DNA of 64,000 nucleotides from Bacillota bacterium (GTDB taxonomy: Bacteria; Bacillota; Sulfobacillia; Sulfobacillales; Sulfobacillaceae), in the NCBI GenBank assembly GCA_021795465.1, contig JAJYPK010000002.1, positions 1 to 64,000 on the forward strand, given 5' to 3'. Every line of letters begins with the position of its first letter. Within the stretch, counting starts at the first letter, position 1. The translations under genes and the position numbers were made by a program. Positions 1-64,000 of the stretch are shown here, piece after piece. A model generated the notes under the pieces. It saw only the letters and a list, made by a program, of their open reading frames with translations. It was not told where the DNA came from and did not search any database.

Positions 1-446
1 TCCGGATGGATGACAACGGTTTGAATAATGCCGTCGGCCAGGCGAATTTGCTCGGGATAAGTGACCCAGTACGGCACCGGCAACAACACCCCATCACCCG
101 GTTTGACTAAAGTCATCACGGCATTGTATAGCGAATGTTTGGCCCCCACTGACACTAAGATCTCGTTGGGCTGATACTCGACCCCGCTATCACGTTTCAT
201 ACGGTCCACAACTGCAGACTTCAACGCATCTATCCCGCCTACCGCCGTGTACCGAGTGTGACCATGTTCCATGGCCTCAACGGCGGCTCGGCGAATATTT
301 TCTGGTGTGTCGAAGTCTGGCTCCCCGGCACCAAAGTTCACAATGTCCCGTCCAGCCGCGACCAAGGCCTTTGCTTTAGAATCTACTGCCATTGTTGGTG
401 ACGGACTTAATTGTCCCACCCGCTCGGCGATCTTCACTGTTTCCAC
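1..446 (-). CDS. PLP-dependent class I aminotransferase (aspartate aminotransferase type), N-terminal part
   Basis: This is the first ~148 residues of a fold-type I aminotransferase; the rest lies beyond the window edge. The GEPDFDTP block near residue 40, a TRYTAVGG block near 68 and a VSVGAKHSLYN block near 98 are typical of the aspartate aminotransferase Ib subfamily, which binds pyridoxal phosphate and moves amino groups between aspartate and 2-oxoglutarate. The catalytic lysine is outside the window. I chose the GTG at 446 because GGAGGAGA lies 4 nt upstream; an in-frame ATG at 461 would overlap that site. It starts 17 bp after the creatininase-family gene, probably in one transcript. 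The exact substrate cannot be set from this fragment. Confidence 0.88.
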   Translation of the reverse strand, partial: METVKIAERVGQLSPSPTMAVDSKAKALVAAGRDIVNFGAGEPDFDTPENIRRAAVEAMEHGHTRYTAVGGIDALKSAVVDRMKRDSGVEYQPNEILVSVGAKHSLYNAVMTLVKPGDGVLLPVPYWVTYPEQIRLADGIIQTVVIHP

Positions 447-463
447 TACTTCTCCTCCCATCG

Positions 464-1204
464 CTAGCGGGCTTCCGTAAATAAATTGTCTGCCCATAGA
501 TTTTCCAACATTTCTGAAAGGCGCTGCACGACCACTTCGATGATGCGCTCACCCTTGTCGCGCGTCCCTAACCGACCGTCTCCGGTCGTGGCATGTCTTA
601 GGGCCTTATCTTGAATTCCCTCGGCCTTGACCCGAAATTTTGGCGTATACGGATTGAACGACGCGTCTGGCATATTGACCCAAGAGCCTGCCATGGCCAG
701 CATCACCGACGTCTCGTCCTCCCCCGCGTGCCCCTGGCCTTCTGTGATGTGTAAAATATCCTTGCTGTAATCCAACCACCAATTCACCAGCACAGCTCGC
801 ATGCCCGCTTCGGCCATGGGTTCCATGGCCTCTTGCAGGGCTCCCACATTCCCCCCATGCCCGTTCATCACCACGATATTTCGCATGCCCCATCGTGATA
901 AATTGACTCCCACTTCAGCCACGTATTGGCTCAAAGCTCGATTGGAGACCGAAATGGTTCCCGGCCATACCCGGAGGTCCCAGGTATGCCCGTAGGGAAC
1001 CGGAGGCAACACGATCACGCGATCTTGATATTGCTCCTCCAGTTTAGCGACAAACTGTATCGGTGCAATGTTGTCTGTTCCAAGCGGGCAGTGCATTCCG
1101 TGCGCTTCCACGCTACCCGTCGGCAAAATCGCCGTATTGATGCGGTTTAACACCTTCTCTTGGAAGGATTTCGTGGTCAGTTGTTCCCAGTACACCGCAC
1201 TCAC
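464..1204 (-). CDS. Creatininase-family metal-dependent amidohydrolase
   Basis: A 246-aa protein of the creatininase/MftE-like family, usual length about 240-260. Metal-binding signatures are visible: EAHGMHCPLGTDN near residues 34-46, MNGHGGN near 113, and GHAGEDE near 158. The family hydrolyses cyclic or linear amides (creatinine, formamides, peptide cofactor precursors) with a two-metal site, and sequence alone does not tell which. Translation starts at a GTG. It lies just upstream of the aminotransferase in the same direction. Substrate unknown. Confidence 0.85.
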   Translation of the reverse strand: MSAVYWEQLTTKSFQEKVLNRINTAILPTGSVEAHGMHCPLGTDNIAPIQFVAKLEEQYQDRVIVLPPVPYGHTWDLRVWPGTISVSNRALSQYVAEVGVNLSRWGMRNIVVMNGHGGNVGALQEAMEPMAEAGMRAVLVNWWLDYSKDILHITEGQGHAGEDETSVMLAMAGSWVNMPDASFNPYTPKFRVKAEGIQDKALRHATTGDGRLGTRDKGERIIEVVVQRLSEMLENLWADNLFTEAR

Positions 1205-1221
1205 CTACTTCTTTTCTATCC

Positions 1222-1464
1222 TTATTCCGAGGCCTCGATGCGCTGAACCCCAGTTTGATTCTTTCGGATTCGGGACATAAATCCCCCAATACTACCAGTT
1301 TCCTTGGCTGTGAGGCCCCCCCACCCTACCTGGCTCACTTTCTCCATTAACCCCAAGGCCTCAGTGGCTTGGATCTTCAACTGAAGCCGCTGATCGGAAT
1401 CCGGAGATCCACCGGATGGGGTGTGTAACTCCTTTAGTTTACCAGTTAAGGTCTGCTTCGGCAT
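1222..1464 (-). CDS. Probable alpha/beta-type small acid-soluble spore protein (divergent)
   Basis: An 80-aa basic protein. Its C-terminal half (ATEALGLMEKV, then VGWGGLTAKETGSIGG) looks like the SASP alpha/beta core, in which a helix ending in LG is followed by a short loop and a (L)T-E/R-x-G-x-hGG turn before the second helix. Such proteins coat spore DNA and are degraded at germination. The N-terminal 35 residues are low-complexity and unlike classic SASPs. The ATG at 1464 is preceded by AAGGACGG. It follows qcrC after 175 bp. The sporulation genes elsewhere in the window support the call, but similarity is short, so a different small DNA-binding protein is possible. Confidence 0.6.
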   Translation of the reverse strand: MPKQTLTGKLKELHTPSGGSPDSDQRLQLKIQATEALGLMEKVSQVGWGGLTAKETGSIGGFMSRIRKNQTGVQRIEASE

Positions 1465-1639
1465 AGCGATCCGTCCTTTCGATGTCAGGTTCCATCATGG
1501 TGATCATGCCCCAAGCTATCCCACATTATGGCAGAGCGATGACCACCCCGAGCAGAACTTCCGTCAAACGGGGGCTTCACAATTGACTACACACCATGGA
1601 GTTGGCGCGCCGATAGACATATTCCGTGTGACCTCTGTT

Positions 1640-2356
1640 TCATTTAAGATGGGCGAGGAAGGGTACCAAGTCCTTAATTGCGGCAGGGGGCAGGTTCAGT
1701 TGCGGCATGCCGTCCTGGGGATTTTCTAACTGCGATCGTATTTGAGCCGGACTGAGGATGCTCCCCACATGGGATAGACTGGGTGGGTAGGTCCATTGTC
1801 CGGTCGGCGTTTTCATGACGCCTCGATTATTCCCGCCGAGTCCTTTAATGGAATGGCAGGTGGCGCACGATGTTGCGAAGATGCTGTAGGGCTCTCTTAT
1901 GATTAACCGGTTGTGTGCGTACACGCCGTTTGTCGTAAAATATCCGAAGAATAACATCCCAAACATCAGCATCCCCAGCATCAGGGGGCGTTTCAGCAAA
2001 CGCCTCTCTGGATAGCGATCGATAAACGGCACCATGTAGAGTGCCGAGACACCGAGAATCGGTGCGCCAAACATCAAAACCCAGTCAAACTTGACCAGGT
2101 GTAAGATGCTCCAGTAATGTCCTCCCACATCAAAGAAATTTTGCACCCAATAGAAGTACCAGTCCGGTGCAGGCTGGTACGCCCAATCAGCCGGATCAGC
2201 CACATGCCCCAATATCGGATGCACGAAGAGAGAGAAGACAAACAAGACCGCGACGGCTACTAGTCCGACCCCCAATTCTTTGAGGAAATGTTCTGGCCAA
2301 AAGGGGACAACCCCTTTGGCTTGATATTCCTTTGCCTTATGTTCGTGGTCGCTCAT
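1640..2356 (-). CDS. qcrC: Menaquinol-cytochrome c reductase, fused cytochrome b (subunit IV)/cytochrome c subunit
   Basis: A 238-aa membrane protein. The first part is the b6f subunit IV-like half of cytochrome b, with PDWYFYW at residues 64-70 (the PEWY-type quinol-site motif, here PDWY) and membrane spans near 28-48, 90-110 and 125-142. The C-terminal ~80 residues carry one c-type haem site, CATCH at 164-168, and form a cytochrome c domain with Met ligand candidates near the end. This b/c fusion is the arrangement known in Bacillus QcrC. It takes electrons from the Rieske/cytochrome b part of the complex in the cytoplasmic membrane. It is the last gene of qcrABC, 19 bp after qcrB. Confidence 0.93.
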   Translation of the reverse strand: MSDHEHKAKEYQAKGVVPFWPEHFLKELGVGLVAVAVLFVFSLFVHPILGHVADPADWAYQPAPDWYFYWVQNFFDVGGHYWSILHLVKFDWVLMFGAPILGVSALYMVPFIDRYPERRLLKRPLMLGMLMFGMLFFGYFTTNGVYAHNRLIIREPYSIFATSCATCHSIKGLGGNNRGVMKTPTGQWTYPPSLSHVGSILSPAQIRSQLENPQDGMPQLNLPPAAIKDLVPFLAHLK

Positions 2357-2375
2357 GGATTAACCCTCGTACTTT

Positions 2376-3047
2376 CTAATAGGGACCTGAAATGCCTTGG
2401 CGCCGGATCATGAGAAAGTGAAGTCCCAACAACACAATTAACAGGGCTGGCAAAAACAAGACGTGAATGGCGAAAAATCGTGTCAAGGTAGCGGCCCCAA
2501 TTTTTGAACCCCCTGATACCACCTTAAGCAAAGCGGGTCCAATAAAGGGTACATATTTAGTAAAACTGACACCCACCTGTGTCGCAAAGTAAGCTTTTTC
2601 ATCCCAGGGCAATAAATAGCCCGTAAACCCAAAGCCTAGGACAATCAGTAACAACGTCACCCCCACGATCCAGTTAAGTTCCCGTGGTTTTTTATAAGCC
2701 CCCATCCAATAAATGCGTAGCATATGCAGCGTGACCATGATGATAATTAAGGACGACCCCCAGTTATGCATGCTTAATAATTGTTGCCCGAACAGCACAT
2801 GGTGCATTAGATACTTAGTCGAGTTATACGAATTAATAATGTCGGGCACATAATACATAGTCAAAAACATTCCCGTCACAAATTGCGCGATAATCAACAG
2901 AAAAGTGACTCCTCCAAAGCAATACACAAATGCGGATACTCTTTCACTAGGATTCACGTGGGCAGGAACAGGATGGTCTGCCATATCACGCCACAACGGT
3001 GAAACCATGAGGCGTTCGTCAATCCACCTCACGATACGCGTATACAT
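2376..3047 (-). CDS. qcrB: Menaquinol-cytochrome c reductase, cytochrome b6-type subunit
   Basis: A 223-aa four-helix cytochrome b (N-terminal half type). Paired histidines for two b haems sit in the second and fourth spans (MHNWGSS...LHMLR and IHVLF...LHFLM). GYLLPWDEKA is the strongly conserved Qo-side loop. A longer frame extends upstream to 3239 but overlaps the end of qcrA. I chose ATG 3047 because MYTRIVRWIDERL matches the family start and AGGGGAGG lies 11 nt before it. It works with the Rieske protein and QcrC to oxidise menaquinol. Qo residues appear intact. Confidence 0.94.
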   Translation of the reverse strand: MYTRIVRWIDERLMVSPLWRDMADHPVPAHVNPSERVSAFVYCFGGVTFLLIIAQFVTGMFLTMYYVPDIINSYNSTKYLMHHVLFGQQLLSMHNWGSSLIIIMVTLHMLRIYWMGAYKKPRELNWIVGVTLLLIVLGFGFTGYLLPWDEKAYFATQVGVSFTKYVPFIGPALLKVVSGGSKIGAATLTRFFAIHVLFLPALLIVLLGLHFLMIRRQGISGPY

Positions 3048-3090
3048 CGCGTAGAACGCCTCCCCTACTAAAGTTGCAACCCCACTCCAT

Positions 3091-3678
3091 TCACGCCTCT
3101 TTGAGACAAGGCTCTTTCGGCGCCTTTGCGGACCGCTGATGTGCATGGGTAAAAGTGGATTCCCGAGCCACCCACACTGCGTTCGCGACCACTTTCCAGC
3201 GAAATACGCCCAAAGGAAGAGGCGCAGGCCCGGATACATTCAACCCATCTACCGTGTAGACACTCCCATGACACGGACAATAAAATTGATTATCCGCCTG
3301 AATCCAATTGACGTGGCACCCCAAGTGGGTACAGATGGGCGATAGAATGTAAAAGGCACAAGCTCCGCCAATGTAGCGCAGGTAGGCATAATCTGAGGCG
3401 GGAAACTTGGCCCAATGGTCCACCTCGACGTAGGAGTACGGTGCTTTAACGACCGTACCGACGCCACCGCTCCCGGCTTGAATCGACGATTGTTGTAGAC
3501 CCAGTTGAGCTCCTAAGTTAACCCATACCGGGGCCGCCTTATGAAAAGCCGGGCTGACCGCAGCCCCCACGGCGGGAATCGCCACCAAGATGGTGATAAC
3601 CCCCATCACCAAATTGAGAGTCCAATTGAAAAAATCACGTCGCGTCCACCCGGCCTTTTGGGACTTCTTACCCGCCAC
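3091..3678 (-). CDS. qcrA: Rieske iron-sulfur subunit of menaquinol-cytochrome c reductase
   Basis: A 195-aa Rieske protein with both cluster-binding motifs, CTHLGCH and CPCHGS, about 20 residues apart. An N-terminal TRRDFF followed by a hydrophobic stretch is a twin-arginine-like signal anchor, in line with Tat export of QcrA in Bacillus. The frame opens at a TTG (3693), but GGGAGGG lies 6 nt before the GTG at 3678, so that start is preferred. It leads the qcrABC operon and has a promoter-like sequence about 80-108 bp upstream. Confidence 0.94.
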   Translation of the reverse strand: MAGKKSQKAGWTRRDFFNWTLNLVMGVITILVAIPAVGAAVSPAFHKAAPVWVNLGAQLGLQQSSIQAGSGGVGTVVKAPYSYVEVDHWAKFPASDYAYLRYIGGACAFYILSPICTHLGCHVNWIQADNQFYCPCHGSVYTVDGLNVSGPAPLPLGVFRWKVVANAVWVARESTFTHAHQRSAKAPKEPCLKEA

Positions 3679-3757
3679 CGCAATCCCTCCCAACTAGAAC
3701 CTTCCGGATAAATGCAAGACAGTTTTTTCCTTATTTGCTGTTTACTTCCTTTTTAAT

Positions 3758-3786
3758 ATAGTAGTTAAGGACAATCAGGGAGTCAA
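3758..3786 (-). promoter_or_regulatory. Probable sigma-A promoter of qcrABC
   Basis: On the minus strand TTGACT (3786-3781) and TACTAT (3763-3758) are separated by exactly 17 bp, in an AT-rich stretch just upstream of qcrA. The predicted start near 3751 gives a leader of about 70 nt. The -35 matches consensus at 5 of 6 positions and the -10 at 4 of 6. Confidence 0.55.
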
Positions 3787-3855
3787 TAAGTGGCCACGTA
3801 TTTTTGGAATGCCATGCCCAAATATGAAATTCGCCTTGTTCGCATTTCGTTCGTT

Positions 3856-4833
3856 CTATAGGGCTGCTATAACCAACCCAATGAATGCTATATAAAATAA
3901 CCCGGAGGTCAGAAGTGGGCCAACAGTCAAACGACCCTGGCGGCACCGCGTAAATATCCATGCGGCCGACACCCAGGCCAGGACTCCGGCCGCGATTTCC
4001 CATGGGCTAAGCCGCCACGGAGAAAAGATCAGGCCCAGCGCGGGCACCATGGTCGCTTGAAAAGCCATGGCTCCCGTAACGTTACCAAACGCCAAACCGT
4101 CTTTCCGGCGGCGGATCCACAAGACACTGTTTAATACTTCCGGTAGTTCTGTAGCTACTGGGGTAAGGATTACCGATAACAGGAATCCTGAGACTTTGAA
4201 GACCAAAGACACGCGATCTAACCCGACGACAAAAAAGTGTGCTCCAAGGATCAATCCGAATAGCGCCATGGACACCTGTATAAGCACCAAAACGAAGGGC
4301 GGACGAGTTCGGGATGAAAGGTGCAACCGGCGGCTCGGAGCTACTGATGCCTTCAACTCACGACCCGTATGGATAAGTCGATACACGTGCCATCCGTAGC
4401 CGATAACCAATATAGCGGCGACGGGGCGATGCCAACTCTCTGGCGTGAATCCACTTCCCAACGCAAGCGCAAACCCTAATAAAAAAAAGCTTATATCACG
4501 CTCCACGGCCCCACTCGGCAGCGTCGGTTCTCGTCTCCCGTGCGTCCATAGACCCACGCCAATAATCATGAATGCGAGGGTTGACAACATTAAAGGTGCC
4601 CCTAAAATAGCTCCGAGGCCAATCGCGCCACTGGTCGAATTCCCACTAAAGACTATCGCAATCACTGGCACCAGGGTTTCCGGCAATGCTGTTCCTAGGG
4701 CCGCCAGTAACGATCCCACCGCTCCTTCGTCGAGCCCTAATCCATAGCCTAGCCACTCCACCCCATTCGTGAAATAGTCCGCTGACAGCACGATGAGTAC
4801 CATGCCACTAATGAGAATTAAAAGGAGTGACAT
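3856..4833 (-). CDS. Calcium/sodium:cation antiporter (CaCA family)
   Basis: A 325-aa protein with about ten membrane spans and the two inverted alpha-repeat motifs of Na+/Ca2+ exchangers: GTALPETLVP near residues 47-56 and TPVATELPEV near 223-232. The acidic residue in each motif binds the cation. Length fits the YrbG-like bacterial group. I prefer ATG 4833 over the adjoining GTG 4836 because GGAGGG lies 6 nt upstream. It transports a cation, probably Ca2+, across the cytoplasmic membrane against Na+ or H+; the counter-ion is not visible. It follows trmL after 50 bp. Confidence 0.87.
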   Translation of the reverse strand: MSLLLILISGMVLIVLSADYFTNGVEWLGYGLGLDEGAVGSLLAALGTALPETLVPVIAIVFSGNSTSGAIGLGAILGAPLMLSTLAFMIIGVGLWTHGRREPTLPSGAVERDISFFLLGFALALGSGFTPESWHRPVAAILVIGYGWHVYRLIHTGRELKASVAPSRRLHLSSRTRPPFVLVLIQVSMALFGLILGAHFFVVGLDRVSLVFKVSGFLLSVILTPVATELPEVLNSVLWIRRRKDGLAFGNVTGAMAFQATMVPALGLIFSPWRLSPWEIAAGVLAWVSAAWIFTRCRQGRLTVGPLLTSGLFYIAFIGLVIAAL

Positions 4834-4886
4834 CACACCCCCTCCTCTGTCGCTATCAGTGGATTATATGGACAAACGTCAAATTT

Positions 4887-5351
4887 TTATGCATCGAGGT
4901 CGGAAAAATCTCTTTGGCGCTCCGCTTCGTACACGACGATCGCCACCGCATTTGAAAGATTCAACGATCGCACGTGGGCATTCATGGGGATTACCCGTGT
5001 GCGACTGGGATAATAATTGAGAAGAGTCCGAGGCAGTCCCACCGATTCGCGCCCAAACACCAGCACATCATCAGGACCATAGTGGATGTCGGAATAGCGC
5101 ACCTTCGCATGCGATGTAAAAAGGTGGAGTCTCTCAGGAATCCGAAGCGCTTCTGGGAGGTCCTCCCACGATGCATGGACATGCACTTCAACCAAGTGCC
5201 AGTAATCAACCCCAGCCCTTTTTAAATTGCGGTCACTAATCGAAAACCCCAACGGTTCTACCAGATGCAGAATCGCTCCCGTAGCGGCGCAGGTTCGTGC
5301 AATATTCCCCGTATTGGGAGGGATTTCTGGTTCTATCAACACAACATGCAT
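4887..5351 (-). CDS. trmL: tRNA (cytidine/uridine-34-2'-O)-methyltransferase
   Basis: A 154-aa SPOUT methyltransferase of TrmL length. Family blocks are visible: EPEIPPNTGNIARTCAATGA near residues 8-27, FGRESVGLP near 98-106, and SLNLSNAVAIVVYE near 129-142, the last forming the trefoil-knot S-adenosylmethionine site. It methylates the wobble ribose of leucine tRNAs. The ATG is preceded by GGAGGCACGTT. It lies in a run of minus-strand genes 24 bp after the D-amino acid aminotransferase gene. Confidence 0.94.
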   Translation of the reverse strand: MHVVLIEPEIPPNTGNIARTCAATGAILHLVEPLGFSISDRNLKRAGVDYWHLVEVHVHASWEDLPEALRIPERLHLFTSHAKVRYSDIHYGPDDVLVFGRESVGLPRTLLNYYPSRTRVIPMNAHVRSLNLSNAVAIVVYEAERQRDFSDLDA

Positions 5352-5375
5352 AACGTGCCTCCACGACCCAACGGT

Positions 5376-6227
5376 TTATTTCCCTGACTTGCCCGCACGA
5401 CGATGTAGTTCCGTCAGCAGTTGCCGCGCAATAGGGCCACTGGCTTGTCGCACAAGATGTCCATCAACTTCACGAATGGGCAACACCTCGGTTAACGTCC
5501 CCGTGAGAAACGCCTCATCTGCTGCCAATAAGTCTTCATAGGAAAAGGGCTTCAGATCGATGGGCAGGCCATTGGTCGCGGCGATTTCCAAAACCACCTG
5601 ACGAGTGATGCCGGGCAAAATATAGTTGGTGATGGGAGCCGTGTGTAAAACCCCATCCTTGACAATAAAAAGATTGGCGCTGGTGGCTTCCGTAACCATC
5701 CCGTCACGAATAAAGATAGCGTCGAAAGCGCCTGCCTGTTGAGCTTTATGCTTAGCCAGCACATTGGGTAAAAGTCCCACCGTCTTAATCCATACCTTGG
5801 CCCAGCGGTCATCAGGCACAGAGATCATAGAGACCCCTTCTTCAATCGTCTGCTGACTAATCGCAACGGTGGGTCGTACCCACATTAATATCGTGGGTTC
5901 GGTACTGCCTAAGGGGGGAAACCCGTGCGAGCGTCGATGGGCGCCTCGAGTAATTTGAAGGTAGAGACTAGCCTCGTCCTCAGACTCGCCAAGACCGGAT
6001 ACCAAATGCTCGGCCACATTGTGCAATTGGGCCAAGTCGACCACCGGCAACTCTATCCCCCGTAAACTTTCTTGCAAACGGGCCATGTGGAGATCCCATT
6101 CAAAAAGGGTTCGCCCGTAGACATGAACCACTTCATATACCCCGTCGGCAAACAAAAAACCACGATCATCGATGGATATCGCTGCACTTTCTTCCGCTAC
6201 AAAATTTCCGTTGAGGTACACTTGCAC
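5376..6227 (-). CDS. dat: D-amino acid aminotransferase (fold type IV)
   Basis: A 283-aa branched-chain/D-alanine aminotransferase-type protein. N-terminal GNFVAEESAAISIDDRGFLFADGVYE is the family opening (shown split: GNFVAEESAA, DDRGFLFADGVYE). The catalytic lysine lies in IKTVGLLPNVLAKHKA near residue 145; EATSANLF and the GITR block bind PLP phosphate. It interconverts D-alanine and D-glutamate with their oxo acids, supplying peptidoglycan precursors. Start is a GTG with GGGGGA upstream. Branched-chain aminotransferase is a less likely alternative because the length and the LLPN block favour Dat. Confidence 0.86.
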   Translation of the reverse strand: MQVYLNGNFVAEESAAISIDDRGFLFADGVYEVVHVYGRTLFEWDLHMARLQESLRGIELPVVDLAQLHNVAEHLVSGLGESEDEASLYLQITRGAHRRSHGFPPLGSTEPTILMWVRPTVAISQQTIEEGVSMISVPDDRWAKVWIKTVGLLPNVLAKHKAQQAGAFDAIFIRDGMVTEATSANLFIVKDGVLHTAPITNYILPGITRQVVLEIAATNGLPIDLKPFSYEDLLAADEAFLTGTLTEVLPIREVDGHLVRQASGPIARQLLTELHRRAGKSGK

Positions 6228-6264
6228 AATATCATCCCCCGCTGAATGGTGCTTGGCACCCTAA

Positions 6265-7992
6265 TTAAACCTTAACGCGTCCCCGATACACGAGGCCCCG
6301 AACGGGATCCACGGTCACATATTGACCCTCCGGTAAAGCTCTGACTATCCCTTGGAGACCCACCACAGCAGGAATATGTCCCCCCGTTGCGTATATCGCC
6401 ACATCCGAACTTAGACCAGCATCCGTGGCGATAATGGCTATCGCATTTTCTAGCATGGGGACCCACTCTCGCCGGTATCCGTCAACCACTGCCACAAAAT
6501 TATCCGGGGGTTCGTTCCGCAACGGGAGATAAACGATAGGTCCTGTCACCGCCCGAAGCTGTCCTCCCACGCCTTGTCCGTGTAATATAGGCTCTGCAAT
6601 CGTCTCGACCCGAACCAGATTAGTCGTTCCCGGTGTGGCGTAAGGGGTCCCCGCCGTCACCACGACTAAATCCCCCTGGTCGAGATATCCACTACGAATA
6701 GTGGTCGCAATCGCCTCTTTTACCATATCGTCTGTCTCCTCGATCGGTTCCATACGAATTCCCAAGACTCCCCAAAATAGCGTCAATTGTCGAAGACTTT
6801 TGAGATGGGTCGACAGGGCTAGGATGGGCACCGTAGGTCGCGAACGCGAGACCATACGGGCGGTGTATCCTGACTCTGTGGGGGTAAGAATAGCGCGGGC
6901 ATGCAACTCTTCAGCAATCTGGGCCGCCGCGTGGCTCACGACGTCGGCAATGCGATCGCGGTGAAATTCTGGTTTGTGGCTATAAATCGTGGACTGTTCG
7001 GCTCTTACCGCTATTCGCGCCATCATCTCGACGGTCTCCACTGGGTAACTTCCCACTGCGGTTTCCGCAGATAACATGACGGCATCACTCCCGTCCCAAA
7101 TGGCGTTAGCAACATCCGTCACCTCAGCCCGTGTGGGCCGATCGTGCTCCACCATGGATTCGAGCATTTGAGTGGCCGTAACCACGGGTCGCCCCAGGAC
7201 ATTCGCGGCGCCAATAATAGCCTTTTGAAGCTCCGGGACCTCCTCTTCGGGAAGTTCCACACCAAGATCACCGCGTGCCACCATGACGCCGTCGGATACC
7301 CTAAGAATCTCTTCAAGATTGTCCATCCCGATACGGTTTTCGATCTTGGCGATCAGAAACGTCTCCAAATCGTGCTGCTCTAAAAATCTCCGCACCGAAA
7401 ACATATCATCGACGGTGCGCACAAACGACAGTGCCACAAAGTCAATACCCTCTTCGCGAATACCGCGAATGAGACACTCTTCGTCAACTTCCGTCAGGGG
7501 ATCCAAGGGCCAACCGGCTTTGGGTCTAGAGAGTTTTTTATGGGATTGCACGGTACCCCCGTTGCGGGCAACCACGGTCATGCGATAAGCCTCAACGGAT
7601 TCGACCTCAACAATAATCCGCCCGTCATCGATCCAGAGAAACTCTCCGGGCTTGACGACGTCGAACAACCCATTCCAACTGACCGTGAGCGTCGCGTCAT
7701 TCTGACTTGACTCCTGATCGATCTGGATACGGTCTCCCGGCATCAATCGCAATGGTCTTGCCAGGGAACCCAACCGCACCTCCGGTCCACGAGTATCTAG
7801 CATAACCCCAATTTCTTGGCCCACCCGAGCGGCCGCCTGACGGGCCATCTGAATCCTCTTTTGATGCACGTCCCACAGTCCGTGAGATAGATTTAGCCGC
7901 ACTACATCCACTCCGGCACGGATCATCTCGGATAACGATTCTACGCCATCAGTAGCGGGCCCTAACGTCGCAACGATTTTCGTCCGTCGCAT
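6265..7992 (-). CDS. pyk: Pyruvate kinase with C-terminal PEP-utiliser-like domain
   Basis: A 575-aa pyruvate kinase. The barrel carries KIVATLGPAT at the N-terminus, FVALSFVRT near 185, IAKIENRIG near 217 and MVARGDLGVELP near 240, then TATQMLESM. Residues ~480-575 form the extra domain found in Geobacillus-type enzymes, related to the phosphohistidine domain of PEP synthase. In this copy the position expected to hold the phosphorylated histidine reads SSDVAIY, so the His appears to be Asp (~530). It converts PEP and ADP to pyruvate and ATP. The ATG overlaps the stop of the small upstream gene (TAATG), so translation is probably coupled. Confidence 0.96.
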   Translation of the reverse strand: MRRTKIVATLGPATDGVESLSEMIRAGVDVVRLNLSHGLWDVHQKRIQMARQAAARVGQEIGVMLDTRGPEVRLGSLARPLRLMPGDRIQIDQESSQNDATLTVSWNGLFDVVKPGEFLWIDDGRIIVEVESVEAYRMTVVARNGGTVQSHKKLSRPKAGWPLDPLTEVDEECLIRGIREEGIDFVALSFVRTVDDMFSVRRFLEQHDLETFLIAKIENRIGMDNLEEILRVSDGVMVARGDLGVELPEEEVPELQKAIIGAANVLGRPVVTATQMLESMVEHDRPTRAEVTDVANAIWDGSDAVMLSAETAVGSYPVETVEMMARIAVRAEQSTIYSHKPEFHRDRIADVVSHAAAQIAEELHARAILTPTESGYTARMVSRSRPTVPILALSTHLKSLRQLTLFWGVLGIRMEPIEETDDMVKEAIATTIRSGYLDQGDLVVVTAGTPYATPGTTNLVRVETIAEPILHGQGVGGQLRAVTGPIVYLPLRNEPPDNFVAVVDGYRREWVPMLENAIAIIATDAGLSSDVAIYATGGHIPAVVGLQGIVRALPEGQYVTVDPVRGLVYRGRVKV

Positions 7993-8195
7993 TACCTCAA
8001 TCGCCCCAGGTTTTCCGTAATGATTTCATGCGCCTCTTCAGCCTCGCCCTCGGGTACCTGGATCTCAATGTTGCCGCGTCCGACGTCGTCCACATCGATC
8101 CGTTTCAGATTCACCAACATACCCTCTGACTCCAAAATACCCTTTAGGCGATCTGCCATCGCAACGGTCGGCGCAATATAAACCACCGTCCACAT
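7992..8195 (-). CDS. Small protein coupled to pyruvate kinase (DUF2007-like signal-transducing fold)
   Basis: A 67-aa protein beginning WTVVYIAPTVAMADRLKGIL, with a beta-alpha-beta pattern and the phrase IEVQVPEGEAEEAHEII-like ending (actual: IEIQVPEGEAEEAHEII). This resembles small DUF2007-type proteins, whose molecular role is not known. The open frame goes further upstream, but ATG 8195 has GGGAGGGA 8 nt before it. It ends in a TAATG overlap with pyk, which suggests co-regulation with glycolysis. Function unknown. Confidence 0.72.
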   Translation of the reverse strand: MWTVVYIAPTVAMADRLKGILESEGMLVNLKRIDVDDVGRGNIEIQVPEGEAEEAHEIITENLGRLR

Positions 8196-8282
8196 CAAGT
8201 CGTCCCTCCCGCACAATCTAGCATAAGTGTTGCTGTTAGTATCTATCTCGTCGCCCGTGAGTGCAACCATTATTTGTGACGG

Positions 8283-9788
8283 CTACCATTCCATGGGCAT
8301 GGATTCGTGGGCATCATTCTTTTTAGTCCCCGCCACGCGAAACAGTGAAAAAGCCGCAGCCACGAGCGACACCGCAACTAACACCACGAGCGAATAACGC
8401 ACGGCAGGAATCCACGGCAATGTCGGACCGCCAGGTCGTTCAGTCCCGCCATGGATGACCAAGAACGCGGCCATCAGGGTACTCGATAAAGCGGTTCCCA
8501 TCGCCATTCCCAAGGACCGCGCCATATTAAGGATTCCTCCCCCTACTCCCAAACGATCCGGTGGCAAGCTTCCCATTACGGAACTATTGTTAGGTGGCGT
8601 AAAGATACCGAGTCCCACGCCCACGAACACCAATTCTAGCACCATAAAATATAAGTTAGTGTGTAGCGCAATGCTCAACGCCAAGAACAAGGTCGACAGG
8701 GCGGTAATGCTCATTCCTAGGGTTGTCAAAAGTCGCGCCCCATAGCGATCGGCAAGGCCACCAGCCTTCGGTGCCACGACAGTCATACCCAGAGGAACCG
8801 CCGTGAGAATCAGTCCCGTAATCGCGGAGTCGAATCGGGAAACCCGCTCAAAGAAGAACGGCATCAAAAAGAGCACTCCGAACATCGCCAGATATGACAA
8901 AAGTCCAGTGAAGTTGCCCATGCTAAAGACCGGAATCTTGAACAGTTTTAGATCCACCAACGGTGCGCGAAAAGACCGCTCACGCATCACAAACGCCACC
9001 AATAGGATGATAGCGGCGAAAAAAAGCCCCACGATCCGCGGGGAATTCCAGTGCCAGATATTACCTTCCGTCAGGGCCAGCATGAGGGCCACTAAGAAGG
9101 GGGTAAATAAAATCGTACCCCACCAGTCAAAACTCGTCTTACTCCCAGAAAGACGATCCTTGGGTAAGATTAAGGCCGCCAACGTCATCCCGAGTAGACC
9201 TACGGGAACATTCACGTAAAAAATTGCCCTCCAGCCAAATAATCCGATGAGGGCTCCCCCAATGGCCGGGCCGAGAGATAGTCCAATGGCTTGTGCGGAG
9301 CCCTGAATTCCGATGGCCTTGCCCCGCATGGACGCCGGCATCGTAGCCGTAATGATTGCGACTGAGTTAGCTTGCAACATCGCAGCACCGGCCGCTTGAA
9401 ACACCCGTGAGACGATCAGCATCGGTAAATTAAAAGCAGCCCCACATGCCGCAGAGCCAATGATGAACACCAAAAAACCTAACGTATATAATGGCCGTCG
9501 TCCCAACATATCTGCCATACGACCAAAAAATGTCAGAAGCGTTGCCAACGTCAACAGATAGGAAATTAATACCCATCCGACAATGCTTGCCGAGGCATGA
9601 AACGAGGTGCTCATCACCGGCAGGGCTACATTTACAATACTTGCGTCCAGCGCAGCCATGAAGGCCCCGATACAAACCGTCCCTACGACTAACCATACAT
9701 AATTGGACCGCGTGGTGAATTTCTCGGAAGGCAAGTTGTCCCATATCGCTCGCAATCCATTTGCCACGCGCGTACCGTCCTGTGCCAC
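8283..9788 (-). CDS. MFS multidrug exporter, DHA2 (EmrB/QacA) family
   Basis: A 501-aa transporter with about 14 predicted spans, the usual DHA2 number. Motif C-like LDASIVNVALP near residue 48 and motif A-like GRMADMLGRRPLY near 89 are clear. It exports drugs or metabolites by proton antiport across the cytoplasmic membrane; the substrate cannot be read from sequence. Start is GTG with GGGGGGA upstream. No regulator gene is adjacent. The next gene, rqcH, is divergent. Confidence 0.9.
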   Translation of the reverse strand: MAQDGTRVANGLRAIWDNLPSEKFTTRSNYVWLVVGTVCIGAFMAALDASIVNVALPVMSTSFHASASIVGWVLISYLLTLATLLTFFGRMADMLGRRPLYTLGFLVFIIGSAACGAAFNLPMLIVSRVFQAAGAAMLQANSVAIITATMPASMRGKAIGIQGSAQAIGLSLGPAIGGALIGLFGWRAIFYVNVPVGLLGMTLAALILPKDRLSGSKTSFDWWGTILFTPFLVALMLALTEGNIWHWNSPRIVGLFFAAIILLVAFVMRERSFRAPLVDLKLFKIPVFSMGNFTGLLSYLAMFGVLFLMPFFFERVSRFDSAITGLILTAVPLGMTVVAPKAGGLADRYGARLLTTLGMSITALSTLFLALSIALHTNLYFMVLELVFVGVGLGIFTPPNNSSVMGSLPPDRLGVGGGILNMARSLGMAMGTALSSTLMAAFLVIHGGTERPGGPTLPWIPAVRYSLVVLVAVSLVAAAFSLFRVAGTKKNDAHESMPMEW

Positions 9789-9964
9789 GGCAATCCCCCC
9801 AAAAAAATATTAACATGGCTTCAGGCGGACGTTCCGAAGTCATTCCGTAGCCATTATCCCACCATTGCCGTGTGAAATCTACCTCTTGTGTAGTCTCTTT
9901 TAATCGAACCCATAGAATCGTACAATGCTATTTGATCGCTATACAGAAATGGAGCCAACCTGTC

Positions 9965-11611
9965 ATGCCTTTTGATGCCTTGTTAGTACGTGCCTTGGAA
10001 CAACGATGGCAGTCCTCTCTCGTTGGCCTGGAGTTTTACTCGATTGTGGTTGAAGATGGCGCAACCCTTCTCTTATCAGGACGGGAGCCTGAGAACGGGC
10101 GTCCCGTCCGACTTTTGGTATCGCTTGCGCCAGGGCTTGCTCGCATGCATTTTACGCTCCGCCCGCTCCCCCACAAATCTCGCAAGAAGCCCCTCCCAGG
10201 GTTTTTACAGAGAATCCTGCCCTTTCGGGTGGTCAGTGTCAGCGTACCTGCCTTTGAGCGTTGGATACGCCTGGAGATCACTCATCTCGACGACCTAGAA
10301 CAACTCGTCCGCCGCACCATCATTGTCGAGCTCGCGGGGCACCTGACCAATTTCATTGTGCTCAAAGATGACAATGTCATTCTGGACGCCTTGAAACGGG
10401 TTGCACCCGGCAGGCCAGGTCGCACGGTATGGCCCGGGAGTCCCTACAATCCGCCTCCGTCCGTCGCCAACCCTTGTGCCACTCATCAAGCGCGGGACCT
10501 CACTCCGTGGGCGAAAACGCGACAACAGGATGCGCCCAATTGGAGTTGGCAGCAATTTTGCGATGACTGGGAGCACGGCGAATACCATTTTTACCGATTA
10601 ACGCCCGAGGATCACGGAATTGTCTCGGCCAAACCAAGAATGCCGGACGTGTGGGTATATCCGCAAGCGGGGTATCACGCCGAGCGAGTCGAGGATCCTG
10701 AGCGAGTCCTTGATGAAGTGTTTATCGCACGAGAAGAGCAACAGCGTCGACAGGCTGATATCACGCAACTCCGCCGCATTTGGGATCAGCGCATTAGTCA
10801 TCTCCAGGACAAGCTTGATGCGTTTGAAAAACAAAGTGCGGTAGATCCCGAACCCTGGCGCGAGGAAGCGGACCTTTGGTTAGGCTATCAGCACGAGTTT
10901 CAAAGCCAAGTCCGCCCCTATTCACTAGCCGTACCCAGTTTACGGAACCCGCAGAAAACCGTGGTACTCACACTGGAATCTGATCAAACCCCTTGGGAAC
11001 GTGCCGAGGACTTATATCGTCAAGCTCGAAAGCAGAAATCTCGCCAGGAGTCATTACGCTTGATGATACCCCAATTGAAATCCGAACTGATCGATCTCCA
11101 TAAAGAACAGGGGAAACTTAACGCGGAAAGTCTCGATAAAGAATGGATTCGCGGGCATTTGAGCCGGGCTAAAACTGCTTATGGTTCCCGTAGCCGAAAT
11201 GATTTGCAGCCCTACCGACGTTTTTCAAGCCAGAGTGGACAGACCATCCTGGTCGGTCGTTCCCGGCTCGAAAACGCCAGCCTCACGTTTCGCGTGGCAA
11301 GGCCTGACGACCTATGGTTTCATGTCAAACAATCACCGGGTTCCCATGTGATTTTATCTTGTGGCAAGACCCATCCGAATCTCGAAGACCTCTTGGATGC
11401 TGCTGAACTCGCCGTTTTTTATAGCCAAGCTGCTCAATCCTCGATGGTTCCGGTGGATTATACGCGGCGCAAGCACGTAAAAAAACGTCCGCATAGCGAG
11501 CCTGGCCAAGTGCTTTACCGACAGGAAAAAACACTTTACATCACGCCGGATGCGGAGCGACTGCGCCGTCTTGGGGCCATACGCGATAAGCTAGGTGAGA
11601 AATCCCCCTAG
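9965..11611 (+). CDS. rqcH: RqcH (NFACT family) ribosome-associated quality-control factor
   Basis: A 548-aa NFACT protein: NFACT-N in the first ~190 residues (start MPFDALLVRALEQRW), a coiled-coil middle (~270-410) and an NFACT-R domain near 430-520 (ARPDDLWFHVKQSPGSHVIL, split here as DDLWFHVK and PGSHVIL). RqcH recruits tRNA-Ala to stalled 50S subunits and adds alanine tails. The Asp-Arg pair needed in Bacillus RqcH corresponds here to Glu98-Arg99 (AFERWIRL), and the GRHSN block is GHLTN. ATG 9965 is chosen over an upstream in-frame ATG because it matches the family start and has GGAG 10 nt before it. It converges on pyrE with 4 bp between. Confidence 0.9.
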   Translation: MPFDALLVRALEQRWQSSLVGLEFYSIVVEDGATLLLSGREPENGRPVRLLVSLAPGLARMHFTLRPLPHKSRKKPLPGFLQRILPFRVVSVSVPAFERWIRLEITHLDDLEQLVRRTIIVELAGHLTNFIVLKDDNVILDALKRVAPGRPGRTVWPGSPYNPPPSVANPCATHQARDLTPWAKTRQQDAPNWSWQQFCDDWEHGEYHFYRLTPEDHGIVSAKPRMPDVWVYPQAGYHAERVEDPERVLDEVFIAREEQQRRQADITQLRRIWDQRISHLQDKLDAFEKQSAVDPEPWREEADLWLGYQHEFQSQVRPYSLAVPSLRNPQKTVVLTLESDQTPWERAEDLYRQARKQKSRQESLRLMIPQLKSELIDLHKEQGKLNAESLDKEWIRGHLSRAKTAYGSRSRNDLQPYRRFSSQSGQTILVGRSRLENASLTFRVARPDDLWFHVKQSPGSHVILSCGKTHPNLEDLLDAAELAVFYSQAAQSSMVPVDYTRRKHVKKRPHSEPGQVLYRQEKTLYITPDAERLRRLGAIRDKLGEKSP

Positions 11612-11615
11612 AAAA

Positions 11616-12191
11616 CTATGCTTTAGGTCTACTTAACGGAAGACCTTCCTGGCATAATGGGCATTCCCGTGGGTCCCATGTCGGAATAGACCCCGGGGCG
11701 AGCCGTAGCAGGCTCTCAAACCCAAAGTCGTCCCAGTGCGGCTTGGCGTGACCCCGATCCACCAAGGCCCCGACGGCCACCACGATCCCGCCCGCTTCCT
11801 TGATAGCCTGAATCACCTTGTCGACGGAGCTACCTGTCGTGACCACGTCTTCCACGACGACGACGGGTTCCTGGGGTGCCAATGTGAATCCCCGCTTAAA
11901 CCGCATGGCACCCCCCTCGACTTTTTCGGTGAACAACATGCGACCGTTCTCCCACTCAGATGCAACGGCGTATGCGGGGATAATCCCCCCCAAAGCCGGA
12001 CCCACAACGGTTCTGGCTCCATAGCCCTTTAATCGGCGTGCCAATTCCTTCGTCCATCCCGCCAGCGCCTGAGGATTTTCGGTTAGACGCGCCATCAATA
12101 AAAACTGGTCACTATGACGACCCGTAGTCAATAGAAAATGGCCCCTTAAATAGGCCTGGTGTTTGGATAACTCACTAAGATCCCACGGCAT
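11616..12191 (-). CDS. pyrE: Orotate phosphoribosyltransferase
   Basis: A 191-aa enzyme with the PRPP-binding loop VVVVEDVVTTGSS near residues 110-122 and a flexible-loop region around EKVEGGAMRFKR. It joins orotate to PRPP to give OMP. ATG 12191 has AAGGAG 7 nt upstream. A short cysteine-containing tail (CPLCQ) follows the fold. It is the last gene of the pyr operon and overlaps the pyrF end by 17 bp. Confidence 0.95.
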   Translation of the reverse strand: MPWDLSELSKHQAYLRGHFLLTTGRHSDQFLLMARLTENPQALAGWTKELARRLKGYGARTVVGPALGGIIPAYAVASEWENGRMLFTEKVEGGAMRFKRGFTLAPQEPVVVVEDVVTTGSSVDKVIQAIKEAGGIVVAVGALVDRGHAKPHWDDFGFESLLRLAPGSIPTWDPRECPLCQEGLPLSRPKA

Positions 12192-12867
12192 CCGAATTCT
12201 CCTTAAAATAAGATTGCAGTGCTTCATAGGCCCACCTCGGGTCGGGAGCCCGGGTCAAAGAGCGTCCGATTACCAAATCCGTGGCGCCGAGCTTGTACGC
12301 CTGATAAGGGTCCATGACAGAGGCATGGTCGTCGGCCCCCCCCGATCCCCACCTTAAGCCCGGCACCACAATACGAGCCCGGGGCCACAGTCGCTTGATG
12401 CCGTCAATTTCAGATGCTGATGCTACCACTCCGCTCAGTCCCTTGGCTTGGGCTAACCGGGCCAACCGTGGCACCAAGTCGCCCGGACTGATCCATCCCA
12501 ATTGGTCGAGTTCCAGAGTACCCAGACTGGTTAACACGGTTACCGCAACCACCGCCGTATCCCCAATCTGAACAGTTTCGTCCAACATCGACGCTCCACC
12601 GCTCGCATGAACGGTCGTCAAAGACACCCCCAGATGCTGGATTTGTTGGAGAGTCCGACCGACTGTCGTCGGAATATCATGGAGCTTCAAATCCAAAAAG
12701 ATTTGAAGCCCTTGGTCTACGAATCGGCGGACTCCCTGAGGTCCCATTCCAGCAAAAAGTTCAAGACCCACTTTAAACTGCCGATGAGGATGAAACTGAT
12801 CAATGAGTGCTTCTGCCTCTTTCTGGGTAGGTACATCCAAGGCGATCCAGAGATTAGGTGAGTGCAT
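12175..12867 (-). CDS. pyrF: Orotidine 5'-phosphate decarboxylase
   Basis: A 230-aa TIM barrel with the catalytic DLKLHDIPTTV block (Asp-Lys-x-x-Asp charge network) near residue 58, opening WIALDVPTQKEAEAL, and a phosphate-binding VIGRSLTRAPDP near the end. It decarboxylates OMP to UMP. ATG 12867 has GGAGG 8 nt upstream. It overlaps pyrD by 14 bp and pyrE by 17 bp. Confidence 0.96.
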   Translation of the reverse strand: MHSPNLWIALDVPTQKEAEALIDQFHPHRQFKVGLELFAGMGPQGVRRFVDQGLQIFLDLKLHDIPTTVGRTLQQIQHLGVSLTTVHASGGASMLDETVQIGDTAVVAVTVLTSLGTLELDQLGWISPGDLVPRLARLAQAKGLSGVVASASEIDGIKRLWPRARIVVPGLRWGSGGADDHASVMDPYQAYKLGATDLVIGRSLTRAPDPRWAYEALQSYFKENSDAVGS

Positions 12868-13798
12868 CGAATAATCCTCCTCTTTTGCTTGGCAAGGCGG
12901 CTCCGACGGCCTCTTGCACACTCGAAAACCCCCAACGTAACAGTTCATCCGGCAATTGGGCGACAATTTCTTGCATCCGCCGCGGATATTGGAATGTCAC
13001 GGTCCCCACCATAACCGCATGGGCACCTGCCATAAGAAATTCCACGACGTCAGAGGCCGTTGTAATCCCTCCCATTCCAATGATTGGGATTTTCACTCGC
13101 TGGGCAACTTCATACACAACACGGAGGGCAATCGGCTTTATCGCGGGTCCCGACAATCCGCCTGTTGTTCCACCAAGAGCAGGACGCCGTCGCTCTTTAT
13201 CGATGGCTAGGCCGACCAGGGTATTGATGGCCGATATCATATCGGCTCCGGCGCTTTGTACGGCTTCAGCAATGACAGCGGGGCTCGGCACGTTCGGTGA
13301 CAGCTTCACCATCATAGGGAGATCTGATCCCTTTCTGACCGCCTGGGTCACTAAATAAGCTTGGTCCGGATCGTGGCCGAAGCTCATCCCCCCCTGTTTA
13401 ATGTTTGGACAGGAAATATTGACCTCCAGGGCACTCACGCCCGGCTCCTTAGCGAGGCGCTCGGCGACGCGTTGGTATTCCTCCACGGTATGTCCGATGA
13501 TATTCACAATCACGGCCGTCCCAGTGTCGCGCAAGAACGGAAGGTCGTGCGCACAAAATGCCTCAACACCATGGTTTTGCAGCCCGATCGAATTTAAGAG
13601 GCCTCCGGTAGTCTCCCAAACCCGGGGTGGTGGATTGCCCGGCCACGGTTCCGGTGACACCCCTTTCACACTCACCCCACCTAAATCCCCGATGTTGACC
13701 AAGTCCTTATATTCCGGACCGAATCCAAACGTTCCCGATGCGGCCACAATAGGGTTTTTCAGGACGAGCCCGCGTGGCAAATTCACCGAAAGTTTCAT
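12854..13798 (-). CDS. pyrD: Dihydroorotate dehydrogenase, class 1B catalytic subunit
   Basis: A 314-aa FMN enzyme. NISCPN near residue 130 carries the catalytic cysteine of class 1 enzymes. IVAASGTFGFG opens the fold, and MGGITTASDVVEF and AHAVMVGT bind FMN phosphate. As a class 1B enzyme it pairs with PyrK and passes electrons to NAD+. ATG 13798 overlaps the pyrK stop as ATGA, so the two subunits are probably translated together. The open frame upstream is inside pyrK and was not used. Confidence 0.96.
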   Translation of the reverse strand: MKLSVNLPRGLVLKNPIVAASGTFGFGPEYKDLVNIGDLGGVSVKGVSPEPWPGNPPPRVWETTGGLLNSIGLQNHGVEAFCAHDLPFLRDTGTAVIVNIIGHTVEEYQRVAERLAKEPGVSALEVNISCPNIKQGGMSFGHDPDQAYLVTQAVRKGSDLPMMVKLSPNVPSPAVIAEAVQSAGADMISAINTLVGLAIDKERRRPALGGTTGGLSGPAIKPIALRVVYEVAQRVKIPIIGMGGITTASDVVEFLMAGAHAVMVGTVTFQYPRRMQEIVAQLPDELLRWGFSSVQEAVGAALPSKRGGLFDALT

Positions 13799-14571
13799 TC
13801 GAAAATCAACTCCTCCGACCGGAATACAGGGCCATCCGTGCACACTCGAAGATAGCCCGCTTGGCCGGATACTCCATAACCGGGTATCACGCAGGCGAGG
13901 CAGGCACCAATCCCGCATCCCATACGTTGCTCAAGCGCGAGGAAAATGCCGGTGCGTCCCTGGGTAAGCCGTGCTACACTGGCCAACATGGGGGTCGGCC
14001 CGCATGCGTAGACTTGGCCGTCGGGGTGCGAATCCAGCCAGTCACAGAGTGGTGCCTCAACCGTTCCTCGACGGCCACGCGTGCCGTTGTCCGTAGTGAT
14101 TTCTACGACACACCCCAATGCCTGAAATTCATCGACCAAAAGCAGTAGTTGCTGATCGCGCGCCCCCAAAATCACTGTGGGTCGGCTCGCCGTGTGCGTA
14201 CCCCAAGCCTGAACCGCCGCATATAGCGGGGGAATTCCTACGCCCCCACCCACTAGACACCAATCGCGAGCGGGGGCTGGCGGCAAAAACCCATTACCCA
14301 AGGGGCCCATGACGTCGAGCATCGTCCCCGGTCGTTGGGCCGCCAGCCATCGAGTGCCATCACCCACCACTTGGAGGAGCATTGCGACCTGATGATTAGC
14401 GCGATCGATGCGAGAGAAAGAAATTGGCCGTCGCAACATGCCTTCTGTCACCACATCGGCAAATTGTCCAGGCGTCGAGGTAGCGAGCTCTGGGCTCTGA
14501 AGCCAGAGCTCAACGTGGCCAGGAGCTGGTTCTTCACGGCGAATGATCGGGACTCGTAGTAAATGAATCAT
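13795..14571 (-). CDS. pyrK: Dihydroorotate dehydrogenase electron-transfer subunit
   Basis: A 258-aa flavoprotein of the ferredoxin-reductase type. RRPISFSR near residue 48 binds FAD, VGGGVGIPPLYA near 107 binds the nucleotide, and the C-terminal cysteines CGIGACLAC plus a later Cys ligate the 2Fe-2S cluster. It links PyrD to NAD+. ATG 14571 has AGGAG 5 nt upstream and overlaps the carB stop as ATGA. The frame extends further into carB but without a better start. Confidence 0.94.
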   Translation of the reverse strand: MIHLLRVPIIRREEPAPGHVELWLQSPELATSTPGQFADVVTEGMLRRPISFSRIDRANHQVAMLLQVVGDGTRWLAAQRPGTMLDVMGPLGNGFLPPAPARDWCLVGGGVGIPPLYAAVQAWGTHTASRPTVILGARDQQLLLLVDEFQALGCVVEITTDNGTRGRRGTVEAPLCDWLDSHPDGQVYACGPTPMLASVARLTQGRTGIFLALEQRMGCGIGACLACVIPGYGVSGQAGYLRVCTDGPVFRSEELIFE

Positions 14572-17500
14572 CGCATCTCCTCTTGGTGAGTCAATGATTG
14601 CATGTCGTGGCGATAGCGAAGGACCCAATGATTCAACGAGTTTACCCCAAACGCCTGTCGTGACCGTGTCCGCAAGGCTTCAAGAGCTGCTCTCAGGGTA
14701 TCCAATGATGTAAAGCACATGATACCCCGTTCGACGGTAGCCCGTCGAATCAGAAAACCTTCACGTTCTCGATGGCCCCCCACACTAATAGTGTTGATGA
14801 CCAGGTCGAAGAGTCCCTGGCGAATGAGGTCTACCAGATGCGGCCGTCGCTCGCCGAGTTTATACACAGGCGTAGCGGGGATCCCTATGGCCGATAAGAG
14901 GGCTAATGTCCCCGTGGTAGCGTAAAGTCGGTAGCCGAGACGGGCAAGCTCTTCAAGATACGGCAGGGCCTCCTGTTTGTCTTGATCCGCGATGGTCACG
15001 AGCACCTTGCCTCCTGCCGGCAATCGGAATCCGCCCGCTAACAAGGCCTTATAGAGCGCGCTCGCAAAGTCCTGATCAATGCCCATGACCTCGCCGGTAC
15101 TCTTCATTTCAGGTCCTAAGGCAGCGTCCACCATATCTAGCTTGCCAAATGAGAAGACCGGCATCTTCACCGCAAAGTGCCGCGTTTGAGGCCAAAGGCC
15201 CCGATGCCATTCGGGTCTTAATCGCCCCTCTACCGCCGCTGTCATAGCCATTTCCACCATGGGTGCACCGGTCGCCTTAATAATAAAAGGCACCGTGCGA
15301 CTAGCACGCGGATTCGCTTCAATCACATAGACTTCATCCCCTACGGCCACAAACTGTACATTCAGCAATCCCCGCACCCCGAGACTTCGACAGAGTGTCG
15401 TGGTAATCTCAACCACCCGGTCCAAGACCTCTTTCGAGGCACGCACCGGGGGAAGCACGGCCACCGAATCCCCAGAGTGAATCCCGGCCCGTTCCACATG
15501 CTCCATGATCGCCGGAATTATGACGTCCTTCCCGTCACTGACCGCATCGACTTCAAGCTCCAATCCATTCATATAGCGATCGATTAGAAGGGGTCGACCG
15601 GGACGCATCTCTTGATCTCGTAAGAGATAATTAGACAGTTGATCCGCGTCATCGATAATCTCCATAGCACGCCCCCCCAGCACGTAAGAAGGCCGCACCA
15701 ACACCGGAAAACCAACGGTTTGGGCCGCATTTAAAGCCTCGGCGGTGGTCGTGGCCGTCCGCCCTGGTGGCCGTTGAATCTGGTTGGCACTTAAGATTTG
15801 ATCAAACGCCTCACGATCCTCGGCCCCTCGGATGCCATCCAGCTGGGTGCCAAATATCTTCACGCCGCAGCGGTGCAAATCCTCCGCTAAGTTTATGGCC
15901 GTCTGTCCACCGAACTGCACAATTACTCCGAGCGGCTTTTCCAAGTCAATCACGTTCAGTACATCCTCCAACGTCAACGGTTCAAAATAGAGGCGATCTG
16001 AGGCGTTAAAGTCCGTCGATACGGTCTCGGGGTTGTTGTTAATCATTATCGCTCGATAACCGTTTGCCCTTAGAGCTTCTAAGGCGTATACACTGGCCGC
16101 ATCAAACTCGATACCCTGCCCGATTCGTATCGGCCCCGACCCCATTACCAAAATCTTGGGTCCCTCGAGTGGTGTCGCCTCGTTCTCGTCTTCGTATGTC
16201 GCGTAGTAGTACGGAGTGACGGCGGGGAATTCCCCGGCGCACGTGTCCACCATCTTATAGACGGGCACCACTCCTTGTTGAACCCGTTGTGCCCGGACCC
16301 CATCTTCGGTCTCGCCCACCAACGAAGCAATCCGATTATCACTAAATCCCATTTGTTTTAAGGAGCGGATTCGTTCTGTCCATCGTTGCGGATTATCCTC
16401 AAGCCATTTTTCCATCACAACGATATCTTGCAGCCCCTCTAAGAACCATCGGTCGATCCATGTCTTTTCGTTCAATTGAGCGACGGTAATACCCCGCGCT
16501 AATGCCTCTGCAATATAAAACAGACGCTCATCGCTAGGAATCACGGCACCTTCCCATAATTCAACGTCGGTTGCGGCAGCCTCTTTGGCACCTCTCACCC
16601 CGTTTCGCTTAATCTCCAACGAACGGATGGCCTTTTGAATCGCACTCGGAAACGTCCGATCAATCGCCATGACTTCTCCCGTTGCCTTCATCTGCGTGCC
16701 AAGCGTCCGGTTGGCCGAGGCAAATTTATCGAAGGGCCAGCGCGGTATCTTGGCCACCACATAGTCTAAGGCGGGCTCAAATGCGGCGGTGGTCCGTTCC
16801 GTTACTGGGTTGGCAATTTCTTCCAAAGTAAGACCAATAGCCAGTTTGGCCACGATTCGGGCAATCGGGTACCCGGTCGCCTTAGACGCAAGGGCACTAG
16901 AACGCGATACCCGAGGGTTCACCTCAATCACCCGATACTGCCCATTGGGATGCAACGCAAACTGTACGTTGCATCCTCCTTGAACGCCTAGGTGGTGCAC
17001 AATATCTAAGGCTGCCGTCCTCAAAAGATGATACTCGCCATCTGTAAGCGTTTGGCTGGGTGCCACCACAATAGAATCCCCGGTATGCACCCCAACGGGA
17101 TCAAAATTCTCCATATTGCACACCGTAATGGCGCTGCCGCGACTATCCCGGATCATTTCGTACTCAACTTCTTTATACCCCGCAATGGACTCCTCCACCA
17201 ACACCTGCGTGATCGGACTCAGGGCCAAGGCATGCGGCAGGCGTTCCAACATTTGGATGTCATCGTGGACAAATCCTCCGCCACTGCCACCGAGAGTATA
17301 GGCGGGCCGGAGCACCAGCGGGTAGCCGATTGTGGCGGCAAATTCCAAGCCTTCTTCCGTGGTCGTCACGCTCTTACTATGCGGTATTGGATGACCAAGC
17401 GACAACATGAGACGTCTAAAAGCCTCGCGGTCCTCCGCCAATTCGATGCTCGCGATGGAAGTTCCCAGCACCTGAACCCCTAAGTCGGTTAAAATGCCCG

Positions 17501-17813
17501 CTCGAGATAAATCGGTCGCAAGATTCAAACCCATCTGACCTCCGAGTGTGGCCAATAACCCATCGGGGCGTTCTTTCCCAAGGATGTATGCCAGGAACGA
17601 TACGGTTAACGGCTCGATGTATACGGTATCGGCGACCGACAGATCGGTCATGATGGTCGCCGGGTTACTGTTCACCAGAACGACTTCTATCCCTTCTTCT
17701 TTTAAAGAACGGCAGGCTTGAGTACCCGCATAATCAAATTCCGCCGCTTGGCCAATCACGATAGGGCCCGACCCGATCACCACAACTTTTTTTATGTCTC
17801 GCCGTTTAGGCAC
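14568..17813 (-). CDS. carB: Carbamoyl-phosphate synthase large subunit
   Basis: A 1081-aa protein of normal length with two ATP-grasp halves (GSGPIVIGQAAEFDYAG at the start, GSGPIRIGQGIEFD near residue 560) and a C-terminal MGS-like allosteric domain. It makes carbamoyl phosphate from ammonia, bicarbonate and 2 ATP; ammonia comes through the CarA tunnel. Start is GTG with GGAGGA 5 nt upstream, overlapping carA by 8 bp. Its place in the pyr operon implies PyrR control. A separate arginine-linked copy cannot be excluded. Confidence 0.97.
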   Translation of the reverse strand: MPKRRDIKKVVVIGSGPIVIGQAAEFDYAGTQACRSLKEEGIEVVLVNSNPATIMTDLSVADTVYIEPLTVSFLAYILGKERPDGLLATLGGQMGLNLATDLSRAGILTDLGVQVLGTSIASIELAEDREAFRRLMLSLGHPIPHSKSVTTTEEGLEFAATIGYPLVLRPAYTLGGSGGGFVHDDIQMLERLPHALALSPITQVLVEESIAGYKEVEYEMIRDSRGSAITVCNMENFDPVGVHTGDSIVVAPSQTLTDGEYHLLRTAALDIVHHLGVQGGCNVQFALHPNGQYRVIEVNPRVSRSSALASKATGYPIARIVAKLAIGLTLEEIANPVTERTTAAFEPALDYVVAKIPRWPFDKFASANRTLGTQMKATGEVMAIDRTFPSAIQKAIRSLEIKRNGVRGAKEAAATDVELWEGAVIPSDERLFYIAEALARGITVAQLNEKTWIDRWFLEGLQDIVVMEKWLEDNPQRWTERIRSLKQMGFSDNRIASLVGETEDGVRAQRVQQGVVPVYKMVDTCAGEFPAVTPYYYATYEDENEATPLEGPKILVMGSGPIRIGQGIEFDAASVYALEALRANGYRAIMINNNPETVSTDFNASDRLYFEPLTLEDVLNVIDLEKPLGVIVQFGGQTAINLAEDLHRCGVKIFGTQLDGIRGAEDREAFDQILSANQIQRPPGRTATTTAEALNAAQTVGFPVLVRPSYVLGGRAMEIIDDADQLSNYLLRDQEMRPGRPLLIDRYMNGLELEVDAVSDGKDVIIPAIMEHVERAGIHSGDSVAVLPPVRASKEVLDRVVEITTTLCRSLGVRGLLNVQFVAVGDEVYVIEANPRASRTVPFIIKATGAPMVEMAMTAAVEGRLRPEWHRGLWPQTRHFAVKMPVFSFGKLDMVDAALGPEMKSTGEVMGIDQDFASALYKALLAGGFRLPAGGKVLVTIADQDKQEALPYLEELARLGYRLYATTGTLALLSAIGIPATPVYKLGERRPHLVDLIRQGLFDLVINTISVGGHREREGFLIRRATVERGIMCFTSLDTLRAALEALRTRSRQAFGVNSLNHWVLRYRHDMQSLTHQEEMR

Positions 17814-18894
17814 GTTGTTCCTCCTTGTGGCCGGTTACCAGCCCCATGAATTCGTCAAACAGGTAAAGCGAGTCGGAAGGTCCCGGGCCTGCTTCAGGGT
17901 GATGCTGTACCGACAAGATTGGCAGCGTGCGATGTTGGAGTCCCTCCACCGTCTGGTCGTGCAAATTAGTGAGGCGCACCTGGTACCGGTCCTCAAGATC
18001 TTTAGCATCCACGGCATACCCATGATTTTGGGCCGTTATCAACACTCTTTGGTTCACATGATCCCACAGCGGATGATTTGCCCCGTGATGACCAAACTTC
18101 AGGGGATAGGTACGGGCGCCCTCCGCCAAACCAATCAACTGATGTCCTAGGCAAATCCCTAAAGTCGGGTAGTGATCGATGATGTAGCGCACCGTGGGCA
18201 ACACTTCGGGGATACTTGCCGGATTTCCAGGTCCATTGGAGAGCACCACGCCGTCGGGTGTTAGTTCCTTAATTTCATCCACACTCGTCCCTGGAGGGAC
18301 TAGGGTAACCCGGGCACCACGCCGTTGCAGTTCGGTTACTATAGAACTTTTAGCACCATAGTCCACGACCACGATGTGCGGGCCATCTCCCGGAATCGTA
18401 ATCGGTCTTGGCGTCGCGACCTTAAATACGCTATCGCGCAAGTCCACACCGGATAGTGCCTCTAGGACCCCTTGGGAGTCCTTGTCATCCGCCGCCAAAG
18501 CGGCTACCTGCGTGCCCTCAGCACGCAGGTACCGCGTGAGGCTTCTGGTATCCACTCCAACGAGCCCAATCTTGTGGTAGCGGTGCAAGTAATCCTCAAT
18601 CGACTCGATTTCGCCCCAATGGGATGGCACCAAAGAATTTTCGCGCATAACCACCCCAAATGCCCAGGGAAACAACGATTCCGCAGCCTCAGCAAAAGTT
18701 CCGTAATTCCCAATCAAGGGATAGGTAAGCACGACAATTTGCCCGTAATACGAAGGGTCGGTCAAAATTTCTTGGTAACCGGTCATGGCGGTATTGAACA
18801 CCACTTCCCCTGCCACGATGTCCTCGGTGGCACCAATTAAGGTGCCTTGATAACGTTTCCCGTTCTGAAACACCAGACTCCCTGAAACACTCAA
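17806..18894 (-). CDS. carA: Carbamoyl-phosphate synthase small (glutaminase) subunit
   Basis: A 362-aa class I glutamine amidotransferase. The catalytic Cys sits in GICLGHQL near residue 250, with the His-Glu partners in QHHPEAGPGP near the C-terminus. It releases ammonia from glutamine for CarB. I chose TTG 18894 because GGGGAGG lies 7 nt before it and TTGA overlaps the pyrC stop; the longer frame runs back inside pyrC. Confidence 0.94.
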   Translation of the reverse strand: MSVSGSLVFQNGKRYQGTLIGATEDIVAGEVVFNTAMTGYQEILTDPSYYGQIVVLTYPLIGNYGTFAEAAESLFPWAFGVVMRENSLVPSHWGEIESIEDYLHRYHKIGLVGVDTRSLTRYLRAEGTQVAALAADDKDSQGVLEALSGVDLRDSVFKVATPRPITIPGDGPHIVVVDYGAKSSIVTELQRRGARVTLVPPGTSVDEIKELTPDGVVLSNGPGNPASIPEVLPTVRYIIDHYPTLGICLGHQLIGLAEGARTYPLKFGHHGANHPLWDHVNQRVLITAQNHGYAVDAKDLEDRYQVRLTNLHDQTVEGLQHRTLPILSVQHHPEAGPGPSDSLYLFDEFMGLVTGHKEEQRA

Positions 18895-20204
18895 CCTAGC
18901 ACCTCCCCATCTCGCATTGTCCATGCCCCCCTTAACATGGTGGCCACGGCCCGACCAGTCAATTCGACTCCGGCCATTGGGGTATTCTTCCCTTGGGAGT
19001 AAAATCGCGTGGGGTCGACCGCCCATCGGTGATGAGGGTCGATTAACGTCAAGTCCGCTCGGGCGCCAGCCACCACTCCGGGATAATCCATCATGAGCAC
19101 TCGATGTGGTCCCACGGTCATCCGGGACAACAAATCCAAAGGTTTCATTCGTCCGCTATGCAACAACGCCGTCAAGACAGTTCCGAGACTCGTTTCTAGT
19201 CCGCTAATACCATACGGCGCATCGAGATACGGGGCACTCTTTTCGTCGCGATGATGAGGCGCATGATCACTCGCGATGACCGATACCAACCCGGATGCCA
19301 CAGCCTCTAGTAATGCCTGTCGAAAAGATTCGGGACGCAAGGGAGGATTAACTTTCGTCACCGGATGGGTTTTCCAGTCTGCCACCGCTTGATCCGTAAG
19401 GAAGAGGTGATGCGGGGTCGCTTCGGCCGTCACCCGTGCCCCTCGGGCCTTGCCATACTGCACGGCGTCAAGTGAGCCAATCGTAGAAACGTGGGCGATA
19501 TGGAGTAGGGCGCCCGTTAACAGGCTTAGTTCCACGTCGCGCCACACCACCCCGGATTCTGCCACGCCGGGCACCCCCGGAAGGCCCACTCGCGATGACA
19601 CCTCACCCTCGTGCATCACAGACCCTTGGGATAAGTTCCGGTCTTCGGCATGTTGGACGATTGGGCATCCTAGGGTGGCGGCGTAACTCAAGGCCGCTCG
19701 CATCAGGCGGGCCTGGTCTACGGCCTGACCATCATCAGAGAAACCCACTGCTCCTGCTCTTTGCATCATTCCCATCTCGGCCAATTCCTGACCTCGAGAG
19801 CCCTTGGTGACTGCCCCGATTGGCCAGATGTCCACTAAACCAATTTCTTGACCACGGCGGATTTGCCAGTCGACCAAAGCAGGGATGTCGATAACCGGCA
19901 CCGTATTGGGCATCGTTGCCACCACCGTAAAGCCTCCGGCGGCCGCCGCCCGGCTTCCGGACAGCAAATCCTCCTTATGTTCCTGGCCGGGCTCACGAAA
20001 ATGTACATGCATGTCCGTGAGCCGGGGCACTGCCCATAGACCGTGGGCATCTACTACCGTCATGTGCGACTTCTTGGTGTCGGTAAAGTGTCCGTCTTCC
20101 ACATAAAGATCGCCCGCACTATCCACACCCGTGAAAGGGTCCAAGATCCGGACGTTCTTAATGTGCCAACTCTGGTCGGACCGGATGTTTTGGTTAGATT
20201 TCAT
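18891..20204 (-). CDS. pyrC: Dihydroorotase
   Basis: A 437-aa class I dihydroorotase. [16 protein letters not shown] near residue 64 contains the HxH zinc site, later histidines occur in [10 protein letters not shown], and SDHAPHH near 320 holds the catalytic Asp. It cyclises carbamoyl aspartate to dihydroorotate. The ATG overlaps the end of pyrB by 11 bp. Confidence 0.95.
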
Positions 20205-21102
20205 TATGCCCTCCCAGTAGTCGATATAGGACCGCCATCCGTACCGCTACCCCCAAGCGAACCTGATCCAAAACCATGCTTTGGAGGCCATCTAATACGT
20301 CGCTGTCAATCTCAACTCCCCGATTTTGAGGTCCCGGATGCATTATTAAAGCCTCGGGGGCCCACCTGTCGACACGATCTTGTGTAAGACCCCATCGTTC
20401 GCGGTATTCCCGTAAAGACGGAATTTCTCCTCCAGCCTGACGTTCTCGTTGAAGCCGCAGCACTTGAATCACGTGAGCACCACGGATACCGGTTTCGAGA
20501 TCCGTCGTGGTTTTCACTGGTAACCCTGGAGGAAGTAGGTTCGGCGGGCCTACGATGGTAACCTCGGCACCCATGATACTAAGCCCCCAGATGTCAGACC
20601 GCGCCACCCGGCTATGCAACACGTCGCCCACAATCGCCACTTTTTGTCCAGCGACACGCCCACGGTGGAGCTTAATCGTCAAAAGATCTAAGAGACCCTG
20701 GGTTGGATGCTCATGCATCCCATCTCCGCCATTAATGACCGGAATCTCCAGCAGATCCGCCAACAAGCCAGGACTTCCTCCCACCTTATGCCGCATTACA
20801 ACCGCATCAATTCCCATTGCCATAAGATTCGAAGCGGTGTCGTATAGAGTTTCTCCTTTTTCGACACTCGAACCACTCGCCTGAAAGTTAATCACATCGG
20901 CACTCATGTATTTCCCTGCCAGCTCAAAGGAGTTTCGCGTACGCGTGCTGGCCTCAAAAAAGAGATTCGCAATCGCTTTACCGCGGAGGGTCGGAACCTT
21001 CTTAATGGGACGGGTCAGAATGTCGGACAGGGTTTCGGCTAGCGTAAGCAGCTCCGTGAGTTCTCCCGCCTCTAACCCCTGCAACCCAATAAAGTCTTGC
21101 AC
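20194..21102 (-). CDS. pyrB: Aspartate carbamoyltransferase catalytic subunit
   Basis: A 302-aa transcarbamoylase. STRTRNSFE near residue 52 binds carbamoyl phosphate, HPTQGLLDL near 132 is the second phosphate and aspartate site, and HPGPQNRG near 260 is also conserved. It forms N-carbamoyl-L-aspartate. Start is GTG with AAAAGGGG about 9 nt upstream, 6 bp after the pyrR stop. No regulatory pyrI gene is present, as usual in Firmicutes. A uracil permease gene, placed here in Bacillus, is absent. Confidence 0.96.
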
Positions 21103-21108
21103 GATCGT

Positions 21109-21669
21109 CTACCCCTTTTGTTCGTCACCGTTTATTTCAGGATGTTTCTCGACGAAAACCCGATCCTCACCATCCACTTCCTGCAACCATACTCTTACTT
21201 GTTCCGTGCGAGCCGTAGGGACATTCTTTCCCACATAATCTGCACGAATCGGTAGTTCACGGTGACCACGGTCGATCAACACGGCTAATTGAATCGCCTT
21301 AGGTCTCCCGTAATCGGCCAAGGCTTCCATGGCCGCGCGCACCGTTCGGCCGGTAAACAGCACGTCGTCCACCAAAATCACCACACGTTTATCGAGATCC
21401 ACCTCGATAGCCGTCGGTTGCACCCGCGCAAATGGACGCTGGGACCAATCATCCCGATAGAGTCCAATATCAACCATCCCCACCGGAACGGAGACATTCT
21501 CCACCCGATAGAGGTTATCCCGAATCCGTCGGGAAAGCGGCACCCCCCGATTTCGAACGCCCACCAACACCAGGTTATCCACGCCGTGGTTCCGTTCGAT
21601 GATTTCGTGAGCAATCCGCATTAAGGACCGACGCATCCCATCATGGTCCAAAATTTCTGCCTCAGCCAC
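21109..21669 (-). CDS. pyrR: Pyrimidine operon attenuation protein / uracil phosphoribosyltransferase
   Basis: A 186-aa PyrR. The PRPP motif [17 protein letters not shown] (Asp-Asp then TGRT) lies near residue 97. PyrR binds the leader RNA when UMP is high and favours the terminator. GTG 21669 has GGGAGG 6 nt upstream; the longer open frame runs through the leader, including the terminator stem, and was rejected. It is the first gene of the pyr operon, so the protein controls its own transcript through the RNA elements at 21685-21753. Confidence 0.95.
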
Positions 21670-21684
21670 TGAATTCCTCCCAAC

Positions 21685-21717
21685 AAAAAATGCTCTAACC
21701 CTGCGACGGCTAGAGCA
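21685..21717 (-). terminator. Attenuator terminator in the pyr leader
   Basis: On the minus strand TGCTCTAGCC pairs with GGTTAGAGCA across a short loop and is followed by six T residues, just before the pyrR ribosome-binding site. Its position after the PyrR-binding loop makes it the regulated intrinsic terminator. Confidence 0.9.
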
Positions 21718-21735
21718 AAACCTTGGTGCCCCTTT

Positions 21736-21753
21736 CCAGCCTCGCGGGACTGG
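21736..21753 (-). promoter_or_regulatory. PyrR-binding anti-antiterminator loop
   Basis: The transcript contains AGTCCCGCGAGGCT flanked by CC/GG, an exact fit to the PyrR recognition pattern ARUCCNGNGAGGYU known from Bacillus. It lies 18 nt upstream of the terminator stem. UMP-bound PyrR should hold this hairpin, block the antiterminator and stop transcription. Confidence 0.9.
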
Positions 21754-21778
21754 TATTAAAGGAAGTGTACCCCAAGTC

Positions 21779-21807
21779 ATATTATCTCACCCGATGTCTC
21801 GATGCAA
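21779..21807 (-). promoter_or_regulatory. Probable promoter of the pyr operon
   Basis: TTGCAT (21807-21802) and TAATAT (21784-21779) are 17 bp apart; a shifted reading GATAAT with a 15-bp spacer is also possible. The predicted start near 21772 lies about 20 nt before the PyrR-binding loop, which is consistent. Confidence 0.55.
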
Positions 21808-22138
21808 GGGGTCTTTAACAGAACAGGGTTGTTTTGCGCTCCAACCAAAACACCTGACGAACGTAGGGGAATTTCGCGAAATTATTGAGGGCGGTGCTAC
21901 TGCGGATGCGCCGATGTTCCAGACGTCCGTGACCGATGTTTGAACACAATTTTTTGGTATCCGTATCCTGTGATTGAGCCCGCGTTCTCAGAGCACTGGA
22001 TTCTCTCAGCGATATTCTGTTGAAATGATGGTGTAATAGATGCGACGTCTATGAAACGCCTTGCATTGCTCACGCGCAATGGGGTGGGCTTTCCCGAACG
22101 CAGAGCATATCTTGCTTTCTGCCTTGCCCCGGTGTAAC
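21808..22138. other. Intergenic stretch without a recognised gene
   Basis: About 330 bp between the pyr promoter and the riboswitch promoter. I see no coding pattern on either strand and no clear RNA fold. It marks the left edge of the accessory block that separates the pyr operon from rluD/lspA. Confidence 0.6.
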
Positions 22139-22166
22139 TTGTCCCGCTTCATTTGCGTTATATCAT
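22139..22166 (+). promoter_or_regulatory. Probable promoter of the riboswitch-winged-helix transcript
   Basis: TTGTCC (22139-22144) and TATCAT (22161-22166) are spaced by 16 bp. The start would fall at about 22173, immediately before the conserved CACAGGG of the riboswitch, which supports the assignment. Confidence 0.55.
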
Positions 22167-22175
22167 TACCAACAC

Positions 22176-22265
22176 TTCACAGGGCACACCCGTGCGGAAG
22201 CCGGGGTCGCAAAGTCATAGGGTCTGTCGTTCTGCACTATCAGGACCAGATAGCCTGACTGCCCG
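22176..22265 (+). promoter_or_regulatory. Cyclic-di-GMP-I (GEMM) riboswitch aptamer
   Basis: The RNA contains the GEMM-I core: CACAGGGCACACC, then P2 (CCCG-T-GC, loop GGAA, GC-CGGG, 22189-22205, a GNRA loop), then GTCGCAAAGTCATAGGGTCT, where family members have GACGCAAAGCCACGGGUCU-like bases. P3 is GTTCTG/CAGGAC with loop CACTAT (22229-22246), followed by the tetraloop-receptor side CAGATAGCCTGACTGCC. Every block is in the right order and spacing. It lies 75 nt before the winged-helix gene on the same strand. Ligand binding is inferred from family membership; the GGDEF gene at 57.1 kb shows the genome encodes cyclic-di-GMP-type enzymes. Confidence 0.88.
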
Positions 22266-22290
22266 TCGATCAGACGGCTTGTTCTTGTCT
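22263..22290 (+). terminator. Candidate expression platform (short terminator hairpin)
   Basis: CCGTC and GACGG (22263-22277) form a 5-bp stem with loop GATCA, followed by the T-rich CTTGTTCTTGTCT. The stem begins in the last bases of the aptamer, so ligand binding could compete with it, which would make an ON switch. The T run is broken and the stem short, so this is tentative. Confidence 0.35.
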
Positions 22291-22340
22291 CGGCTTCCGC
22301 CCCTGTCCGATCCAGCGAGTATCCACGCACGGAGGCGACG

Positions 22341-22655
22341 ATGGCCGAGATTTTGGTGTTATCGACACAAATTCGCATCGATTTTGGGCTTCACGGAGTC
22401 TGGCGCGGTCGCCGCTTTTGTCCCTTGCCTGCCCGTAGCTGGGACATTTTGGCGTATCTAGCCCATCATCCCAATACCGTCGTGGCAGAAGAGCAATTAC
22501 TGGCGGTAGGCTGGCCTGGGGAACTCCGCGTGCCCGATGACCTGGTGCGCCATATTCACCGGATCCGTCAGGTCCTCGAAGCCCATCCCCGGCATCCCCG
22601 GCGGTTAGTGACCTACCGCGCTGTCGGGTATTGCCTGCGCACGCCGTCCGCCTAG
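22341..22655 (+). CDS. Stand-alone OmpR/PhoB-type winged-helix DNA-binding protein
   Basis: A 104-aa protein that is essentially only the effector domain of OmpR-family regulators. RSWDILAYLAHHPNTVVAEE-type helix (LPARSWDILAYLAHHP), LLAVGWPGELR, then a recognition helix DDLVRHIHRIRQVLE and the closing wing VTYRAVGYCLR fit the family. There is no receiver domain, so activity is probably set by its amount. GGAGG lies 5-9 nt before the ATG. It follows the cyclic-di-GMP riboswitch, and 127 bp downstream lie direct repeats of the kind this family binds. Target and effect are inferred. Confidence 0.8.
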   Translation: MAEILVLSTQIRIDFGLHGVWRGRRFCPLPARSWDILAYLAHHPNTVVAEEQLLAVGWPGELRVPDDLVRHIHRIRQVLEAHPRHPRRLVTYRAVGYCLRTPSA

Positions 22656-22781
22656 TCCCCCTCCGTCTCATGACAATCTGCCTCTCGACGTTTTGTTCTA
22701 ACTCGTGAGCATCACGGCGGGATCTTGCAGATCTTTCACTGGTAACCCGTTATGCCGTCGACAAGTCCGGCATTTAAAAAG

Positions 22782-22820
22782 TGTCGGAAACATGCCGGAT
22801 TACTGTCGGCTGAGTGTCGG
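22782..22820 (+). repeat. Four direct repeats TGTCGG with exact 11-bp period
   Basis: TGTCGG occurs at 22782, 22804 and 22815, and TGCCGG (one change) at 22793, so four units start exactly 11 bp apart. This is the geometry of Pho-box-like sites bound head-to-tail by OmpR/PhoB winged-helix proteins. The array ends 25 bp before the -35 proposed for the DUF1906 gene. Confidence 0.75.
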
Positions 22821-22845
22821 TTTCGGGGCGTATGCTCAAGTTATC

Positions 22846-22874
22846 TTCAAAACTGGACTCGCAACGTTTATACG
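22846..22874 (+). promoter_or_regulatory. Possible promoter of the DUF1906 gene
   Basis: TTCAAA and TATACG are spaced by 17 bp, each matching consensus at 4 of 6 positions. A weak core promoter just downstream of the phased repeats would suit an activated promoter. Confidence 0.35.
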
Positions 22875-22900
22875 ATAGAAAAAACGAGGAGGTTTTACTT

Positions 22901-23560
22901 ATGGGAGACTCAGCGAATAGTACTCCAGACATTATTTCCCCTCACGTAGTAGCAGCAAATATTCCATCGGGAACAAACGGTTTTGATCGAGATTATTCGC
23001 CATCAGCAACACAGTTTAATCAGATATATAGCGATGGATATCGATTTTATATTGGTTATACGCAGCACATGACGGACACAGACCTCAGTAATGCTCTAAC
23101 AAACGGTTTCGCTGTCATGATGGTAGAGGGTTTTTATAGCGGGATGGTGTCGGATTATACCGGAGCGGAATGGGCGCAATATGCTATTAATGCAGCCCAA
23201 ACTATAGGATATTTAACTGGCTGTAACCTATGGTTAGACCTCGAAGGCATTTCCAATAGTGCCAGCGAAGTGATCCCCTGGGCAAATGATTGGTATGACG
23301 CCGTACAGAGTGCAGGATACGTTCCTGGAATTTATGTGGGAGAGCCAGAACCCTTAACGTCATCCCAACTGTACTATGATTTGAATTTCAGTCATTATTG
23401 GCGCTCGTGTTCCGGGAGTACCCCAAACGTAGACGTTAGGGGATACCAAATATTTCAAACACAGTGCAATGCGTCGATTGCAGGAATCAGTGTGGATTTG
23501 GATACCGTGCAAACGGATAATCAAGGGGGTTTGCCCATCGCAGAATACTATGTATCGTAG
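22901..23560 (+). CDS. DUF1906 (Rv2525c-like) glycoside-hydrolase-like protein
   Basis: A 219-aa protein covering one DUF1906 domain: GFDRDYSPSATQF near residue 27, a strand-rich YRFYIGY, LWLDLEGI near 114, and YVPGIYVGEPEP near 140. The family has a TIM-barrel fold related to GH25-like hydrolases acting on cell-wall or exopolysaccharide glycans; catalysis is unproven for many members. No signal peptide is visible, which is odd for a wall-active enzyme. ATG 22901 has GAGGAGG 8 nt upstream. The gene is distinctly more AT-rich than its neighbours, a sign of transfer. Confidence 0.82.
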   Translation: MGDSANSTPDIISPHVVAANIPSGTNGFDRDYSPSATQFNQIYSDGYRFYIGYTQHMTDTDLSNALTNGFAVMMVEGFYSGMVSDYTGAEWAQYAINAAQTIGYLTGCNLWLDLEGISNSASEVIPWANDWYDAVQSAGYVPGIYVGEPEPLTSSQLYYDLNFSHYWRSCSGSTPNVDVRGYQIFQTQCNASIAGISVDLDTVQTDNQGGLPIAEYYVS

Positions 23561-23598
23561 TCTTGAACGTACCTAAGAAAAGAAGAGGAGCTTTCTCT

Positions 23599-24864
23599 TC
23601 AGTTTACAGACGTCCATGTACGTCCCCTGTCTGTTGTTTTCAAGAGAAGTGTGCGCACCGGAGCAGTCACTTTTGGAGCGCTACCAACGATCAGCCATGA
23701 CGTGTTGACGGTATCCGAGGCCAAGGCATAGAAATTCGGATACGACTTTAAAAACGCAGGCAAATTGGTGTGCTCCGGCGTGTACCAGGACGTGCCTCCG
23801 TTCCGCATCTGGTACCATGTATTGTTAGTGAACACATCCACCGTAGACCCATTGAGAAAGTTACATCCGTAGGGTGCGTAAGTGGTTGGCAATGACGGCG
23901 TACCCGGAACGGGATACCAAGAGACTCCATCGTTGCGGGTACGATATACCACCAGGCTCAGCTGGGGAGTCGTCTTGTTTCGTAACGTGTCATACACAAT
24001 GGCAAAGGTTCCCTTTTGTGGTTGGCGGGCGGAAAATGTGGGTCCGAAGACTTTCAGGGTGCTGGCGTGAGCGAATTGTGGTAAAGACGGTAAGGTCACG
24101 CGATGCCAATGGAGGCCGCTGTTTGTCGAGTGATACAGAAATATGCCAGATTGGATCGGATTAGCCAGGAGCCACCATCCGGCCGTTGCCGTCGGAAACG
24201 TGACATGCTGGGATATACCGGGATTAAATTGGCTGTGGGTCAGGGGATTGGGGGAGATCTGGTACCATGTGGTACCGCCATTGATAGTCCGGTATATCCA
24301 CTTCAACGATTGCTCCATGGCACCACTCGATTCGAGCACCATCCATCCCTGGCGAGGATTGATAAAGTCCAATTGGGAAACCGTCGTGGCTTCGGACGGC
24401 ACTGGTATCGATGAAACGTGCCAATAGTGTCCCCCATCAATTGTGGATTCGATCCAGATCCTGGATGAATGGGGATCGCGCCAGGCGATCCACCCATCGC
24501 CGTGACTCCGCATAACCAGTTGAGGAATCCCTGACATTCCGGTTGCAACGGACGCTTCGGCCATTGGTTGAGACGGTGGAGACTTTGGCAGAGGAATCTG
24601 TTGCCAAGTCTGCCCGGCATTCGTGGTGTGGAGGACCACAAACCGGGTGTGGTGATACCCGACTACCCATACGGAATAGGGACTAGACAGCGTCACGTAT
24701 ATCGGATGAAATGCCGGGGACATTACAAATCTTGGGATGGTAGAATGAACTGCTACATAGGGGGATCCCTGCGAAGAAGGCGCTGCACTCACGCCGCATC
24801 CCGTCAATCCAATCATCCCCAACGCCATGACTATACTGACTACGACACGATGTGGTGTCACCAT
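23599..24864 (-). CDS. Seven-repeat beta-propeller lipoprotein (Asp-box/YCF48-like)
   Basis: A 421-aa exported protein. The N-terminal hydrophobic helix ends in the lipobox LTGCG, so it should be lipid-anchored at Cys23 on the outer face of the membrane. Asp-box-like turns recur about every 45-60 residues: NAGQTW, DGGHYW, NGGTTW, NSGLHW, NDGVSW, NGGTSW, DRGRTW, consistent with a seven-bladed propeller as in sialidase or YCF48 proteins. Ligand or partner is unknown. AAGGAG lies 10 nt before the ATG. It converges with the DUF1906 gene; a short GAAGAG/CTCTTC hairpin at 23582-23600 may act as a weak shared terminator. Confidence 0.82.
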   Translation of the reverse strand: MVTPHRVVVSIVMALGMIGLTGCGVSAAPSSQGSPYVAVHSTIPRFVMSPAFHPIYVTLSSPYSVWVVGYHHTRFVVLHTTNAGQTWQQIPLPKSPPSQPMAEASVATGMSGIPQLVMRSHGDGWIAWRDPHSSRIWIESTIDGGHYWHVSSIPVPSEATTVSQLDFINPRQGWMVLESSGAMEQSLKWIYRTINGGTTWYQISPNPLTHSQFNPGISQHVTFPTATAGWWLLANPIQSGIFLYHSTNSGLHWHRVTLPSLPQFAHASTLKVFGPTFSARQPQKGTFAIVYDTLRNKTTPQLSLVVYRTRNDGVSWYPVPGTPSLPTTYAPYGCNFLNGSTVDVFTNNTWYQMRNGGTSWYTPEHTNLPAFLKSYPNFYALASDTVNTSWLIVGSAPKVTAPVRTLLLKTTDRGRTWTSVN

Positions 24865-25108
24865 AAGGTGATGTCTCCTTCGCCTCTCAAGGCATTTAAT
24901 CCATTCTCTTGAATAACGACGGATGGAGCGATCCGGTTACGCACTGAGAAGGAACAGGCGGTAGACCGACGTGATCGAAGGGAGGGAACCAGATGCTGAC
25001 ATGGTCCATGCTCGGTACAACCACGGGGGCTGTTCTGTTCGTCCATGCGGTCCTCTTTTTGACACGCCGACTGTTCCCCCCATGCATCAACGACCATGGT
25101 TGCGCTGG
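24865..25108. other. Intergenic leader region of the lipoprotein gene
   Basis: Between the broken gene and the lipoprotein start. Only out-of-frame open frames cross it and none has family features. No hairpin or repeat stands out. Confidence 0.5.
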
Positions 25109-25651
25109 TTACAGCCGTGCATCCATGGCGGTTGCATCGGCCACAAGAAACCAGAGCAAATGTTGTGTGTCCTGGGTATCGAGCCACGACACCCAAAGAC
25201 GAGCGGCATGGGCTAAAGGGCCAAGGTCGGTCCCGTGAAATACTGGCTGAACCAACATTCCCCAATGGCCTTCCGGCGTATGCCACAAGGTATGACACAG
25301 CGGTGATGGAACGCCCTCCGCCAACGCAGGGAGCCATGCCCAGTCGTCAATCCGTGGCCGCGCGGGAGTAGTCATGGCACTGGCCGCCCACTCATTCACC
25401 CACAGCCAAGCAAACAAGCGATCCAGGGGCATTACACGATGTACCAAGTAACGCCCGTTGGGCACCGTTCCGCGCACCACGGAATCCAGTCCCGATGCGG
25501 CATAAAACGGATGCCATAACTGCACTCGCGGATCGATAGAAGTGCCGTTATCTCAGGTCAAGCGTGTTCCCCAGCCATACTTCGCCAAGAGAGCAGGCAG
25601 GTTTTTATAGCCTCTAGGCAATAGGCGGTGCAACTGATTCGGGGTCACCAT
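25109..25651 (-). pseudogene. Unrecognised gene interrupted by an in-frame TGA
   Basis: A frame opening at ATG 25651 (MVTPNQLHRLLPRGYKNLP...) meets a TGA at 25555-25553 and then continues open for 148 codons (DNGTSIDPR, QLWHPFYAASG..., ending ATAMDARL). The two parts read as one protein of about 180 residues with many Trp and His residues. I do not recognise the family. The downstream part could restart at GTG 25525, but no ribosome-binding site precedes it. Decay is the simplest reading; a functional shorter protein is possible. Confidence 0.4.
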
Positions 25652-25736
25652 GATGACGCTGGAGCACCATAAGCAGTTGCGCACGGTCGGGGGCGTTAGG
25701 ATAGGCCCAAAACCGTTGGATCGCCTGTGTGGTCAT
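25614..25736 (-). CDS. Small 40-aa open frame after the S1-domain gene
   Basis: ATG 25736 follows the S1-domain stop by 3 bp, with AAGGACGG about 10 nt upstream. It encodes MTTQAIQRFWAYPNAPDRAQ and 20 further residues, and its end overlaps the start of the broken gene by 38 bp. No family recognised. The operon-like spacing is the main support. Confidence 0.35.
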   Translation of the reverse strand: MTTQAIQRFWAYPNAPDRAQLLMVLQRHHGDPESVAPPIA

Positions 25737-25739
25737 CAC

Positions 25740-26243
25740 CTACCGTCCTTCCGCGATCCGATTCACGTACTGACCATAAATCGTGCGACGCTCGGACTGG
25801 ACGGCCACAATACGCACACGAACGCGGTCGCCTTCCTTGACCGCAAGCGGTTCACGGGAACGAACCACGACCTCAAGGCCTTCGGGCATGTGCAGGCTGA
25901 CCAATACGGCAGTCGGCATCAGGCGACGCACCTGGCCGGAATACACCTGCCGCACCTTCACAGTCTTGATGAGTTCATCCCAGCGTCGTTGCCATGGCAT
26001 GATAGCGTCTAACGTAATACGCGGCTCCCCATCGTGATCATCAATCTTGGCCACGCCTACTTTAAGCTTCGTCCCACGGGGAAGGCGAACCCGAGGATCA
26101 TCCGCAATACCCATACGACTACGCGGGAGCAATCCGGTTAAACCACCGATATCGCAGATAGCACCTTCTTTAGTGAAGGTGACAGTTGTTCTAAAGACGT
26201 GATACTCTACCGAGAAGGGGGTGCTCAATGAATCATAATTCAC
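25740..26243 (-). CDS. S1-type RNA-binding domain protein
   Basis: A 167-aa protein. TKEGAICDIGGLTGLLPRSRMG near residues 24-45 is the central part of an S1 domain, followed by VGVAKIDDHDGEPRITLD, the typical closing strand. A second OB-like stretch (GQVRRLMPTAVLVSL) lies near residue 103. The first S1 lacks the usual opening GxhhxGxV strand. Start is a weak GTG at 26243 whose 5' end overlaps the divergent mscS start by 16 bp, so the true start could lie a few codons inside. Probably binds RNA; target unknown. Confidence 0.65.
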   Translation of the reverse strand: MNYDSLSTPFSVEYHVFRTTVTFTKEGAICDIGGLTGLLPRSRMGIADDPRVRLPRGTKLKVGVAKIDDHDGEPRITLDAIMPWQRRWDELIKTVKVRQVYSGQVRRLMPTAVLVSLHMPEGLEVVVRSREPLAVKEGDRVRVRIVAVQSERRTIYGQYVNRIAEGR

Positions 26244-27136
26244 GAGAGCTCAGTCGAATCTGGCGGCGTACGTGGGGTTTAATCATTGTTTTGGTCCTGT
26301 TGGGAGTGGTTTTGGCTATTAGCCTAGATTTTTCAAAAACAGCACTGGGCCTTAATAAGAACTACACCCAACTGATCAAAGCCCTGATCATTTTAGTGGT
26401 CGGCGGCCTCATCTCATACATCTTGGAGCGCCATCTATTCCGTCTGGGACCGGACTCCGGCACTCGCAGTTCGTCTTTACGATTCTTTGTGCGACTCGTC
26501 TTGGCATTGGTGGTCGTGCTCTCCATATTGGCTGCCTTTGGGGTTGGGATATCGTCCGTCGTCTTCGGCGGCGCATTCTTTACGGTCATCGTCGGTCTAG
26601 CTGGGCAAACCATGTTTGGAAACCTCATTGCGGGGATTGCTCTGGTCATTTTCCGCCCGTTTGACGTAGGTAATCACATTACCTTCGTGGCTTGGCAGTA
26701 TCCGATGCTGATGCCGTCATATCCACACGACGCGTTGAAACCCGGCTATTCGGGGATAGTCACCGACGTCAATTTAATGTATACGACGCTTCGTACCGAT
26801 CACGGCCTGCCGATGATGGTCCCTAATGGCATCATCATTCAGGCCGCCATCGAAAACCACAATCGCTCCCTACAGCGTCAAATCCGGTTTCGGTTCGATC
26901 TTCCGTTGTCTACCCCCGCCGAAACCGTGATTCAAGCCACCCGCCGGATATTGCAGACACACAATTACCCTGGGGATGCCTGGGTGGTCGATGTGTCTCC
27001 GACAACCTATTCGATTGCGATTGGTGTTCATTACACGGGTCAAGACATTCGAGAAGACCAAGTGAAACATCACATCCTAGGTGATTTGGTGCCGATTTTA
27101 GACCGCTTAACAACCGAACCGGATCCGACCCATTAA
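26228..27136 (+). CDS. MscS-family mechanosensitive ion channel
   Basis: A 302-aa protein with three to four N-terminal spans (about 17-35, 47-65, 88-108, 112-145). The pore helix and following beta domain are recognisable: GGAFFTVIVGLAGQTMFGNL near 118-137, then ALVIFRPFDVGNHI, then VPNGIIIQAAIENHNR near 198. MscS channels open on membrane tension to release solutes during osmotic downshock. GAGAAGGGGG lies upstream of the ATG. It is divergent from the S1 gene and converges on rluD with a 4-bp overlap of stop codons. Confidence 0.88.
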   Translation: MNHNSRELSRIWRRTWGLIIVLVLLGVVLAISLDFSKTALGLNKNYTQLIKALIILVVGGLISYILERHLFRLGPDSGTRSSSLRFFVRLVLALVVVLSILAAFGVGISSVVFGGAFFTVIVGLAGQTMFGNLIAGIALVIFRPFDVGNHITFVAWQYPMLMPSYPHDALKPGYSGIVTDVNLMYTTLRTDHGLPMMVPNGIIIQAAIENHNRSLQRQIRFRFDLPLSTPAETVIQATRRILQTHNYPGDAWVVDVSPTTYSIAIGVHYTGQDIREDQVKHHILGDLVPILDRLTTEPDPTH

Positions 27137-28158
27137 GGGAGATTAGCGCCTTCGGTGGACCATTGCATCCTCTGTAAGAAATCGATGGTGGATTCGTCAG
27201 GACATTCGAGAATTGTGGGTGCGAAGACAGGGCTTGCCATGGGTTGCCACCGCCCTTCGGTCTTGCCCACCACCCTCCAGTCACCGGGGAGGTCAACCAT
27301 AAAGCACAAAGCTTTTTCGGTAATCGGATGCATAAAGGCTAACGCCGCGGCATGTAAGGCTTGGCCCTCAAGACCGGCACAAGGCTCCCCGCCATATACG
27401 ATGTCCCCGACCACGGGATGACCAATACTAGCAAGATGCACTCGAATCTGGTGAGTCCGGCCGGTCTCCAAGCCTAGTTGTACCAAGGCATGGTTTTCCC
27501 CCTGAGCCAGGGTCCGGTAATGCGTAATGGCCGGCCGTCCGCCAAGTACCACGGCCATTTTCACGCGGTGCTTAGGGTGTCTCGCGATGGGGGCTTCAAT
27601 GGTACCGATGGGCACCGCGAGATGCCCCATTATGACAGCAAGATAACGTCGATACACTTTACGCTGTTGAATCGCTTCAGAGAGCCGTCGTCGTACGATT
27701 TCATTCCGAGCCAGCACGAGGAGTCCCGTCGTATCCCGATCTAAACGGTGCACCACACCGGGCCGTAAATCATCGGCTGCCTCCGTGGTCAGGAGCGGCC
27801 AGAGCCGATGGACCAATGAGTCCTCGCGATGACCAGCACTTGGATGCACGACCAGTCCTCGAGGTTTATTCACCACAACGATCCAATCATCCTGATAGAC
27901 CACCAAGCTTTGATCTGGGTAAGCGTTGGAAATCGGTACTGGGCTCTCGGGCTCTAGCCATGTGACCTCAATCTCTTGACCTACCCGCACCAAATCTCGG
28001 GCGCGTGCTGGTTTTTTTGCAACCAGAATACCACCCTGACGCAATTCTCGCTGCCAGGCGGTCCGCGAGCGCTCGGGTAAAGTATCGGCGAGAAACCGGT
28101 CCATTCGGGTCGCCTCAGCGTCTGGTGGAACCACCAGAATTTCTCGACGTATAGGCAT
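27133..28158 (-). CDS. rluD: RluA/RluD-family pseudouridine synthase
   Basis: A 341-aa enzyme. An N-terminal S4 domain (residues ~15-75) is followed by the synthase fold with the catalytic motif HRLDRDTTGLLV near 137 and TGRTHQIRVHLASIGHPVVGD near 230 (TGRTHQIRVHL). It isomerises uridines, probably in 23S rRNA helix 69 or related sites. In Bacillus the orthologous ylyB also follows lspA. The ATG lies 44 bp inside the lspA end. Part of its 5' end has been duplicated at 28933-29094. The C-terminal ~30 residues are not family-typical. Confidence 0.9.
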   Translation of the reverse strand: MPIRREILVVPPDAEATRMDRFLADTLPERSRTAWQRELRQGGILVAKKPARARDLVRVGQEIEVTWLEPESPVPISNAYPDQSLVVYQDDWIVVVNKPRGLVVHPSAGHREDSLVHRLWPLLTTEAADDLRPGVVHRLDRDTTGLLVLARNEIVRRRLSEAIQQRKVYRRYLAVIMGHLAVPIGTIEAPIARHPKHRVKMAVVLGGRPAITHYRTLAQGENHALVQLGLETGRTHQIRVHLASIGHPVVGDIVYGGEPCAGLEGQALHAAALAFMHPITEKALCFMVDLPGDWRVVGKTEGRWQPMASPVFAPTILECPDESTIDFLQRMQWSTEGANLP

Positions 28159-28615
28159 CGCGCCCCTCCTCCTGTCGACGCCAGTATTCCCACACTAACA
28201 AACTCATCCCTACGACGATGGCGGAATCGGCCAAATTAAATACGGCCCCGGACCAAAACCGCACGTGAATGTAGTCGATGACCCGCCCTGATACGAGGCG
28301 GTCCCATAGATTCCCGGCGGATCCTCCCGCGAGTAACCCCAGGCCCCATATCGCACGACGAGACAAATCCTTCACCCTCCACGCTACATAAGTTACGGCT
28401 CCTAACAATAAAAAGGCCACCACCACAAAGAGCCATGTACCATGTCGCAACAGAGAAAATGCCGCACCATTATTGAGGATATACGTAATCCACAAGAGGT
28501 GCGGGATGACCGGAATACTTTGGCCCAGACCCATGCTGCGGGCGACCCAGATCTTTAACACCCGATCTAACACAACGATCATAAACGCCAGGTACAGGAT
28601 ATTCCATCGACTCAC
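28115..28615 (-). CDS. lspA: Signal peptidase II, copy 1
   Basis: A 166-aa prolipoprotein signal peptidase with four spans. Conserved positions are present: LDRVLKIW near residue 16, YILNNGAAFSLL near 45, GNLWDRL near 102 and the catalytic Asp in FNLADSAI near 127. It removes signal peptides from lipoproteins such as the one at 23.6-24.9 kb. Starts at GTG and overlaps the rluD start by 44 bp. A paralogue of nearly the same sequence lies at 29071-29550; this copy keeps the original junction with rluD. Confidence 0.93.
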   Translation of the reverse strand: MSRWNILYLAFMIVVLDRVLKIWVARSMGLGQSIPVIPHLLWITYILNNGAAFSLLRHGTWLFVVVAFLLLGAVTYVAWRVKDLSRRAIWGLGLLAGGSAGNLWDRLVSGRVIDYIHVRFWSGAVFNLADSAIVVGMSLLVWEYWRRQEEGRDAYTSRNSGGSTRR

Positions 28616-28812
28616 AGGGGAAACCCAAGGCTATCGACAACCTCGTAGCAACGCGTGCAGAGGTCGTCATAGCGTGCATTTTGTCCCACGTCACCGGTGT
28701 ACCGCCAGCATCGCTCACAACGCTTATGGTCGGTGGCTACAGCGCTCATCGTCACTTCGTCTCCTATTTCTACCAGTACTGCGGGCGGCCATCACCATTT
28801 CGGCTAGTCTCC
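28612..28812 (-). pseudogene. Fragment of the ileS 3' end
   Basis: The minus strand encodes the last ~47 residues of IleRS (zinc-finger KRCERCWRYTGDVG and DLCTRCYEVVDSLGFPL) with its stop at 28612, then loses similarity and frame upstream. It is a by-product of the tandem duplication and has no start, T-box or catalytic domain. Confidence 0.9.
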
Positions 28813-28932
28813 CTCCCCTGTCTCCCTCAGCTTGCTCCCCACAACGACCCACTCATCCTGATCGACAGAGGCTTTGATTCCCGTGATCATTGGACATCGG
28901 TGCGGGGACTCCCTTCTCTTGCTCTTGTCACT

Positions 28933-29094
28933 TGACCTCAATCTCTTGACCTACCCGTCCAAATCTTGGGAGTGCGCTGGTTGTTTGGAATAAGAATACC
29001 ACCCTGACGCAATTCTCGCCGCCAGCACTCGGGTAAGGTATCGGCGAGAAACCGTTCCATTCGAGTCGCCTCAGCGTCTGGTAGAACCACCAGA
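28933..29094 (-). pseudogene. 5' relic of rluD
   Basis: Aligns with the first ~65 codons of rluD but lacks the start codon region (a 16-bp deletion just where the ATG was) and has further indels, for example loss of about 12 bp matching the RTAWQRE region. It then ends in unrelated sequence, so it cannot make a protein. Confidence 0.85.
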
Positions 29095-29550
29095 ATCATC
29101 GCGCCCCGCCTCCTGTCGACGCCAGTATTCCCACACCAACAAACTCATTCCAATGACGATAGCAGAATCGGCCAGATTAAATACGGCCCAAAAGCGTACG
29201 TGAATGTAGTCGATGACCCGCCCTGACACGAGACGGTCCCATAGATTCCCAGCGGAGCCTCCCGCGAGTAACCCCAGGCCCCAAATCGCACGCCGAGACA
29301 AGTCCTGCACCCTCCACGCCACATAAGCTACGGCTCCTATCAATAAAAAGGCCACCACCACAAAGAGCCACGTACTATGTCGCAACAGAGAAAATGCCGC
29401 ACCACTATTGAGGATATACGTAATCCACAAGACATGCGGGATGACCGGAATACTTTGGCCCAGAACCATGCTGCGGGCGACCCAGATCTTTAACACCCGA
29501 TCTAACACGACGACCACGAAAGCCAGGTACAGGATATTCCATCGACTCAC
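29071..29550 (-). CDS. lspA: Signal peptidase II, copy 2
   Basis: A 159-aa paralogue of the upstream lspA, with roughly a dozen substitutions. Catalytic and conserved blocks remain (LDRVLKIW, ILNSGAAFSLL, GNLWDRL, FNLADSAI). Compared with copy 1, two residues (Ser-Gly) are missing just before the AVFNLAD segment and the tail is shorter. GTG 29550 overlaps the ileS stop as GTGA; the open frame upstream is within ileS. Since it directly follows ileS it should be transcribed from the T-box-controlled promoter. Confidence 0.9.
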   Translation of the reverse strand: MSRWNILYLAFVVVVLDRVLKIWVARSMVLGQSIPVIPHVLWITYILNSGAAFSLLRHSTWLFVVVAFLLIGAVAYVAWRVQDLSRRAIWGLGLLAGGSAGNLWDRLVSGRVIDYIHVRFWAVFNLADSAIVIGMSLLVWEYWRRQEAGRDDSGGSTRR

Positions 29551-32285
29551 AGGGGAAACCCAAGGCTTTCGACAACCTCGTAGCAACGCGTGCAGAGGTC
29601 GTCATAGCGTGCATTTTGTCCCACGTCACCGGTGTACCGCCAGCATCGCTCACAACGCTTACGGTCGGTGGCTACAGCGCTCGCCATCACTTCGTCTCCT
29701 ACTTCTATCAGTACTTGAGCCGCCATCACCATTTCGGCTAGTCTCCCCACCTCTGCCTCACTCAATGGGGCGTCTAAAGGCAGAGTGAGGGTGACCGCCG
29801 CCTGCAGGGAGTTCCCAATGGTTTTCTGGGCCCGTAATTCTTCCAAAGCCTTTAAGATGACCTCCCGATAGCCGAGAAGACGGTCCATCGCCGTCGCTTC
29901 TTCCGGGCTCCATCCAATATCCCAGGGTAGGGGCCATTCCGCAAGATGAACCGAGTCGGATGCACTGGCGTCTCGCTTGGCCGCTTGATAAACCTCATCC
30001 GCCGTGAATACCAATACCGGGGAGATTCCACGCACCAAAATTTGAAGAATTTCCGCCATCACCGACTGTGTCTCTCGCCGTAAAGGATCGTTGGGGGCAA
30101 GCGTGTACAGTCGATCCTTGATCACATCCAAGTAAAAACTCGACAAGTCAATCGTCATGAGGCGGACTAAGCTGTGCACGATGGGGTGGAAAACGTAAGC
30201 CCGATACGAAGCGCGGGCCTCGTTAGCCCAATCGGTCACGGTGGCCACAGCCCACCGATTCAAGGGATCCGATACGGCCGCTACCCGCTCCCCATCAAAG
30301 TCTTCGAGGTTTCCTAGCAAAAACCGAAAGGTGTTGCGGATCTTCCGATAGGTCTCAGCCAGTTGACCCAATATCTCATCAGAAATGCGGATGTCCGATC
30401 GATAGTCGCTTGTCGCCACCCAAAGCCGTAAAATATCCGCTCCAAACTTCGCGACAATGTCTAGGGGATCGATGGTGTTACCCAAGGACTTATGCATTTC
30501 CTGCCCAGATTTATCCAGAGCCATGCCATGGGTAAGAACCGTTTTGTATGGGGCCTTCCCACGCGACGCCACCCCGGTAACCAAAAGACTATTGAACCAT
30601 CCTCGATATTGGTCATTGCCCTCGATTACCACATCGGCTGGCCATTCCAAACCCGGATGGTCTGCCAGCACTGCAGCCTGGCTGGATCCAGAGTCGAGCC
30701 ATACATCAAAGATGTCCATTTCCTTCCGGAGGTTTTGACTATGGCACTCGTTGCAGGAAAATCCTTCAGGAAGGAAATAATTGGCTGCCTCGCTCCACCA
30801 GGTATCGGCTCCCTGTTCACTAATCACATCGGCAACATGCCGAATCAAAGTGGCGTCAAGAATGGGATGCCCGCAGTCTTGGCAAAAAAATGCGGGAATC
30901 GGCAGACCCCACACCCGCTGACGGGATAGACACCAATCCTGTCGATCCTCCACCATACGCCGCATCCGATCGCCCCCCCATTCTGGCTCCCATCGGACCG
31001 GATACGTCGCGTCGATCAATTGGGAACGGATTTGTCCTACCGACATGAACCACTGCGAAGTGGCACGGAAAATAACCGGGTTCTTGCACCGCCAACAAAA
31101 GGCATATTGATGATGAAACTTAGAGGCATGAAGGAGCGCACCGATCTCCGCCAGCTTTTCATTAATCACTGGATTGGCATCTCGATAAAAGAGACCTTGT
31201 ACCAAGGGTGTCCCTTGAAAATAACGCCCTTGGTCATCCAAGGGCTGAACCACTGGCAACTGATATTGCCGTCCCACTTCAAAGTCCTCCACCCCATGCC
31301 CGGGCGCCGTGTGTACCAGTCCGGTTCCGCTCTCTTGTGTCACATGACCTGCCAGGATGATCGGCACGTCATGACCTAGATAGGGATGTTGAGTGACTAA
31401 GCCTTCTAGAGTTCTGCCGATTCTGGGTTCTGAGATGGATTGGGCCTCGAGACCTACAGCCTCCATCACGGATGGGACCAAGTTTTGCCCAAGTAGAAGT
31501 GGTCCCTGGCTCGTAGTCACCACCACGTACGGTAGATCCGGATGCACCGCGATCGCCACATTGGCTGGAATGGTCCAAGGTGTCGTGGTCCAGATGACAG
31601 CCCGAGTTCCCGCGGGCAAGTCGCGGGATTTAGGATCGGCCACCTCGAAGGCGACATATATCGAGTCGGATTCCTGATCGTTATATTCAATCTCGCCTTC
31701 GGCTAGCGCAGTCTCACAGTGAGGGCACCAGTAGACACTTTTCAGATCCCGATAAATGAGCCCTCTTTCCACCATGTCGGCAAAGACCCGCAATTCCGCT
31801 CCTTCATAGGCAGGATTCATGGTGATGTATGGGTGATCCCAATCCCCCATGACGCCTAGGCGTTTAAATTCTTCGGTCATGACGCCAATGTAATGATCTG
31901 CCACAGCAGCACATTCACGACGCAGCGCCAACGATTCGATCTGGTGTTGGGAGACCCCGAGCTTTTTTAGGGCCCGCATTTCAATCGGCAAGCCATGGGT
32001 GTCCCAACCTGGTACGTAGACCACATCGTAACCCTCAAGGTTCCAAAATCGGTTAATCATGTCCTTTAGGATTTTATTCAGAGCGGTACCCGCATGGATG
32101 TCTCCGTTCGCATAAGGTGGACCATCGTGTAAAATGAACTTAGGTTTCCCTTGGCGCCGTTGCCGTTGACGGTCATATAGCGCAGTGCTCTCCCATTCCT
32201 GTAGCCATGCTGACTCCCGTGAAGGTAGATTTGCCTTCATGGGAAATGCTGTCTTGGGCAAGTTTAGTGTCTGTCGATAATCCAT
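29547..32285 (-). CDS. ileS: Isoleucyl-tRNA synthetase
   Basis: A 912-aa class I synthetase. The HIGH-type motif is PYANGDIHAGTALNK near residue 55, and the KMSKS-type motif is GQEMHKSLGN near 597. An editing domain lies between, and a C-terminal zinc finger CERCWRYTGDVG...CTRC closes the protein. It charges tRNA-Ile. ATG 32285 has GGAGGG 6 nt upstream; the longer open frame runs through the T-box terminator. Its last part is repeated at 28612-28812. The operon continues into lspA. Confidence 0.97.
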   Translation of the reverse strand: MDYRQTLNLPKTAFPMKANLPSRESAWLQEWESTALYDRQRQRRQGKPKFILHDGPPYANGDIHAGTALNKILKDMINRFWNLEGYDVVYVPGWDTHGLPIEMRALKKLGVSQHQIESLALRRECAAVADHYIGVMTEEFKRLGVMGDWDHPYITMNPAYEGAELRVFADMVERGLIYRDLKSVYWCPHCETALAEGEIEYNDQESDSIYVAFEVADPKSRDLPAGTRAVIWTTTPWTIPANVAIAVHPDLPYVVVTTSQGPLLLGQNLVPSVMEAVGLEAQSISEPRIGRTLEGLVTQHPYLGHDVPIILAGHVTQESGTGLVHTAPGHGVEDFEVGRQYQLPVVQPLDDQGRYFQGTPLVQGLFYRDANPVINEKLAEIGALLHASKFHHQYAFCWRCKNPVIFRATSQWFMSVGQIRSQLIDATYPVRWEPEWGGDRMRRMVEDRQDWCLSRQRVWGLPIPAFFCQDCGHPILDATLIRHVADVISEQGADTWWSEAANYFLPEGFSCNECHSQNLRKEMDIFDVWLDSGSSQAAVLADHPGLEWPADVVIEGNDQYRGWFNSLLVTGVASRGKAPYKTVLTHGMALDKSGQEMHKSLGNTIDPLDIVAKFGADILRLWVATSDYRSDIRISDEILGQLAETYRKIRNTFRFLLGNLEDFDGERVAAVSDPLNRWAVATVTDWANEARASYRAYVFHPIVHSLVRLMTIDLSSFYLDVIKDRLYTLAPNDPLRRETQSVMAEILQILVRGISPVLVFTADEVYQAAKRDASASDSVHLAEWPLPWDIGWSPEEATAMDRLLGYREVILKALEELRAQKTIGNSLQAAVTLTLPLDAPLSEAEVGRLAEMVMAAQVLIEVGDEVMASAVATDRKRCERCWRYTGDVGQNARYDDLCTRCYEVVESLGFPL

Positions 32286-32301
32286 GAGGTTCCCTCCATA
32301 T

Positions 32302-32330
32302 AAAAAATACCCTTGCCATAACGGCAAGGG
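32302..32330 (-). terminator. T-box leader terminator
   Basis: CCCTTGCC and GGCAAGGG form an 8-bp stem around GTTAT, followed by a T-rich run (TATTTTTTA), directly upstream of the ileS ribosome-binding site. It is the terminator alternative of the T-box switch. Confidence 0.9.
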
Positions 32331-32547
32331 ACGCAATCCACGCGGTTCCACCCTTGTTCCGCAGCAAAATTCACTGACTGCGGCCCTTTAAAGCGCATTA
32401 ACGGGCGCAACCCGGCAACAACTAATCCCATTATGGGGATTCATCGTCGCACTCCCGGGCGATCTTCGTTGGGAAGGGGGTCAGACTTTCACCCACCGTC
32501 TGCTCTCTACGCCCTCTTGTCCCACGTCGGTCCCGATCATCGTGTTT
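32303..32547 (-). promoter_or_regulatory. T-box riboswitch, isoleucine specific
   Basis: The RNA contains AAGGGTGGAACCGCG (32355-32341), the T-box sequence that pairs with the uncharged tRNA acceptor end, followed by the terminator. In the 3' side of stem I the phrase GAAGATCGC offers ATC (32463-32461), an isoleucine codon, as the specifier. This matches the downstream gene ileS. Uncharged tRNA-Ile should stabilise the antiterminator and raise ileS expression. Confidence 0.92.
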
Positions 32548-32553
32548 TCCCTC

Positions 32554-32559
32554 AGTATA
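32554..32559 (-). promoter_or_regulatory. Extended -10 of the ileS promoter
   Basis: TGGTATACT on the minus strand gives a TGn-type extended -10 (TATACT). No convincing -35 is placed 17 bp upstream. The start would be about 32547, just before the T-box leader. It overlaps the end of divIVA. Confidence 0.45.
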
Positions 32560-32567
32560 CCACACCA

Positions 32568-33032
32568 TTAATCGGCAAGCACTCGGGCCCCCGAGTTCTC
32601 GGATAGAAGCGATAGTTGTGACTCCAACAGGCTTCGTACTCGGGCTCTAAATTGGTCCGATTCGCGCTTGATGCGCTCGAAATCTTGCATGGTCGCCTTG
32701 CTTTTATCTTCGGCCTGCAGGATAATTTGTTGCGCCTTAGATTCCGCTTCTCGGACAATCAGTTCCGCTTCTTTACGAGCCGCAACTTTAACCTCTTCAG
32801 CAGTTTGTTGCGCAACCACCAGCGTGCTTTGCAACGTAGCTTCCAATTTCCGATATTGCTCGAGTCGTTCGGTCATGCCGGAGGTGTTTTCTTTCAGTTC
32901 ATCGTTCTCCCGGATGAGAGCTTCGAAGTCGCGAACAACCTCATCCAAAAATTCGTTGACCTCATCCTCGCTGTAGCCGCGAAAGCCATGCTTGAATTCT
33001 TTATTCACAATGTCTAAGGGTGTCAATGGCAT
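32568..33032 (-). CDS. divIVA: Cell-division initiation protein DivIVA
   Basis: A 154-aa coiled-coil protein. The N-terminal membrane-curvature-binding domain is typical: MPLTPLDIVNKEFKHGFRGY (first 20 residues) and EDEVNEFLDEVVRDFE. The rest is heptad-rich coiled coil to residue ~140. It marks poles and septa and helps place the division site and spore chromosome. CGGAGG precedes the ATG. It ends the division cluster that begins with mraZ, immediately before the ileS leader. Confidence 0.95.
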   Translation of the reverse strand: MPLTPLDIVNKEFKHGFRGYSEDEVNEFLDEVVRDFEALIRENDELKENTSGMTERLEQYRKLEATLQSTLVVAQQTAEEVKVAARKEAELIVREAESKAQQIILQAEDKSKATMQDFERIKRESDQFRARVRSLLESQLSLLSENSGARVLAD

Positions 33033-33051
33033 ATGAGACCTCCGCTCAAAG

Positions 33052-33333
33052 TTACAAGGTACCTAATAATGTAACCAAAATATAGGCTGCGATATCCACC
33101 AAAAAGAATGCAATCAGGGGCGACAAATCCATCATTCCCACGAGTGGGATCCTTTTCCGAATTGGTGACAACAAGGGCTCCGTAAATCGATAACAGGTCG
33201 AGGCAACCCAAGCCCAAACGCCATCCGCCCGGGGGGGGACATACGACGCGATGATCCGCACCATAAGCACAACAAAAAAGAAATCTTTTAGAATGGTAAC
33301 GGTTTGAATCAAATGGTAGGCAATTACGGTCAC
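33052..33333 (-). CDS. YggT-family membrane protein
   Basis: A 93-aa protein with two predicted spans and the family signature VRIIASYVPP and YRFTEPLLSPIRKRIP (residues ~24-62). YggT/YlmG proteins are integral membrane proteins next to sepF in many Gram-positives, with an unclear role linked to division or membrane organisation. GTG start overlaps the sepF stop as GTGA. Confidence 0.9.
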   Translation of the reverse strand: MTVIAYHLIQTVTILKDFFFVVLMVRIIASYVPPRADGVWAWVASTCYRFTEPLLSPIRKRIPLVGMMDLSPLIAFFLVDIAAYILVTLLGTL

Positions 33334-33767
33334 TTAGACATCCCGCGCATCCAGCCCGGTGCCTCCTCTTGTTCTTCGCTGGCCACTTCAACGTTACTCG
33401 GTGTTACTAAAAAGATATTGTCTCCGACTTTTCTCAGTCCACCGTCGACTGCATAAGCGACCCCTGACAAAAAGTTTAACAGACGTTGTCCAGCCTTTTC
33501 CTCGGCTAGGTCGAGATTAACAATCACCGGGCGACGCCCCTTCACTTGATCCGCGATAGCTTGACCATCTTCCAAGGTTCGCGGATGCATCACTACCACA
33601 CGCATACCTCTCGAAGTCGGTAGGCTTACCACCCCAGGCCGCCGCCGCTTTGGGACCTCTTCTTCCCAATCGGAGGCCGCCGCCGCTTCTTGCACCTCGT
33701 AGTCGTCCCCCTCCACTTCCTCCAACCCCACGAAATTAAGAAACTTACCGACAATGCTTGACTTCAT
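33330..33767 (-). CDS. sepF: FtsZ-anchoring cell-division protein SepF
   Basis: A 145-aa protein with a short N-terminal membrane-binding helix (KSSIVGKFLNFVGL), an acidic linker and a core domain with VVVMHPRTLEDGQAIADQVK and the FLSGVAYAVDGG turn. SepF bundles FtsZ and anchors it to membrane. AAAGGAGGG lies 6 nt before the ATG. Neighbours ylmE and yggT are the usual set. Confidence 0.95.
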   Translation of the reverse strand: MKSSIVGKFLNFVGLEEVEGDDYEVQEAAAASDWEEEVPKRRRPGVVSLPTSRGMRVVVMHPRTLEDGQAIADQVKGRRPVIVNLDLAEEKAGQRLLNFLSGVAYAVDGGLRKVGDNIFLVTPSNVEVASEEQEEAPGWMRGMSK

Positions 33768-33830
33768 ACCAAACCCTCCTTTATTCGCATATTCGCACGC
33801 CAGGGTCGTTCTCTACTATGGTCGCGGCGA

Positions 33831-34520
33831 TTATCCAAACAGACCCGATCCCATCCGTATCATGGTCGATCCGGCTTCCACCGCCCACTCATAGTCTTGG
33901 GTCATACCCATTGATAGATCTTCAAGAGGAGCCCAAGGATATCCTTCCAATTGACACATTCGCCATAATTCGCCAGTTTCCTTCATCAAGTGACGAATTC
34001 TTTGTATTTCTGTCAAAGAAGTATCGGCCGGTCGAGGAAATAATGCCATAAGTCCTGTAAAAAGCAAATGATCCCAATGTTCTGCGTGACCCAGAAACCT
34101 TCGCATAGTGTCCAGGTCAGGGTCAAATCCAGATTTGGAGGACTCTTGACCCCCGTTCACCTGCAACATCACCGGAAAACGGCCTGAATAATCCATGGTT
34201 TGGAGGCTCTCATTAATCGTTGTCGCCAACTTCTCTGTGTCAACCGAATCTATCGCATCAAAATGACGTATGGCATATTTTACCTTGTTGGTTTGCAGAT
34301 GTCCAATAAAATGAAGGGGAGCGTCGGGTTTTGGAGTCCATTTTGCGAGACTCTCCTGAACCCGATTTTCGCCAATCAAGGCAACGCCCGCATTCAAAGC
34401 TTGGATTCCCTCGACGCGCGACCGCGTCTTGGTCACCGCCATAATGGCCACGGAATGGTCGGGGGCTAACTCGTGTAGCCGAGCCTTAATCCGTTGGACA
34501 CGATTGGTTATATCCGACAA
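33831..34520 (-). CDS. ylmE: PLP homeostasis protein (YggS/YlmE family)
   Basis: A 229-aa TIM-barrel PLP protein. The PLP lysine is in VAIMAVTKTRS near residue 31, with GENRVQES near 50 and HFIGHLQTNK near 69. STMIRMGSGLFG near the C-terminus fits the phosphate site (usual end RiGtaiFG). It has no known catalytic activity; it buffers PLP. It starts 13 bp inside the end of pgeF. Confidence 0.93.
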   Translation of the reverse strand: MSDITNRVQRIKARLHELAPDHSVAIMAVTKTRSRVEGIQALNAGVALIGENRVQESLAKWTPKPDAPLHFIGHLQTNKVKYAIRHFDAIDSVDTEKLATTINESLQTMDYSGRFPVMLQVNGGQESSKSGFDPDLDTMRRFLGHAEHWDHLLFTGLMALFPRPADTSLTEIQRIRHLMKETGELWRMCQLEGYPWAPLEDLSMGMTQDYEWAVEAGSTMIRMGSGLFG

Positions 34521-35287
34521 ATGAATCCTCCCATGCGGCCCGTGACTTTGCTATCGCGTCGATAGGAAAAAAACTCGGGCCGGCAACTCGTACAGATTTC
34601 CAAGACCGCGATATGTTCTGGAGGAATCCCTATAGACTCCAGAATTAATCGATTCGTAGTCCATAAGTCAAGTCTCCAATGCCCCCCATCTCGTCCCGGA
34701 CGCAACGTTCGATTGTGCCCTAACACCCGCTTTATCGGTTCTTCAACGCGTTGGTCCACTTCATAACAACAGGGTCCAATCGCAGGTCCAATTCCTACCC
34801 GGATATCATTTAAATCATACCCGGCATCGACTATATCCGCAACGGCACGGCGTTGCACGCCAAGCACTGTCCCTTTCCAACCCGCATGAAGAATTCCCAC
34901 CCAACGCCCCTGACGGTCCGCAAGAAAGATAGGAACGCAATCGGCAAACTCCATACCCAAAACGACTTCGGCATCGCGCGTCAGTAAGCCGTCCAGTCCG
35001 GGGAGCCTACTCCCTGGCTCATAGGCTCCCCGGCCTCGGTCCAAGGCCCCGACCCATGCCACCTCACTTTGATGCACCTGCTGCGCCATAATCAATCGGG
35101 ATAAGCCTTGCGGGATCGCATGACGCCTATTCTCGAGTACCGTTTCAGGATCGTCTCCCACATTAAATGACAGATTCAGGCTGTCATACGGCGGTTTTCC
35201 CCTGCCCCCAACCCGCGTGGAAAACCACGCCTTTACACCCGATATCCCCCGCCACTGCCATCGGTTGTCTTCTTGAACCCACTGCAT
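34508..35287 (-). CDS. pgeF: Peptidoglycan editing factor / purine nucleoside phosphorylase (laccase-domain family)
   Basis: A 259-aa DUF152/YfiH protein with zinc-site residues: QQVHQSEVAW near 68, ADCVPIFLAD near 115 and HAGWKGTVLGV near 133, plus IGPAIGPCCYEVD near 166 and CRPEFFSYRRD near 236. The family includes adenosine/purine phosphorylases and PgeF, which removes wrong L-Ser from peptidoglycan precursors. Substrate is not decided by sequence. It lies in the sepF cluster as ylmD does in Bacillus. Confidence 0.9.
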   Translation of the reverse strand: MQWVQEDNRWQWRGISGVKAWFSTRVGGRGKPPYDSLNLSFNVGDDPETVLENRRHAIPQGLSRLIMAQQVHQSEVAWVGALDRGRGAYEPGSRLPGLDGLLTRDAEVVLGMEFADCVPIFLADRQGRWVGILHAGWKGTVLGVQRRAVADIVDAGYDLNDIRVGIGPAIGPCCYEVDQRVEEPIKRVLGHNRTLRPGRDGGHWRLDLWTTNRLILESIGIPPEHIAVLEICTSCRPEFFSYRRDSKVTGRMGGFICRI

Positions 35288-35466
35288 GCTCTCCGCACTC
35301 TCCTATCTCATCTGTTTTGTACGAAGATTACAGATCCTGGCTCCCATCCCGGACGGTATTTTAGCCCATTACGCCATCCACCCATCATTACGATATTTCA
35401 CCTGGGACCCATGATCAAAGGTTTGGGTTATGGTACCACGATCCGAACCCGCAGGTCATCCCCAGG

Positions 35467-35492
35467 GAAAAGGCGCCTCCCTTTGTGGCGCC
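35467..35492 (-). terminator. Intrinsic terminator after the PRC-barrel gene
   Basis: GGCGCC and GGCGCC form a perfect 6-bp stem with loop ACAAAGGGA, followed by TTTTCCC on the minus strand. It starts in the stop codon of the gene. The T run is short. Confidence 0.6.
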
Positions 35493-35743
35493 TATCCCAG
35501 ACTGTAATCAGTTGCAACTTCCACCAAAATCACGTCATGCCCAATTTTGCGGATTTCGTTCCATTGGATCACAGTATCTCGCTCTCTGCCTAACAACCCT
35601 AAAAGACGCCCGGCCCCCAAGATTACAACTGCTTTAATGCGCCCGGCTTCTAGGTCTAATTCCAGGTCCCCGACGAATCCCAGTCGACGTCCATCCGTCA
35701 CGTTGACGACGTCTTTCATCCGAAGCTCGGAGGTTTTCACCAT
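35492..35743 (-). CDS. YlmC/YmxH-family PRC-barrel protein
   Basis: An 83-aa protein: ELRMKDVVNVTDGRRLGFVGDLELD and GRIKAVVILG are typical PRC-barrel strands, and the sequence ends IGHDVILVEV. YlmC/YmxH proteins occur next to sigG or pgeF in spore formers; function unknown. ATG 35743 has GGGGGGA upstream, and an earlier in-frame ATG at 35764 is less well supported. Confidence 0.88.
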   Translation of the reverse strand: MVKTSELRMKDVVNVTDGRRLGFVGDLELDLEAGRIKAVVILGAGRLLGLLGRERDTVIQWNEIRKIGHDVILVEVATDYSLG

Positions 35744-35809
35744 GAGAAATCCCCCCAAATTCACCTTATGTGGCTCACGAAGAGCCTAGAATGGGAGACA
35801 GGCTACGGT

Positions 35810-36448
35810 TCACAGCCAATTAATGAACTCACGTACGAATCTCGGTGTTCGCCAGGATACCCGGAGTCGGCTCGTCGGCGTAACGGGACTTGCCGGGACA
35901 CCAGTTAAGGGCAAGGCACTTTTGGTAGCAAGGGTGTCCTGGTAAGGGACGGCCACCGCGTTCCCCATGTCAACGAAACACAAAGATGGATAGAGAACGC
36001 ACCACCAGTTATGGCCTTGGGCGTGCCCTAGACGCACCAAGAGGGCCGTATAATGGCCAGCTGGTAGGATCCAGCTACCGTAGGCTTTGGTCGGGAACAC
36101 CGTAGTACCAAGACTTACCCGTGCTCTATAGGACGCATGGAGACGGGCCAAAACCTGATTGGCTATCGCTTGGATCTGGGTTACCTGCTCGGTAAGGGTA
36201 GTCCTCGCTTGGGTTACCGAGTGGGCACCCTCTAAAACGGGCTCCAACTCCCTGAGTATGGCATCTCGCACGTCAAGCTTAATGGCCTGATCTAAGGGGT
36301 TATCCGAATTGGCGATCACACGAAAGCGGATCACGTGGGGTGTCGTGATAGGGTGAGATGTGAGCCTGGTGGAGTAATGCGTTACCGGGGCAATACTCCA
36401 CAAAAATCCAATCGATAAGATACTTACCATGACCTGTTTGACCCACAT
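35810..36448 (-). CDS. spoIIR: Stage II sporulation protein R
   Basis: A 212-aa secreted protein with an N-terminal hydrophobic segment (residues 5-22), then IRFRVIANSDNPLDQAIKL near 40 and GHNWWCVLYPSLCFVD near 143, both diagnostic for SpoIIR. It is made in the forespore and signals across the septum to trigger SpoIIGA-dependent activation of sigma-E. sigG, sigE and spoIIGA lie just upstream in the same orientation, so signal, protease and substrate genes are neighbours here, unlike in Bacillus, where spoIIR is elsewhere. Confidence 0.92.
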   Translation of the reverse strand: MWVKQVMVSILSIGFLWSIAPVTHYSTRLTSHPITTPHVIRFRVIANSDNPLDQAIKLDVRDAILRELEPVLEGAHSVTQARTTLTEQVTQIQAIANQVLARLHASYRARVSLGTTVFPTKAYGSWILPAGHYTALLVRLGHAQGHNWWCVLYPSLCFVDMGNAVAVPYQDTLATKSALPLTGVPASPVTPTSRLRVSWRTPRFVREFINWL

Positions 36449-36527
36449 GAACCGAAAACCCTCGCTTGTGAAATATTTTCATCCGTGCGGAATGAATTTC
36501 TCAAGACCCCTTTGAAGAGGTCGTCTG

Positions 36528-37301
36528 TCACATATACTTACGCATATGCGTTAAAGCCGCTTTTTCGAGTCGCGACACCTGCGCTTGACTGATGCCAATT
36601 TCATCCGCCACTTCCATTTGGGTTTTGCCGTCAAAAAACCGCATGGTGAGGATGAGTTTCTCACGATGGTTGAGTCTTCGCATTGCCTCACGAATCGCGA
36701 TCCCTTCGAGCCAATTGCGATCGTGATTTTTCTCGTCACTGATTTGATCCATCACGTAAATGGGGTCTCCGCCGTCATGATAGATGGGCTCAAATAGCGA
36801 CATCGGTTCCTGAATCGCATCCAATGCGTAAAGCACCTCTTCTCGGGGAACCGCTAATTCTTCCGCAATTTCGCTGATCGTGGGTTCCTTGGCGAAGCGA
36901 TGCACTAAACCATCTCTCACCTGGAGAGCCTTATATGCGATATCGCGAAGCGAACGACTTACTCGAATCGGATTGTTATCCCGCAGATATCTGCGAATTT
37001 CTCCAATAATCATGGGCACCGCATACGTTGAAAACTTCACGTTTTGACCTAAATCGAAGTTGTCGATGGCTTTCATCAATCCAATACATCCCACTTGGAA
37101 CAAGTCGTCACTATGCTCGCCACGGTTCTGAAACCGCTGAATCACGCTTAACACCAACCGCAAGTTTCCGTTAATTAATTGGTCGCGACTTGCAATATCA
37201 CCGGCTTGTAATGCGGCAAAGAGTTCACGCATTTTGGTATTCGTCAATACCGGTAATTTGGCAGTGTTGACGCCAGGGATTTCTACCTTGTTGAGCGGCA
37301 T
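36528..37301 (-). CDS. sigG: Forespore sigma factor sigma-G
   Basis: A 257-aa sigma-70 factor of SigG length. KVEIPGVNTAKLPVLTN near the N-terminus is the SigG signature, followed by region 2 (DLFQVGCIGLMKAIDNFD) and the region 4 helix-turn-helix (MEVADEIGISQAQVSRLEK). It drives late forespore genes such as SASPs. ATG 37301 is preceded by AAGGA 10 nt away; the longer open frame has no family similarity. Confidence 0.96.
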   Translation of the reverse strand: MPLNKVEIPGVNTAKLPVLTNTKMRELFAALQAGDIASRDQLINGNLRLVLSVIQRFQNRGEHSDDLFQVGCIGLMKAIDNFDLGQNVKFSTYAVPMIIGEIRRYLRDNNPIRVSRSLRDIAYKALQVRDGLVHRFAKEPTISEIAEELAVPREEVLYALDAIQEPMSLFEPIYHDGGDPIYVMDQISDEKNHDRNWLEGIAIREAMRRLNHREKLILTMRFFDGKTQMEVADEIGISQAQVSRLEKAALTHMRKYM

Positions 37302-37532
37302 GGTTGTTGGGTCCTTCCCCGGAGTCGTCGACCGACTCACACTCCAAGTATCACCAAACCACTGGAGGACTATACAAATTCGTGCTGGATATGCCACAAA
37401 TTGGCATGCGATCGATCGCCCCAACGCATCAGCGTAATCATTCGGGCACGACCGATTCCGGGCAGGTTCAAGTCTCGCGCGAGAGACTGGCACGCAGGGG
37501 CGGGTGTCGAGGGATCAGAAAGACAATCTAGA
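37302..37532. other. Region between sigG and the plus-strand open frame
   Basis: Leader of sigG, read on the minus strand from 37532. I see no second RNA element; a sigma-F or sigma-G promoter is expected here from the known regulon but I could not place one with confidence. Confidence 0.3.
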
Positions 37533-37820
37533 GTGGCAAAAGCAGGTCGGAGCACTCTATTGGCTCCACCAGGTTGGACCTTTGAGATCGTGGTTGGGGA
37601 TGAACGATCACAAAAAATAATCTTAACCGGCTCTTCAACGACAGCCTGGTCGACCCTATCGGTCGATGGGTCAGCAAGGGGGGGTTCTCATCCGCTGTGG
37701 GGGAAACTCTATTTCGCCAGGCGTGAAGCCAAACCAGGGGACGTGGTGATTCTCAACCAAGGGGAAGACTCGGCGTGTATGGAAGCGGTAGTGCTGGCTG
37801 TTCTCGTTATCGTTGCTTGA
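37533..37820 (+). CDS. Hypothetical protein between sigE and sigG
   Basis: A possible 95-aa protein from GTG 37533, opposite to both sigma genes. APPGWTFEIVVGDERSQ and EAKPGDVVILNQGED read like beta-strand protein, and the codons look plausible. No clear ribosome-binding site is seen, and the frame stays open further upstream. No family recognised; it may be spurious. Confidence 0.35.
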   Translation: MAKAGRSTLLAPPGWTFEIVVGDERSQKIILTGSSTTAWSTLSVDGSARGGSHPLWGKLYFARREAKPGDVVILNQGEDSACMEAVVLAVLVIVA

Positions 37821-37875
37821 TGAAATTCAACCAATTGTGCGCGCGGCGTAGTCGGGTGGACAACTCCAAAACGCA

Positions 37876-37921
37876 GAAAACCGAACCATCGCGCCACCTC
37901 AGTTCGCACGACGGTTCGGTT
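37876..37921 (-). terminator. Hairpin terminator downstream of sigE
   Basis: AACCGAACC and GGTTCGGTT (37879-37887 and 37913-37921) pair over 9 bp with a 25-nt loop, followed on the minus strand by TTTTC. It lies 20 bp past the sigE stop. The plus-strand frame also ends nearby, so it could serve both. Confidence 0.55.
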
Positions 37922-37940
37922 TGGCCAGAGTAGAGAGTTT

Positions 37941-38684
37941 TCACTCCATTCGATGAAATTCCTTTTGGAGCCGCTTAATAATCCGCTTTTCCAATCGCGA
38001 GATGTATGATTGGGAGATACCAAGAGAGTCGGCAACCTCCTTTTGGGTACGTTCGGCACCGTCGTGTAATCCAAACCGCAACTCCATAATCCGTCTTTCG
38101 CGCCCGTTCAATTTACTTAATGCGCGTCGCAACAAGGAACGGTCCACTTCTTCTTCCAATCGCTTGTAAATAATATCATTTTCGGTTCCCAAAACATCCG
38201 ATAATAAAAGTTCGTTGCCGTCCCAGTCGACATTAAGGGGTTCATCAAAAGACACTTCGGATCGCAGTCGCGAGTTGCGTCGCAGGTACATCAGTATCTC
38301 ATTCTCGATGCACTTAGATGCATACGTAGCCAGCTTAATCCGCTTTTCCACATTAAACGTGTTCACGGCTTTGATTAGTCCAATGGTGCCAATAGAAACT
38401 AAGTCTTCAATCCCTACCCCCGTGTTTTCAAATTTTCTTGCGATGTATACGACCAAACGTAAGTTTCGCTCAATTAGGACAGACCGGACCCCGGCCTCGC
38501 CTTGGCTTAACGATAATAATAAGTGAGCCTCCTCATCCAAACTCAAAGGAGGTGGCAGGGCCTCGCTGGATCCCACGTAGTGAATGTCGGTGATGGTCGC
38601 ATCAAATCTTATCCACTGGCGGATTTGTCGGACCAACCGATCGACCCAAATAGGCAACGTGGCGTCAGTCGTGTCTTGGATCAT
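37941..38684 (-). CDS. sigE: Mother-cell sigma factor sigma-E (pro-form)
   Basis: A 247-aa sigma factor with an N-terminal extension (~30 residues, [13 protein letters not shown] amphipathic helix) before the conserved [10 protein letters not shown] start of the mature protein, as in pro-sigma-E. Region 2 reads [17 protein letters not shown] and region 4 [20 protein letters not shown]. It is cleaved by SpoIIGA. It overlaps the spoIIGA stop by 4 bp, the classic spoIIG operon. Confidence 0.97.
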
Positions 38685-39571
38685 GCGCCCACTCCCTCTT
38701 TATGCGAATCTCGTCTCTTGGCAATGCATGCCGGATTGACCAAAGCCTCATAAGCTCCATCCGCCGTCATCGGAACGGCGCTAAAGCCAACCATTACGGG
38801 AACCAAGCGGTAATGAACCCCTCCCTTAAATGCATCTACCCGATCAACAGCCAAGATTGGTAGTTTGCCGAACCCCCCCAACGAATGAAAATCCAACACA
38901 CCCAGTCGTGATTGCCATGCCTGAGGTGGAGCCACCAGTTTGCCCTCGGTTACGTTCACCACCCAGGTTAGAACCTCTGTGGGCACCCATTCGATGAGAG
39001 CGCGTGTTTCAATAATGATCACCGGGCGTCGCAAGACAGGATCCCGAGCCTGATTCCCGGAATCCCATAAGGCATGAACGGTCAAAGCCCTTCCGTCCAA
39101 AAACAGCCGAAGATCCCCTAGACTACCTAAGGTGATCGCGTGAAACTGTTTTAAGTGCGGCAGTAGAAGAGTCAGTACGACAATGACAGTGGGTAGCGCT
39201 ACGGTCAGCCAATAAAAATCCGCCACCCCGGGAATCAACCGTGCGGGCCCAGTGAGGAACAAGAGTCCCAGTCCTCCGACCGCGATCGTACCCCCAACAA
39301 AGACGCCGTAGGCGGTAATCCATCGTCGTCGACTCTTCATCGGCGACAACGCAACATACAGGATGAGGGCGGGCCACACGACAACCAAACCCCAAGGCGG
39401 CGCATAAAGATTCTCTGATGCCAATATCCATAGCGTAGGTACGACTCCAATTATCGCAGCCATAACGATACGAAGGATTCGTGTCCGAATGCCGAGGATC
39501 CGACCCGTCATCCACACTAAAACCCCGTCCATCTCCATGCTCAAGAAAAGGGTTTCCTCACCATTAATCAT
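38681..39571 (-). CDS. spoIIGA: Sigma-E processing peptidase SpoIIGA
   Basis: A 296-aa protein with five or so N-terminal spans (residues 1-155) and a C-terminal aspartic protease domain with DSGNQARDP near 188, the DSGN catalytic motif, followed by GKLVAPPQ and [10 protein letters not shown]. It cleaves pro-sigma-E at the septal membrane after activation by SpoIIR. AAGGGGGG lies 7 nt before ATG 39571. Confidence 0.94.
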
Positions 39572-39709
39572 TGGGACGCCCCCCTTTATTGTCCATCGAG
39601 ATACCCTATGCCGTTAACGGATAGAGGTATGTCTCTTGGGGCTCATTCTAAGGGGCCTGGGTTAAAAAATCTTGTCGCACCAGGCACCACGCATCCTCAA
39701 ATTGGCGAC

Positions 39710-39738
39710 AAAAAATCCGCCCGGAGTCGCGGGCGGAC
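39710..39738 (-). terminator. Rho-independent terminator after ftsZ
   Basis: GTCCGCCCG and CGGGCGGA form an 8-bp GC-rich stem with loop CGACTC-like bases, followed by TTTTTT on the minus strand, 19 bp after the ftsZ stop. It should separate ftsAZ from the spoIIG operon. Confidence 0.88.
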
Positions 39739-39756
39739 GGTTAAACGCAATCGATA

Positions 39757-40818
39757 TTAGGTACGTCGTCGAAGAAACGCAGGAATGTCTAGATCGTCGT
39801 TAGTAAAGGGCTTAATCTCGACCTCATCTCCGTGAGCTTCCGGCTCGCTACGACGCATACTACGGTCCCCGGAAAACCCGGTCGCGATGACAGTAACCCG
39901 CACCTCATCTTTGAGGGACTCATCAATGACGGCGCCAAAGATAATGTTGGCTTCCGGATCGGCGGCTTGAATCACGATTTCTGCCGCCTCATTCACCTCA
40001 AATAGTGCGAGGTCGTTCCCCCCGGTGATATTAAGTAACACACCACGTGCTCCATCAATGCTGGTCTCCAACAGAGGACTCGAAATCGCCGCTTTTGCGG
40101 CAGCCGCTGCCCGATTTTCGCCTTGACTAATGCCCACGCCCATTAAAGCTGATCCCATCTCCGACATAATCGTCTTCACGTCAGCAAAGTCGAGGTTAAT
40201 TAGCCCAGGCACCGCAATCAGATCGGAAATCCCTTGGACACCTTGTCGCAACACATCGTCCGCAATACGGAAAGCTTCGACTATCGCCGTCCTCTTCTCT
40301 ACCACTTGTAATAACCGATCGTTGGGTATGGTAATTAGCGTATCCACCTTGGCCTTAAGATTGGCTGTCCCTTTCTCGGCGAAGCTCTGCCGTCGACGCC
40401 CCTCGAACGTAAATGGCTTGGTGACCACGCCAACCGCTAACGCCCCTACTTCTTTGGCCACCTCAGCGACCACGGGAGCCGCTCCGGTACCAGTGCCTCC
40501 CCCCATTCCTGCCGTAATGAATACCATATCGGCCCCTTTAAGCGCATCGGCAATCATCTCGCGACTTTCTTCGGCCGCTTTTTGTCCGATCTCCGGGTTG
40601 GCCCCCGCACCCAAGCCCTTCGTCAACTTGGTTCCGACCTGAAGCCGCGTGGGTGCCATCGATAAGGCCAGGGCTTGGGCGTCGGTGTTTATCGCGATGA
40701 ATTCCACACCCTTGAGCCCGGCATGAATCATTCGGTTCACCGCATTCGTACCACCGCCGCCTACGCCTATTACCTTAATGACCGCAAAGTTCTCGGCCGA
40801 TTGATCAAATTCTAACAT
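39757..40818 (-). CDS. ftsZ: Cell-division GTPase FtsZ
   Basis: A 353-aa tubulin homologue. The GTP signature is [20 protein letters not shown], here seen as [14 protein letters not shown] near residue 104; the synergy loop is IDLxFADV-type ([11 protein letters not shown], residues ~208). The C-terminal peptide [10 protein letters not shown] that binds FtsA and SepF is present. GGGAGG lies 6 nt upstream. It follows ftsA after 37 bp and forms the Z ring. Confidence 0.98.
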
Positions 40819-40855
40819 CCTAGATCCTCCCTAGCGCCACATCCGGCCTTGGTGT

Positions 40856-42052
40856 TTAGGTCCATAAATTCATCCAAAATTGTATAACACGATCCCACAC
40901 AGTGTCCGGATCCGGCTTTCGTCCGGCAAGCGAAGCATTACGAGCCACCCCTACCACAGTCGCATATCCTGGGCTTCTTGACAAATCGGAGAGGCCTCCT
41001 AAGCCAAATGGTGCCCCGGTCCTCACCGGCCATCCCCAACGTGTTCCTAAATGCGAGGCTAGTCCCTTCAACATAGCCCCGCCGCCGGTCAAAACCACGC
41101 CTCCAGCCGGCCCTTTTTGCCATTCAATGCGCTGTAGGTGATTTTCCACAAATTGCGTCCACTCATCGACACGTGCCGCTACGATCTCCTCAAGCTCTTT
41201 CACGGGAATGAGCTTTACAGACTGGCCACTTACCGCACGCACCTCAAGAGTGCCTTCGCGGTCGGCTCCTACTGCCGCATACTCTAATTTTAGTCGCTCG
41301 GCCTGGGTTGCCACCACACCTAGCCCGACACTAAGGTCCGATGTTATCGACTCACCTCCAAGCGGAATGACACCCATGTATTGCAGGTGTCCACCCCGGT
41401 ACACAGTAACCCCTGTGGTACCGCCCCCGACGTCCAAATGAACCACACCTAACTGCTTCTCATCTTCAGACAAAACCGCGTGCGCCGAAGCTATAGGAGC
41501 CGGCACTAACTGAGTGGGTGTCAGCCCGGCCATCGTTACTACGCGACGCAAGTTGCGGATTACCGTCGAAACCCCGGCCACCACAAAGACGTCGGCATCC
41601 AATTGATGTGCCACCATCCCGACGGGATCCATCACGCCGCGAAACCCATCCACACCAATACCACGGCGTATGGTTTGAATCATATCTTGATCGGATCCTA
41701 GGGATACCTGGGATGCTTTAGCAAGGACCGCGTGCAGATCTTCGGCCCGCACCATTCCGCTCTTTAGGCTGACTCGAGCTTGACCCGGGATCATCGCTAA
41801 ATGCTCCCCATTGATCGCCACCACAGCGTGGGTGAGTGCCGCGCCAGCCATGCTGTTGGCTCGGTTGGCAGCATCACGGATAGCCATCGCTACGCGTTCC
41901 ACTTCAAATACTAATCCTCGACGCATCCCGACCACAGGTGTAGCGGCTATCCCAAGCACCGCCAGTTCTCCATCGGTCCTTGCCTCCGCAACCAACGCGG
42001 ACACCTTCGTCGTGCCTACATCGAGCGCCAACACCAATGGACGTTTAGGCAC
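40856..42052 (-). CDS. ftsA: Cell-division actin-like ATPase FtsA
   Basis: A 398-aa actin-fold protein. LALDVGTTKVSALVAE at the start is the phosphate-1 motif, VHLDVGGGTTGVTVY near 205 phosphate-2, and VVLTGGGAMLKGL near 326 the adenosine motif. The C-terminal WDRVIQFWMNLW is an amphipathic membrane-targeting helix. It anchors FtsZ. Starts at GTG with GGGAGG 6 nt upstream. Confidence 0.96.
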   Translation of the reverse strand: MPKRPLVLALDVGTTKVSALVAEARTDGELAVLGIAATPVVGMRRGLVFEVERVAMAIRDAANRANSMAGAALTHAVVAINGEHLAMIPGQARVSLKSGMVRAEDLHAVLAKASQVSLGSDQDMIQTIRRGIGVDGFRGVMDPVGMVAHQLDADVFVVAGVSTVIRNLRRVVTMAGLTPTQLVPAPIASAHAVLSEDEKQLGVVHLDVGGGTTGVTVYRGGHLQYMGVIPLGGESITSDLSVGLGVVATQAERLKLEYAAVGADREGTLEVRAVSGQSVKLIPVKELEEIVAARVDEWTQFVENHLQRIEWQKGPAGGVVLTGGGAMLKGLASHLGTRWGWPVRTGAPFGLGGLSDLSRSPGYATVVGVARNASLAGRKPDPDTVWDRVIQFWMNLWT

Positions 42053-42348
42053 AACACACCTCCCAGAGAAAATTCGACAGCATCCCCATTACTCCTCTTC
42101 TCTCTCCCGACCCTAGATTCCTGCTTCAAATGGATGTCTCATGTAATTTTGCGCGAGATTTTATCCATCCGTCCACTAATCGATGTCTAATGCTACCCAA
42201 GTTCTGGAAATTTCGAGAGCCAAAGACACTCGATGCAGCCTAGGACAAAGACACGCCAAGACGAAACATTAACCTAGGAGGACCCCAACGACCAATCTCA
42301 CCACTTCCCTCCACATCCTGCGATTTGGCTAGCTTGGCCACAGAAGGG
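42053..42348. other. Non-coding gap upstream of ftsA
   Basis: This ~300 bp, with the following relic, fills the place where ftsQ/divIB and small membrane genes usually lie. Stops occur in all frames and I see no promoter or RNA element that can be supported beyond the ftsA ribosome-binding site. Confidence 0.5.
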
Positions 42349-42630
42349 TCAAGCGACAATCGGTTTGCCGAATTTCATCAAACGGGCGCCGGCCTACCAC
42401 TCGAATGCCTGCGCAAAAGATGCAGGATCTATTAGCTTAGAATCCTGACGTCAATCCCTTGGGACTTCGCTATCCTGCAAGAGGTGATGCTCTAATGGCG
42501 TGAGTCGGTTCCGCGTATATGGTTTGGTCAAAATGCTAGCTGCGCGGTTTTGGGTTTCTAGGGTAAGGGCCGAGTTATTTTTCTTCCTTGCGCGGTCATC
42601 GTCTCCTACCAACCCAAATTTCTTTAGCAT
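42349..42630 (-). pseudogene. Possible ftsQ/divIB relic (or a 59-aa small gene)
   Basis: From ATG 42630 one frame reads 59 codons (MLKKFGLVGDDDRARKK..., TRNRLTPLEHHLLQ) to a TGA at 42453-42451. It then continues KLIDPASFAQAFEW, a TAG at 42396-42394, and AGARLMKFGKPIVA to another TGA. The order RLTPLE-helix, IDPASF-helix, AGARL-strand, PIVA resembles the POTRA domain of FtsQ in the place where ftsQ sits in other dcw clusters. The similarity is short and judged by eye. The alternative is that only the 59-aa frame is real, though no ribosome-binding site precedes it. Confidence 0.3.
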
Positions 42631-42636
42631 GAGATT

Positions 42637-43896
42637 TTAGGTGAGGGTGACGTCCGCGCCAAGCCCTTGCAAACGCGTTGCCAAATTTTCATACCCCCGT
42701 TCGATGATTTCTCGGCCTGCAATGACTGTCGGGGTCTCGGCTATTAGCCCCGCAATCACTAGAGCGGCACCGGCCCTCAAGTCAAGAGCCCTAACCTGGG
42801 CTCCATGAAGGCTATGGCCACCGTATATCATGGCCACCCTCTGGTCCGCCACGATCTGGGCCCCCATCCGACGCAGTTCCCGAGCATGACCCAAACGGCT
42901 TTCAAAAACGCGCTCCGAAATCAAATGGACCCCGGGTACCTTCAACAAAAACGCCATAAATTGAGGCTGTAGGTCCGTGGCGAATCCTGGATAGGGATTG
43001 GTGTGCAGCGAGATCGAAGCGGGCCTATAACGCTCGGGCGCGATAATTTCCATATTCTCGGCGTCAATCTCGCGGACATCCACACCAATCTCACGCATTC
43101 GGCCCCAAAGACCCGGCACATGGTCAGGTAAGCAATTTTTCAATAAAACATGACCTCCGGCCGTGGCGGTAGCCAACGCGAAGGTGCCCGCCTCGATGCG
43201 GTCTGGGATAATGGTATACTCCGACCCACAAAGGTGCTCTTGGCCCACAATTCGAATTTCAGAAGTACCAGCCCCCCGAACCACCGCGCCCATTGTCTCA
43301 AGAAATTGGGCTAAGTCCACAATTTCAGGCTCCATGGCGGCGTTCCGGATCCGCGTGTCGCCAATCGCCCTAGATGCCGCCATCATGATGTTTTCGGTGG
43401 CACCCACGGATGGGTACGAAAGATGGATGTCGGCTCCTTGAAGTTTCTGACATTGTAAAAGCAAGGTCCCATCACCCTCAAGGGGTACTGCTCCGAGGTG
43501 CCGTAACCCTTCTACATGGAGATCAATCGGTCTATCCCCAATATTGCATCCTCCCGGTTGGAAAACTTGTGCTTGGCCAAGGCGTGCAAGTAACGGCCCG
43601 GTCACAAACAACGATGCGCGCATTTCTTGCATCAACTCGGACGGCACTACATAGTGTTGAATAGGTCGGGGATCGATCAAGAGATCGTGATTAGAGGCCC
43701 ATTGGACCGTAGCTCCAACCGATTGCAGGACCCTTATCATGACGTCTACGTCCCGTAGGCGCGGTATCCCATGCAAAAGAACCGGATCGTGGGCCATGAT
43801 GGTAGCCGCCATGATGGGTAGCGCAGCATTTTTCGCCCCATTTATTCGAACGGCTCCCTCAAGCCGGTTCCCTCCGCGTACCACAAATTCTCCCAT
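42637..43896 (-). CDS. murA: UDP-N-acetylglucosamine 1-carboxyvinyltransferase
   Basis: A 419-aa enolpyruvyl transferase. GGNRLEGAVRINGAKNAALP opens the fold (KN near residue 22), the catalytic Cys is in FQPGGCNIGDRP near 115, and the substrate loop includes DRIEAGTFALA near 226. It adds PEP to UDP-GlcNAc, the first committed step of peptidoglycan. ATG 43896 gives the usual length and overlaps the murB end by 55 bp. Confidence 0.96.
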   Translation of the reverse strand: MGEFVVRGGNRLEGAVRINGAKNAALPIMAATIMAHDPVLLHGIPRLRDVDVMIRVLQSVGATVQWASNHDLLIDPRPIQHYVVPSELMQEMRASLFVTGPLLARLGQAQVFQPGGCNIGDRPIDLHVEGLRHLGAVPLEGDGTLLLQCQKLQGADIHLSYPSVGATENIMMAASRAIGDTRIRNAAMEPEIVDLAQFLETMGAVVRGAGTSEIRIVGQEHLCGSEYTIIPDRIEAGTFALATATAGGHVLLKNCLPDHVPGLWGRMREIGVDVREIDAENMEIIAPERYRPASISLHTNPYPGFATDLQPQFMAFLLKVPGVHLISERVFESRLGHARELRRMGAQIVADQRVAMIYGGHSLHGAQVRALDLRAGAALVIAGLIAETPTVIAGREIIERGYENLATRLQGLGADVTLT

Positions 43897-44831
43897 AACG
43901 TATCGGTTCCTCCCTCTCCCGGGCCAATCCATCGTACTTCAGGTCGCAATACCACACCGGTTCTTTGATGTACGGCGGAACGGATGCGTCGCATCAACTG
44001 CAAGACGTCCAGAGCCCGCGCCGAACCCCGATTAATGATAAAATTTGCATGACGCTCGGATACCACAGCGTCGTTTACGCGCCATCCTTTAGCTCCAATT
44101 TGCTCGATTAATTGACCTGCATATTGAGGCAACGGATTTTTAAAGATACTCCCGGCGTTGGCCTCGCCGACTGGCTGGCTCCTTTTACGATAATCCATGT
44201 GATGAGCCATGGCTTGACGGATTTGAGCCGAGTCCCCTGGCGTCAGCTTCAATACGGCATCCAAGGCGAACCACGGCGTCTTTTGAAAACGGCTCTGTCG
44301 ATAAGCAAATTCGGCCTCACACGCGTCAATATCATGCACTCCCAGAACCGGGTCCCACACGGTGACTGTCTGTACCACCGCCACCATCGAGGACCCATGG
44401 GCTCCTGCATTCATCACCAATGCCCCACCCAAGGTACCGGGGATCGAAATGGCAAACTCCAAGCCGCTGAGACCTGCCTTCGCCGCCGTGTTGGCGAGTT
44501 TGGTCAACAATACACCTGATCCTGCACGAAGATGATCCTGTCCTACCTCCACGGTCTTAAGGCCTCGCGAAGTTGAGATCACCACAGCATCCAGCCCCTG
44601 ATCAGAAATCAAGACATTGGTACCCTGACCAATAATAAAATACGGCACCCGATGATCGCGCACCCATTCCAGCATGGTAATGATCCCTGCTTGCGATTCG
44701 GGTTCGACAAAGATGCGCGCTGGACCCCCGATTTTGAACGACGTATGCCGACGTAGCGGCTCTTCTTCCCGCACCGAACCTACTTCTAGCGTACGCAATG
44801 CATTAACAATTGGTGAGGCGTCCACCGCCAT
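43842..44831 (-). CDS. murB: UDP-N-acetylenolpyruvoylglucosamine reductase
   Basis: A ~329-aa FAD enzyme of the type II (Gram-positive) group. HTSFKIGGPAR near residue 29, IIGQGTNVLISD near 66 and the catalytic NAGSIFKNP near 228 are clear. It reduces the MurA product with NADPH. Several start codons lie close together (GTG 44834, ATG 44831, GTG 44825) behind AAAGGATAGGGGGG; ATG is shown. It follows murG within 10 bp; murC, which often lies between these genes, is missing. Confidence 0.95.
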   Translation of the reverse strand: MAVDASPIVNALRTLEVGSVREEEPLRRHTSFKIGGPARIFVEPESQAGIITMLEWVRDHRVPYFIIGQGTNVLISDQGLDAVVISTSRGLKTVEVGQDHLRAGSGVLLTKLANTAAKAGLSGLEFAISIPGTLGGALVMNAGAHGSSMVAVVQTVTVWDPVLGVHDIDACEAEFAYRQSRFQKTPWFALDAVLKLTPGDSAQIRQAMAHHMDYRKRSQPVGEANAGSIFKNPLPQYAGQLIEQIGAKGWRVNDAVVSERHANFIINRGSARALDVLQLMRRIRSAVHQRTGVVLRPEVRWIGPGEGGTDTLWENLWYAEGTGLREPFE

Positions 44832-44838
44832 CACCCCC

Positions 44839-45936
44839 CTATCCTTTGGCCACTTTCAAGATTTCTTCTACGATGTCCGACTCAGCATGGGGGTTATAGA
44901 GTGCCCGAACATCGCGAGACATTTGGCCCCTCAAATCATGATCCCCGAGCATCCGTTCGAGGGTCGCCGCTCCTTGGTCCATCAATTGAGATTCACGCAC
45001 CAGGTACCCTGCTCCACGTTTCACAAACACCTCCGCATTGCGGGTTTGATGGTCCTCCGACACATTCGGCGAAGGGACCAAAACGGCCGGAAGACCAAAG
45101 GCGACACAGTCTTCCAAACTCATGGCGCCCGCGCGACCCAAAAACACATCAGACGCGCGCAAATATGTTTGAATCTCATAAAAGTATTCGACAACTTGAA
45201 TGCGTTTAGGGTCGAGGTCTATCGTGGCCAGTGATCGCATCACCTCCGGGTAGTATCGCTTACCCGTCATCCATAAGAGTCCCCACTCCGAATGTTCCAA
45301 CAACCGTGGAAGCCATGACGTCAGAAAGTGGTTAAGGGCCATGGCTCCCTGGCTTCCGCCGGTCGCCAACAAGACGGCAACGTCTGGATCGAGCCCAAGT
45401 TTTTGTCGTGCTTCGTCCCGAGATTCCGTGAGCCGAATAGAGACAGGATTATTAACCACTCGAATTTGAGTTTTCGGGGGAAAGTTTCGTCGCGCCTCCT
45501 CGTACGGGACCAACACCGACGCGGCCCACGGCGCTAATTTACGGTTGGTAAAACCAGGCCATACATTTTGCTCTTGGAGCACGAGGGGAATCCCTAACAT
45601 AACCGCAGCCACGCCCACCGGACCACACACATAACCGCCCGTCCCCACAACCACCTGGGGTCGAAATTGACGTAAAATACGAAGGGCTTCCCATAGACCC
45701 CGCAGTGCCGCAATCATCCCTGAGAGCTTGGCCGCGTATCCTGGCACCAAAAGGCCCTTAGCGTGAATCGTAACCAACTTGATTTGGTGTCGCGGCACCA
45801 CATCTTGCTCGAGACCCCGTTTCGCCCCAATATACAAGATATCGAGCGAGTCCACATGGCGCTGCAAGCCATCAATGATAGCGAGTGCTGGATATATATG
45901 CCCCCCGGAACCTCCTCCGGTCACAACCACCTTCAC
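44839..45936 (-). CDS. murG: Undecaprenyl-PP-MurNAc-pentapeptide GlcNAc transferase
   Basis: A 365-aa GT28 enzyme: VTGGGSGGHIYPALA at the N-terminus, GTGGYVCGP near 97, LATGGSQGA near 189 and the donor-binding GRAGAMSLEDCVAFGLPAVLVP stretch (shown as GRAGAMSLEDC) near 267. It forms lipid II at the inner membrane face. Starts at GTG. Confidence 0.96.
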   Translation of the reverse strand: MKVVVTGGGSGGHIYPALAIIDGLQRHVDSLDILYIGAKRGLEQDVVPRHQIKLVTIHAKGLLVPGYAAKLSGMIAALRGLWEALRILRQFRPQVVVGTGGYVCGPVGVAAVMLGIPLVLQEQNVWPGFTNRKLAPWAASVLVPYEEARRNFPPKTQIRVVNNPVSIRLTESRDEARQKLGLDPDVAVLLATGGSQGAMALNHFLTSWLPRLLEHSEWGLLWMTGKRYYPEVMRSLATIDLDPKRIQVVEYFYEIQTYLRASDVFLGRAGAMSLEDCVAFGLPAVLVPSPNVSEDHQTRNAEVFVKRGAGYLVRESQLMDQGAATLERMLGDHDLRGQMSRDVRALYNPHAESDIVEEILKVAKG

Positions 45937-46030
45937 GCGTATCGCTCCCTAGACACCCGACTGTTTGACCCCGGCTCTACTCCCCACCGTTCAACGCCTC
46001 GAAGAGAGTACTGGTAGGGTATGCAATTTC

Positions 46031-47128
46031 TCATACTGCGTGCCGACTAATATTTAAGAGCACCCCCACCGCTGCTAAGCTTAGCACGAGTGAAGATCCT
46101 CCATAACTTAAGAATGGTAGGGTAATCCCCGTCACCGGCAAGGTTGCAGTGACCACCCCAATGTTTATGGTCGCCTGAATCGCTATCATGGTGGTTAATC
46201 CAGTAGCCAATAAGCTCGAAAACATATCGGGTGCCTTCATGGCAATGCGGTAACCTCTCCAAGCCAAAATTAAGAACAAGATGACCACGGTGACCGTGCC
46301 CAATAAACCGAGTTCTTCCCCAAGAATAGCAAAGATGAAGTCGGTATAAGCCTCCGGCAAGTAGCCTAAGGCTTGCCGTGAATACCCCAGGCCGACGCCC
46401 AAAATTCCACCGGATCCTAGAGCAAGGAGGCCTTGAATGGTATGAAAACCCACGCCCAAGGGATGTTTCCACGGATTAATAAATGCAAGTAAGCGTTGCC
46501 GCCTATAGGCCTGCCCGAGCATAGCCCACGTCAAAATGGGTATCGCCACCGCCGTCATCCCCAATAGATGACGTTTTTGCACACCGGCTACAAATAACAT
46601 GACAAAGAAGGTGCCCGCCACGGCCACTGTGGTCCCTAAATCCGGCTCTGCCAAGATTAGAATAAAAATAATCCCGGCGAACAACACATGGGGCACCACC
46701 CCTTTCCAAAAATCATCAAGTCGATCGCGATGGCGGCTCAAAAGAAAGGCAAACATGAACACCATGGCGAGTTTGGCCAACTCAGAAGGCTGAATCTGTA
46801 AGGACCCCACACCTAGCCAACGTCGAGCCCCATTTATTTGAATCCCAATATGGGGCACCAGTACCACGACAAGAAGTAACACGGCAATTCCATATAGAGG
46901 TACTATGAGGCGCTGATAGCGCCAGTAGTCAATGCGCGACGCAATAATCAACACAAAAATCCCAATCGCCGCCCACATTAGTTGATGCTTCAAGTAGTAG
47001 TACGGCGATGCAAATTGGTGGTACGCCGTATCTGCACTCGCTGAAAATACCACCACGGTCCCCATCGCCAACAGCAGCAAAACCGTGCCTAGTAACACAA
47101 AATCTATTCGTTGCTTGTGATCTGACAT
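46031..47128 (-). CDS. ftsW: Peptidoglycan glycosyltransferase FtsW/SpoVE
   Basis: A 365-aa SEDS protein with ten spans. GSLQIQPSELAKLA near residue 108 includes the conserved QPSEL, AEPDLGTT near 158 carries the essential Asp, and LPFLSYGGSSLV near 334 is the family end motif. It polymerises lipid II with its partner PBP. It may serve division, spore cortex, or both. It starts 25 bp after mraY, where murD usually lies. Confidence 0.95.
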   Translation of the reverse strand: MSDHKQRIDFVLLGTVLLLLAMGTVVVFSASADTAYHQFASPYYYLKHQLMWAAIGIFVLIIASRIDYWRYQRLIVPLYGIAVLLLVVVLVPHIGIQINGARRWLGVGSLQIQPSELAKLAMVFMFAFLLSRHRDRLDDFWKGVVPHVLFAGIIFILILAEPDLGTTVAVAGTFFVMLFVAGVQKRHLLGMTAVAIPILTWAMLGQAYRRQRLLAFINPWKHPLGVGFHTIQGLLALGSGGILGVGLGYSRQALGYLPEAYTDFIFAILGEELGLLGTVTVVILFLILAWRGYRIAMKAPDMFSSLLATGLTTMIAIQATINIGVVTATLPVTGITLPFLSYGGSSLVLSLAAVGVLLNISRHAV

Positions 47129-47152
47129 AACGAATCCCCCCGCCCCTTCTGG

Positions 47153-48097
47153 CTACCACCAGGCCAGAAAGGCCCCCAAAATCGAAAAAAACCAAAACAC
47201 CGAAACCACCCGTTCCTCGGGCCATCCACCCAACTCGAAGTGGTGATGGATCGGACTCATCCGAAACACCCGTTTGCCGGTAAGCCGAAAACCGATAACT
47301 TGTATAATTACGGATAACGTTTCTACCACGAACAAGATCCCGATCAACGGGAGGAGCAACGTGGTTTGGCTGACGATGGCCAGACCAGCCAACGCGGCAC
47401 CCAACGCCAGCGATCCGGTGTCACCCATGAAAATTCGTGCTGGATGAATGTTATAGCGCAAAAACCCAGCCAGACTCGCCGCCAAGGCCAACGCCACGAT
47501 ACTCACCGTGTGGTGGTGAAACGCGATGCCCCAAAAACCGAAAAAAACCATAGCAATAGCCGTAGCGCCAGCGGCCAGGCCATCCAGACCATCCGTGAGG
47601 TTTACGCCGTTGCCGCTGCCCAAAATGGCCAAAATCGAGATCGGCGTGTACCACCACCAACTAACAGCCACGCTCCCCCATCCAAACGGCAAAAAATATC
47701 GGGTACCCCCAGCCAGATAGTGACCCACGACCCAAGTGAATATCAATGCCAAAACCAGCTGCAAAATAAGTTTTTCTCGGGCTCTAAGGCCTAGGGGTCG
47801 TTTTAACGCCACTTTAAGAAAATCATCGGCAAACCCGATCACGGCAAACCCCCAAATTAAGAACACCAGTGACCACGCCTCTAAACTATGAACATCAAAG
47901 ACAGCGACGATGATCGGCAGGGGCATAATGAAAATCAGTCCACCCATCGTCGGAGTGCCGTGCTTTTTTAAATGGCTTTCGGGTCCCACATCGCGAACCA
48001 CTTGACCAAATTTAAGGCGGTGTAACACCGGGATAATGAGAGGACCCGATCCCAATGCAATCAGAAACGCCACCAGCGATACCCATGCCAACATCAT
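47153..48097 (-). CDS. mraY: Phospho-N-acetylmuramoyl-pentapeptide transferase
   Basis: A 314-aa membrane enzyme with ten spans. The Asp-rich FADDFLKV near residue 89, NLTDGLDGLAAG near 167 and the C-terminal HHHFELGGWPEERVV loop are diagnostic. It makes lipid I. Start overlaps the murF stop by 4 bp. Confidence 0.96.
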   Translation of the reverse strand: MMLAWVSLVAFLIALGSGPLIIPVLHRLKFGQVVRDVGPESHLKKHGTPTMGGLIFIMPLPIIVAVFDVHSLEAWSLVFLIWGFAVIGFADDFLKVALKRPLGLRAREKLILQLVLALIFTWVVGHYLAGGTRYFLPFGWGSVAVSWWWYTPISILAILGSGNGVNLTDGLDGLAAGATAIAMVFFGFWGIAFHHHTVSIVALALAASLAGFLRYNIHPARIFMGDTGSLALGAALAGLAIVSQTTLLLPLIGILFVVETLSVIIQVIGFRLTGKRVFRMSPIHHHFELGGWPEERVVSVFWFFSILGAFLAWW

Positions 48098-49446
48098 CGG
48101 GGTCTCCTCCAGGCCTTGATCTGATCGACCAAGTATTCAAAATGCATGCCGCGGGAAGCCTTTAAGAGCACCACATCACCTGGTTGGAGCGTCTCTGTAA
48201 GCCACAAAAAGGCTTCTTCGAGCGAATCTCTATGTTCCGCATGGCTTCCTGCAGCATCCACTAGAGCGCGGCTTCGGGCGCCGACGCCGAGCACACGGTC
48301 GGCCCTCTGGCCGGCGACTACCCCGATTTCTTGATGTCCTGAAGTCTCCGCCGACCCCAACTCTAGCATATCCCCCAATACCGCGATTTTACGGCCTGGG
48401 AAAGTGCTTAACACCTCCAAGCTGGCTCGCATAGACGAAGGACTGGCATTATAGATGTCCTCAATAAGCGTCACATCCCCTACCCGATGGGTGACAATGC
48501 GGCTCCTTACGGGGTCAATCTGAGACAACGCGGAGATTCCCCGATCAAACGAAATCCCGACCGTTTCCCCGATCAATAAGGCGGCGGCCGCATTATAGGC
48601 TTGATGCTTTCCCAACCAGGGGAGATCGAGGATCCGGGTCTGTGTACCGTCGAAAAACTCTATATGGGTGCCGCGGGTATCGACTTTCGCATCGCCAATC
48701 CTTAAGTCAACCTCCGGTCCCGTGCCGTACCAACGTACGGCATGCCGACACCGTTGCCCGAGTTCTCGTACCCGCGGATCATCTGCGTTGAGGATGGCCA
48801 CACCGCCAGGGGGCATGCCGTCTAAAATCTCGCCTTTTGCCGCTTGAATGCGTTCCATCGATCCCAATTGTTCCAGGTGGCTGGGTCCGATATTGGTTAT
48901 AGCCGCCACCTGCGGAGGTGCCATTTGGGTTAACCGATAAATCTCCCCTGGTTGCCGCATCGCCATTTCCGCAACAAACCAAGCCATCTCATTCGACTCC
49001 TCGAAGAAGGATAAGGGAAGGCCAATCGCCGTATTATAGTTGCCGTGCGAGTACCCGGTAACATATTGGGTTGCCAAAATTTGATGGGTGAGCTCTTTGA
49101 CACTGGTCTTGCCCACGCTACCGGTCACCCCGACTATTTTGATGCCCCGGGTCTCGATCGCTTTACGCATCAGCTGATCCAATGCATCCAGAGGAGACCT
49201 CGTACGCAAAAGGGGCCCGCCGGTTTGCGCGAAGGAGGTTTCTACTAAGGCAATTCCCCCACGATGCCATACCTCTGCCACAAAGTCATGTCCATGCTGT
49301 TGGGTTCCGGCCAAAGCCACAAATAAACTCTGAGGTTGCACGGTTCGACTGTCAATCGTAATGCTTGACACCGAGCGTGCCAGATCGACTCCTTCGGCAG
49401 TGGCTCCAGTCCATCGCACCACGTCCTCAAACCGCATGGTCATCAT
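48094..49446 (-). CDS. murF: UDP-MurNAc-tripeptide:D-Ala-D-Ala ligase
   Basis: A 450-aa Mur ligase. The P-loop GVTGSVGKTSVKEL near residue 104, NIGPSHLEQLGS near 186 and DIYNASPSSMRASLE near 327 are MurF markers. It adds D-Ala-D-Ala. It overlaps murE and mraY by 4 bp each, so the three are translated in series. The murE-murF-mraY order resembles Gram-negative dcw clusters; in Bacillus murF is elsewhere. Confidence 0.95.
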   Translation of the reverse strand: MMTMRFEDVVRWTGATAEGVDLARSVSSITIDSRTVQPQSLFVALAGTQQHGHDFVAEVWHRGGIALVETSFAQTGGPLLRTRSPLDALDQLMRKAIETRGIKIVGVTGSVGKTSVKELTHQILATQYVTGYSHGNYNTAIGLPLSFFEESNEMAWFVAEMAMRQPGEIYRLTQMAPPQVAAITNIGPSHLEQLGSMERIQAAKGEILDGMPPGGVAILNADDPRVRELGQRCRHAVRWYGTGPEVDLRIGDAKVDTRGTHIEFFDGTQTRILDLPWLGKHQAYNAAAALLIGETVGISFDRGISALSQIDPVRSRIVTHRVGDVTLIEDIYNASPSSMRASLEVLSTFPGRKIAVLGDMLELGSAETSGHQEIGVVAGQRADRVLGVGARSRALVDAAGSHAEHRDSLEEAFLWLTETLQPGDVVLLKASRGMHFEYLVDQIKAWRRPR

Positions 49447-50924
49447 GATTTTGGTAGCTCCTTTAGGATCATCCGTGCGACTTCCCGATCATCGAAATGA
49501 ATGGTGGCATCACGATAGATCTGGTAAGTCTCGTGTCCCTTGCCCACTATGAGGATGACGTCCCCAGGCTGACCACGATGCATAGCCAGTCGAATCGCAC
49601 GTTCTCGATCTAATTCAATATCGTACTGTCCGTTCACCGCTTGCACCCCAACCACGGTTTGCCGAATAATATCCATAGGGTCCTCGGAGCGAGGGTTATC
49701 GGCCGTTAGGATCACCCAGTCTGCGAGCTCTCCCGCGACTTCCCCCATAATCGCTCTCTTGCCCCGATCTCGATCCCCTCCGGGTCCGAACACCACCCCA
49801 ATCCCTCCAATCGCGAACTCCCTGGCGGTCTGTAGAGCATTCTTGAGCCCATCGGGAGTATGTGCGTAGTCGACAATAACCGTAAACGCCTGACCTTCAT
49901 CAATTCTTTCAAACCGCCCTGGCACGCCGGGGTAACGGGCGAGAGCGGCAGCCATACGACGTGGAGAAAGACCATAGACATGTCCTACGGCCAGCGCGGC
50001 CAATGCGTTAGAAACGTTAAATCGCCCTGCCATTCCGAGTTCGATGGGATGGCTCTTGCCATTTGGGAAGTCTGCCATAAACTGTACACCGCGACTCCCC
50101 AATTGCACCATGCGAGCCCGCACGTTAGCCCCCTCGGCGATTCCGTAGGTCAGCACAGGAACCTGGGAGATAGCCCGTAATCTCTCTGAGTACGGATCGT
50201 CGTGGTTAAGAATCGCCGCTTTGGGTCCTGCCTTAGGATTTGGCCCCAGTCTTCGGAACAGCAGTGCCTTGGCTTGAAAGTAGGCTTCCAAGTCCGGATG
50301 AAAGTCCAGATGATCTTGGGTCAGATTGGTAAAGACACCCACATCGTAGGTCACGGTATCAACCCGGGATAACACCAGCGCATGGGATGAGACCTCCATT
50401 ACGGCCGCCTTCATTCCACGATCGGCCATGTGACGTAAGATGCTCTGCAAGTCCGTTGACTCCGGGGTTGTTCGAACCACCTTAAATTTCTCGTCACCCA
50501 TCAGGGTATGGAGAGTCCCGGTCAATCCGCAGGGGACGTCGCACGCATCTAAAATCGCTCGGATCAGATGCGTCGTGGTGGTCTTGCCGTTGGTGCCGGT
50601 GACTCCCACCATCCATAGCCGATCGGAGGGCCGACCAAAAAACTTGTCTGCAAGCCGCGCCATCCCCTTACGTGCATCGGGAACCACCGCACCAGGGCAA
50701 TCGTCAGGAATGGCTTCAGCCCGTTCAACGAGGAAGGCCGCCGCCCCACGTTCTCTAGCCTCTCGGCAATATAAGTGGCCATCGGTGCGAAATCCAGGTA
50801 TCGCACAAAACAGATTGCCGGGCTGCACCATTCGAGAATCGTAGGCTATGCCGGAGATCTCGACCTTCATGCTACCAATTCGCGTCACCGTTTCTAATGC
50901 ATCCAAGAGATCGATTAGTTCCAT
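49443..50924 (-). CDS. murE: UDP-MurNAc-L-Ala-D-Glu:meso-diaminopimelate ligase
   Basis: A 493-aa Mur ligase. The P-loop GVTGTNGKTTTTHL near residue 108, TTPESTDLQ near 152 and ADNPRSEDP near 405 are visible; the DNPR form indicates meso-DAP rather than lysine. ATG 50924 has GGAGG 6 nt upstream. It follows spoVD after 60 bp. Confidence 0.96.
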   Translation of the reverse strand: MELIDLLDALETVTRIGSMKVEISGIAYDSRMVQPGNLFCAIPGFRTDGHLYCREARERGAAAFLVERAEAIPDDCPGAVVPDARKGMARLADKFFGRPSDRLWMVGVTGTNGKTTTTHLIRAILDACDVPCGLTGTLHTLMGDEKFKVVRTTPESTDLQSILRHMADRGMKAAVMEVSSHALVLSRVDTVTYDVGVFTNLTQDHLDFHPDLEAYFQAKALLFRRLGPNPKAGPKAAILNHDDPYSERLRAISQVPVLTYGIAEGANVRARMVQLGSRGVQFMADFPNGKSHPIELGMAGRFNVSNALAALAVGHVYGLSPRRMAAALARYPGVPGRFERIDEGQAFTVIVDYAHTPDGLKNALQTAREFAIGGIGVVFGPGGDRDRGKRAIMGEVAGELADWVILTADNPRSEDPMDIIRQTVVGVQAVNGQYDIELDRERAIRLAMHRGQPGDVILIVGKGHETYQIYRDATIHFDDREVARMILKELPKS

Positions 50925-50984
50925 CTGTATCCTCCGTCCCACTCACGGTAGCGTTCCCCTTGCTAATCTTAATCCCCATCATGG

Positions 50985-53075
50985 CTACGATACCATTACC
51001 GTGGTACCCGCCCGAACTTCTACACCAGGTTGTATGGACTGTTCAAGCACCACGCTATGCTTCCACGAAATCCATCTTACATTCAATCCCAATTCCCATG
51101 CTAGCTGCTGTGCCGTTTGTCGTTGCATTCCCACAAAGTTCGGTACGGCTACCCATTCGAGATAGATGCGTGCCGTCTTCCCAAGGGTCAGCTTAATCCG
51201 TGTACCCGCCGGGAGCCAAGCACCATATTGAATCGACTGGTTCACCACCACATCTCCTTGTCCTACAAATTGTACAGGAAATCCAAAGGCTTCGGCATCA
51301 TCTAACGCAATCACTGGGTTCAAATTTACCAGATTCGGCACCATCGCTGGCACGCCATTTTTTGGGCGACGAATGGGCTCGCTCGGCCTCAAATTCAAAT
51401 GTCTAAAAATGTCCCGGGCTAACCGAGAAAAAACTGGGGCGGCCACCTGGCCACCATAAAAGGCACCTTGAGGCTCATCGACATTAATCATAATGGCTAC
51501 CTCTGGGTTCGGTACCGGTCCAAAACCCACGAAGGATGCGATGTAGACACCCTTTTCGGTCCGCCCATTGATAACCTTTTGCGCCGTTCCGGTCTTACCT
51601 GCCACCCTAAATCCCGGCACTTGCCCCAGTTTTCCGGTGCCTTCGGAAACGACCGAGACCAACATATCTTGGGTTATCTTCGCTACGGAGGCAGAAACGA
51701 CTCGACCCAGTAGGCTCGCATCGTATTCGTGTAAGAGCTTTCCTCGCGGAGAACGGACTTGTCGCGCGACATGGGGTTTTAGCAGGATTCCGTCATTCGC
51801 AATCGCCGCTATGGCATTTAATAGTCCGATGGGAGATACCGTTAAGGTTTGCCCAAATGCCATGATCGCCAAGTCAAGCGCCGTCACCAAAGACGCTTTC
51901 GGGAAAATCCCCCGCGCCGATCCAGGTAAATCAACGTGGATGGGCTTCATCAATCCAAATCGATCAAGAGCCTCATAGAAACGAGATGTCCCCAAACCCA
52001 AACCTAATTCCATAAATCCTACATTACAAGAGTTCTTCACGACCGTCCCGAGCTGCTGTGCGCCATGTCCCTCGGGTCTCCAGCAATTGACGCGGCGACC
52101 CAACACCCGCTTGAATCCGGGGCAGTAAAAACTCGCCCCCGGATACGTCGTACCCATTTCCAGCGCGGCAGATAAGGTGACGGGTTTAAAAATCGACCCG
52201 GGTGGAATGGCATCGGAGACCGCCAAGACGCGATAATGCTTTGGATCGGCTTCTCGAAACTGATTTGGATTAAACGTAGGCCGTTGCGCCAACGCGAGGA
52301 TCCCGCCGGTCGCTGGATGCATAACCGTGATGCTGACAGAATGAGCTCCCGTCGAAATCATGGCCTGTTCACAGGCGCGCTCGGCCATCCATTGGATCTT
52401 TTCGTCCAGAGTAAGTTCTAACGTATCTCCCTGGACGGGAGCAACAATCCGTTGTTGGGCCAATTGAATACTGCGTCCCGTCACATCATACTCTTCTTGA
52501 ATCTTTCCCGGCTTCCCTTCCAAGTATTTATTATAGACGAGTTCGATCCCCGACAATCCCTGATTATCGATGCCTGTAAACCCCAGGACAGGTCCCGCCA
52601 AGTTTCCCTCAGGGTAATATCGTGCCGTTTCGGTCACAAGGTACACCCCCGGCAACGAGGGCAATTGACTTTTAAGGGAATCCAACTCCCCAGCAGTCAG
52701 CCGTCGTTTGAGCCACACAAACCCCTGATTTCGTCGTAACCGCCGCAAGACTTGACTCTGCGGCATATCCAACATGGTGGCCAATAACAAAGATTCCTCG
52801 TCCCGATGCCGGCGCGTTTGAACCGGAATCGCATACGTCGAGTAGGCGTGATGGCTCCCAGCCAGTAGATGCCCATGTCGATCCACGATATTCCCACGGA
52901 ATGCAGCGAGGGGCACACCACGAAAATGCGCGAAGTCCGCCGCTTCCCGAAGCCGGGTCGCATCGATCGCCTGAATCGTCGCCAGCCGTCCCATGAGCAC
53001 CCCATCAAAAATTCCTATTATGGCCAGCACTAGAAAATTTCTACGCTTCATGATAAGCGTGGGACGGTCGTTCAT
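50985..53075 (-). CDS. spoVD: SpoVD-like penicillin-binding transpeptidase with two PASTA domains
   Basis: A 696-aa class B PBP. An N-terminal span (residues 12-32) precedes a dimerisation domain and a transpeptidase domain with SIFK (S near 297), KNSCN near 347 and KTGTAQ near 496. Two PASTA repeats fill the last ~140 residues. The PASTA tail and its position after another PBP gene match SpoVD, the cortex enzyme, though a role in division cannot be excluded. Confidence 0.92.
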   Translation of the reverse strand: MNDRPTLIMKRRNFLVLAIIGIFDGVLMGRLATIQAIDATRLREAADFAHFRGVPLAAFRGNIVDRHGHLLAGSHHAYSTYAIPVQTRRHRDEESLLLATMLDMPQSQVLRRLRRNQGFVWLKRRLTAGELDSLKSQLPSLPGVYLVTETARYYPEGNLAGPVLGFTGIDNQGLSGIELVYNKYLEGKPGKIQEEYDVTGRSIQLAQQRIVAPVQGDTLELTLDEKIQWMAERACEQAMISTGAHSVSITVMHPATGGILALAQRPTFNPNQFREADPKHYRVLAVSDAIPPGSIFKPVTLSAALEMGTTYPGASFYCPGFKRVLGRRVNCWRPEGHGAQQLGTVVKNSCNVGFMELGLGLGTSRFYEALDRFGLMKPIHVDLPGSARGIFPKASLVTALDLAIMAFGQTLTVSPIGLLNAIAAIANDGILLKPHVARQVRSPRGKLLHEYDASLLGRVVSASVAKITQDMLVSVVSEGTGKLGQVPGFRVAGKTGTAQKVINGRTEKGVYIASFVGFGPVPNPEVAIMINVDEPQGAFYGGQVAAPVFSRLARDIFRHLNLRPSEPIRRPKNGVPAMVPNLVNLNPVIALDDAEAFGFPVQFVGQGDVVVNQSIQYGAWLPAGTRIKLTLGKTARIYLEWVAVPNFVGMQRQTAQQLAWELGLNVRWISWKHSVVLEQSIQPGVEVRAGTTVMVS

Positions 53076-53149
53076 TGTGAGTAGCCTCCTCGTTACAGGA
53101 CGGGCTGTTACTCACACATGTGTATGCCTAGAATTTGATCAGCAGAACG

Positions 53150-54883
53150 CTATGGCACGAATGGCTTGGACCCATTGTCGGGTCCGGCATAAGGCTTAAT
53201 TCTCCAGTATTTAAACAGGAAGGTGGCAATGTGTTTCCAGACCGGAGCCGATACCTGGTCCCCATAAAATAGCTTGCCCACGGGTCGATTTATCATGACC
53301 ACCATGATGAACCGGGGATTGGGCATCGGTCCCATTCCCATGTACGAGGCAACAAATTGATTGGAGGACGTCTTCCCATTAATAATCTTCTGCGACGTAC
53401 CGGTCTTGCCCGCAATAATGTAGCCCGGAACCTGGGCTGGAACCCCTGTACCCTGAGTGGCTTCTAAGGTCATCATGTGTTTAATCTCTTGAGCAACTTG
53501 CGCACTAGCCGGGCGAGATTCTACTTTAGAGGCCACCTTCTTCAGAACTGAACCGGAGGGGGACAACACGGCCCTTAAGATATGCGGCTGCATCATCACC
53601 CCATTATTAGCAATGGCAGAATCCGCTGTGATCATTTGCATCGGTGTGACTGCCATTCCCTGACCAAATCCCATCGTCGCCAGGTCCACCGCATTGACCT
53701 GATTTGGCGGAATCCATAGACCGGTCGAATCTCCGGGAAGACCTACACCCGAGGGATGTTGAAGACCGAAGCGCTTGATAAACCGATACAAATTGACAGC
53801 GCCAACCTTCAAAGCTACATCCATGAATACCTGGTCAGAGGAAACCTCAAGCCCACGGGTCAGGGTAATCCACCCCCAACCCACCGGATTCCAATCATTA
53901 ATGCGGACGCCATTGACAATTTTATAACCCCGGGTATTAAAGAGACTATTGGGTGTAAAAAGCCTCAACATGAGCCCTGCAGTTGCCGTCACGGGTTTGA
54001 AAATGGACCCAGGCGGGACGGGGTCCTGGACCGCATAGTTGTTCATCTCTAAGGAGGTCGCATGGTAATAGTTATTGGGATTGAAGTTCGGCCAATTAGC
54101 CATCGCGATAACCGATCCCGTATGCGGATTAAGAATTATCACAGTCCCATTCACGGCATGGGCGCGTTGAACTCCCCATTTCAACCACTTTTGCGCAACA
54201 GCCTCGATGTTAGCATCGATCGTAAGTTGTACGTTGTTGCCCGCTACCGGTGCCTTGTACGATTTTTGCCACTGAGGCATGGGATTCCCCGCCGCATCCG
54301 TACTAACGGTCCAAGAACCATTATGTCCGGCCAGGATTTTATTATAGGCGTACTCTACGCCAGCTAATCCTTGACCTTGGGCACCCACCATCCCCAACAC
54401 TTGAGACGCTAACGTGCCGTTAGGGTACTCGCGTCCGAACGTTGGAATCGCTTGAATCCCAGGCAGGTTCAACGCTTGAATCTTTTGTCCCAAGGCGGGA
54501 GTGACAGACCGATCGATCAACGCATACCAGGACTTATTGCCCAACACCGAAGCCAGTTGCGAGACAGAAAACGGGAGATACTTAGCGAGTGTAGCGGCCG
54601 TTGGTTGTACTTGTTGTGGAGTCAAGTACTTTGGTATAGCCACAATCTGTTCCCGGGGAACATTCATCGCTAACACCGCCCCATTACGGTCTAGGATCTT
54701 ACCGCGTTGGGCAGGCAAAGGAATGGTATGCACATGGATATTTGCCGCATAGGCTTTAAGATAACCCGAATTGCCGACTTGGATCATCACCAGCCGCACG
54801 AGCAATAAGACGGTAAATGCCATCGTAAATCCAAGCGTCCATAAAGCTCGCCTTTTGGTCATCTTAAGGGCCGCTTTCCTCAT
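53150..54883 (-). CDS. Class B penicillin-binding protein (FtsI/PbpB position)
   Basis: A 577-aa transpeptidase with an N-terminal span (residues 12-34), RGKILDRNGAVLA near 60, active Ser293 in PGSIFKP, and KTGTSQ near 465. The second motif is SSD at 348-350 instead of the usual SxN of FtsI; SxD is known from elongation-type PBP2. No PASTA domain is present. ATG 54883 overlaps the ftsL stop as ATGA. By position it is the division PBP. Confidence 0.92.
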   Translation of the reverse strand: MRKAALKMTKRRALWTLGFTMAFTVLLLVRLVMIQVGNSGYLKAYAANIHVHTIPLPAQRGKILDRNGAVLAMNVPREQIVAIPKYLTPQQVQPTAATLAKYLPFSVSQLASVLGNKSWYALIDRSVTPALGQKIQALNLPGIQAIPTFGREYPNGTLASQVLGMVGAQGQGLAGVEYAYNKILAGHNGSWTVSTDAAGNPMPQWQKSYKAPVAGNNVQLTIDANIEAVAQKWLKWGVQRAHAVNGTVIILNPHTGSVIAMANWPNFNPNNYYHATSLEMNNYAVQDPVPPGSIFKPVTATAGLMLRLFTPNSLFNTRGYKIVNGVRINDWNPVGWGWITLTRGLEVSSDQVFMDVALKVGAVNLYRFIKRFGLQHPSGVGLPGDSTGLWIPPNQVNAVDLATMGFGQGMAVTPMQMITADSAIANNGVMMQPHILRAVLSPSGSVLKKVASKVESRPASAQVAQEIKHMMTLEATQGTGVPAQVPGYIIAGKTGTSQKIINGKTSSNQFVASYMGMGPMPNPRFIMVVMINRPVGKLFYGDQVSAPVWKHIATFLFKYWRIKPYAGPDNGSKPFVP

Positions 54884-55353
54884 TTGCCCGTCAATGCTCC
54901 GCGCACGCCTGCAATCCATCGTGACACCCCTTGATACCAAACCCTTGGGGCAGTGGTAGCCGACGATGAAGGCTTGGAGCGACCAACCTTAGGGGAAACA
55001 ACCATAGGGCTTTGGAGAGCGATGTGCATCTTCCGACTGTCTGCCGCCAATGCTTGGGGAGAGCGAAGTTTTGTGACAGTAAGCGCAAGTCCTTGTGTCT
55101 GCCGCTGAAGCGCTGTGTAGCGGGCCTGCAGTGCATCCACTTGGTAGGCCATAACCAGCACGTGCACAGCCATTATCGAAGCGAGGAGTCCCATTCCCCA
55201 AACCGCAGATACCCAAAACACTACGCGGGCTCCCTTATTGAACCGACGCCGTGGCTTTGGCGGTGTGGGCTTGGACCGCAATTTTTTCTCCCAGGTCCTC
55301 GCTAGGTTTCCTTCATTTGTCATGTTGTAGCGAAGCTCTTCGTTGTTAACCAC
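54880..55353 (-). CDS. FtsL-like division protein
   Basis: A 157-aa bitopic protein: a basic cytoplasmic N-terminus with proline-rich KPTPPKPRRR, one span near residues 46-67, then a leucine-heptad stretch (VDALQARYTALQRQTQGLAL) and a Ser-rich tail. This layout and the place between rsmH and the PBP fit FtsL, which recruits FtsW/FtsI with FtsQ. GTG 55353 has AGGAGG 8 nt upstream. FtsL proteins have little sequence conservation. Confidence 0.75.
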   Translation of the reverse strand: MVNNEELRYNMTNEGNLARTWEKKLRSKPTPPKPRRRFNKGARVVFWVSAVWGMGLLASIMAVHVLVMAYQVDALQARYTALQRQTQGLALTVTKLRSPQALAADSRKMHIALQSPMVVSPKVGRSKPSSSATTAPRVWYQGVSRWIAGVRGALTGK

Positions 55354-55398
55354 GTTTCAGTCCTCCTGTAAACGGCACCCAAAAATCCACCAAGTTGC

Positions 55399-56319
55399 TT
55401 ATCGTCGAGAGTCCTCGATGTCGCGTCGCCCTAGAGAGAAAACACGCAATTTTGCCGACCGCGATCGGGGGTTGTCCTGCACTTCCTGCTCGGATGGCAG
55501 CAAAGGGCGACGGGTTATCACCGTTCCGTCTCCAATTTCCTGCCAATGGCGAAAGCTGTGTTTGACGATCCGATCCTCTAAAGATTGGAACGAAATGACC
55601 ACAACGCTTCCTCCGGGGTGAATCGCCGTACGCGCCTGCTCCAGCCCCGCGGTCAACGCTCCTAATTCATCGTTCACCCAAATTCTCAGTGCTTGGAATG
55701 TGCGACGCGCCGGATGCCCACCTGTCCTCCGGGCAGATGCTGGAATTGCCGCCTTAATTAATTCCACCAACTGTCCAGTCGTGCGAATGGGCTCTCGCTC
55801 GCGACTCCGCACAATAAAATCCGCGATGCGCGACGCCCATCGTTCCTCACCCCACTCGGAGAGCACACGCGTGATTTCATCTTTGGATTTCATGTTCACT
55901 AGCCGGAAAGCGGTGACGGTGTTAGTCGGGTCCATACGCATATCAAGAGGCGCCTCGGGGTCTTGATATCCGAATCCCCGTACCGCCACGTCAAGTTGGG
56001 GCGAAGAGACACCAAGATCAAAGAGTACCCCATCGACCTCATGACGTTCATCTACCGCAAGTAAGGACGTCATATCGCGAAAGTTTCCACAGCGAAAATC
56101 TACGCGGTTCCCAAATGGGGTCAATCGTTCTCGCGCCGCAGCAATCGCGATAGGGTCCTGGTCTATCGCTATCAGGCGACAGAGAGGAAAGGACGATAGC
56201 AAGAGATGAGAATGCCCGCCGCCGCCTAATGTCGCGTCAATGTATAACCCGGCCGGATCGGTAACCCAGTGAGCCATCACCTCTTTTTGCATCACGCTAA
56301 TATGGCTAAAAGTCACCAC
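55399..56319 (-). CDS. rsmH: 16S rRNA (cytosine-1402-N4)-methyltransferase
   Basis: A ~306-aa SAM-dependent enzyme. ATLGGGGHSHLLL near residue 28 is the SAM site, DGVLFDLGVSSPQLD near 97 the family block, and RTFQALRIWVNDEL and VVISFQSLEDRIVKHSF follow. It methylates C1402. GTG 56319 is preferred because GGGGAG lies 7 nt upstream; ATG 56334, overlapping the mraZ stop, is the alternative. Confidence 0.95.
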   Translation of the reverse strand: MVTFSHISVMQKEVMAHWVTDPAGLYIDATLGGGGHSHLLLSSFPLCRLIAIDQDPIAIAAARERLTPFGNRVDFRCGNFRDMTSLLAVDERHEVDGVLFDLGVSSPQLDVAVRGFGYQDPEAPLDMRMDPTNTVTAFRLVNMKSKDEITRVLSEWGEERWASRIADFIVRSREREPIRTTGQLVELIKAAIPASARRTGGHPARRTFQALRIWVNDELGALTAGLEQARTAIHPGGSVVVISFQSLEDRIVKHSFRHWQEIGDGTVITRRPLLPSEQEVQDNPRSRSAKLRVFSLGRRDIEDSRR

Positions 56320-56333
56320 GGTTTCACTCCCCA

Positions 56334-56765
56334 TCAGAACCCAAAATCTCCCATTTTCTCCGCAACATCCTCGTATCCCGCTTGCGCCGTTTCTTGATAC
56401 GCACGCCAACGCTCTTCGGCCCATAATTCCACGCGATTACTGACCCCGACTAGCACAACTTCTTTTTGAATGGCCCCATATTCTCTTAACCGAGGCGGAA
56501 TCGTGATCCGGTACTGACGGTCCACTTCCACATCTTGCGCGCCAGCTAGAAATAATCGGGCAAAAGCTCGCGCGTTCGCATTTGTCATTGGCAGTGCCTT
56601 TAAGCGTTCCTCCATCGTCCGCCATTCATCCATTGGATAGAAAAAGAGGCACCCATCCAGCCCTTTGGTCATAATAAATCGCTCGCAGAGTTCTTGACGC
56701 AGACGTGATGGAATGATGATGCGTCCTTTGTCATCTAATGAATGGTTAGATTCACCCATCATCAT
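56334..56765 (-). CDS. mraZ: Transcriptional regulator MraZ
   Basis: A 143-aa protein with two SpoVT/AbrB-like repeats: SLDDKGRIIIPSRLRQEL near residue 9 and DRQYRITIPPRLREY near 80. MraZ forms rings that bind tandem repeats and repress its own dcw operon. ATG 56765 gives the family length. It heads the dcw cluster, and its operator-like repeats overlap the ribosome-binding site. Confidence 0.96.
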   Translation of the reverse strand: MMMGESNHSLDDKGRIIIPSRLRQELCERFIMTKGLDGCLFFYPMDEWRTMEERLKALPMTNANARAFARLFLAGAQDVEVDRQYRITIPPRLREYGAIQKEVVLVGVSNRVELWAEERWRAYQETAQAGYEDVAEKMGDFGF

Positions 56766-56766
56766 T

Positions 56767-56800
56767 CCACTCACCTCCACTTCACTCCACTTTACTCCAC
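56767..56800 (-). repeat. MraZ operator: four GTGG repeats with 10-bp period
   Basis: CCAC occurs on the plus strand at 56767, 56777, 56787 and 56797, so on the minus strand GTGG(A) boxes recur exactly every 10 bp, within AGTGGAG contexts, right before the mraZ start. MraZ is known to bind tandem repeats of this spacing in other bacteria. Confidence 0.75.
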
Positions 56801-56925
56801 AGAGACATTCGCTTTCAAGTCGTAGTCTCCTGCTTTTTTATTAAAATATTTTGTTGACAATTACTGGTATCTAACGACTTAATCCAGAACTCAGTGTCAT
56901 TTAATCGGGTCTACCGATCGATCCA

Positions 56926-56954
56926 TTGACACGATGCCTCACGGTCCGTATAAT
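56926..56954 (+). promoter_or_regulatory. Consensus sigma-A promoter of tRNA-Ala
   Basis: TTGACA (56926-56931) and TATAAT (56949-56954) match the consensus fully, with a 17-bp spacer. The tRNA begins 13 nt after the -10. Confidence 0.93.
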
Positions 56955-56967
56955 CAAAAGTCGTTGT

Positions 56968-57043
56968 GGGGGCGTAGCTCAGTTGGGAGAGCGTCGGCAT
57001 CGCAAGTCGAAGGTCAGGGGTTCGACTCCCCTCGCCTCCACCA
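56968..57043 (+). tRNA. tRNA-Ala (CGC)
   Basis: A complete cloverleaf of 76 nt including an encoded CCA. The acceptor GGGGGCG pairs with CGCCTCC and contains the G3-U70 wobble that identifies alanine tRNAs. D-arm GCTC/GAGC, anticodon stem TCGGC/GTCGA with loop ATCGCAA (anticodon CGC, reads GCG), T-arm AGGGG/CCCCT. Confidence 0.97.
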
Positions 57044-57068
57044 ATTTCTCTCCAATAAGCGGTGGCAG

Positions 57069-57100
57069 TCCTGACGGCGTGAGCCAAGCAGGATTTTTTT
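57069..57100 (+). terminator. Intrinsic terminator after tRNA-Ala
   Basis: TCCTG/CAGGA with an inner GGC/GCC pair and a GTGA loop, followed by seven T residues. Confidence 0.85.
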
Positions 57101-57147
57101 GTTTGATGGCGAAATGATGTGTATGTTACTTCTGAGGAGGCTCGTCC

Positions 57148-58149
57148 GTGAGCCAGCCGGATAGTGTCTTACGCATCTTTCTCGACACCTCTCGCGACAT
57201 CATCCGCGAGCCGTCTTTACAGGGAAAACTGTCACTCATTGCGCACGCATGGGTCCGATCTGGACTGTTTAACCGCGTCGCGGTTCAACTCTATCGCACT
57301 TCGTACGGGGAGAAGATTTTTGGATTTGCGGGATTGTCCACCAGTGAAGAACAATGGCTTTTTGCCCATGACAATATGGAACAAGCGGAGTATGCAACCA
57401 TTCGCGAGATGGCCATCGATTTGGGTGGCCTTTATTATGTTCGCCACGATAGGATGGATGAAGAGTTCGCCAAACATCTCCTGACCTCTTCGTCCACCAA
57501 CCGAGGAAAAGGATGGCACCCCGAAGACATGATTTTTATTCCATTGTTCTCGTCCCAACAGGTGATGATGGGCAATATCACCGCGGACGAGCCCACGGAT
57601 GGTATGATCCCGAGCGCCTATACCGCACAGTTAGTAGCCCCTTTCGTCGCATTGACTGCGGCGACCCTCGAACAAGAGCTCACCCGTCGCCACGACACCT
57701 TAACCGGCCTTTTTAACAGCCACTTCCTTGATGACCGCTTGGCAAGACGGATCACCCAACACATACCGACAGGATTAGTGTATTGCGATATGGATGGACT
57801 AAAGTCCATCAATGATAATGATGGTCATGACGCCGGAGACCAGGCCATCCGTCAAATGGCGTCGGCATTAAATACCGTTATTACATCATGGGGTTCCGCG
57901 CGACCTGCCACCGCCTTCCGCCTCTACGGCGATGAATTTGTTCTAATCTTCACCCCCCGAGTCGGCGAGACGAACCAGGATATTTTGCGTTCCATGGCGG
58001 CCATATGGCCCGCTGGTGCTCCGGCGACGAGCGCGGGAGTAGCGCGGGCGAAACCTGGAGATACTGCGACGACCCTAATGCGACGTGCAGAACTCCAAAT
58101 GTATGTTCAAAAGAACCAAAAGCGAATCAAACCACGTCGGAAATCATAG
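57148..58149 (+). CDS. GGDEF-domain protein with N-terminal GAF-like sensor (probable diguanylate cyclase)
   Basis: A 333-aa soluble protein. Residues 1-165 look like a GAF domain, and 175-330 form a GGDEF domain: DTLTGLFNSHFLDDRL, the metal-site stretch YCDMDGLKSIND near 212 and RLYGDEFVLIF near 259. The signature is YGDEF rather than GGDEF, and no RxxD inhibition site is visible. Metal and catalytic Asp/Glu are kept, so synthesis of cyclic-di-GMP is plausible but not certain. GTG has GAGGAGG 7 nt upstream. It may supply the ligand for the riboswitch at 22.2 kb. Confidence 0.85.
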   Translation: MSQPDSVLRIFLDTSRDIIREPSLQGKLSLIAHAWVRSGLFNRVAVQLYRTSYGEKIFGFAGLSTSEEQWLFAHDNMEQAEYATIREMAIDLGGLYYVRHDRMDEEFAKHLLTSSSTNRGKGWHPEDMIFIPLFSSQQVMMGNITADEPTDGMIPSAYTAQLVAPFVALTAATLEQELTRRHDTLTGLFNSHFLDDRLARRITQHIPTGLVYCDMDGLKSINDNDGHDAGDQAIRQMASALNTVITSWGSARPATAFRLYGDEFVLIFTPRVGETNQDILRSMAAIWPAGAPATSAGVARAKPGDTATTLMRRAELQMYVQKNQKRIKPRRKS

Positions 58150-58412
58150 ATTTCAACCATTATCGCCCGAACTTTGGACGCTCACAGGCCTCCTCTACGA
58201 TGGTTTTCCTAAGGAATCGACCGAGACCCCGTTACCGGAGCTTGCAGCCACGATCACCGTATAGTTCATCCAGACTGACGAGACCATCCTTTGACATCCT
58301 CCCCATGCCCACCAATCCCTCAACCCTCCGCTCTCGGTCGCGATACGCATGGGTCGAATGTGTACGATTAGGAAGGGATATGATAGCGTGAAATTTAAAA
58401 TCTCATGGAGGA
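58150..58412. other. Intergenic stretch after the GGDEF gene
   Basis: About 260 bp with no convincing gene, terminator or RNA element; pyrimidine-rich on the plus strand. Confidence 0.5.
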
Positions 58413-58679
58413 ATGGCCTTGGAAGCTTTCTTAACGTCCTGGGGGCTAATAATAGCGGCGTTGCTCATGACTGTGACCGGGCCGCTGCTACAATGACGGT
58501 TGCGTGGCGGCATGAGCATGGGACTCGACCTCGTCATGTTAGGCGCCTGGAATCTTATCGATAGGCTTATCCTAGCCAGCCTGCGAAGGGCAGGAGCCCC
58601 CATTCCCTCCCATTTTCCGGTTGCATTCATCCTAGTTCGAGTGGCAGGAGAAGCGCTTGGGGTAATTGGCGCCGTCTAG
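58413..58679 (+). pseudogene. Decayed small membrane-protein gene
   Basis: From ATG 58413 (TGGAGGA just before) one frame encodes MALEAFLTSWGLIIAALLMT and seven more residues to a TGA at 58494-58496. It then stays open for 60 codons (GLDLVMLGAWNLIDRLILAS, SHFPVAFILVRVAGEALGVI) to TAG 58677-58679. Both parts are hydrophobic and look like one membrane protein broken by a stop. The second part could start on its own at ATG 58512 or 58518 but lacks a clear ribosome-binding site. Family unknown. Confidence 0.4.
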
Positions 58680-58839
58680 GCTATCATCTATGTCATTTGC
58701 CACTGGCATCGTCCGCCCAGGATCCGCAATGACATCCCCCAGTTGCGTATCAATTTTAATGTACGGGAAGTATCTACCCCTACGCCCGGTGCACCAAGAT
58801 CAGCGCTTCCGCTGTTTCTCGGTTCCATGGCATCTATCT

Positions 58840-59673
58840 CTAATAGAGGGGGCGACCACTCGCCAGGCCCATTACGGTATAAAAGGCTCGAAATCCTTCA
58901 AGAACCGTGTCGGTTATAAAACCCACGGTGCGGCCGTCTAATCGTTGAATGCCGGGGCAATACATGGCGCGTTCTGCCATATCGGACGTCATTAAGGTCA
59001 TCGTCCAATGCGTCGGGCTATCCACCCGATAGGGTGTTAGAGATCCCTGCCGCGCTCGCGATAACGCTTGGGTGACTCCAGCCCGTAAACGCTGGTCCAC
59101 CTCGTAGGCAGACAACAATAATGCGGAATTCCGACTCACAGCCTCTTTTACTGTTACAGACACGGCCGACGGTAATAATGCGCCAACCTCCCGCGCCAAC
59201 TTATCATCACCGGACACCAATCCGACTGGTACCCCGTAGTATCCCGCCACGGCCGCGTTAATGCCAGTTTCGCCAACTTCTTGACCATTTAAGGTCACCC
59301 GAAAAATTTCCCCTGAATACGTATGGTCCATCACGGCAGCCGCCGTTCCAGCCATCGCATGGTACCCTATAAACAGTGCCAGGTCAGCGCTTTCCACGCC
59401 TTGATTCATGGATAGCGCTTTCGTGCCACCCGAAATGAGACGAACCCCAGGCGGTCGTTGATCCCACAGCACGTTGAGCATTCCGTCATGGGAATCGTTT
59501 ACCACAATATCCCCCTCTAGATCGGGGGCGGCCCGAAGCTCCGTGAGTACCGCATCTAAATCGTGCATCAGAGAGATCCGTCCTCGTTCGTACTGGTCTT
59601 GCCCGGGTAGTAGTTGACGCCGCTCGACAATCCCACTAATTCCTTCCATATCTACCGAAATCCACACACGCAT
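58840..59673 (-). CDS. M55-family D-aminopeptidase (DppA-like)
   Basis: A 277-aa zinc peptidase: SVDMEGISG at residues 6-14, NDSHDGMLN near 59, IGYHAMAG near 102 and SGDDKLAREV near 158 are family metal and active-site blocks. DppA removes N-terminal D-amino acids from D-Ala-D-Ala and similar peptides. It is the last gene of the carboxylase operon, 30 bp after the PIG-L gene, which suggests recycling of wall or secreted peptides. Confidence 0.9.
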   Translation of the reverse strand: MRVWISVDMEGISGIVERRQLLPGQDQYERGRISLMHDLDAVLTELRAAPDLEGDIVVNDSHDGMLNVLWDQRPPGVRLISGGTKALSMNQGVESADLALFIGYHAMAGTAAAVMDHTYSGEIFRVTLNGQEVGETGINAAVAGYYGVPVGLVSGDDKLAREVGALLPSAVSVTVKEAVSRNSALLLSAYEVDQRLRAGVTQALSRARQGSLTPYRVDSPTHWTMTLMTSDMAERAMYCPGIQRLDGRTVGFITDTVLEGFRAFYTVMGLASGRPLY

Positions 59674-59703
59674 AATACCACCCTGCTCCTGTCCTATTTT
59701 GTT

Positions 59704-60987
59704 TTACTCGTCGAACCCCAAAGATTCGGGTAACCGATATAACTGCAATGGCGTCCGACCCTTAAATCCTCCATTGGCAGAAATTTGAATCCCAAGGAGT
59801 ACCACCCGGTCAGCCTGATACTCACTGAGGGGCCACGATACCCGTAAGGACTGTTTTTCAAACTGAACCCCGATTTTTTCACTACCGTCACCACGTACAA
59901 TGCCGTCTCGATCAATCTGCCAGTGGCGCATGGATCCTGTCATTGCCATGTGTATCGTAATATGAAAAATTTCGTCCGATTTGATCGGTTGAGCCAGAGT
60001 GATATCGACCGTTTGCCGATGCCCAAGGATGGCCCAACCGACTTGCCGAATCGGGGTGTCTTTTTTAAGCCATTGCGCCAGAATATTGCGTGTGGGGTTC
60101 GTAACCGAGGTAGGCGGCTCCCCTATTTGCTCAAGATCCTTCGCCATATCCTCCACAGATTCCTCAAAGAGGACCTCAGACCCTCGGGCAAAGGCCAGCA
60201 TAAATGGCTTAATCAGCTCGACTTGGCTTTGGTACGTTAATAACGCCCGTTTTTTCCGCATCACCGTATCGGGTTCCATCCGTAATTCTTGCCATCGGTG
60301 CGGGTGGAGCCGCACCAAAGATTCAGGTGCTTTCTGGCGTTGTCGTGGTCGGAACGCCAAAGGGAACGGCCAGGCTGGCCAGTGAACCAAGTAGCTCAAG
60401 TGACGCACATTGAATCCCAGTGATGCTCCGGCCAACCTGGCAAATGCGCCAGTGGCCCAATGATCTGGGTGTTCATCATAAGCATGCGGAGACACAATCG
60501 TTTCCGGTCGTAACGTGACCAGGAGTTCCTGGATTAGCGACAAGAGCTCGCGCCCCAAATACGGCCGATTATAACCTGCCGTCCCAATATAAGGTGATCG
60601 GGTGGCGCCTGACGTTGTGCTTTGCAACGGTTGATGATCCCAATAATCCATTAACAAGCGCTCTAGACCACCGTCGGGAAATCCTAAAAAGTGCACGTGT
60701 TCAGCACCTACCCCCAAGATCGCCAGTGCGTCCACCGCTTCACGCATCCGCCGGTATCCAAGATTAATGTACTCAGCGCTGCTTACTTCCAGTGCTAAGT
60801 AATACCGTTCGGCATCCTGGACGAAGCCATCCCCGTTGGTAACCAGAATTACATCGACTGCCGCACCCCGTTCCACATACTGACTCATTAATCCCCCGGC
60901 ACCCAGCACCTCGTCATCTGGATGCGGAGCTATCACGACAAGTCGTCCCGATTTATGGTTCAACACGGAAAAGGGGATCTTGGGCAC
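59704..60987 (-). CDS. PIG-L/LmbE-family deacetylase with C-terminal extension
   Basis: A 427-aa protein. The first ~230 residues are a PIG-L deacetylase: IAPHPDDEVLGAGG near 19-32 holds the zinc and catalytic Asp residues and SPHAYDEHPDH near 166 the further zinc His. The last ~130 residues form a separate beta-rich domain of unknown family. PIG-L enzymes deacetylate N-acetylglucosamine-linked compounds (for example in bacillithiol or antibiotic pathways); substrate unknown here. GTG start overlaps the biotin carrier gene by 35 bp; GTG 60966 is an alternative start. Confidence 0.85.
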   Translation of the reverse strand: MPKIPFSVLNHKSGRLVVIAPHPDDEVLGAGGLMSQYVERGAAVDVILVTNGDGFVQDAERYYLALEVSSAEYINLGYRRMREAVDALAILGVGAEHVHFLGFPDGGLERLLMDYWDHQPLQSTTSGATRSPYIGTAGYNRPYLGRELLSLIQELLVTLRPETIVSPHAYDEHPDHWATGAFARLAGASLGFNVRHLSYLVHWPAWPFPLAFRPRQRQKAPESLVRLHPHRWQELRMEPDTVMRKKRALLTYQSQVELIKPFMLAFARGSEVLFEESVEDMAKDLEQIGEPPTSVTNPTRNILAQWLKKDTPIRQVGWAILGHRQTVDITLAQPIKSDEIFHITIHMAMTGSMRHWQIDRDGIVRGDGSEKIGVQFEKQSLRVSWPLSEYQADRVVLLGIQISANGGFKGRTPLQLYRLPESLGFDE

Positions 60988-61351
60988 TCACCGTTCCGCC
61001 CTTTTGTACATGGATCACGGAAATTCGGCCCGATATGGGAGCCGTAATCTCATTTTCCATCTTCATGGCTTCCAAAATTACAATAATTTGGCCTTGGACG
61101 ACAGTCTGCCCCACTCCCGTCCGTACATCCAACACCGCCCCGGGCAAGGGTGCCTCTACTGTAACCCCGTCCTTAAGATCGGATGGTGACGCTGGACTCG
61201 GGGCCGACAACACCTCGGGTTCCCGCACCGGTTTTGGGCTGGGTTTCGGTAGCGGGGGAGTGGCCCCAGACGGGAGCTTATCCTCGATTTCCTCTGCCTC
61301 GACTTCGTACACTACTCCATTGATTGTCAGTCGGAATTTACGCACTGCCAT
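60953..61351 (-). CDS. Biotin carboxyl carrier protein of acyl-CoA carboxylase
   Basis: A 132-aa protein: an N-terminal beta segment (RKFRLTINGVVYEVEAEEIE), a Pro/Ala-rich linker at ~30-65 and a biotinyl domain with EAMKMEN near 94, where the Lys is biotinylated. It carries CO2 to the carboxyltransferase encoded just upstream. A biotin carboxylase is not in the window. Confidence 0.93.
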   Translation of the reverse strand: MAVRKFRLTINGVVYEVEAEEIEDKLPSGATPPLPKPSPKPVREPEVLSAPSPASPSDLKDGVTVEAPLPGAVLDVRTGVGQTVVQGQIIVILEAMKMENEITAPISGRISVIHVQKGGTVSAQDPLFRVEP

Positions 61352-61389
61352 CCATCACGTCGTCCCTTCTTGTGGATCCCTCGATCCGT

Positions 61390-61557
61390 TTACAGCCACC
61401 GCCACAAAGTGGTCCGCGGCCAGCTTTCGCGAATTTTGATGCGTCGTTCGAGTCCCGGTGTATCCCGGTTCTCCATCGTAAGCACTGTTGCCATAACGAG
61501 TGCCACAACCTCCGCGTCCAAAGAATTCTGTCCCTTGGTTGCAATTTGTTTCGTCAT
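61390..61557 (-). CDS. 55-aa small subunit-like protein in the acyl-CoA carboxylase operon
   Basis: ATG 61557 overlaps the carboxyltransferase stop as ATGA. The protein reads MTKQIATKGQNSLDAEVVAL and continues to TTLWRWL with one helix near residues 12-30 and a basic middle. Small partly helical proteins at this place in other carboxylase or decarboxylase operons join the carrier and transferase subunits (epsilon- or OadG-like). Sequence identity is low, so that role is an inference from position and size. Confidence 0.6.
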   Translation of the reverse strand: MTKQIATKGQNSLDAEVVALVMATVLTMENRDTPGLERRIKIRESWPRTTLWRWL

Positions 61558-63107
61558 AACGGAATGTTGCCGTGCCGCTTGTCCGGTCGGCTCTCCTTCT
61601 TATTAAAAAGTCCCATCAGAGCTCGCGCAACGTGCGCCCTGGTGTCCCTAGGGTCAATGACGGCATCCACGTATCCATGCTGCGCGGCCACGTACGGGCT
61701 TGCAAATTGGTCGCGATATTCTTGGGATTTGTCGTGACGCGCCAGTGCCGGGTCTTCTGCTTGGGCAATTTCATCCCGAAAGATGATGTTGGCAGCACCT
61801 TCGGGTCCCATCACCGCAATCTCCGCCGTGGGCCAGGCCATAGACAGATCCGCGCCCAAGCCTCGACTACACATGGCCAGGTACGCTCCCCCATAAGCCT
61901 TGCGCAAGATGACCGTGACTTTCGGCACAGTAGCTTCCGCATACGCATAAAGCACTTTGGCACCGTGACGAATTATCCCACCAAATTCTTGTGCGGTGCC
62001 CGGTAAATACCCAGGGGTATCGACCAACGTGAGAAGTGGAATATTGAACGCATCACAAAACCGCACAAAGCGGGCCAATTTTGTCGACGCATTAATATCT
62101 AGGGTACCCGCCAGCACCCGGGGTTGGTTGGCCACGACGCCTACTGCGCGCCCCCCAATTCGTCCGAGTCCGATGACCAGATTGTCTGCGTAGCCCGCTT
62201 GCAGTTCGAAAAAGCTATCCCGATCCAGGACAGCGGTAATCACTGTTTTCACGTCATACGGCTTATTCGGATCAACAGGAACCAGGTTACGCAAGTAAGC
62301 CTCTTCCCTATCGAGAGCATCGTCTATCTCTAGAATTGGTGGCTCCTCCCGATTGTTGTTGGGTACGTACGTCAAAAAACGTCGAACCAACTCTAGGGCC
62401 TCGCCGTCATCCCGCGCAACCAAATGGGCTACGCCAGACCGCCGCAGGTGTGCATCGGCTCCACCGAGCTCTTCCGCCGTCACGGTTTCTCCCGTAACTG
62501 TCTTAATGACTTGGGGACCGGTAATAAACATCTGTCCGGTGGTACGAACCATGATAATCAAATCCGTTAACGCCGGGGAATACACCGCCCCCCCAGCGCT
62601 CGGCCCTAAAATAACTGTGATTTGAGGAATCACCCCAGAAGCTCGGGTATTGCGTTTGAAGATCTCGCCATATCCATTTAAGGCGTCGACACCTTCTTGA
62701 ATCCGCGCTCCTCCGGAATCGTTAAGGCCAATGATAGGTGCCCCGGCTTTCAGGGCTAGATCTTGTACCCTCTGGATTTTGGCCGCATGCATCTCACCGA
62801 GCGACCCTCCCAAGACAGTAAAGTCCTGCGAAAACACGTACACTAATCGGTCATGGATGCGACCGAAACCCGTCACCACCCCATCGGCGGGAACCGCCGC
62901 GCGGTCCATCCCGAATAGCGTTGATCGATGTTGCACATGGGCTCCGATTTCTTCAAAGGTGTCTTCATCCAGAAGGACCTGAATCCGTTCCCGAGCCGTA
63001 AGCTTCCCCGCTTGATGCTGTCGGGCAATGCGTTTTTTACCACCCATGGCTTCGATATGGTCTTGACGTTTCTTGAGCTCATCTAACGGCGCATTACCCA
63101 CCGACAT
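61554..63107 (-). CDS. Acyl-CoA carboxylase carboxyltransferase subunit (propionyl/methylmalonyl-CoA type)
   Basis: A 517-aa MmdA/PccB protein with two crotonase-like halves. LNDSGGARIQEGV near residue 128 and GPSAGGAVYSPALTD near 167 form the N-terminal site, VDTPGYLPGTAQE near 373 and RKAYGGAYLAM near 411 the C-terminal oxyanion holes. With the epimerase and mutase it most likely works on propionyl-CoA/methylmalonyl-CoA. ATG 63107 overlaps the epimerase end by 14 bp. Confidence 0.92.
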   Translation of the reverse strand: MSVGNAPLDELKKRQDHIEAMGGKKRIARQHQAGKLTARERIQVLLDEDTFEEIGAHVQHRSTLFGMDRAAVPADGVVTGFGRIHDRLVYVFSQDFTVLGGSLGEMHAAKIQRVQDLALKAGAPIIGLNDSGGARIQEGVDALNGYGEIFKRNTRASGVIPQITVILGPSAGGAVYSPALTDLIIMVRTTGQMFITGPQVIKTVTGETVTAEELGGADAHLRRSGVAHLVARDDGEALELVRRFLTYVPNNNREEPPILEIDDALDREEAYLRNLVPVDPNKPYDVKTVITAVLDRDSFFELQAGYADNLVIGLGRIGGRAVGVVANQPRVLAGTLDINASTKLARFVRFCDAFNIPLLTLVDTPGYLPGTAQEFGGIIRHGAKVLYAYAEATVPKVTVILRKAYGGAYLAMCSRGLGADLSMAWPTAEIAVMGPEGAANIIFRDEIAQAEDPALARHDKSQEYRDQFASPYVAAQHGYVDAVIDPRDTRAHVARALMGLFNKKESRPDKRHGNIPL

Positions 63108-63501
63108 GCTCCCCGGGCTGCACCAATTCTAGTAACATGCCACCCGTCGCCTCTGGATGGATAAACGCAACCAACGAGCCATTGGCCCCAGGGCGAGGCT
63201 TTGCATCGATGACACGAAGTCCTCGGGCTCTTATATCGTCTAGTGACCGTTGTATATCTGAAACGGCAACCGCTATGTGGTGTAAACCAGGTCCACGGCG
63301 TTGGATAAATCGTGCCACTGGGGATCCTTCTCCAGTAGGTTCTAGCAACTCGAACCGTCCTCCTTCGAACGGGAGAAATGCTATCTCCACCTCATCCGTC
63401 TCTACCGTTTCGCGATGGGATACCCCAAGACCAAGCGCTTGGTACACCCCGATTGCGTCATCTAAATTTTTCACCGCAATACCTAAATGGTCCAGTTTCA
63501 T
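63094..63501 (-). CDS. mce: Methylmalonyl-CoA epimerase
   Basis: A 135-aa glyoxalase-fold protein: KLDHLGIAVKNLDDAIGVY at the start gives the first metal His, FELLEPTGEGSPVARFI near 52 and GPGLHHIAVAVSDI near 72 the others, and the final Glu is in GGMLLELVQP. It interconverts methylmalonyl-CoA stereoisomers between carboxylase and mutase. GGAG precedes ATG 63501. Confidence 0.93.
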   Translation of the reverse strand: MKLDHLGIAVKNLDDAIGVYQALGLGVSHRETVETDEVEIAFLPFEGGRFELLEPTGEGSPVARFIQRRGPGLHHIAVAVSDIQRSLDDIRARGLRVIDAKPRPGANGSLVAFIHPEATGGMLLELVQPGEHVGG

Positions 63502-63518
63502 GAATCTCCTCTCTCCTC

Positions 63519-64000
63519 TCACAGCACCGCAGGCGGGCGATATCGACCAAAATGGCTTTTCAGTACCCCCACCATTTCGCCTAGGGTGGCATATGCTTTG
63601 ACACATTCCATGAGGGGATCCAACACATTGAGATTTTCAACCACGGCTCGATCCAATGCGTGCAATGTGGCGGCAACCCGCGACGCATCGCGGGTTGCCC
63701 GTACCTTCCCCACCTTAGCGATTTGCCTCGCTTCCAGTGTCCCGTCAACCCGAAGAATTTCCTGCTCGGGGGTCTCTTGCCCTCCGAATCGATTCATCCC
63801 TACGATAACCTGACGCCCTGACTCAATTTTTTGCTGAAATCTCCAGGCGGCTTCTTGAATTTCGCGCTGTATGTACCCTTGCTCGATGGCCTCCACGGCC
63901 CCACCTAAGTCTTCGATGTGGTCTAAATACTTCCGGGCGGCAGCCTCGAGTCGATCCGTCAGATCTTCAACAAAAAATGATCCCCCCAAAGGGTCGGCGG
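63519..64000 (-). CDS. Methylmalonyl-CoA mutase large subunit, C-terminal part of the catalytic barrel domain
   Basis: About 160 C-terminal residues; the gene enters from beyond the right edge. DPLGGSFFVEDLTD, GGAVEAIEQGYIQREI and VIVGMNRFGGQE match the end of the substrate-binding domain of the mutase alpha chain. The protein ends without a B12-binding domain, so that domain should be a separate gene, as in bacterial split mutases. It lies 17 bp before mce in the same operon. Confidence 0.92.
   Translation of the reverse strand, partial: ADPLGGSFFVEDLTDRLEAAARKYLDHIEDLGGAVEAIEQGYIQREIQEAAWRFQQKIESGRQVIVGMNRFGGQETPEQEILRVDGTLEARQIAKVGKVRATRDASRVAATLHALDRAVVENLNVLDPLMECVKAYATLGEMVGVLKSHFGRYRPPAVL

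Follow-up and report, generated by a model that had tools for sequence, protein, structure and literature searches.

The window analysed here, a 64,000-nucleotide stretch of a contig from a Sulfobacillaceae genome, contains a small gene islet carrying a winged-helix regulator gene, a lysozyme-fold gene and, between them, an array of short direct repeats. The islet and its features are:

21809-26172, no strand: inserted islet between pyrR and an mscS-like gene, about 4.4 kb, absent from relatives
22134-22163, forward strand: P1, an ECF-sigma-like promoter, GTAAC-N17-CGTTATAT, before the aptamer and the regulator gene (consensus, recurrence, invariant cores in the ortholog alignment)
22174-22267, forward strand: c-di-GMP-I riboswitch aptamer in the regulator leader (RF01051)
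22341-22655, forward strand: stand-alone OmpR/PhoB-type winged-helix DNA-binding protein, 104 aa (PF00486, PDB profile, AlphaFold/Foldseek)
22533-22577, forward strand: predicted recognition helix PDDLVRHIHRIRQVL, codons 65-79 (AlphaFold model; variable residues track the array motif)
22782-22820, forward strand: putative operator array, four TGYCGG units repeated head to tail at an 11-bp period (sequence, orthologs, 24 other loci)
22821-22836, forward strand: P2 core promoter, conserved TTTCG spacer and -10 TATGCT, own -35 absent (TTYR-N5-TANNNT anchor across paralogs)
22886-22892, forward strand: ribosome-binding site GAGGAGG of the downstream gene (sequence)
22901-23560, forward strand: putative target gene, Rv2525c/GH25-like lysozyme-fold protein, 219 aa (PF08924, phrog_291, model)
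23599-24864, reverse strand: BNR/Ycf48-like lipoprotein gene inside the islet (PF14870, E 3e-11)
24993-25235, forward strand: decayed gene for a holin-like small membrane protein (62% identity over 29 aa to L034)

The pyrR gene adjoins mscS, with the stretch 21809-26172 absent, in G001, a genome of the same genus, as well as in G011, G016 and G008. The left edge of the islet (21827-21943) is a sequence that recurs in the window's own genome, with 89%-identical copies at G000:C28:15818-15918 and G000:C162:5-77, and also in other genomes; its coding tail (LTNVGEFREIIEGGATADAPMFQTSVTDV*) appears to resemble the end of a transposase. Opposite-strand genes with lipoprotein-like starts occupy the place matching that of the BNR/Ycf48-like gene in L149 and L142. 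A PyrR-binding RNA element in the pyr-operon leader (RF00515; 21682-21766, reverse strand) scored 48.8 bits, just under the gathering threshold of 54.

The units of the array are TGTCGG at 22782, TGCCGG at 22793, TGTCGG at 22804 and TGTCGG at 22815, and direct reading upheld the exact 11-bp period reported in the initial annotation. Four phased TGYCGG units without mismatch occurred once in the window, against 0.00 expected from 100 shuffles, and the sole further match to the four-unit pattern, with 3 mismatches, was the same array shifted by one unit. A search of the 3.58-Mb genome for further phased repeats, as had been suggested, found three or more units at the window array only, which rules out a genome-wide regulon site; a reversed control pattern had 0 matches in the same genome. 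Lone TGTCGG words were at background level (37 found, 39 expected), so that the signal lies in the phasing, with no contribution from the word itself.

The genes on either side of the array are those first proposed, a winged-helix gene upstream (PF00486 Trans_reg_C, E 6e-14) and a DUF1906 gene downstream (PF08924 Rv2525c/DUF1906, E 1.7e-10), and the upstream gene does hold the single Trans_reg_C domain of the window, out of 12 in the genome. The best PDB profile match of the 104-aa protein was the DNA-binding domain of YycF (E 6e-17), and its AlphaFold model (pLDDT 89.6) superposed on that domain (2d1v) with a Foldseek TM-score of 0.87, which indicates that the predicted structure has the full PhoB-like fold. 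The PF00486 profile and the model accounted for a DNA-binding domain only, with no receiver domain carrying a phosphoacceptor Asp; likewise, profile search and model gave no second domain and hence no BTA domain. Because receiver and dimerisation domains are absent, the activity of the regulator should follow its amount. No close relatives of the regulator were found in phage or viral collections. The possibility that it is a phage gene was rejected: there was no viral-contig match, matches to phage records were partial and of low identity, and the one annotated match among them was a phoP-type regulator.

Homologs of the 104-aa protein were collected from related genomes, including 34 genomes of the window's own family. 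Stand-alone homologs were mostly limited to this family, and matches outside it were mostly full-length response regulators. Mean self-match of the DNA downstream of the homologs peaked at lags 11, 22 and 33 only, and the upstream control stretch had no peaks at these lags; among 52 homolog hits, 29 had their best self-match at lag 11. No phased array was present at p<0.011 in any of 20 control regulators that share the fold and are, with few exceptions, full-length, and none was seen at DUF1906 relatives that do not adjoin such a regulator. Together, these results show that the array belongs to the regulator gene; the lack of phased arrays at lone homologs ruled it out as a property of the DUF1906 gene family, and a search for related loci with the DUF1906 protein as query gave no match. 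In all, phased arrays of 3-8 clear units each were present at 25 loci in 12 genomes, plus two close orthologs. About half of the homolog hits had no array, many of these being divergent, fragmentary or in other contexts. At L081, L091, L094 and L035, two winged-helix regulator genes or gene fragments stand in tandem, with an array at some only.

The orthologs at L142, L143 and L149, whose proteins share 77-80% identity with the window regulator, kept the repeats along with the regulator. The array was 95%, 92% and 82% identical in L142, L143 and L149, respectively, whereas the preceding intergenic stretch reached 61-62%; between the window and L142, array versus surroundings gave an odds ratio of 11 (p 4e-5). 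Linkage and conservation thus support the prediction, made in the initial annotation, that the protein encoded at 22341-22655 binds the array. Similarity to the orthologs at the DNA level begins at window position 22134, with the -35 of the upstream promoter, and extends to about 22839, a short way beyond the -10 of the array promoter; past this point it is about 40%, since a different gene follows there. The orthologs therefore retain promoter, aptamer, regulator and array as a unit whose downstream gene is exchanged, and the array remains linked to the regulator gene when another gene follows. In L149 the regulator is frameshifted and the array remains; in L098 the N-terminal half of the regulator is lost and a weaker array remains. 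These two loci indicate that some cassettes are decaying.

Arrays were aligned on a TANNNT box with a preceding TTYR-N5, some of the -10 anchors being placed by eye. In most paralogs the array and the TTYR-N5-TANNNT anchor were in register; in the common register, the start of the last unit lies 16 bp ahead of the TANNNT -10 (25 loci, 12 genomes). Among array loci in this register, unit columns 1-6 were conserved (mean pairwise identity 0.60-0.79), unlike columns 7-9 (0.36-0.46). The weak promoter initially annotated 25 bp past the repeats was thus misplaced; the paralog comparison makes TATGCT at 22831-22836 the probable -10. This box starts 10 bp past the last hexamer of the window array, so that the array itself fills the -35 region. 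A generic sigma-70 scan gave no promoter further downstream of the repeats. Judged from these distances, the register matches the geometry of PhoB and SARP activator sites: PhoB is modelled as binding direct repeats across the -35 region with sigma contact (PMC3348028), and SARP promoters have repeats 11 bp apart, the last of them 8 bp from the -10, a poor -35 and sigma adaptation (PMC10936776).

The sequence of the unit varied among loci. The array motifs included TGTCGG, TGTCNG, TATCAG/AATCAG, AATGAG, CTGCA/CTTCA, CCTGC, TGNCAG and AATTGG. Regulators beside TGTC arrays had the recognition helix DLxRHIHRIR, those beside ATCAG arrays DLF[PS]QI[HY]RIR, and those beside CTGCA arrays DLQxHIHRIR. 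Over 20 loci, motif distance correlated with helix distance (Mantel r 0.34, p 0.006), and also when the rest of the protein was controlled for (partial Mantel r 0.24, p 0.025), which removes part of the effect of shared ancestry. G014, G030 and G002 each carry several arrays that are distinct from one another, and those of G031 and G032 are alike. These observations are moderate evidence, short of proof, that motifs and recognition helices co-diverged.

Upstream of the regulator gene, P1 matches the ECF consensus, with an AAC-containing -35, a spacer of about 17 bp and a CGTT-type -10, and its sigma factor would thus be of the ECF class. The P1 pattern was present upstream of 19 of the 25 array loci compared with 36 of 260 random stretches, where a somewhat looser pattern was used. 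The aptamer that follows scored 43.5 bits with RF01051 (gathering threshold 35; E 4.4e-7, whole genome), and 38.1 bits with RF03167, below the gathering score of 59 for that family. We take one of its G residues to match G20 of c-di-GMP-I riboswitches. RF01051 was also above cut-off in the three orthologs tested (46.0, 41.7 and 39.9 bits in L142, L143 and L149), and paralog aptamers reached 73.9 bits (L033) and 61.5 bits (L038). Aptamers precede the paralogs L033, L036, L037, L038, L082 and L042 and the orthologs L099/L149, L142 and L143; only 7 of the 25 array loci have a riboswitch upstream, as do two orthologs, and most cassettes have no detectable aptamer. A 10-nt stretch of the leader (22291-22300) is perfectly complementary to aptamer positions 22196-22205 (CGGCTTCCGC / GCGGAAGCCG), and this pairing is a possible expression platform. 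The complement was found in the leaders of the window, L099, L142 and L143 but is missing from most other aptamer-bearing paralogs, and the leader fold is not unusually stable (z -0.94), for which reasons we do not assign an ON or OFF sense to the switch. The genome encodes 11 GGDEF domains, one of them in the window (PF00990, 81.5 bits; 57691-58125, forward strand). It also has two stronger c-di-GMP-I riboswitches, at G000:C58:523-610 (77.0 bits) and G000:C193:33368-33460 (70.4 bits); a quick look at these loci, L154 and L155, revealed no array cassette.

The 219-aa product of the gene behind the array matched the endolysin family phrog_291 (E 1.3e-5). Its model (pLDDT 91.2) gave Foldseek hits to 1sfs (E 1.6e-9) and Rv2525c (4pmn, E 2.6e-9), as well as to GH25 lysozymes and the phage endolysin 4kru; a lytic function may be proposed on these grounds. 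Genes behind the arrays of other cassettes often encode GH25/Rv2525c-like lysozyme-fold proteins (GH25 at L037; Rv2525c-like at L099 and L081), some of them near holin-like genes, and at several loci the cargo includes small holin-like membrane proteins. In the window, the frame of the holin-like gene at 24993-25235 is lost after about 29 matching residues, whereas the L034 protein is intact. Intact holin-like homologs are also present at L149 (8058-8324) and L150, and a second type at L084, L039 and L080. A lysis role of the cassette cargo is therefore plausible on homology. Phage-lysis features are thus represented by the endolysin-like target and the holin-like gene, in combination with a regulator that has no close match in phages or viral contigs. 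Two cassettes have sigma-region-4-like cargo behind the array, L038 after 1833 (PF08281, E 1.9e-10) and L084 after 1442 (PF04545, E 3.3e-6), suggesting that a cassette could feed back on an ECF-type promoter.

We propose that positions 22134-22839 are very probably a self-contained module whose own regulator loads the array and activates the lysozyme-fold gene at 22901. The ECF-type promoter would transcribe the c-di-GMP-I riboswitch and then the bare PhoB-type winged-helix gene, so that the dose of regulator would be set by c-di-GMP and an ECF sigma factor. Copies of the regulator would then fill the four 11-bp TGTCGG units cooperatively, in head-to-tail order, and, in the manner of PhoB and the SARPs, recruit sigma factor and RNA polymerase to the -35-less TATGCT promoter, turning on the gene at 22901. 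Recruitment is suggested by the promoter-proximal units, which sit in the place of the -35 box, and several adjacent units would give a threshold response. Precedent for this mode of binding comes from PhoP, whose operator consists of a 7-bp motif and a 4-bp spacer (an 11-bp period); its isolated DNA-binding domain shows cooperative binding to direct repeats, and binding of the full protein extends to three or four units and is tighter on three- and four-unit arrays (PMC4832192). The operator of PimR similarly has three heptamers with 4-bp spacers (PMC5930380). The initial reading of array and regulator is supported; it had overlooked the c-di-GMP-I riboswitch and the ECF-like promoter before it, the actual -10, the diversity of motifs among loci, the exchange of downstream genes and the mobile islet.

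Binding of the regulator to the array might instead repress or fine-tune the downstream gene by covering its promoter. The array does lie over the -35 region and a protein bound there could keep polymerase out, and a repressor under riboswitch control is possible; without a -35 box, however, nothing is left there to block, and the register with the -10 fits activators of the same fold, both SARPs (PMC10936776) and PhoB (model, PMC3348028). We thus consider repression unlikely. Less likely again is that the array binds another OmpR-type protein and that the neighbouring regulator gene is incidental. The three-unit phasing is found nowhere else in the genome, unlike the site of a regulon, the motif shifts with the subfamily of the adjacent regulator at many loci, and relatives of the downstream gene standing alone are without the array; these observations outweigh the presence of 11 further Trans_reg_C domains in the genome and the fact that several such regulators read TGTC-type direct repeats. 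We find it very improbable that the array serves excision or recombination of the islet and that the winged-helix protein is the recombination directionality factor for it. The cassette sits on an islet missing from relatives, and the winged-helix excision factor RdfS oligomerises on DNA (PMC11963761), but the array lies inside the islet, at a fixed distance from a -10 and before a gene at many loci, and the nearest structures of the protein are response-regulator domains. A chance array or a decaying, functionless tandem duplication, to which the short units and the copies in degenerate cassettes might point, can be dismissed given the zero expectation from shuffling, the conservation above surroundings together with the paralog arrays, which refute it, and the single phase shared by separate motifs at many loci.

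The operator logic, 11-bp head-to-tail repeats across the -35 region, is already known from PhoB and the SARPs. As in the Pho box and other PhoB/PhoP operators, the head-to-tail 11-bp units would serve a winged-helix domain; in contrast to PhoB and PhoP, the window regulator has neither a receiver domain nor phosphorylation, and the cassettes have 3-8 units in an array that lies beside its own regulator gene and varies in motif between paralogs. The arrays of SARPs (AfsR and relatives, Streptomyces) likewise have repeats 11 bp apart, near the -10 and without a good -35, and the cassette heptamer would end 9 bp from the -10, versus 8 bp in SARPs (PMC10936776); the window regulator differs in being a bare 104-aa domain with no BTA domain, from a different phylum. 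The window aptamer is above the gathering threshold, like other c-di-GMP-I (GEMM-I) riboswitches (RF01051), but precedes a transcription factor that apparently controls one neighbour, instead of an effector directly. The putative target matches Rv2525c/GH25 lysozyme-fold proteins, including phage endolysins, by fold and family; phage and viral collections gave no close relative of the cassette regulator.

In the open-licence literature we found nothing that connects Sulfobacillus to such regulators under the control of a c-di-GMP riboswitch; because only open-licence papers were covered, this absence is weak evidence of novelty. Nor did the literature searched yield the combination of a bare DNA-binding domain travelling with its operator and promoter, a c-di-GMP riboswitch and motifs varying between paralogs. 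From the comparison of loci, the module in all likelihood belongs to a family of local regulator-array pairs with distinct motifs and exchangeable downstream genes. A more specific proposal, to which we give about even weight, is that these pairs form an undescribed family of mobile cassettes, probably of the Sulfobacillaceae, in which a minimal activator has co-diverged with a private 11-bp array, with several insulated pairs per genome, ECF-type promoters, in part c-di-GMP riboswitches, and exchangeable lysozyme-like or holin-containing lysis genes. The cassettes amount to a naturally occurring collection of minimal activator-promoter pairs, with which the recognition code of the PhoB-type helix can be tested directly, and they could connect signalling by c-di-GMP with a possible role in lysis among acidophiles of what are presumably mining environments.

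Follow-up and report, generated by a model that had tools for sequence, protein, structure and literature searches.

The locus is a co-directional gene cluster on the minus strand, in which ileS is followed in turn by lspA2, a relic rluD head, a relic ileS tail, lspA1 and an intact rluD-type gene (Table 1). It lies in a 64-kb stretch of DNA, hereafter the window, from a genome of the Sulfobacillus group, 3.58 Mb in size, that is assembled in 252 contigs and estimated to be 100% complete and 0.52% contaminated. BLASTN self-alignment of the window reveals two abutting direct repeats separated by 6 bases (E = 0; of 967 columns, 838 are identical and 45 contain gaps), which are the only direct repeats of at least 60 bases found in it. 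Each repeat unit comprises the tail of ileS, a complete lspA and the head of rluD. An intact ileS has been retained upstream of one copy (lspA2) and an intact rluD downstream of the other (lspA1), while the pieces of both genes that lie between lspA2 and lspA1 are relics. The initial annotation had already recognized two homologous lspA segments offset by 970 bases at their left end, an offset that we confirmed, but the limits that it gave (27963-28812 and 28933-29748) were too short, and the omitted interval 28813-28932 consists of relic rluD and ileS tail.

Table 1. Features of the duplicated ileS-lspA-rluD locus (positions in the window).
Feature	Position	Strand	Basis
Unit copy A: relic ileS tail, lspA1 and head of the intact rluD	27870..28829	-	BLASTN self-alignment; three-way alignment with G001
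Unit copy B: tail of the intact ileS, lspA2 and relic rluD head	28836..29764	-	BLASTN self-alignment; three-way alignment with G001
lspA1 (copy 1), 166 aa; begins with a GTG that overlaps the relic ileS TGA	28115..28615	-	ORF; PF01252; TIGR00077; start context
6-base insertion (Ser122-Gly123) in the part of lspA1 that encodes the loop between the catalytic aspartates; position in a G run approximate	28247..28252	-	Alignment
lspA2 (copy 2), 159 aa, counted from a GTG overlapping the ileS stop; listed ORF, from TTG 29586, is longer	29071..29550	-	ORF; PF01252; TIGR00077
Relic rluD head; 15- and 12-base deletions, then single-base frameshifts	28836..29099	-	BLASTN; alignment with G001
Relic ileS 3' end; one-base indel closes the frame upstream	28612..28829	-	Alignment with G001
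Intact ileS, 934 aa	29547..32351	-	TIGR00392, 872.8 bits (cut-off 621.4)
Intact rluD-type pseudouridine synthase, 341 aa; start overlaps the end of lspA1	27133..28158	-	TIGR00005, 260.7 bits (cut-off 192.7)

The first finding of this study is that this arrangement arose by head-to-tail tandem duplication of a unit of ~0.93-0.96 kb within the ileS-lspA-rluD cluster, which doubled lspA in full and left broken ends of ileS and rluD. This is shown by the two abutting repeats, at whose joint the flanking genes are truncated, and by the nearest relative, G001, in which a single lspA lies between ileS and rluD. G001 is the one other genome of the genus in our comparison (two in all) and served as the outgroup. 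Alignment with G001 and a frame check also bear out the view that the inner pieces are an rluD relic and an ileS tail fragment. In the former, besides the two deletions, single-base indels relative to G001 break the frame, and the ATG at 29099 opens only 53 codons. In the latter, a one-base frame break is followed by 59 open codons (28791-28612) that run up to the TGA overlapping the GTG of lspA1. This four-base GTGA overlap of ileS and lspA is also found in G001, and because the retained ileS tail keeps this stop-start overlap of the parent operon, lspA1 may have remained translationally coupled and would hence still be translated. Differences between the copies amount to 5 of 141 sites in the part of the ileS tail near lspA and 5 of 55 farther out, 32 of 451 in lspA, and 6 of 82, 11 of 88 and 22 of 88 in successive stretches of rluD toward the joint. 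The ileS tail includes a 93-base run that is identical in both copies (28634-28726; P = 0.037 under uniform placement). Gene conversion as its source is suggestive only, since constraint on the coupled reading frame fits as well.

Both genes encode clearly recognizable lipoprotein signal peptidases. LspA1 and LspA2 score 121.4 and 123.2 bits against PF01252 (cut-off 25), and 109.7 and 109.9 bits against TIGR00077 (cut-off 73.95). The 14 highly conserved LspA residues listed in the available text of PMC6952399, including the catalytic dyad, are all present in LspA1 (14/14) and in LspA2 (14/14), in line with the earlier observation that both proteins keep the catalytic Asp motifs. An AlphaFold2 model of LspA1 built from 37 sequences (mean pLDDT 84.9) displays helices at residues 3-26, 59-79, 85-107 and 127-159 with strands between them, that is, four helices and a β-cradle. 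Its best PDB matches are LspA structures (TM 0.75-0.80; top matches 6ryp, 5dir and 6ryo). The conserved residues in both proteins, together with the fold predicted for LspA1, suggest that both copies make an active signal peptidase II. The two proteins differ in a Ser-Gly pair, which the initial annotation described as lacking from copy 2. This reverses the polarity of the event. According to the alignment, the pair is an insertion in lspA1, because neither lspA2 nor any of the other 35 LspA rows has it, so that every relative examined is without it, and the tree and alignment rule out a deletion in copy 2. In the LspA1 model, the pair maps to the loop that connects the last helix with the strand following the first catalytic Asp. 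At this place, solved LspA chains are 4-5 residues longer than LspA2, so that a longer loop is consistent with activity.

The age of the duplication and the selection that has acted on its products were assessed from the divergence between the copies. Over the whole gene, the two lspA copies differ by 12 amino acid replacements, matching the "about a dozen" sites first counted, and by two in-frame indels of two and five residues. Ahead of the rluD overlap, there are 21 synonymous and 11 nonsynonymous changes (dS 0.218, dN 0.033, ω 0.15). Because dS is 0.22 between the copies and 1.08-1.11 to G001, the duplication is younger than the split between the two genomes of the genus, yet it is not fresh. 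It is moderately old, and the description of it as recent holds only in this relative sense. A horizontal origin of one copy is not supported, as the lspA tree unites the two (support 93). In a codon model that treats the copies as being of equal age (152 codons, seven sequences, asymptotic likelihood-ratio tests; G024:C127 and G004 left out), lspA1 has an ω of 0.26 and lspA2 one of 0.14 (background 0.08), and ω = 1 is rejected for both (p = 0.0017 and 8e-5, respectively). Under the same model, constraint is weaker than in the background for lspA1 (p = 0.03) but not for lspA2 (p = 0.42). A free-branch model lacking the equal-age constraint cannot separate the two branches and places lspA2 on a near-zero branch that is indistinguishable from neutral. 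With an outgroup this distant the lspA2 branch collapses, and we therefore dropped the unconstrained estimates in favor of the equal-age model. A simple count test is in agreement with the latter: with one copy evolving neutrally and the other at an ω of 0.08, finding 11 or fewer replacements among 32 changes would have P = 0.007. Furthermore, both lspA indels keep the frame, in contrast with the frameshifting ones in the neighboring relic rluD. Given equal age of the copies, both lspA frames have thus been under purifying selection while the broken ends decayed, which supports what had been hinted at from the intact frames.

We therefore favor, with a probability of about 0.7, the reading that a tandem duplication has been retained and would provide the cell with two signal peptidases, both selected. 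LspA2, encoded behind the intact ileS, would be the conservative housekeeping copy, while LspA1, encoded before the intact rluD, would be the faster copy, either drifting or specializing in the loop between the catalytic aspartates. The best-surviving alternative, which we consider unlikely but take seriously, is that one copy is redundant and is becoming a pseudogene, its intact frame being just a matter of time. The most likely candidate is lspA1, which has the longer branch in the lspA tree (0.054, vs. 0.028 for lspA2) and most of the unusual residues. Val29, Val40, Ser49 and Ser59 are common to lspA2 and G001 but altered in lspA1, and lspA2 is the odd one only at positions 71 and 82. Replacements in lspA1 occur at positions that are stable among relatives, its insertion in the dyad loop is found in no relative examined, and a related extra copy, G024:C127, has plainly decayed. 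Together with its ω above background, these features mean that lspA1 could be in early decay. However, the rejection of neutrality for lspA1 by the equal-age model, the number of replacements, too low for a neutral copy, and the in-frame nature of both indels next to a frameshifted rluD relic all argue against this alternative.

Whether the loop between the catalytic aspartates is commonly altered in extra LspA copies was examined in an alignment from which L028, L029 and the G025, G030, G031 and G041 loci were left out. The Asp-Asp spacing is 14 in 28 of the 30 resident LspA rows and 15 in the other two (L022 and L032). Among seven "extra" rows, it is 16 in LspA1 and 15 in G024:C127, the second copy of G043 and G003:C83. 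The three extra rows with a spacing of 14 carry substitutions, of a conserved Phe by Val in both G012:C139 and G006:C95, and of Pro by Thr in the second copy of G029. A spacing above 14 in four of seven extra rows has p = 0.007, but the "extra" class was drawn after inspection of the data and includes LspA1 partly for its own insertion; without LspA1, the figure is three of six (p about 0.024, by hand). This pattern, the loss of the conserved Phe in two more of the seven rows and the greater length of solved structures at this place lend some support to a sub-case that overlaps our two-enzyme reading, in which LspA1 is specialized, for other substrates or for lower sensitivity to natural LspA inhibitors, and LspA2 does the housekeeping. 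Relaxed constraint accounts for the loop changes equally well, and we regard such a specialization as doubtful. The surroundings of other extra lspA genes reveal no shared mobile-element or metal-island theme in the 10 neighboring proteins inspected (L036, L037, L038, L040 and L054). One resolvase was seen near G012:C139.

Another finding is that tandem lspA pairs recur in the order. Although at least two PF01252 matches are present in 29 of the 42 order genomes, including that of the window (G000), two matches within ~2.1 kb occur in three (G000, G029 and G043), that is, in 2 of the 41 others. In G029, two 887-base units that are 86% identical abut exactly, each extending from the ileS tail to the first bases of rluD, and the lspA pair (dS 0.30, ω 0.10) rejects a model with one neutral copy (P = 6e-5). 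In G043, the unit is ~2 kb and 98% identical, and the second rluD is broken while the second lspA is complete and has one extra Phe ahead of the FNLAD motif. This pair differs by three synonymous and three other changes, which is uninformative on selection. These duplications share with that of the window the ileS-rluD site and the kind of unit (ileS tail, lspA and rluD), but differ from it in unit length, breakpoints and age. Because the breakpoints differ, we take the three to be separate events. A further candidate, G024:C127, was not retained as a tandem case: it lies apart from the resident ileS-lspA-rluD cluster (C52), and the residues corresponding to D21 and K25 are missing from it. 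Its flanking ileS and rluD are broken, and this lspA is probably dead. The provenance of this locus is ambiguous, one neighboring protein matching both genera at 50-51%. A sample of 148 phylum genomes from outside the order yielded no adjacent lspA pair (11 had multiple PF01252 matches, adjacent in 0 of 11). Likewise, no tandem pair was found for four control genes in the same 42 order genomes (0 of 159 of a potential 168 gene-genome combinations: lgt in 39, uppS in 42, smpB in 37 and frr in 41), the lgt fragment sets in G024 and G021 not being scored as tandem pairs. In Fisher tests for recurrence, p is 0.010 and 0.009, rising to 0.046 and 0.041 once the index case is removed; these values come from a post hoc test on related genomes and fragmented assemblies. 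We therefore treat the recurrence of lspA duplication in the order as a lead. It suggests, but does not prove, that an extra LspA has been useful more than once.

The recurrence also bears on the weakest alternative, namely that two strain variants of one locus were joined in tandem by the assembler, which the division of the assembly into 252 contigs might favor but which is very improbable given the low contamination estimate, the repetition of the same architecture in G029, and the frameshifts and deletions of the inner rluD and the frame break of the inner ileS, which would be unexpected in functional alleles of another strain.

Why two signal peptidases would be kept is a separate and less secure question. 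The most likely answer, its motive drawn from the recurrence, is dosage: the pair may have been kept because more LspA is useful, either for more lipoprotein processing or for tolerance to LspA inhibitors. The wider gene set of the genome of the window is compatible with this. Besides the pair, it encodes a divergent third LspA-like protein (C247). It also has four full-strength copies of lgt, the highest number among the 42 order genomes, and two of these copies (C45 and C241) are 95% identical. Such a set fits a cell that has gained dosage in lipoprotein processing, as far as gene content can tell. A bolder scenario, which we consider improbable, is that Sulfobacillales repeatedly duplicate lspA in place and that the spare evolves, via the inter-aspartate loop, into a second peptidase with different substrates or lower inhibitor sensitivity, beside an expanded lgt/lspA set.

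LspA is an antibiotic target, and amplification of lspA is a known laboratory route to inhibitor tolerance. A natural pair that is fixed and selected, with separate duplications in relatives, could be used to study under what conditions, and for what reason, more than one signal peptidase II is retained by a cell. Should the two copies turn out to be plainly redundant, this would be an ordinary duplication caught mid-decay. Judging from titles and abstract openings in the literature searched, we found no report of lspA duplication in the Sulfobacillus group. The initial view that two lspA genes in one operon are unusual holds broadly, given the 148 other genomes of the phylum, but such pairs recur within the order, and one is described in Myxococcus xanthus. 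In the latter, according to the available text of PMC8689077, lspA1 and lspA2 are in tandem in one operon, as here, and both are thought to be housekeeping genes; however, that operon includes lgt and two further lspA genes lie in an antibiotic cluster, whereas here the pair occupies the ileS-rluD site and the relics reveal the duplication directly. In Escherichia coli, the accessible part of the report by Pantua et al. (PMC7482066) describes amplifications that include lspA, raise LspA modestly and lead to LspA-inhibitor tolerance. These are unstable and laboratory selected, whereas the duplication described here is small, fixed in the assembly and ~0.22 synonymous substitutions per site old, and its effect on dose would be similar in kind. 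GlobF, a second LspA with all 14 conserved residues, as here, is encoded in the Streptomyces globomycin biosynthetic gene cluster (PMC9943842, in the text available), unlike our pair, which is found in the ileS-rluD housekeeping cluster. Because of the M. xanthus and E. coli precedents, as far as those sources describe them, neither two lspA genes in one operon nor lspA amplification is new, and the locus described here is a further case, with an interesting recurrence among its relatives.

Within the relic ileS tail, the inner broken 3' end of ileS that adjoins the start of lspA1, a 93-base run is identical to the real ileS gene, and an open frame of 59 codons keeps the cysteines of the IleRS zinc finger. 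This frame may serve as a coupled leader or encode a small zinc-finger peptide. Another genome of the order Sulfobacillales has, besides a resident ileS-lspA-rluD locus, an additional one that has decayed (L034). In L034, ileS consists of an internal piece followed by a short remnant resembling the zinc-finger end, the lspA frame is open but encodes neither the first conserved Asp nor Lys, and rluD is a head only.

Solo second lspA genes are present in three further genomes of the order, with no ileS or rluD matches in the fetched stretches around them. Their products are ~51-56% identical to LspA2, the protein of the copy behind the intact ileS, and in two of the three the Phe ahead of the catalytic-site Asn is replaced by Val.

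The window's genome also encodes a divergent third LspA-like protein (L040), in which the Asp of GNxxDR and the Ala of FNxAD are substituted; low-scoring matches to the LspA profile PF01252, with scores near that of L040, are present in many genomes of the order. Full-length lgt genes number four in the window's genome, three in a second genome of the genus (G001) and one in most genomes of the order. The C45 and C241 copies of the window's genome are 95% identical.

Coordinates of the relic frame, additional lspA loci and lgt copies (G000, the window's genome)
Feature	Genome or stretch	Contig	Positions
59-codon frame, relic ileS tail	window		28612-28791
L034, decayed locus	G024	C127	1-960
L036, solo lspA	G003	C83	
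L037, solo lspA	G012	C139	
L038, solo lspA	G006	C95	
L040, LspA-like protein	G000	C247	6275-6679
lgt (among L052-L055)	G000	C24	11059-11694
lgt (among L052-L055)	G000	C45	3903-4523
lgt (among L052-L055)	G000	C241	4568-5197
lgt (among L052-L055)	G000	C244	11294-11914
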